Source: an uncultured Saprospiraceae bacterium
GTDB taxonomy: Bacteria; Bacteroidota; Bacteroidia; Chitinophagales; Saprospiraceae
Reading direction: 5' to 3'
Length of the DNA: 15,836 nt
Assembly (NCBI GenBank): GCA_937942465.1
Contig: CALDEO010000261.1
Coordinates: 1 to 15,836 of the forward strand
Both the position numbers and the translations under genes were made by a program. The notes below the pieces were generated by a model that saw nothing but the letters and a program-made list of their open reading frames with translations, did no database searches and was not told the origin of the DNA. Shown piece by piece: positions 1 through 15,836 of the stretch. How positions within the stretch are numbered: the first letter of the stretch is position 1; each line of letters opens with the position of its first letter.

Positions 1-45
1 CTAGGTAAACTAGCTGCAGAGACTCTATTGAAAACACTGAACTAG
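1..45 (+). CDS. C-terminal tail of a gene entering from upstream (partial)
   Basis: The first 14 codons read LGKLAAETLLKTLN and end at a TAG at 43-45. The reading is supported by a second copy at 1262-1306, which keeps the same frame and the same stop, with two synonymous and three amino-acid-changing codon differences. A terminator hairpin follows at 79-105, as expected after a gene end. Fourteen residues are too few to name a family, so no function is proposed. Confidence 0.55.
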   Translation, partial: LGKLAAETLLKTLN

Positions 46-78
46 AAAGCTCAAATAACATATACTATAAATTGTAAC

Positions 79-113
79 AAGGCTCTTCTTATCAAGAAGG
101 GCCTTTGTGTTTT
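79..113 (+). terminator. Intrinsic terminator after the upstream gene
   Basis: AAGGCTCTTCTT (79-90) pairs with AAGAAGGGCCTT (94-105) over 12 bp with one G-U pair and a three-base loop. A T-rich but interrupted tail follows (TTTGTGTTTTA). Confidence 0.75.
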
Positions 114-396
114 ATTGCTTGTAGTCTAGAGCAAGTATTACGGTTCATTATATGTTCTACGATTATCCACTCTTTTAAAAAAGTATATTATTAGACTTAA
201 AGTCGAATAAAGAACGCGAAGTCCCACAGAGCAACACAATTAATAGTTTGTAAACAGTAAAACATTTTTTATCTTAAAGCAGTACGATCGACTCATGTTA
301 GCAACGAGATAATAAGTACAAATTGCTAGACAGCTCACCTTGCTGACTTCCAATGAATCGATCGCAAAAACGGAACATTGACCAAAATAAATAACA
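114..396. other. Intergenic stretch before the DUF6624-like gene
   Basis: No ORF or clear TAnnTTTG promoter is visible. The only symmetry noted is a short palindrome, GACTTAAAGTC at 194-204. The promoter of the gene at 397 must lie here but I cannot place it. Confidence 0.5.
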
Positions 397-1245
397 ATGA
401 AAAAACGTGTGAAATCTACTTGTTACCTCTTATTATCCATGGTGTTGGTAATCATAATCTCTTGTACACCTGAGCAAAAAAATCAGGTACCTTCCAAGAC
501 TGAAGACATGTCGCAGGGCACCTACGATAAGTATGCGGGCTTACTGCGTGATGCGTACAAAACAAATGACAAATATGGTGCTGCTGTTCAACTTGCAAAT
601 CTAGATGCCGATCCTAAATTGGCTTTCAAATTATTGGACGAGGCTATAGAAGAGAATACCTCACTATGTGAAGATATCTACGAATCGTACTGGCTATATG
701 ATCATCATAACTTTGGTAAGAATTTAGTTTTACTAGATACGACCTTATTCAAACAATCTGTAACGTTATGCAATACACTCAGAACAGATATTTCTTATCC
801 TCAATATGCTGCAAATAAGTTGCAAGAAGCAAAGGATTTTGAAGCCAATAAGGTGATAGAAGATAGCACCAACTTCAACATTAAACTTGTCCGAGAACTA
901 GAGCAAATCCATAAAGATGATCAAGAAGTACGGAATCGATTGACTGCTAAAAACGTAACCCCACTAATGAAAGAAAAAATAAGCGAAGAGATGCAACTCA
1001 TTGACTCTCTCAACCTTATCAAAATTGATAACATATTTAAAATTCACGGTTATCCGAGTAGAGAACTTGTCGGTAAGGATAGCAACTTTACGCCAGCACT
1101 AGTCATACACCATAGCAATAGCCTAGCCACGAGATATAAGTATCTACCACTACTCGAGAAAGCCGTTGAAGATGGAGTATTATTCGATGGCACCCTCAAT
1201 ATGATCAAACGTAGAATCGATAATATGGAGTTAAATCTTAAATAA
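397..1245 (+). CDS. DUF6624-like lipoprotein
   Basis: A 282-residue protein with a lipoprotein signal: basic N-terminus, hydrophobic core and lipobox IISC, giving lipid-modified Cys23. It is therefore exported and probably anchored in the envelope. Residues about 40-160 are helical and unrecognised. The C-terminal part (about 165-278) resembles DUF6624 by pattern: an acidic DDQ followed by Arg (174-179), a D-x-x-N segment, HGYPSRELVG at 217-226, a paired His at 238-239, and a terminal basic helix. The function of that family is not known. The gene stands alone between the two copies of a gene-tail/terminator repeat, so it may have arrived or been duplicated with them. The family assignment is from memory of the motif. 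Confidence 0.85.
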   Translation: MKKRVKSTCYLLLSMVLVIIISCTPEQKNQVPSKTEDMSQGTYDKYAGLLRDAYKTNDKYGAAVQLANLDADPKLAFKLLDEAIEENTSLCEDIYESYWLYDHHNFGKNLVLLDTTLFKQSVTLCNTLRTDISYPQYAANKLQEAKDFEANKVIEDSTNFNIKLVRELEQIHKDDQEVRNRLTAKNVTPLMKEKISEEMQLIDSLNLIKIDNIFKIHGYPSRELVGKDSNFTPALVIHHSNSLATRYKYLPLLEKAVEDGVLFDGTLNMIKRRIDNMELNLK

Positions 1246-1261
1246 GATATAATCCGCTGAC

Positions 1262-1306
1262 CTAGGTAAACTAGCTACGAATACCCTACTGAAAACACTG
1301 AGCTAG
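1262..1306 (+). pseudogene. Orphan gene tail, second copy
   Basis: This 45-base segment encodes LGKLATNTLLKTLS and a TAG stop, matching the tail at 1-45. The same frame is closed upstream by TAA at 1250-1252, so the fragment can hold at most 17 codons and is not a gene. It starts 16 bases after the lipoprotein stop. It is best read as the end of a duplicated gene whose body is absent. Confidence 0.6.
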
Positions 1307-1335
1307 AAAGCTCTAATACATAAACGATATAACAC

Positions 1336-1371
1336 TAAAGCTCTTCTTATCAAGAAGGGCCTTTATGTTCT
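1336..1371 (+). terminator. Intrinsic terminator after the DUF6624-like gene
   Basis: The stem runs from 1337-1348 to 1352-1364 around a short loop and is nearly identical to the terminator at 79-105, but with one A-C mismatch. An outer pairing, ACACTAA (1332-1338) with TTAGTGT, may lengthen it. It probably ends transcription of the lipoprotein gene. Confidence 0.65.
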
Positions 1372-1505
1372 CTTAGTGTAGCCATAAGATTCTAGAATAG
1401 ACAAAAGTCCTTGACATCGGTAGAAATTCATCTCTTGAATATTTTCATTACCTTCCATCAAAATGAGCTCTGTAAGTAAGCACGTAGGATCAATAAACAA
1501 CGAAC

Positions 1506-2378
1506 ATGGAAAAGTCAGTTCCGGAAATATTCTTTAATAGATACAAAAACTTGGATGTTGAAGTGATGAACTTCACCCAGCTTTCGGAGAAGATCAATCA
1601 ATCAGGTATCCATAACCCACTTACTCCACATAGGATACAGTTCTATTTTATATTGATTGTTACTAAAAACACCTATACTCACTTTGTAGATTTTAAGTCT
1701 TACGAGTTAAGCGAAGGAAGTGCCATATTCGTATCCAAAAACCAGGTACATAATTTCACCCCTGAGCTAAAAAATGCAGAAGGTTTTTGCCTTGTTTTCA
1801 GTAGCCTATTTATCGAACATTACTACTTCACTTCAAATAGCATCAATTTAAACAGGTTATTCAATTATCATATCGAAACTCCTGTCATTCACGATAACTC
1901 AAATATAAAAAACGGCATTATAGATCTTGCACATCATATGTATGATGAGTACAGTATACCCAATGAATTTGCAAAATCTGAGATACTCCAACCACTCCTC
2001 CACATCTTACTTCTCAAAGCCGAACGAACAAAACAAGTCAAAGGCAGCACTAAGATCCATTGGTTAGAGATATTCAGTTCATTCAAAAACTTACTTGAAC
2101 AAGAGTATGTAAATACGCGAAATTCAAGACTTTATGCTACCAAGTTGCTGATATCCTATAAGTTCCTCAATGATGTTGTCAAAGAACTCACGGGTAAAAC
2201 GGTAAAGGCATTTATTGATGATTATGTAATAATAGAGATCAAGCGTTTTTTGGTTTCTACTTCATTATCTGTTAAGGAGATTAGTTACAAAACTGGGTTT
2301 GAAGAACCCACCAATATGATAAAATTCTTTAAGAAAAACACCAACACAACCCCACTCCACTTTAGGCAAGACAACTAG
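1506..2378 (+). CDS. AraC-family transcriptional regulator
   Basis: A 290-residue DNA-binding regulator. The N-terminal part (about 15-110) has the cupin-like pattern of AraC sensor domains, including YELSEGSAIFVSKNQVHNF at 66-84 (small-ligand pocket, then a His near the end of a strand). Residues about 190-288 form the AraC/XylS double helix-turn-helix. The second helix-turn-helix is the clearest part: SVKEISYKTGF at 254-264, then the usual FxxFFKK(x)xxxTPxxFR ending. The ligand cannot be told from the sequence. It precedes the envelope enzyme cluster, with a separate promoter at 2419-2449 in between, so it may control that cluster; this is inferred from position only. Confidence 0.92.
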   Translation: MEKSVPEIFFNRYKNLDVEVMNFTQLSEKINQSGIHNPLTPHRIQFYFILIVTKNTYTHFVDFKSYELSEGSAIFVSKNQVHNFTPELKNAEGFCLVFSSLFIEHYYFTSNSINLNRLFNYHIETPVIHDNSNIKNGIIDLAHHMYDEYSIPNEFAKSEILQPLLHILLLKAERTKQVKGSTKIHWLEIFSSFKNLLEQEYVNTRNSRLYATKLLISYKFLNDVVKELTGKTVKAFIDDYVIIEIKRFLVSTSLSVKEISYKTGFEEPTNMIKFFKKNTNTTPLHFRQDN

Positions 2379-2418
2379 CCTCGGTTACACTTTTACCATT
2401 TATGTTCTCATTTTGATA

Positions 2419-2449
2419 TTGTTAGCACCTGCAATCTGCTGTAGATTTG
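2419..2449 (+). promoter_or_regulatory. Bacteroidota-type promoter for the membrane-protein/SnoaL operon
   Basis: TTG at 2419-2421, a 20-base spacer and TAGATTTG at 2442-2449 match the TTG-N19-21-TAnnTTTG consensus. Transcription would begin near 2456, leaving a leader of about 185 bases before 2642. Confidence 0.65.
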
Positions 2450-2473
2450 TAGTATTAATTTAACAAAGCCAAA

Positions 2474-2506
2474 ATGATGAAGTACTTAAGCCTAATATAT
2501 TCCTGA
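2474..2506 (+). CDS. Possible leader peptide (10 aa)
   Basis: A short ORF, MMKYLSLIYS, lies in the long leader downstream of the 2442 promoter box. An AGGAG-preceded ATG with only three codons follows at 2515-2526. Either could be chance. No attenuator hairpin was found between here and 2642. Confidence 0.2.
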   Translation: MMKYLSLIYS

Positions 2507-2641
2507 CAAAGGAGATGACTCATTAAGAAAGTTATTGCATCTCAATATCAATACAAAAGATACCAATAACCAGATAACGAAGCATCGTATATAGCTAACA
2601 GTACAGAGTTCAATGCGGACTACAAATTTGAATTTCAGAAT

Positions 2642-3046
2642 ATGGATAAGCAGATAAAAATCCCAATGTGGATCAACTTATTCGGTGGCATGCTAGCAAT
2701 CTTTGGATTGTGCTTAGGTGTATTAGGATACATCCAACCTGACCTAGTCATACCAGGATTTACAGAAGATACCAATGCTCATAATATGGCGATATGGATG
2801 ACCTCCGCTCGTAATATTGCAATGGGAGTAGTCATGATCTATGCCTTACTATCTAAGAATCCTGCATTGATTGGACTAGCATTCTTGATGAGATTGGTGA
2901 CTGAGTTTTTTGACATGTTCGGTACTGCTGCATCAGACATTATGGGTATGCCATCTGCAGTCATATACGCCGTATACATACTACTGTTTATTACACCAGA
3001 AATACTGGCAATTATCAAAATGAAATCCTTGCTTAACAAACAATAA
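2642..3046 (+). CDS. Small four-helix membrane protein, unknown
   Basis: A 134-residue protein with four likely membrane segments at about 10-31, 54-70, 74-90 and 105-127. Conserved-looking polar points are SARNIAMG (55-62) at the start of the second helix and RLVTEFFD (84-91) between the third and fourth. This arrangement is seen in small DUF-class membrane proteins of Bacteroidota, but I cannot name the family. It is the first gene after the 2442 promoter box. The next gene starts 40 bases downstream with no terminator between, so the two are probably co-transcribed. It may be a membrane partner of the lipoproteins encoded downstream. Confidence 0.8.
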   Translation: MDKQIKIPMWINLFGGMLAIFGLCLGVLGYIQPDLVIPGFTEDTNAHNMAIWMTSARNIAMGVVMIYALLSKNPALIGLAFLMRLVTEFFDMFGTAASDIMGMPSAVIYAVYILLFITPEILAIIKMKSLLNKQ

Positions 3047-3086
3047 CTCCTAATACTTTTAACCAACTAAATACAATTTTAAAAAT

Positions 3087-4574
3087 ATGAAATACACATT
3101 ACTCTTGGCTTGTATCGGCTTAATGCTTACAAGTTGTACCTCTAGCAAAAACAATATGGAGATACCTCAAAAATCATCAACTATGAAAGATATGACTATC
3201 ATGGAAGTCACGAGTTTCAACATCAACAAAGGTGTCAACTCAATGGACTTTAGCAAAAGAGATTTACAAGTACAAAACGACTTCACAAGTAAGCAACCGG
3301 GATTTATCAAACGTCAAAGTGGAATCAATGAAAAAGGTGAATACGTTGTAGTTGTTTTCTGGAAGAAAATGGCTGATGCAGAAGCTTCGATGGGTAAGTT
3401 TATGACCGACGCATCTGTTGCTGATTATGCTGCCATGATCGACGGACCTACTATGAAGATGGCTCGATACACAATGGATAAGCCATTTGACGCAGACAAG
3501 AGTCAATTTATAGAAATCATGACTTTTGATGTAGCCCCAGGGACAGACATCAAGAAGTTTGACATGCTTAATCAAAGAGTTGAAACTGACTTTACGAGCA
3601 AAAGAGATGGTTTTTTACAAAGACTAACAGGTGTTAACGATAATGGCAGACAGGCCGTTGCAGTGTACTGGGCAAGTAAAGAGTTATCAGATGCTTCATT
3701 GAAGCCATTTATGTCAGCTCCTATAGCTGGACAGTTTATGGGTATGATGGACCAATCATCTATGGCTATGGGACGATATCAAACATTAACCTCAATAAAA
3801 AGCAGTATGGAATTATCAAAAAAAGATAAAGTAGTAGCTCTACTCAATAGTTTTAACACAGGTGATCAGACACCAATCTCTTATATCAATCCTACTAAAT
3901 ACATCCAACATAACTTAGGTGTTGCTGATGGCTTAGCTGGTTTTGGAGCAGTGATGCAACATGCACCTCCAGGAGGATTCAAGGCGAATGTGATCCGTGC
4001 ATTTGAGGACGGTGAGTATGTATTCACACATACAGAGTATGACTTCTATGGTCCTAAAGCAGGTTTTGATGTATTCAGATTTGAAAATGGTCAGATCGTA
4101 GAACACTGGGATAACTTACTAGAAGTACAAAAGCCTAACCCAAGTGGTAGAACACAATTTGATGGAGCAACGAAGATCACTGATCTTGATAAGACTGAAG
4201 CCAATAAAAAAGTAGCTAAAGACTTTATAACGAATGTGCTACTAAATCACCAAATGGATAAATTGACGACTTACATCAATCCTACCAACTATATCCAACA
4301 CAACCCTGCTGTTGCGGATGGTTTAGATGGATTTGGAGCAGCAATGAAATATTTTGCTGACAACGGATTGGTAATGGAATACACAAAACTTCATAAAGTA
4401 CTAGGACAAGGAAACTTTGTCCTGACGATGAGTGAAGGTAAGTTTGGTAAAGGTGAGCATACGGCATTCTATGATCTTTTCAGAATGGAAAATGGTCAGA
4501 TCGTAGAACACTGGGATGTAATAGCACCGATCCCTGCGGAGTCAGATTGGAAAAATACCAATGGCAAGTTCTAA
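3087..4574 (+). CDS. Lipoprotein with two ABM-like and two SnoaL-like domains
   Basis: A 495-residue exported lipoprotein; the signal peptide ends in lipobox LTSC with Cys17. Four domains follow. Two ferredoxin-fold ABM (antibiotic biosynthesis monooxygenase)-like repeats lie at about 36-128 and 139-232, each with a DFTSKxxGFxxRxxG segment (65-79 and 168-182). Two SnoaL-like domains lie at about 244-347 and 372-483, each with YIQHNxxVADGxxGF (273 and 403) and ENGQIVEHWD (333 and 469). SnoaL-like folds include polyketide cyclases and aldol-type enzymes, with His and Asp as likely catalytic residues; ABM folds include cofactor-free oxygenases and heme-degrading proteins. The substrate is unknown. 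The four-domain fusion on a lipid anchor is unusual to me. Neighbours are the small membrane protein upstream and a methyltransferase downstream. Confidence 0.88.
   Translation: MKYTLLLACIGLMLTSCTSSKNNMEIPQKSSTMKDMTIMEVTSFNINKGVNSMDFSKRDLQVQNDFTSKQPGFIKRQSGINEKGEYVVVVFWKKMADAEASMGKFMTDASVADYAAMIDGPTMKMARYTMDKPFDADKSQFIEIMTFDVAPGTDIKKFDMLNQRVETDFTSKRDGFLQRLTGVNDNGRQAVAVYWASKELSDASLKPFMSAPIAGQFMGMMDQSSMAMGRYQTLTSIKSSMELSKKDKVVALLNSFNTGDQTPISYINPTKYIQHNLGVADGLAGFGAVMQHAPPGGFKANVIRAFEDGEYVFTHTEYDFYGPKAGFDVFRFENGQIVEHWDNLLEVQKPNPSGRTQFDGATKITDLDKTEANKKVAKDFITNVLLNHQMDKLTTYINPTNYIQHNPAVADGLDGFGAAMKYFADNGLVMEYTKLHKVLGQGNFVLTMSEGKFGKGEHTAFYDLFRMENGQIVEHWDVIAPIPAESDWKNTNGKF
4083..4112 (+). repeat. 30-bp exact internal repeat, SnoaL domain 1
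   Basis: This stretch, encoding ENGQIVEHWD, is identical base for base to 4488-4517 in the second SnoaL domain, including every synonymous position. The surrounding domain sequence is much more diverged. Confidence 0.9.
4488..4517 (+). repeat. 30-bp exact internal repeat, SnoaL domain 2
   Basis: Partner of 4083-4112, 405 bases downstream and in the same frame. It covers the ENGQIVEHWD motif of the second SnoaL domain. Confidence 0.9.
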
Positions 4575-4666
4575 TAGTACCAATCTCCATTTATGATACC
4601 CCAATAGTTTTTAGAATTATACTACATAATTTAAGACATTAAAAACACCCTTATTATTTACACCCA

Positions 4667-4705
4667 GAGAGGAATATCGGCATTCTTGGTATTCCTCTCA
4701 TTTTA
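4667..4705 (+). terminator. Strong hairpin before the methyltransferase gene
   Basis: GAGAGGAATA (4667-4676) and TATTCCTCTC (4690-4699) form a perfect 10-bp stem with a 13-base loop, followed by ATTTTAAAAAA. It reads as a terminator for the lipoprotein gene, though the T run is short. It ends 16 bases before the ATG at 4716, so it could instead affect translation of that gene. Confidence 0.6.
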
Positions 4706-4715
4706 AAAAATCACT

Positions 4716-5342
4716 ATGAACATTTCACAACAAAATCAAATAGAATCAACCTTAGTACATTTATTTAATGACTCTAAGTATGATATGCTTAAAGCAATGA
4801 AAGGCATGGCCAAAAGTGCATTCAGACCTGTACAACCAGCAGATCTTAAAAATGTATACCTATCGATATCAAAAGAACAAGGTGAAGACCTAGTAGCGTT
4901 AATCAAAAATAATAACATCCAGAACATCGTAGAATTTGGGACTTCATTTGGTATATCTGCTCTATACCTAGCACTCGGAGCACTACAGACCAAAGGGAGT
5001 ATCATCACTACAGAACTCATCGAGTCTAAAGCCGAAAAAGCAATCGAAAACTTTAAACTAGCTGGTGTAAATGAGCTTATCGAAGTCAGAGTAGGTAATG
5101 CATTAGAGACATTGAAAGATCATAACTACCCTATCGATCTGTTGTTACTCGATGGATGGAAAGACCTATATCTTCCACTTTTCCAAATGCTCGAACATAC
5201 TTATCACAAGGATACAATCATCTATGTAGACAATGCAGACATGGCACAAACTCAAGTATTTTTAAAAACGATCAGTCGTAATGAAAAGTACAAATTTGAA
5301 TCCATTTTTGGAGGTAAAGCGGTCTTAGTTACTATAAAGTAA
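4716..5342 (+). CDS. O-methyltransferase-like SAM-dependent enzyme
   Basis: A 208-residue soluble protein with the class I methyltransferase fold, closest in pattern to the catechol/caffeoyl-CoA O-methyltransferase group. Motif I is VEFGTSFGIS at 72-81 (SAM-binding loop); the acidic residue after strand 2 is Glu100 in ITTELI; GNALETL lies at 127-133; and DLLLLDGWK at 141-149 supplies the usual Asp that may hold metal or substrate. YVDNAD at 170-175 matches the later metal-site motif (D-N/D). No signal peptide is present, so it acts in the cytoplasm. It is flanked by two SnoaL lipoprotein genes, which suggests a shared small-molecule pathway. The acceptor is unknown; a hydroxylated aromatic compound is a family-based guess. 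Confidence 0.85.
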   Translation: MNISQQNQIESTLVHLFNDSKYDMLKAMKGMAKSAFRPVQPADLKNVYLSISKEQGEDLVALIKNNNIQNIVEFGTSFGISALYLALGALQTKGSIITTELIESKAEKAIENFKLAGVNELIEVRVGNALETLKDHNYPIDLLLLDGWKDLYLPLFQMLEHTYHKDTIIYVDNADMAQTQVFLKTISRNEKYKFESIFGGKAVLVTIK

Positions 5343-5382
5343 TCTCGGTTTTAACTTTAAATATATAACTCATATCAAGAAG

Positions 5383-6255
5383 ATGATACTACCTACACAG
5401 ATCAACTATTTAAGCTGCTTGCTAGGTGTCATTTGTCTGATCGGAGTTACAAGTTGTTCTAAGAAAGTAATATACAGTGCCCCTGTTGCACTGTCACAGG
5501 AGTACATATCAGACCTCTCCACGGAAAAACAAATGGCTTATCAATTTGTAACCGCTGCTAAGAACAATGACCATATACTCGATACCCTTTTAAGTGATGA
5601 CTTTTTGAGTTACGACCAGCACTGGGGCGGCCAGAAAAAAGCATTCACAACAATAAGAAACACTGATTCTAGCTTTACGCAAATACACCCAATACGGATA
5701 TTACAGGACGACTCATTAGTTGCCGTACATAGCCGTATGCTTGGAGATACCTTGCGATTTAGATGGGATATTGTAGAGATCAAGCAACAAGAAATACAGA
5801 AACACTGGAGTAATGTCCATGATTCCATTGGGCTCAACCCCGATAAACATTCGGAGATTGATGGTCCGACGATATCTAATCAAATAGCAAAGACTGACAC
5901 CAATCGTGCCTTAGTAAAACGATTTGTCGATCAATGTCTAATACGTGAAGATGGTGGCGCTATCAAGTTTTTCAACTTTGGCTTATACATACAGCACAAC
6001 CGTCATGTAGGTGATGGCGTAAGCGGTCTAGCATGGGAGATTGTCAAAATGAAACTCCGCGGTGGTTCTCTCAAGTTTGAAGATAACTACCATGTCATAG
6101 CCGAGGGCGACCTAGTGCTCAGCGCCAGCGAAGGGTATGTAGATGGACATAAAGTCGCTTTTTATGATCTATTTCGTATAGATCAAAGCAAAATTGTAGA
6201 ACACTGGGACATCATTGCGCCGATCGATAATTTTTTAAACCTACCCAATAAATAA
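5383..6255 (+). CDS. SnoaL-like lipoprotein, two domains
   Basis: A 290-residue exported lipoprotein with lipobox VTSC and Cys25. The C-terminal SnoaL-like domain (about 174-283) is well kept: YIQHNxxVGDGxxG at 202-215 and IVEHWDIIAPI at 271-281, closely matching the second SnoaL domain of the protein at 3087-4574. The N-terminal region (about 47-150) looks like a worn SnoaL repeat: a QKHWSNVHDS segment at 139-148 stands where EHWD is expected, and the YIQHN motif is lost. Only 40 bases separate it from the methyltransferase gene, so they probably share a transcript. It is likely a paralogue arising from the same domain duplication. Confidence 0.88.
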   Translation: MILPTQINYLSCLLGVICLIGVTSCSKKVIYSAPVALSQEYISDLSTEKQMAYQFVTAAKNNDHILDTLLSDDFLSYDQHWGGQKKAFTTIRNTDSSFTQIHPIRILQDDSLVAVHSRMLGDTLRFRWDIVEIKQQEIQKHWSNVHDSIGLNPDKHSEIDGPTISNQIAKTDTNRALVKRFVDQCLIREDGGAIKFFNFGLYIQHNRHVGDGVSGLAWEIVKMKLRGGSLKFEDNYHVIAEGDLVLSASEGYVDGHKVAFYDLFRIDQSKIVEHWDIIAPIDNFLNLPNK

Positions 6256-6322
6256 CTTCTAAAGTTACACTCCTCATATAGAAGTATTTGCGGTCAATTA
6301 TTAGAACTAAAATCAGTTAGAT

Positions 6323-6940
6323 ATGAATTTTGTAAAACGAAACTACGGTTGGATCATAGTAACCATATTGGCGATACTCCCTTTAATTATTGTTTTCGGT
6401 ATGATCAACATTGATTTATCCGACGGTCTATCTATTACATTTGATAAAGGCCCAGGCTCAGAATCTACGCTAGATATGCTCTATCATGTCACGGGAGAGT
6501 TTGCCATTAGATGGATGACATTAGTACTCAGTTGCACCCCGTTCTTTATAATATTCGGAGTTACCAATCTCTATGTAAGACAAGCCATGGGTATCTCGAC
6601 TGCTATTTGGAGTTTTCTACATTTTATCATTTTCTTACTAGCCGAAGGATTTATAGAGACATTCACACAAGTCAACTATGTAGTGGGTTTGATCGCAATA
6701 TTGATACTGATACCCTTATTCTTTACATCAAATAGAAAATCAATGAAACGCTTACGTACAGGGTGGAAAAAACTTCAGACCTTCTCCTATGCAGCTATAT
6801 TCTTAAGTCTTTTACATGTTGCTATCTTGGATAAAGCATGGTTGTTCTATACGATCATAGTTGGTCTTGGTTTTATCATCAGAATACCAGCAATCAAACA
6901 CAAGTTGATCGCTTTCAGAACTCAATCGGCCAAACCATAA
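6323..6940 (+). CDS. MsrQ / ferric-reductase-like membrane protein
   Basis: A 205-residue protein with about six membrane segments, similar in layout to MsrQ, the heme-b membrane partner of the periplasmic methionine-sulfoxide reductase MsrP. Matching features are GEFAIRWMTLVLSCTPF at 58-74 (family pattern GxxAlrxLlxxLxxTP), a short amphipathic stretch with VRQAMG at 85-90 where MsrQ has RRxxG, and three positions that carry His in E. coli MsrQ. Here His100 and His165 are kept, but the middle one (expected in an LHRL-like motif) is Gln152 in KKLQTF. No msrP gene is adjacent. It sits 67 bases after the SnoaL lipoprotein gene, so it may supply electrons to envelope enzymes of the cluster; that role is inferred. 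Confidence 0.75.
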   Translation: MNFVKRNYGWIIVTILAILPLIIVFGMINIDLSDGLSITFDKGPGSESTLDMLYHVTGEFAIRWMTLVLSCTPFFIIFGVTNLYVRQAMGISTAIWSFLHFIIFLLAEGFIETFTQVNYVVGLIAILILIPLFFTSNRKSMKRLRTGWKKLQTFSYAAIFLSLLHVAILDKAWLFYTIIVGLGFIIRIPAIKHKLIAFRTQSAKP

Positions 6941-7282
6941 TATGAAGCCAACAACAATGTAATAGGACCGATTATACCTAGTCCAACTATTAACTTAAGG
7001 ATACGCGTTAATTCAATCTACTTAGTTGTCTTCACAACAACAGAGTCCTCATCCATTCATAATGTGTAATTCCTATGTTTTTAAATTATTTTCTGACAGC
7101 AACGATCTAATTATTTCTTTTTCGTACTTTAAAGAATCATAAGTAAGTTGATTTGATTGTTATCAATAATCCAATAATTGTTGTGAAGCTATTATGGATT
7201 ATATAAAAACGCATCTCCTACACTTATGGCTATGAAGTAATCTCATAGCGCATCATTTTCAGCATCAATTAAGTGTTTCATT
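6941..7282. other. Intergenic stretch before the Nramp-like gene
   Basis: No convincing gene lies here. A 26-codon ORF at 7062-7142 is probably chance. The clearest structure is the inverted repeat at 7166-7202. A TACTTTAA near 7125 is a weak match to the Bacteroidota -7 element. Confidence 0.5.
7166..7202. promoter_or_regulatory. Inverted repeat upstream of the Nramp-like gene
   Basis: ATAATCCA (7166-7173) and TGGATTAT (7195-7202) are perfect complements. Inner bases (ATAAT and ATTA) may extend the stem with one bulge. The site is AT-rich and lies 80 bases before the start codon, so it could be an operator or an RNA stem; no regulator is identified. Confidence 0.35.
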
Positions 7283-8560
7283 ATGCCCCAGTCAGTAGAA
7301 GGAAAATCAATCATTCAAAAAATTCTTTTACTGATTCTAGGCTTTGGCCCTGGGATATTTGCCATTGGGTATACCATAGGTACGGGTAGTGTCACTTCGA
7401 TGATCGTGTCAGGTAGCACCTATGGGATGCAATTGCTATGGGTACTCTTATTGAGCTGTCTATTTTCAGGGATTTTAATGTTTGCCTATGGCAATTATGC
7501 ATTGATATCTGGTGAGACTGCACTCCACGGATTTAGGAAACATATCAAAGGTGGTAAGTTTTTGGCGATCCTCATTATCGTCGGTATCACCTTCGGTCAG
7601 TGGAATTCATTGATGGGTATTTTAGGCATATCTTCCAATATTATATTTGAGCTTTTTGCCTTGAAGTTTCCGAGCCTAGAGCAATACCATTACGGTGGAG
7701 TATTAACAATCGCTATTACGATCATTACTATATTTTACTCTGTGATGCTCGTAGGTAAGTACACTTTCTTCGAAAAAATCTTGGTCATATTCGTATCGAT
7801 TATGGGCTTGTCATTCATTATATCATTGTTCTTTGTACATCCACTGCCGTCAGAGGTTATCGGTGGACTGATGCCTTCTATACCCAATGTACCCGGAGGC
7901 AATATGATGGTAGCAGCATTCGTAGGTACGACTATGGCATCGGCTACATTCTTGTCTAGACCTTTATTTCTCAGAGGTAAAGGGTGGAATGAGAGCAACC
8001 TAGATCACCAAAAGAAGGATGCAATCATTGCTGCAACATTAGTATTTATCATCAGTGCTTCGATAATGGCGGTAGCAACGGGGGCATTATTTCATGGAGG
8101 CCAACCAGTCACTCAAGTACTTGACATGGCTAATACTCTCGAGCCTGTAGCTGGCAATCTAGCCGTTACGATTTTCTTTTTCGGTACTTTAAGTGCAGGA
8201 CTTTCATCTATATTTCCATGTCTACTTATTGCACCATTACTGCTTGCCGATTATCAGTCAGGTACCTTAGATACAAATTCTCGACAGTTTAGAGTTGTTA
8301 CATTCATTGCATGTCTAGTAGCACTTATTGTTCCAGTATTTGGTGCCAACCCGATCGAAATGCAGATCCTATCTCAAGTCTTTAATGTATTTGTACTTCC
8401 CGCAGTGATCATCGGTATTATCCTTATGATTCGCAATAAGAGGGTAATGAAAAATTACAAAACCAGTGCCTTTGTACATATTGGTCTGTACGCTTCATTG
8501 TTCTTTTCGTTAGTGATCTCTTACAATGGGATCATCGGACTTATGGAGTATTTTAACTAA
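7283..8560 (+). CDS. Nramp-fold transporter lacking canonical metal motifs
   Basis: A 425-residue inner-membrane protein with about 11 helices and the LeuT-type Nramp pattern. The opening GFGPGIFAIGYTIGTGS (20-36) corresponds to helix 1 of Nramp, and SGETALHGF (76-84) is typical of Nramp relatives in this phylum. In classical Mn/Fe transporters helix 1 carries DPGN and helix 6 carries MPH. Here helix 1 has TIGTGS at 31-36, and the helix 6 region reads GTTMASATFLSR (215-226). The Asp, Asn and Met metal ligands are therefore absent. Automated annotation would probably call it a divalent-metal transporter, but the substrate could be another ion or a small solute. It stands alone, with long non-coding stretches on both sides. 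Confidence 0.8.
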   Translation: MPQSVEGKSIIQKILLLILGFGPGIFAIGYTIGTGSVTSMIVSGSTYGMQLLWVLLLSCLFSGILMFAYGNYALISGETALHGFRKHIKGGKFLAILIIVGITFGQWNSLMGILGISSNIIFELFALKFPSLEQYHYGGVLTIAITIITIFYSVMLVGKYTFFEKILVIFVSIMGLSFIISLFFVHPLPSEVIGGLMPSIPNVPGGNMMVAAFVGTTMASATFLSRPLFLRGKGWNESNLDHQKKDAIIAATLVFIISASIMAVATGALFHGGQPVTQVLDMANTLEPVAGNLAVTIFFFGTLSAGLSSIFPCLLIAPLLLADYQSGTLDTNSRQFRVVTFIACLVALIVPVFGANPIEMQILSQVFNVFVLPAVIIGIILMIRNKRVMKNYKTSAFVHIGLYASLFFSLVISYNGIIGLMEYFN

Positions 8561-8721
8561 AGCTAGCAAGACATTCGCAAGAATATATAGTGAAGTATAA
8601 CCCTAGTAAAATAACGTTGTATCAATTTGCAATTCTTTACGATAGTTACCACTTTCGTGGAATCGATCATCATGTATTAACCTACACATGATTCAACGCA
8701 GCACAGGGTACTCAGCAATAA

Positions 8722-8826
8722 ATGGAGGACATACGCAGCTATTTACCTAATTTTATACCGTCAATCAATGAATACATCTACTTGTACGTATCGGTAATAC
8801 CGGTAATTATATCAATGTATTATTGA
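8722..8826 (+). CDS. Possible 34-aa membrane peptide
   Basis: This short ORF encodes MEDIRSYLPNFIPS followed by a hydrophobic half (EYIYLYVSVIPVIISMYY). It has no ribosome-binding site, and its 3' end overlaps the Fur-like site. It could be a small membrane peptide or chance; its only support is the hydrophobic pattern. Confidence 0.2.
   Translation: MEDIRSYLPNFIPSINEYIYLYVSVIPVIISMYY
8792..8807. promoter_or_regulatory. Tandem CGGTAAT elements with a central palindrome
   Basis: CGGTAAT occurs at 8792-8798 and again at 8801-8807, nine bases apart. The junction forms the palindrome TACCGGTA (8798-8805). This compact symmetry suggests a protein-binding site, but no known operator is recognised. 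Confidence 0.35.
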
Positions 8827-8839
8827 TGATAATCATTGA
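8812..8839. promoter_or_regulatory. Fur-like palindrome upstream of the symporter operon
   Basis: ATGATAATCAT at 8826-8836 is an 11-base palindrome matching the core of the Fur box (GATAATGATAATCATTATC); over 19 positions I count 13 matches. TCAATG (8812-8817) and CATTGA (8834-8839) also pair around it. Fur is the family-based guess; iron control of an acetate-type symporter would be unexpected. Confidence 0.4.
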
Positions 8840-9094
8840 CTTAACAGCTCGTTATATTTCCGTGTATACATATGACGACGCGACTCGTTTATTTGCAACA
8901 ACTTCAGTTTTAAAGAAGTCATAAATTCGCATTATTGGGATTAAAATTAGCTTAATGCAAATTGTATAACTCCATGCTCATTATATTTTATTGACTTCTA
9001 TATTCTAAAAATTATTAATGCCGATGTCAATCCATATAGATATCATTTATTGGCTAAAATATTTTATATTGCAAGAAGCCCAAAATTAATCTTT

Positions 9095-9349
9095 ATGGAA
9101 AATGAGAATCACAAAGCTTATTGGAAAACGAATCTTAAATACCTAGCCATCTTATTGTCTATTTGGTTTATAGTTTCTTTTGGTTTCGGAATACTATTGG
9201 TAGATGAGCTAAATCATATTCGTATGGGAGGATTCAAACTTGGATTTTGGTTTGCTCAGCAAGGCTCTATTTATGTCTTCGTAATACTCATTTTTGTTTA
9301 CATCAGGCTGATGAATAAGCTTGATGCTAAGTACAATTTAAACGACTAG
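9095..9349 (+). CDS. DUF4212 small subunit of sodium:solute symporter
   Basis: An 84-residue membrane protein with two helices (about 15-36 and 51-73). It carries the family hallmarks KAYWKTNLKYLAILLSIWF, then VDELNHIRMGGFKLGFWFA and QQGSIYVFVILIFVYIR. This is the DUF4212 small subunit encoded directly before VC_2705-type symporters. I place the start at the ATG of 9095 rather than an in-frame TTG at 9050, because family members begin just before the KAYWK segment and the extra 15 residues show no conservation I recognise. It ends three bases before the next ATG, so the two genes are translated from one mRNA. Confidence 0.92.
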   Translation: MENENHKAYWKTNLKYLAILLSIWFIVSFGFGILLVDELNHIRMGGFKLGFWFAQQGSIYVFVILIFVYIRLMNKLDAKYNLND

Positions 9350-9352
9350 ATC

Positions 9353-11041
9353 ATGGATATTCAAACTTGGACATGGATTCTTGTTGGAATCACATTTACT
9401 TTATACATCGGCATCGCCATATGGTCAAGAGCCGGCTCTACAAAAGAGTTTTACGTCGCGGGTGGTGATGTATCTCCATTAGCCAATGGACTTGCTACTG
9501 CCGCAGATTGGATGTCTGCTGCTTCATTTATTTCAATGGCTGGGCTCATTTCTTTTAGTGGTTATGATGGTTCTGTATATCTAATGGGCTGGACAGGAGG
9601 TTATGTGCTCTTAGCATTGCTGTTAGCACCCTACTTGCGTAAATTTGGAAAATTCACAGTCCCTGATTTTATCGGTGACCGTTACTACTCCAACACTGCT
9701 AGAAGTGTAGCCGTGTTTTGTGCTTTATTGGTTTCATTTACTTACGTTGCCGGTCAGATGAGAGGTGTCGGACTCGTATTCTCTCGCTTCTTAGAAGTGG
9801 ATATAAATACTGGAGTTATTATAGGTATGATCATCGTGCTATTCTACGCTGTACTTGGCGGAATGAAAGGGATAACCTATACTCAAGTGGCTCAATATTG
9901 TGTTTTGATATTTGCATTCATGGTACCTGCCATTTTCATATCGATACAAATGACCGATAGTGTGATCCCCCAATTGGGATTTGGTGGAGCCGATGCTCAA
10001 GGAGTATATATATTGGATAAGCTCGATGGGCTTCATCGAGAACTCGGATTTGCAGAATATACTTCTGGTAGTAAATCCAAGCTTGATGTTTTCTTTATTA
10101 CAGCAGCATTAATGGTAGGAACAGCAGGATTGCCCCATGTAATCGTTCGGTTTTTTACGGTTAAAAGAGTTGCTGATGCTCGTAAATCTGCAGGTTGGGC
10201 ATTATTATTTATAGCCATACTGTACACAACAGCGCCAGCTATTGCTGTTTTTGCAAGAGCAAATATGATAGAAACCGTCAACAATGTTGAATATTCTAAT
10301 ATGCCACAATGGTTTAGCTCTTGGGAGGAGACTGGACTCATCTCGTTTGATGATAAAAACAATGACGGCAGAGTCCAATACTTAGGTGACAGCAACAAAA
10401 ATGAATTAACGATCGATAAAGATATTATGGTACTTGCCAATCCTGAGATTGCAGGTTTGCCCAATTGGGTCATTGCATTGGTAGCAGCCGGAGCATTGGC
10501 AGCAGCATTATCAACTGCAGCAGGTCTCCTATTGGTTATTTCAGCATCAGTATCTCACGATCTCATCAAGAAAATGCTTAAGCCCGATATTACTGATAAA
10601 GAAGAATTGATTGCAGCTCGACTATCAGCAGTTGTAGCCGTATGCGTTGCTGGTTATTTTGGGATCAACCCGCCAGATTTTGTCGCAGCCACCGTTGCAC
10701 TTGCATTTGGATTGGCAGCAGCCTCATTTTTCCCCGCTATAATAATGGGTATTTTTAGTAAAAAAATGAATAAACAAGGTGCCATTACTGGAATGATCGT
10801 TGGGATCTTGTTGATGCTATTCTATATGACTAAGTTCAAGTTTGACTGGTTTGGAGGTGGTACTAAAGAAGAGTGGTGGTTTGGTATATCTCCTGAAGGA
10901 TTTGGTACCGCTGCTATGATTGCCAACTTCGTAGTATCTATCATTGTATCTAAGTTTACACCTGATCCACCTCAAGAAGTTCAAGAGCTTGTAGAGAATA
11001 TTAGAATACCTAGTGGTGCTGGCAAAGCACAGGCTCATTGA
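9353..11041 (+). CDS. Sodium:solute symporter, VC_2705/acetate type
   Basis: A 562-residue inner-membrane transporter of the SSS family with about 13 helices. It is typical of the subfamily paired with DUF4212, which is related to the acetate permease ActP and is thought to import acetate or similar short organic acids with Na+. Family signatures include FYVAGGDVSPLANGLATAADWMSAASFIS near 33-61 and the LPNWVIALVAAGALAAALSTAAG region near 369-391. A soluble loop at about 305-365 holds an EF-hand-like stretch, DKNNDGRV at 334-341, before DKDIMVLANPEI. A role in acetate scavenging fits the pair, but the substrate is not shown by the sequence. Confidence 0.93.
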   Translation: MDIQTWTWILVGITFTLYIGIAIWSRAGSTKEFYVAGGDVSPLANGLATAADWMSAASFISMAGLISFSGYDGSVYLMGWTGGYVLLALLLAPYLRKFGKFTVPDFIGDRYYSNTARSVAVFCALLVSFTYVAGQMRGVGLVFSRFLEVDINTGVIIGMIIVLFYAVLGGMKGITYTQVAQYCVLIFAFMVPAIFISIQMTDSVIPQLGFGGADAQGVYILDKLDGLHRELGFAEYTSGSKSKLDVFFITAALMVGTAGLPHVIVRFFTVKRVADARKSAGWALLFIAILYTTAPAIAVFARANMIETVNNVEYSNMPQWFSSWEETGLISFDDKNNDGRVQYLGDSNKNELTIDKDIMVLANPEIAGLPNWVIALVAAGALAAALSTAAGLLLVISASVSHDLIKKMLKPDITDKEELIAARLSAVVAVCVAGYFGINPPDFVAATVALAFGLAAASFFPAIIMGIFSKKMNKQGAITGMIVGILLMLFYMTKFKFDWFGGGTKEEWWFGISPEGFGTAAMIANFVVSIIVSKFTPDPPQEVQELVENIRIPSGAGKAQAH

Positions 11042-11098
11042 TGCTCAACATTTGTAACTATTATATCATTCAAAACTTAACTTGTATAAGACGACCCA

Positions 11099-11111
11099 TT
11101 CATTAAATGAA
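11099..11111. promoter_or_regulatory. Palindrome over the start of the small ORF
   Basis: TTCATTAAATGAA is a perfect 13-base palindrome that includes the ATG at 11107. It could be an operator. If so, the true start of the small peptide may be the in-frame ATG at 11137. Confidence 0.3.
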
Positions 11112-11256
11112 CACCAAATTGCTACTTCACATCGTCATGAACGAAACGATATTCATATTGATTATCATAGGCGTCGCTCAATACTTTATTCCTGATAGAA
11201 TTGATACATTCTTCTGGGTGATCTATGGGATTATCAGTTCGGCAATCAAATATTAG
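11107..11256 (+). CDS. Small single-helix membrane peptide, 49 aa
   Basis: The peptide begins MNTKLLLHIVMNETIFILII and has a hydrophobic helix at about 12-28, a short polar turn (PDRID, 29-33) and a second hydrophobic stretch (34-47). That hairpin pattern and the next start codon only nine bases after its stop support a real gene. An alternative start at 11137 would give 39 residues. No family is recognised. It lies 65 bases after the symporter stop, so it may be on the same transcript or have its own promoter. Confidence 0.5.
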   Translation: MNTKLLLHIVMNETIFILIIIGVAQYFIPDRIDTFFWVIYGIISSAIKY

Positions 11257-11265
11257 GTTCAAATA

Positions 11266-11607
11266 ATGAGAAGCCGAGAAGTAGGTATCGGACCAAATGA
11301 TGAGAACTGGCTAAAGACAAATTATGCTAGTCAATTGCAGACCACCAAGTCCATCGAAGAACTCTCAACACAGATATCCAATAGCGGTGATTACATTGGT
11401 AAAGTCAGCTTTAATGGCAAAGTCATAAACAAAAGTAACTGGAGAGGAATCACAAGAATGAGCACAAGTACTATCACGACAACTACCCTTGATGGAGAAA
11501 CACAATTCACTCTTAATACTCGCCCCTTGATACCATTCACAAAGATTGATTCTTATACCAACTATAAGTGTCATCGTGAAATTATAGATATGATACTGGA
11601 TGTGTGA
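11266..11607 (+). CDS. Hypothetical protein, 113 aa
   Basis: A soluble 113-residue protein of unknown function. It has no signal peptide or membrane helix. It is rich in Ser and Thr, with a TRMSTSTITTTTLDGETQF run at 63-81, and the middle has alternating beta-like pattern. Codon use is like its neighbours. It follows the 49-aa membrane peptide by nine bases, so the two may form a small accessory operon, possibly a membrane peptide with a soluble partner; nothing more can be said. Confidence 0.55.
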   Translation: MRSREVGIGPNDENWLKTNYASQLQTTKSIEELSTQISNSGDYIGKVSFNGKVINKSNWRGITRMSTSTITTTTLDGETQFTLNTRPLIPFTKIDSYTNYKCHREIIDMILDV

Positions 11608-11820
11608 TCTGTTATTAGCCTATGTCTATACTTAAACTAAATGTATTCATTTGAGACCACATACAATCATGTCTACAGTATGCAACACGAACTTAGTACA
11701 CTTTCCCATTTTAGGTTAATCAAAGAGTGACTATGCCTTAACTTCTTTGTACCAACAATCATAGCTAGTTTATAAGCAACTCCAAAACTCCACCTACACC
11801 AAAAATTAAAATGTTGCTAC

Positions 11821-11854
11821 TTGTTTCAATATTGAAATAAATGATATACCTTTG
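11821..11854 (+). promoter_or_regulatory. Promoter of the rtcB leader RNA, overlapped by a palindrome
   Basis: TACCTTTG at 11847-11854 is a perfect TAnnTTTG element. The nearest TTG (11821-11823) is 23 bases upstream, slightly long. TTTCAATATTGAAA at 11824-11837 is a perfect 14-base palindrome covering the expected -33 region, a usual position for a repressor site. Transcription should begin near 11860. Confidence 0.65.
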
Positions 11855-11889
11855 AATAAGAAATTTCCTCACCTTTAAACGGAAATATT

Positions 11890-11934
11890 ATGATGGAGCA
11901 GAAAAAACATATCAGTACTTGTGACCTTAAATAG
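11890..11934 (+). CDS. Possible leader peptide (14 aa)
   Basis: The ORF MMEQKKHISTCDLK starts about 30 bases after the predicted transcription start. Its last codons overlap the 5' arms of the ACCTT hairpin and of the alternative TGACCT pairing, and its middle overlaps P1. A translating ribosome would thus change the RNA fold. There is no Shine-Dalgarno sequence, as is common in this phylum. Confidence 0.35.
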   Translation: MMEQKKHISTCDLK

Positions 11935-11964
11935 AAGGTAATACCACATCTATGTTGTATTTCT

Positions 11965-11991
11965 GCCAGGTCATTTGATCGGGCTTTTTTT
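11965..11991 (+). terminator. Intrinsic terminator in the rtcB leader
   Basis: The stem pairs 11965-11973 with 11976-11984 (GCC with GGC, one A/G mismatch, then GGTC with GATC including one G-U pair). A run of seven T residues at 11985-11991 follows directly. It lies about 140 bases before rtcB. Confidence 0.7.
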
Positions 11992-12083
11992 ATTCAAATA
12001 TTGGGATTCATACACTGTCAAGCACTCGCTTGGAGTCTTATCTTCTATTTATACTAGGTTACGGTTTAAGCATCAAACACTTA

Positions 12084-12116
12084 TTGAAAAATTGTCAAAG
12101 AGGACTCTCTTTTGAC
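12084..12116 (+). promoter_or_regulatory. Hairpin and weak promoter just before rtcB
   Basis: GTCAAA-GAG (12094-12102) pairs with CTC-TTTTGAC (12107-12116) around a GACT loop with one bulged base. The same bases read as TTG (12084-12086), 20-base spacer, CTCTTTTG (12107-12114), a -7 element lacking its TA. So it may be a start-proximal RNA stem, a weak second promoter, or an operator. Confidence 0.4.
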
Positions 12117-12133
12117 TTAAATCACTATGCCAC

Positions 12134-13534
12134 ATGGCTAACAAACTTAGAAGCAAAGACTTCAATAAAATTGGAATACATTCCAATAAAACGATATCAA
12201 TAGCGATGTCAATTTTAAAAAAACATTACAAACACAATACCATAATAGAGCATTTAGAAATCATTAAAAAAGTAAAAGATGAACCACAAAATTATATTCA
12301 AGACGCAGTTTTAGCTAGCCTAGCTTTCGAGTTTCATGAACCTATAGTTAAAGCAATAGAACCGATTGCCCTTAATGACAGAGATGTTGTTTTAAATGTA
12401 TTCGGTAGACCATTGATAAAAGACAATGCATACGAGCAAATGAAAACTGCTATGAGATTGCCTGTCGTAAGTAAAGCAGCATTGATGCCAGATAGTCACC
12501 TTGGTTACGGATTGCCTATCGGTGGAGTCCTAGCAACTGACAACACAATTATACCCTATGCTATAGGCATGGATATCGGCTGCAGAATGAGTCTTACACT
12601 TTATGATGTCACAGAGCGGTTTTTAAAAATGCACGAACATAAATTTATGCAGTCTATTAAAGACAATACTGCTTTCGGGATATCTAAGGTTGTGCGATTC
12701 CAGCAGGAGCATAACTTTCTTGATAGAGACGTATTTAACGAAACGCCATTACTTAAGAAATTAAAGTCCAAAGCTGCACGTCAATTAGGATCTTCAGGCT
12801 CTGGAAATCACTTTGTAGAATGGGGTCTAGTTGAATTGAAAAATGACGAACATGTAGGACTACCAGCTGGACATTATTTAGGTCTTTTAGCACATTCTGG
12901 TTCGCGTGGTTTTGGTGCCAGTATTGCTAAATTTTATTCAGATATAGCAAGTAAAGAATCAAATCTACCATACAACATGAGGCATCTGGCCTGGCTAGAT
13001 ATGGATCATACAAGTGGTCAAGAGTATTGGCTATCGATGAATTTAGCTGGTGATTATGCTAGTGCTTGTCATGATCAAATACACAAGAATGTTGCAAAGT
13101 CAATGGGCTTAAAATCAATCGGAAAAATTGAAAACCACCACAACTTTGCATGGAAGGAAATAGTAGATGGTCAAGAGATGATTGTGCATCGTAAAGGAGC
13201 AACACCTGCTAGTAAGGATGTACTTGGTATTATACCTGGATCTATGACAGACCCAGGATTTATCGTAAAAGGTAAAGGAAATATAGACTCCATAAACTCA
13301 GCATCTCATGGCGCAGGTCGAAGACACAGCCGTAAAGAAACTAAATCTCGAAACACCAAAAGTGCGATGAGAAAGCAACTTTTACAGAATGATGTCGCAC
13401 TGATTGGAGGTGCATTGGATGAGTCGCCATATGCATATAAAAACTTAGAGCAAGTGATGTCATACCAGACAGATCTAGTAGACACTATTGGGAAATTTAC
13501 TCCTCGAATTGTAAGAATGGATAGAGACAAATAA
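12134..13534 (+). CDS. rtcB: RtcB-family RNA ligase (RtcB2 type, paired with PrfH)
   Basis: A 466-residue cytoplasmic, Mn2+/GTP-dependent ligase that joins RNA 3'-phosphate or 2',3'-cyclic phosphate ends to 5'-OH ends. Active-site elements are complete: DIGC with Asp147 and Cys150, GSGNHFVE with His226, HSGSR with His254, NHHNF near 334-338, the guanylylated His352 in VHRKGA, PGSM at 368-371, and SHGAGR at 391-396. It is longer than E. coli RtcB (408), mainly through about 60 extra N-terminal residues and an altered insert. The next gene, prfH, starts two bases after the stop, which marks this as the RtcB2 type that reseals cleaved 16S rRNA rather than the RtcA/RtcB stress operon type. No archease gene is adjacent. 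Confidence 0.95.
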   Translation: MANKLRSKDFNKIGIHSNKTISIAMSILKKHYKHNTIIEHLEIIKKVKDEPQNYIQDAVLASLAFEFHEPIVKAIEPIALNDRDVVLNVFGRPLIKDNAYEQMKTAMRLPVVSKAALMPDSHLGYGLPIGGVLATDNTIIPYAIGMDIGCRMSLTLYDVTERFLKMHEHKFMQSIKDNTAFGISKVVRFQQEHNFLDRDVFNETPLLKKLKSKAARQLGSSGSGNHFVEWGLVELKNDEHVGLPAGHYLGLLAHSGSRGFGASIAKFYSDIASKESNLPYNMRHLAWLDMDHTSGQEYWLSMNLAGDYASACHDQIHKNVAKSMGLKSIGKIENHHNFAWKEIVDGQEMIVHRKGATPASKDVLGIIPGSMTDPGFIVKGKGNIDSINSASHGAGRRHSRKETKSRNTKSAMRKQLLQNDVALIGGALDESPYAYKNLEQVMSYQTDLVDTIGKFTPRIVRMDRDK

Positions 13535-13536
13535 TA

Positions 13537-14163
13537 ATGAAGAATCAATTATACATAATATTCACCGCAGGCCGAGGGCCTGATGAATGTGGACTAGCCG
13601 TCGATGGTGTCCAGAAAAAATTTAGAACATACTTAGAAAGTACAGCGACGTCTTTTGAAGTTATCAGCCAGAAAAAGGGATCGATAAATCAATCAATAGA
13701 GACCATTGTATTTAAAGTAACTACAGATAATCGGGCAATGATAGATCCTTGGATAGGAAGTATCCAATGGATATGTCAGAGTCCAATTAGAAAAAGCCAC
13801 AAACGCAAAAACTGGTTTATCAAATGTCAAGAAATCAAAATCCCTAAAAAGTTAGAGATTGATATAAATGACATAGATGTTCAAACCTATAGAGCCTCAG
13901 GCCCAGGTGGGCAACATCGTAATAAGGTAGAAACAGCAATAAGAGTAATCCATAATCAGACTGGTATCATTGTCACTGCAAGTGATGGCAAATCACAAAG
14001 TCAAAACAAAAAGAAAGCAATGCAAAAGTTAATGGCAAAGCTTGAATCTCAAAATGAACTTATTCAACAAGGCTTTAATACCGATCGATGGACCTCTCAA
14101 CTTGAGATCGAAAGAGGTAACCCAGCAAAAACGTTTAATGGATTAAAATTTAAAGAATGCTAA
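13537..14163 (+). CDS. prfH: Peptide chain release factor homolog PrfH
   Basis: A 208-residue relative of class I release factors. GGQ at 124-126, inside SGPGGQHRNKVETAIRV, is the peptidyl-tRNA hydrolysis motif. The N-terminal part is short and lacks the codon-reading region with PxT or SPF motifs of RF1/RF2. It has instead the PrfH pattern: TAGRGPDEC at 10-18 and SPIRKSHKRKNWF at 82-94. Published work shows PrfH frees peptides from ribosomes whose decoding centre is cut (the colicin E3 lesion), letting RtcB2 seal the 16S rRNA. The two genes are two bases apart, so translation is probably coupled. All key residues are present. A standard release-factor role is unlikely given the missing domain. 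Confidence 0.95.
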   Translation: MKNQLYIIFTAGRGPDECGLAVDGVQKKFRTYLESTATSFEVISQKKGSINQSIETIVFKVTTDNRAMIDPWIGSIQWICQSPIRKSHKRKNWFIKCQEIKIPKKLEIDINDIDVQTYRASGPGGQHRNKVETAIRVIHNQTGIIVTASDGKSQSQNKKKAMQKLMAKLESQNELIQQGFNTDRWTSQLEIERGNPAKTFNGLKFKEC

Positions 14164-14186
14164 CCATAGCGAATCACAAAGTATTT

Positions 14187-14218
14187 AAGGAGGCTTACTC
14201 AGGTAGGCTTCCTTATTT
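14187..14218 (+). terminator. Intrinsic terminator after prfH
   Basis: AAGGAGGCTTAC (14187-14198) pairs with GTAGGCTTCCTT (14203-14214) over 12 bp with two G-U pairs and a four-base loop, followed by ATTTGTT. It closes the rtcB-prfH transcript 23 bases after the stop codon. Confidence 0.8.
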
Positions 14219-14269
14219 GTTGATTTGGGATTAACTCTACACTTAAAGTTATCTAGATTAAGTCCGTAT

Positions 14270-14298
14270 TTAGGTTAACTATTTTTTACCTAACTTTA
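14270..14298 (+). promoter_or_regulatory. Promoter with inverted repeat, upstream of the barrel gene
   Basis: TAACTTTA at 14291-14298 approximates TAnnTTTG. TTAGGT (14270-14275) and ACCTAA (14288-14293) form an inverted repeat that overlaps it. There is no clear -33 TTG. The start codon is about 90 bases downstream. Confidence 0.4.
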
Positions 14299-14303
14299 TA
14301 ATA

Positions 14304-14355
14304 GACAGTCAATTAAGGAAAATGGAGATAATATAATAAGTCATAACCGACTGTC
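14304..14355 (+). promoter_or_regulatory. Long-range inverted repeat in the barrel-gene leader
   Basis: GACAGTC (14304-14310) and GACTGTC (14349-14355) are exact complements separated by 38 bases, in the presumed 5' leader of the gene at 14388. They could close a leader stem or be two half-sites. Confidence 0.3.
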
Positions 14356-14387
14356 GCATTGAGGGATATAATTAAAAAAGGGATCGT

Positions 14388-15524
14388 ATGAATAATCAAA
14401 ACCTAATAAGATCGCTGCTAATACTTGTTGTAGCTTTAATAATGCAGTGTGATATCTATAGTCAAAATCTCGAAGATAGACTTAGCAAAGCAGTAAAAAC
14501 TTGTGAAACCACATCTATAAATGCTCAAAGAGTAATAGTAGATTATACTATAGATCAAACTGATTCAATACAAAATGTACTCGAAATATGGAATAGAGAA
14601 TGTGGTAACATTGAGGTCGTACGTAGAGTCGAAATACTCCTAGAATTACAAAATGACACATTTAATTACGGCGAAAACAAATCTTATTTTGAAGATGATT
14701 TCAGAAAATTTATCAATCGAATAAACGAAGCAAAAGAGAATAATTTTAAAGAACGGTATGAGAGAAGCAAGGCATATTACGGCTATGTCGGCCTGAATAG
14801 TGAATTTGATGCTTGGACAAAAAACATTGCACTGAAGATATTAGATGAAAATGAAAATCAACTACCTCAGGATAGAACTATCTCTCTTTTACTCTCAGAA
14901 AACATTAACGAGTTTGAAAAAGCCTTTGAATCAAATGAATATGAAGACCTACAATTAATAAAAGACTATAAATCGAAATACGTATACCGACGGTTCTATC
15001 AAGTGGTTGTCTATTTAGGTGCTAGAAACCCTATTGGTAAAATGAAGGAAAATTTCAGTCCGAGTCCTCAATTGGGTTTTGGTATTAAGGTTCCTTTTAG
15101 TGACAAATACTCAATTGAACTAAAGGCGATATTCACAAGGCTAATAAATCAAGAAGAACTTGTTTTCAATATAGAGAATGAACTAATAAATCACATCCCT
15201 ACATCTACTATTGCAATGGGTTTCAATGTAAGTAGAGAATTATTAAATTATAAAAACAAAGCATTTATAGAGTTAGTCACTGGTATAAATCTCGGTGTAG
15301 TCTCTACAGACATTGAAAAAAAAGTACAAAAAGACAATGACAAGTATCATGCAGCAGAGACAGTGAACCTTGAGATTGGGTTGAACTTAGGAAAAGTAGT
15401 TTTTAAAAATAAAGCTATCGGTCTCAACCTTTCCATGAATTATGCCCCATACAATCTGGATAGTCAATTAGTCACTGAGGTAGGGTCATTGTACTTTCAG
15501 ACGAACGCATTTTTTAAATTTTAG
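14388..15524 (+). CDS. Exported helical plus outer-membrane beta-barrel protein
   Basis: A 378-residue protein with a type I signal peptide (basic/polar start, hydrophobic 8-19, probable cleavage after Ser25 leaving Gln at +1, as is common in Bacteroidota). Residues about 26-200 are charged and mostly helical. From about 203 the pattern changes to alternating beta strands (VVVYLGARNP, LGFGIKVPFS, STIAMGFNVS, LEIGLNLGKV) and the chain ends in FFKF, typical of outer-membrane barrels. It is probably an outer-membrane protein with a periplasmic or surface helical domain. No family is recognised. It has its own promoter region and is followed by a terminator-like hairpin, so it is likely a single-gene unit. 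Confidence 0.8.
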   Translation: MNNQNLIRSLLILVVALIMQCDIYSQNLEDRLSKAVKTCETTSINAQRVIVDYTIDQTDSIQNVLEIWNRECGNIEVVRRVEILLELQNDTFNYGENKSYFEDDFRKFINRINEAKENNFKERYERSKAYYGYVGLNSEFDAWTKNIALKILDENENQLPQDRTISLLLSENINEFEKAFESNEYEDLQLIKDYKSKYVYRRFYQVVVYLGARNPIGKMKENFSPSPQLGFGIKVPFSDKYSIELKAIFTRLINQEELVFNIENELINHIPTSTIAMGFNVSRELLNYKNKAFIELVTGINLGVVSTDIEKKVQKDNDKYHAAETVNLEIGLNLGKVVFKNKAIGLNLSMNYAPYNLDSQLVTEVGSLYFQTNAFFKF

Positions 15525-15614
15525 GGTGGCATCTCACCAACTTAATATTGTGTTGATTAAACAATTTCCTTACGGTATTATCAACATTCTTAATTCAGAC
15601 CCTTAAACCAATTT

Positions 15615-15666
15615 CCGAAACCTGGTTGCCTATCTAATGCAACTAACCAAGTTCGGATGTCTTTTA
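15615..15666 (+). terminator. Hairpin after the barrel gene, possible terminator
   Basis: CCGAA (15615-15619) pairs with TTCGG (15652-15656), then C-G, then TGGTT (15623-15627) with AACCA (15645-15649), with one bulge and one mismatch. A T-rich tail with one four-T run follows (ATGTCTTTTATT). It may end the barrel-gene transcript. Confidence 0.45.
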
Positions 15667-15725
15667 TTAGAACAATGAAATTTAACTAAAAAACCAGTAT
15701 TCAACAATACATTCACCACTAAAAC

Positions 15726-15764
15726 AGACAGACTTGTCTACTTAAAATAAATAGACTACCTTTG
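15726..15764 (+). promoter_or_regulatory. Promoter with TetR/NemR-like operator
   Basis: AGACA (15726-15730) and TGTCT (15735-15739) are perfect inverted arms around GACT, resembling TetR-family sites such as the NemR box (AGACC-N4-GGTCT). It overlaps TTG at 15734-15736; a 20-base spacer then leads to TACCTTTG at 15757-15764. A repressor bound here would block the promoter of the regulator gene just downstream. Confidence 0.65.
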
Positions 15765-15768
15765 CATT

Positions 15769-15836
15769 GTGAAACATTCAGATGTCAAGCAACATATCAT
15801 AGAAACTGCCTCTAACCTATTCTATAAAAATGGGTA
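15769..15836 (+). CDS. TetR-family transcriptional regulator (N-terminus, cut by window end)
   Basis: The 22 full codons read VKHSDVKQHIIETASNLF followed by YKNG (GTG start read as Met in the cell). The I-x-x-x-A-x-x-L-F-x-x-x-G pattern is the first helix of the TetR DNA-binding domain. The start must be GTG at 15769: TAA at 15748-15750 closes the frame and no other start codon lies between. The predicted transcription start (about 15770) falls on this codon, so the mRNA may be leaderless or nearly so. The palindrome just upstream suggests self-repression. Confidence 0.75.
   Translation, partial: MKHSDVKQHIIETASNLFYKNG

Follow-up and report, generated by a model that had tools for sequence, protein, structure and literature searches.

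A conserved leader upstream of rtcB-prfH in Bacteroidota with the features of a translation-coupled transcription attenuator

The window is a stretch of 15,836 nucleotides from an uncultured Saprospiraceae bacterium (assembly GCA_937942465.1, contig CALDEO010000261.1), the genome of which is 65% complete. It contains rtcB and prfH, preceded by a putative leader. How rtcB-prfH is switched on has been a gap. All of the leader elements listed in a preliminary description were found in the window sequence; those retained here, together with the two genes, are as follows.

11847-11854, plus strand: -7 promoter element TACCTTTG, a sequence match to the Bacteroidota consensus TAnnTTTG, at the same place in most same-family relatives
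11863-11886, plus strand: P0, a predicted 5' hairpin (AUUUCC/GGAAAU) just 5' of the leader ORF
11890-11934, plus strand: leader ORF of 14 codons, MMEQKKHISTCDLK, with its ATG at 11890 and a TAG stop at 11932-11934; type A relatives have ORFs at the same place
11898-11904 and 11960-11966, plus strand: arms of the P1 helix; 80.3% of cells paired, two of seven pairs changed on both sides
11907-11913, plus strand: ACATATC core, which defines type A leaders and is retained in them in three reading frames
11922-11927, plus strand: segment 2, the antiterminator strand TGACCT, inside the leader ORF just 5' of the stop; 85.2% of cells paired, three of six pairs changed on both sides
11968-11973, plus strand: segment 3, AGGTCA, the covarying partner of segment 2, mostly within the 5' arm of the terminator
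11965-11991, plus strand: intrinsic terminator GCCAGGTC-ATTT-GATCGGGC (arms 11965-11972 and 11977-11984; -7.4 kcal/mol), then seven T (11985-11991)
12134-13534, plus strand: rtcB, RNA ligase (PF01139, E 1.7e-77)
13537-14163, plus strand: prfH, release factor H (RF-1 domain; TIGR03072, 175.2 bits against a cut-off of 166.65)

The terminator ends 142 bases before rtcB. The distribution of PrfH is patchy: it was found in 13 of 398 same-family genomes searched, the window's own included, and is absent from both other genomes of the window's genus (E <= 1e-30 in each case).

Judged from the window alone, the leader is unpersuasive, with an unremarkable folding z of -0.57 and with a promoter pattern and a palindrome that occur at chance frequency. 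TAnnTTTG is the -7 consensus of Bacteroidota according to the available part of one study (PMC7366714). There are 18 matches to it in the window compared with 19.0 expected, and a match alone is not above chance. The plus strand from 11855 to rtcB contains no TAnnTTTG, and transcription is expected to start near 11860 on the basis of the promoter sequence. The perfect 14-nt palindrome TTTCAATATTGAAA at the promoter (11824-11837), which had been described as lying over it, was considered as an operator and rejected, with one such palindrome in the window compared with 1.9 in shuffles; it is missing from five of the six relatives and is probably no part of the leader. L156 has a different palindrome of 16 nt. 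P1 shares 2 nt with the start of the terminator, and in combination P1 and the antiterminator would make a pseudoknot. A terminator scan of the window missed the terminator at 11965-11991, probably owing to its A:G mismatch, which is peculiar to the window; the other eight aligned sequences pair at this position. The idea that the ACCTT/AAGGT hairpin (11924-11928 with 11936-11940) is a conserved protector helix was also discarded, as by eye this hairpin is strong in the window only.

Comparison with relatives is more informative. Upstream regions were taken from prfH-linked rtcB genes, and eight loci encode an RtcB at least 67% identical to that of the window. The same leader is present in six of these (L111, L154, L155, L156, L158 and L160; RtcB 69-76% identical), a contig end cuts off the leader region in L157, and the close relative L159 (RtcB 68% identical) has no such leader upstream. 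From promoter to terminator the leader is 71-85% identical to the window in the six same-family loci (54-56% for shuffled sequences). The 142 bases 3' of the leader are 58-68% identical (shuffled 56-60%), and those 5' of it are 50-66% identical (shuffled 51-65%; only 59 bases in L155). The retention of the leader between flanks that are near the shuffled level indicates that selection has kept the leader RNA. In L169 and L194, two distant loci with the same plan, leader identities are 63 and 64%, respectively, compared with 50 and 54% after shuffling.

A covariation check of the leader, suggested in the preliminary description, was run on an alignment of nine sequences, in which the pairs of both the terminator and the antiterminator were found to covary. 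In the terminator 98.6% of cells are paired and three pairs have changed on both sides, with slid versions reaching at most 48.6%; its covariation score was reached by 4 of 500 shuffles, which ignore relatedness. For P1 plus the antiterminator the paired fraction is 82.6% of cells, compared with a maximum of 47.8% in slid versions, and both bases have changed in five pairs; none of 500 shuffles, again ignoring relatedness, attained the covariation score. L194 is misaligned at segment 2 and counts against pairing there. Of the six-base TGACCT/AGGTCA pairing that had been proposed, the core TGACC/GGTCA is conserved and the sixth pair is not, being unpaired in four of the nine sequences. In L160, segments 2, 3 and 4 have changed together (TGACTAG, CTAGTT and GACTAG). 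The arms of P0 also co-vary by eye, appearing as AUUCC/GGAAU, as AUUGUGU/ACACAAU (L103, L105 and L107) and as CUCC/GGAG (L169 and L194). We note a Shine-Dalgarno-like GGAGG 5' of the leader ORF, in or next to P0, in L194, L169 and L161. Such sites are rarely used in Bacteroidota. In these leaders the ORF start might sense the 3' end of 16S rRNA.

Sequence comparison establishes that these elements exist, that they are conserved, that terminator, antiterminator and P1 covary and that the leader precedes rtcB-prfH. We infer from this that the leader is transcribed, that its ORF is translated, that the RNA switches between two structures and that the signal to which it naturally responds is ribosome failure or damage. 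In our view the leader is likely to be a translation-coupled transcription attenuator, through which failure of ribosomes on the leader ORF would allow rtcB-prfH to be transcribed. RNA polymerase would start near 11860 and make the leader ORF first. A ribosome reaching the stop codon (11932-11934) would cover roughly 11914-11946 and mask segment 2 (TGACC, 11922-11926), leaving segment 3 free for segment 4, so that the terminator would form and transcription would stop near 11991. Were initiation to fail or the ribosome to stall early, segment 3 would be captured before segment 4 exists, by segment 2 after an early stall or by P1 and the start region without a ribosome, and the polymerase would read on into rtcB-prfH.

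Predicted folding energies bear on this scheme. Masking all of the RNA as far as 11946, as a ribosome at the leader stop codon would, leaves the terminator as the sole fold (-8.6 kcal/mol), and the nascent RNA from 11919 to 11976 folds as the antiterminator (-13.0 kcal/mol). In the complete free RNA the terminator fold has an energy of -15.9 kcal/mol (11919-11991), compared with -11.1 kcal/mol for the enforced antiterminator (11922-11973). The terminator fold is thus the more stable once segment 4 has been made, and the switch must be kinetic and decided while the RNA grows. Known attenuators likewise decide during RNA growth. The ribosome-free nascent fold (11862-11976, -24.5 kcal/mol) lacks the pairing of segments 2 and 3; segment 3 instead pairs with the start region (11890-11894 with 11970-11974) beside P1, and segment 2 lies in the window's own ACCTT/AAGGT hairpin. 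The start-region pairing was rejected as a conserved element, with no pair changed on both sides and, together with P1, a score matched by 79 of 500 shuffles. Since the ribosome-free fold lacks the 2:3 pairing and the start-region pairing lacks covariation, readthrough after an early stall is better supported than readthrough without initiation.

Ribosome-sensing attenuation had been proposed for this leader at the outset, and the conserved ORF, the antiterminator inside the ORF, the covarying terminator and the linkage to rtcB-prfH all support it. The accompanying statement that no such leader was known for this operon did not survive, as there is a precedent in Pseudomonas. The primary paper on that leader, PA5471.1, reportedly dates from 2009. 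In the accessible portions of two later papers, the P. aeruginosa genes armZ (PA5471, RtcB-like) and prfH (PA5470) are described as being under the leader peptide PA5471.1, with a proposed model in which full translation leads to the terminator and stalled ribosomes lead to readthrough (PMC12057347, PMC13041342); an amber codon at position 3 of PA5471.1 raises ArmZ (PMC13041342). As described there, PA5471.1 resembles the window in having a leader ORF and a terminator upstream of an RtcB-like gene beside prfH, and the same logic has been proposed. The window contains a short ORF between promoter and terminator, as do its relatives; its terminator has a mutually exclusive antiterminator, judging from covariation and calculated energies; and the leader is directly 5' of an RtcB-family gene with prfH next. 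The two systems differ in that Pseudomonas belongs to a different phylum and ArmZ is described as an anti-repressor of an efflux regulator. The likeness of the ORFs is one of layout, codons 3 and 4 being Gln and Phe in PA5471.1, as far as it is described, and Glu and Gln in the window (Gln and Lys from the second ATG). ACATATC, P0 and P1 are unmentioned in the available descriptions of PA5471.1 (PMC12057347, PMC13041342).

Other known systems share some of these features. The leader resembles trp/his-type attenuators in that the position of the ribosome would set terminator against antiterminator, and differs from them in controlling genes for RNA repair and ribosome rescue. Competing terminators and antiterminators governed by ribosome position are the hallmark of trp/his-type attenuators. 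No run of regulatory codons of the his/trp kind is evident by eye in the window ORF or in the listed leader peptides. Control of rtcB by the activator RtcR involves sigma54. Attenuators of amino-acid biosynthesis have also been inferred in Flavobacterium psychrophilum, according to the part of that study available (PMC9723704). RtcR controls rtcB in E. coli and Salmonella, and in Anabaena TrcR controls rtcB and a trn operon of 26 tRNAs, as stated in the available text of PMC10272220. The RtcR system is likewise one of stress-induced RNA repair, with a protein activator in place of an RNA leader. In Anabaena, translational stress derepresses RtcB along with a reserve tRNA array, to be compared with the tRNA arrays of relatives described below, but TrcR is a repressor that binds DNA and has rtcB and trn as separate targets, and the available text mentions no leader ORF (PMC10272220). 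The terms 'leader' and 'upstream' are absent from the paper on the E. coli operon and colicin E3 protection (PMC9223846), 'leader' and 'attenuat' from the main text of the 2006 operon paper, and 'rtcB' from the main texts of the F. psychrophilum and B. thetaiotaomicron transcriptome papers. No such Bacteroidota leader was found in the accessible literature searched, which largely excluded subscription papers.

The breadth of the arrangement was surveyed using a PrfH alignment scan of named genomes, from which the best 80 of 414 relatives were used; a scan with a single PrfH sequence as the query found nothing. A total of 142 loci were fetched and reduced to 110 distinct loci with an rtcB start linked to prfH, which are not a random sample. 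Those excluded were 16 without a usable rtcB start (14 without rtcB at E 1e-30, one truncated and one missing its 5' part), four duplicates and 12 without established prfH linkage. The last 12 formed a small and mixed control set, two members of which, L174 and L115, have leaders and may belong with a prfH located beyond the distance limit. A set of 29 RtcB loci (L113-L141) intended as a prfH-free control was void, as most proved to be prfH-linked. In L094, L095, L101 and L104, which are prfH loci, similarity to the window's RtcB finds no adjacent rtcB.

A strict detector requiring TAnnTTTG, an ORF and a terminator was positive in 40 of the 110 loci, six of 2200 shuffles and none of the 12 control loci. 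A generic detector required no promoter, only an ORF, a terminator and at least 5 nt near the ORF stop complementary to a terminator arm; it was positive in 57 of 110 loci, compared with one of 550 shuffles, two of 110 reverse complements and two of 12 control loci. One or both detectors were positive in 63 of 110, and a few positives of either look spurious (e.g. L190). Sorting by sequence pattern assigns a leader ORF to 80 of the 110 loci and none to the other 30; 33 loci are of type A, 47 of type B and 7 of type C, some of them belonging to more than one type. Fulvivirga sediminis (L194) has a type A leader, and Flavobacterium pectinovorum (L168) one of type B. The corresponding counts in shuffles were 16 of 2200 for A and zero for B and C, those in reverse complements one of 110 for A and zero for B and C, and those in control loci one of 12 each; the patterns were fixed after the sequences had been seen, and these controls test the patterns and not their choice. 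Among the 30 leaderless loci, L157, L177 and L241 have little upstream sequence and L109 is partly masked. L096 and L099, same-family loci that are leaderless by pattern, have by eye a type-B-like ORF ending in LRGLHFS and a terminator that the detectors missed.

Type B occurs in Flavobacteriaceae and some others. CGAAG precedes its ORF, which itself contains CTTCG, and its terminator contains CGAAG and TTCGG. Type B thereby possesses the full set of canonical pairings known from trp/his attenuators, 1:2 (CGAAG/CTTCG), 2:3 (CTTCG/CGAAG) and 3:4 (CGAAG/TTCGG followed by a T run), and its ORF covers segment 2. On this model, the genes would be expected to stay silent when no ribosome is present and to be expressed after an early stall. 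Differences among type B ORFs number 445, 393 and 471 at codon positions 1, 2 and 3, giving no third-position bias, so that the substitutions give no sign of a constrained peptide or of translation; selection on the leader peptide was dropped as a candidate on these grounds. The type C terminator is GCGTCC/GGACGC. Type C and then type B attenuators are found in tandem upstream of rtcB-prfH in L116, L167, L185, L196, L200 and L206. In L178 (2610-3104) a tandem C and B pair lies about 500 bases before prfH, where similarity finds only a C-terminal piece of rtcB.

Terminators were found by the detectors in ten of the 33 type A loci and not in the other 23. Chitinophagaceae-kind type A leaders (18 loci, including L193) were positive in neither detector; inspection by eye shows in them a hairpin, GCCTGATACAGGC, where the ORF stops, and a distant complement, TGCCTGTAT (e.g. 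L164 and L165). Many type A ORFs read M-x-E-Q/R, one or two residues and then H-I. The ACATATC core is read as CAT ATC in the window, as CAC ATA, TAC ATA or AAC ATA in Chitinophagaceae and others, and as ACA TAT in L156, L167 and L209. Its retention across three frames indicates that part of the conservation is at the RNA level.

This core also underlies a narrower account, which we consider unlikely, in which the ORF monitors a single class of tRNA, charged or intact, and not the ribosome generally. ACATATC provides an NAY codon (His, Tyr, Asn or Asp) in every frame. If the tRNAs for these codons were lost, for example by the action of an anticodon nuclease, the ribosome would stall and RtcB, an RNA ligase, would be induced. 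The retention of the motif in all of the above readings is consistent with this, as is the involvement of PA5471.1 codons 3 and 4 when cells respond to losing the CCA-adding enzyme, described in the accessible part of PMC13041342. Against it, there is no run of a single codon, L107 has CCATATC read as TCC ATA, a stop codon precedes the motif in L193, and types B and C are mostly without ACATATC. By eye, moreover, P1 could be extended to take in the 5' half of the motif, which would explain the conservation of ACATATC at the RNA level.

Frame-independent conservation of ACATATC, together with that of P1 and, by eye, P0, would also suit a riboswitch that binds a metabolite or protein and contains an ORF by chance. 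We regard this as very improbable, given the position of the antiterminator strand, which coincides with the ORF stop in type A and falls within the ORF in type B, and given that in other families the same place is occupied by leaders that share the ORF-terminator plan but differ in sequence. An Rfam search of the window gave no family at the gathering cut-off and no riboswitch or leader match (best E 0.84, far below the cut-off), and in 12 relatives' loci it found only tRNAs, all in L167, again with no riboswitch or leader match.

The specificity of the leader to rtcB-prfH was assessed by running a covariance model of it, R1, on 20 whole genomes. Seven matches had E < 1e-18, all of them leaders in the model, and the next two, with E values of 0.001 and 0.003, are rtcB-prfH leaders outside the model (G915 and G882). 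The remaining matches have E >= 0.006, and the four inspected resemble terminators, coding sequence or chance. With stricter filters, 150 same-family genomes gave strong matches only at the rtcB-prfH leaders of G000 and G842; two weak matches fall at a gene-end terminator and a gene start (G838 and G077). A DNA search with the leader only in 148 genomes returned short pieces, the best of which was a gene-end terminator. The expectation that the RNA would be conserved next to rtcB-prfH was thus upheld, with no strong match elsewhere in the genomes searched. A near-identical terminator stem occurs at a plain gene end in G037 (L033), so that the terminator alone is ordinary. That copy, and the 142 bases between terminator and rtcB, would fit a free small RNA or a terminator merely ending the upstream gene, with rtcB having its own promoter, but this is scarcely credible when strong model matches occur solely before rtcB-prfH, promoter element, ORF and terminator stay together as the flanks diverge, no further TAnnTTTG lies on the plus strand before rtcB and segment 2 covaries with segment 3.

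The leader is therefore real, conserved and, as judged from the genomes searched, specific to this operon, and ribosome-sensing attenuation, of a kind known from Pseudomonas, is much the likeliest reading of it. The Bacteroidota forms, their spread, the tandem attenuators and the frame-independent ACATATC core appear to be new. If Bacteroidota leaders test ribosome function, as they appear to, PA5471.1 would be a single instance of a more general design, and the leaders would offer short, portable RNA sensors of ribosome failure. A wider combined reading, which we put forward tentatively and think rather doubtful as a whole, is that ribosome-test ORFs commonly govern rtcB-prfH in Bacteroidota as in Pseudomonas, with at least three Bacteroidota types that sometimes form tandem pairs, that some Flavobacteriales switches also release reserve tRNAs 3' of prfH and that type A senses ACATATC through a His, Tyr, Asn or Asp codon in every frame. 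If this were true, ribosome rescue, RNA ligation and tRNA replacement would all depend on a single RNA sensor.

In Flavobacteriales, tRNA genes lie 3' of prfH on the same strand in nine of the 80 named loci (the best 80 of 414 relatives), four of the nine having 11 to 13 tRNAs. The nine are L174, L177, L180, L204 and L205 together with L167 (Zobellia uliginosa), L203, L215 and L238; positions of these tRNA genes and of genes between them and prfH are as follows.

L167: 4272-4817, gene between prfH and the tRNAs; 5631-6746, tRNA genes on the same strand as prfH
L203: 4975-6093, tRNA genes on the same strand as prfH
L204: 4287-4823, gene between prfH and the tRNAs
L215: 4287-4820 and 4845-5423, genes between prfH and the tRNAs; 6126-7790, tRNA genes on the same strand as prfH
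L238: 5187-6515, tRNA genes on the same strand as prfH

These arrays are possibly a reserve tRNA set, comparable to the Anabaena trn operon with rtcB, as far as that is described in the available text of PMC10272220. A B-kind leader lies upstream in the tRNA-bearing loci L167, L174, L180, L204 and L205; none was found in the 584-923 upstream bases available for L203, L215 and L238. The protein of about 180 residues encoded between prfH and the tRNAs in L167, L204 and L215 is TPR-like in L167 and L215 and similar by eye in L204, and L215 additionally has a calcineurin-like phosphoesterase there. On the other side of the operon, six of 12 inspected loci (L173, L131, L218, L225, L213 and L137) encode similar-looking proteins of 244-265 residues directly 5' of rtcB, which are absent from the window; two of them were searched and gave no Pfam match at E <= 1. 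In L131, L137 and L173 the leader precedes this extra gene of about 250 residues, which is followed by rtcB.
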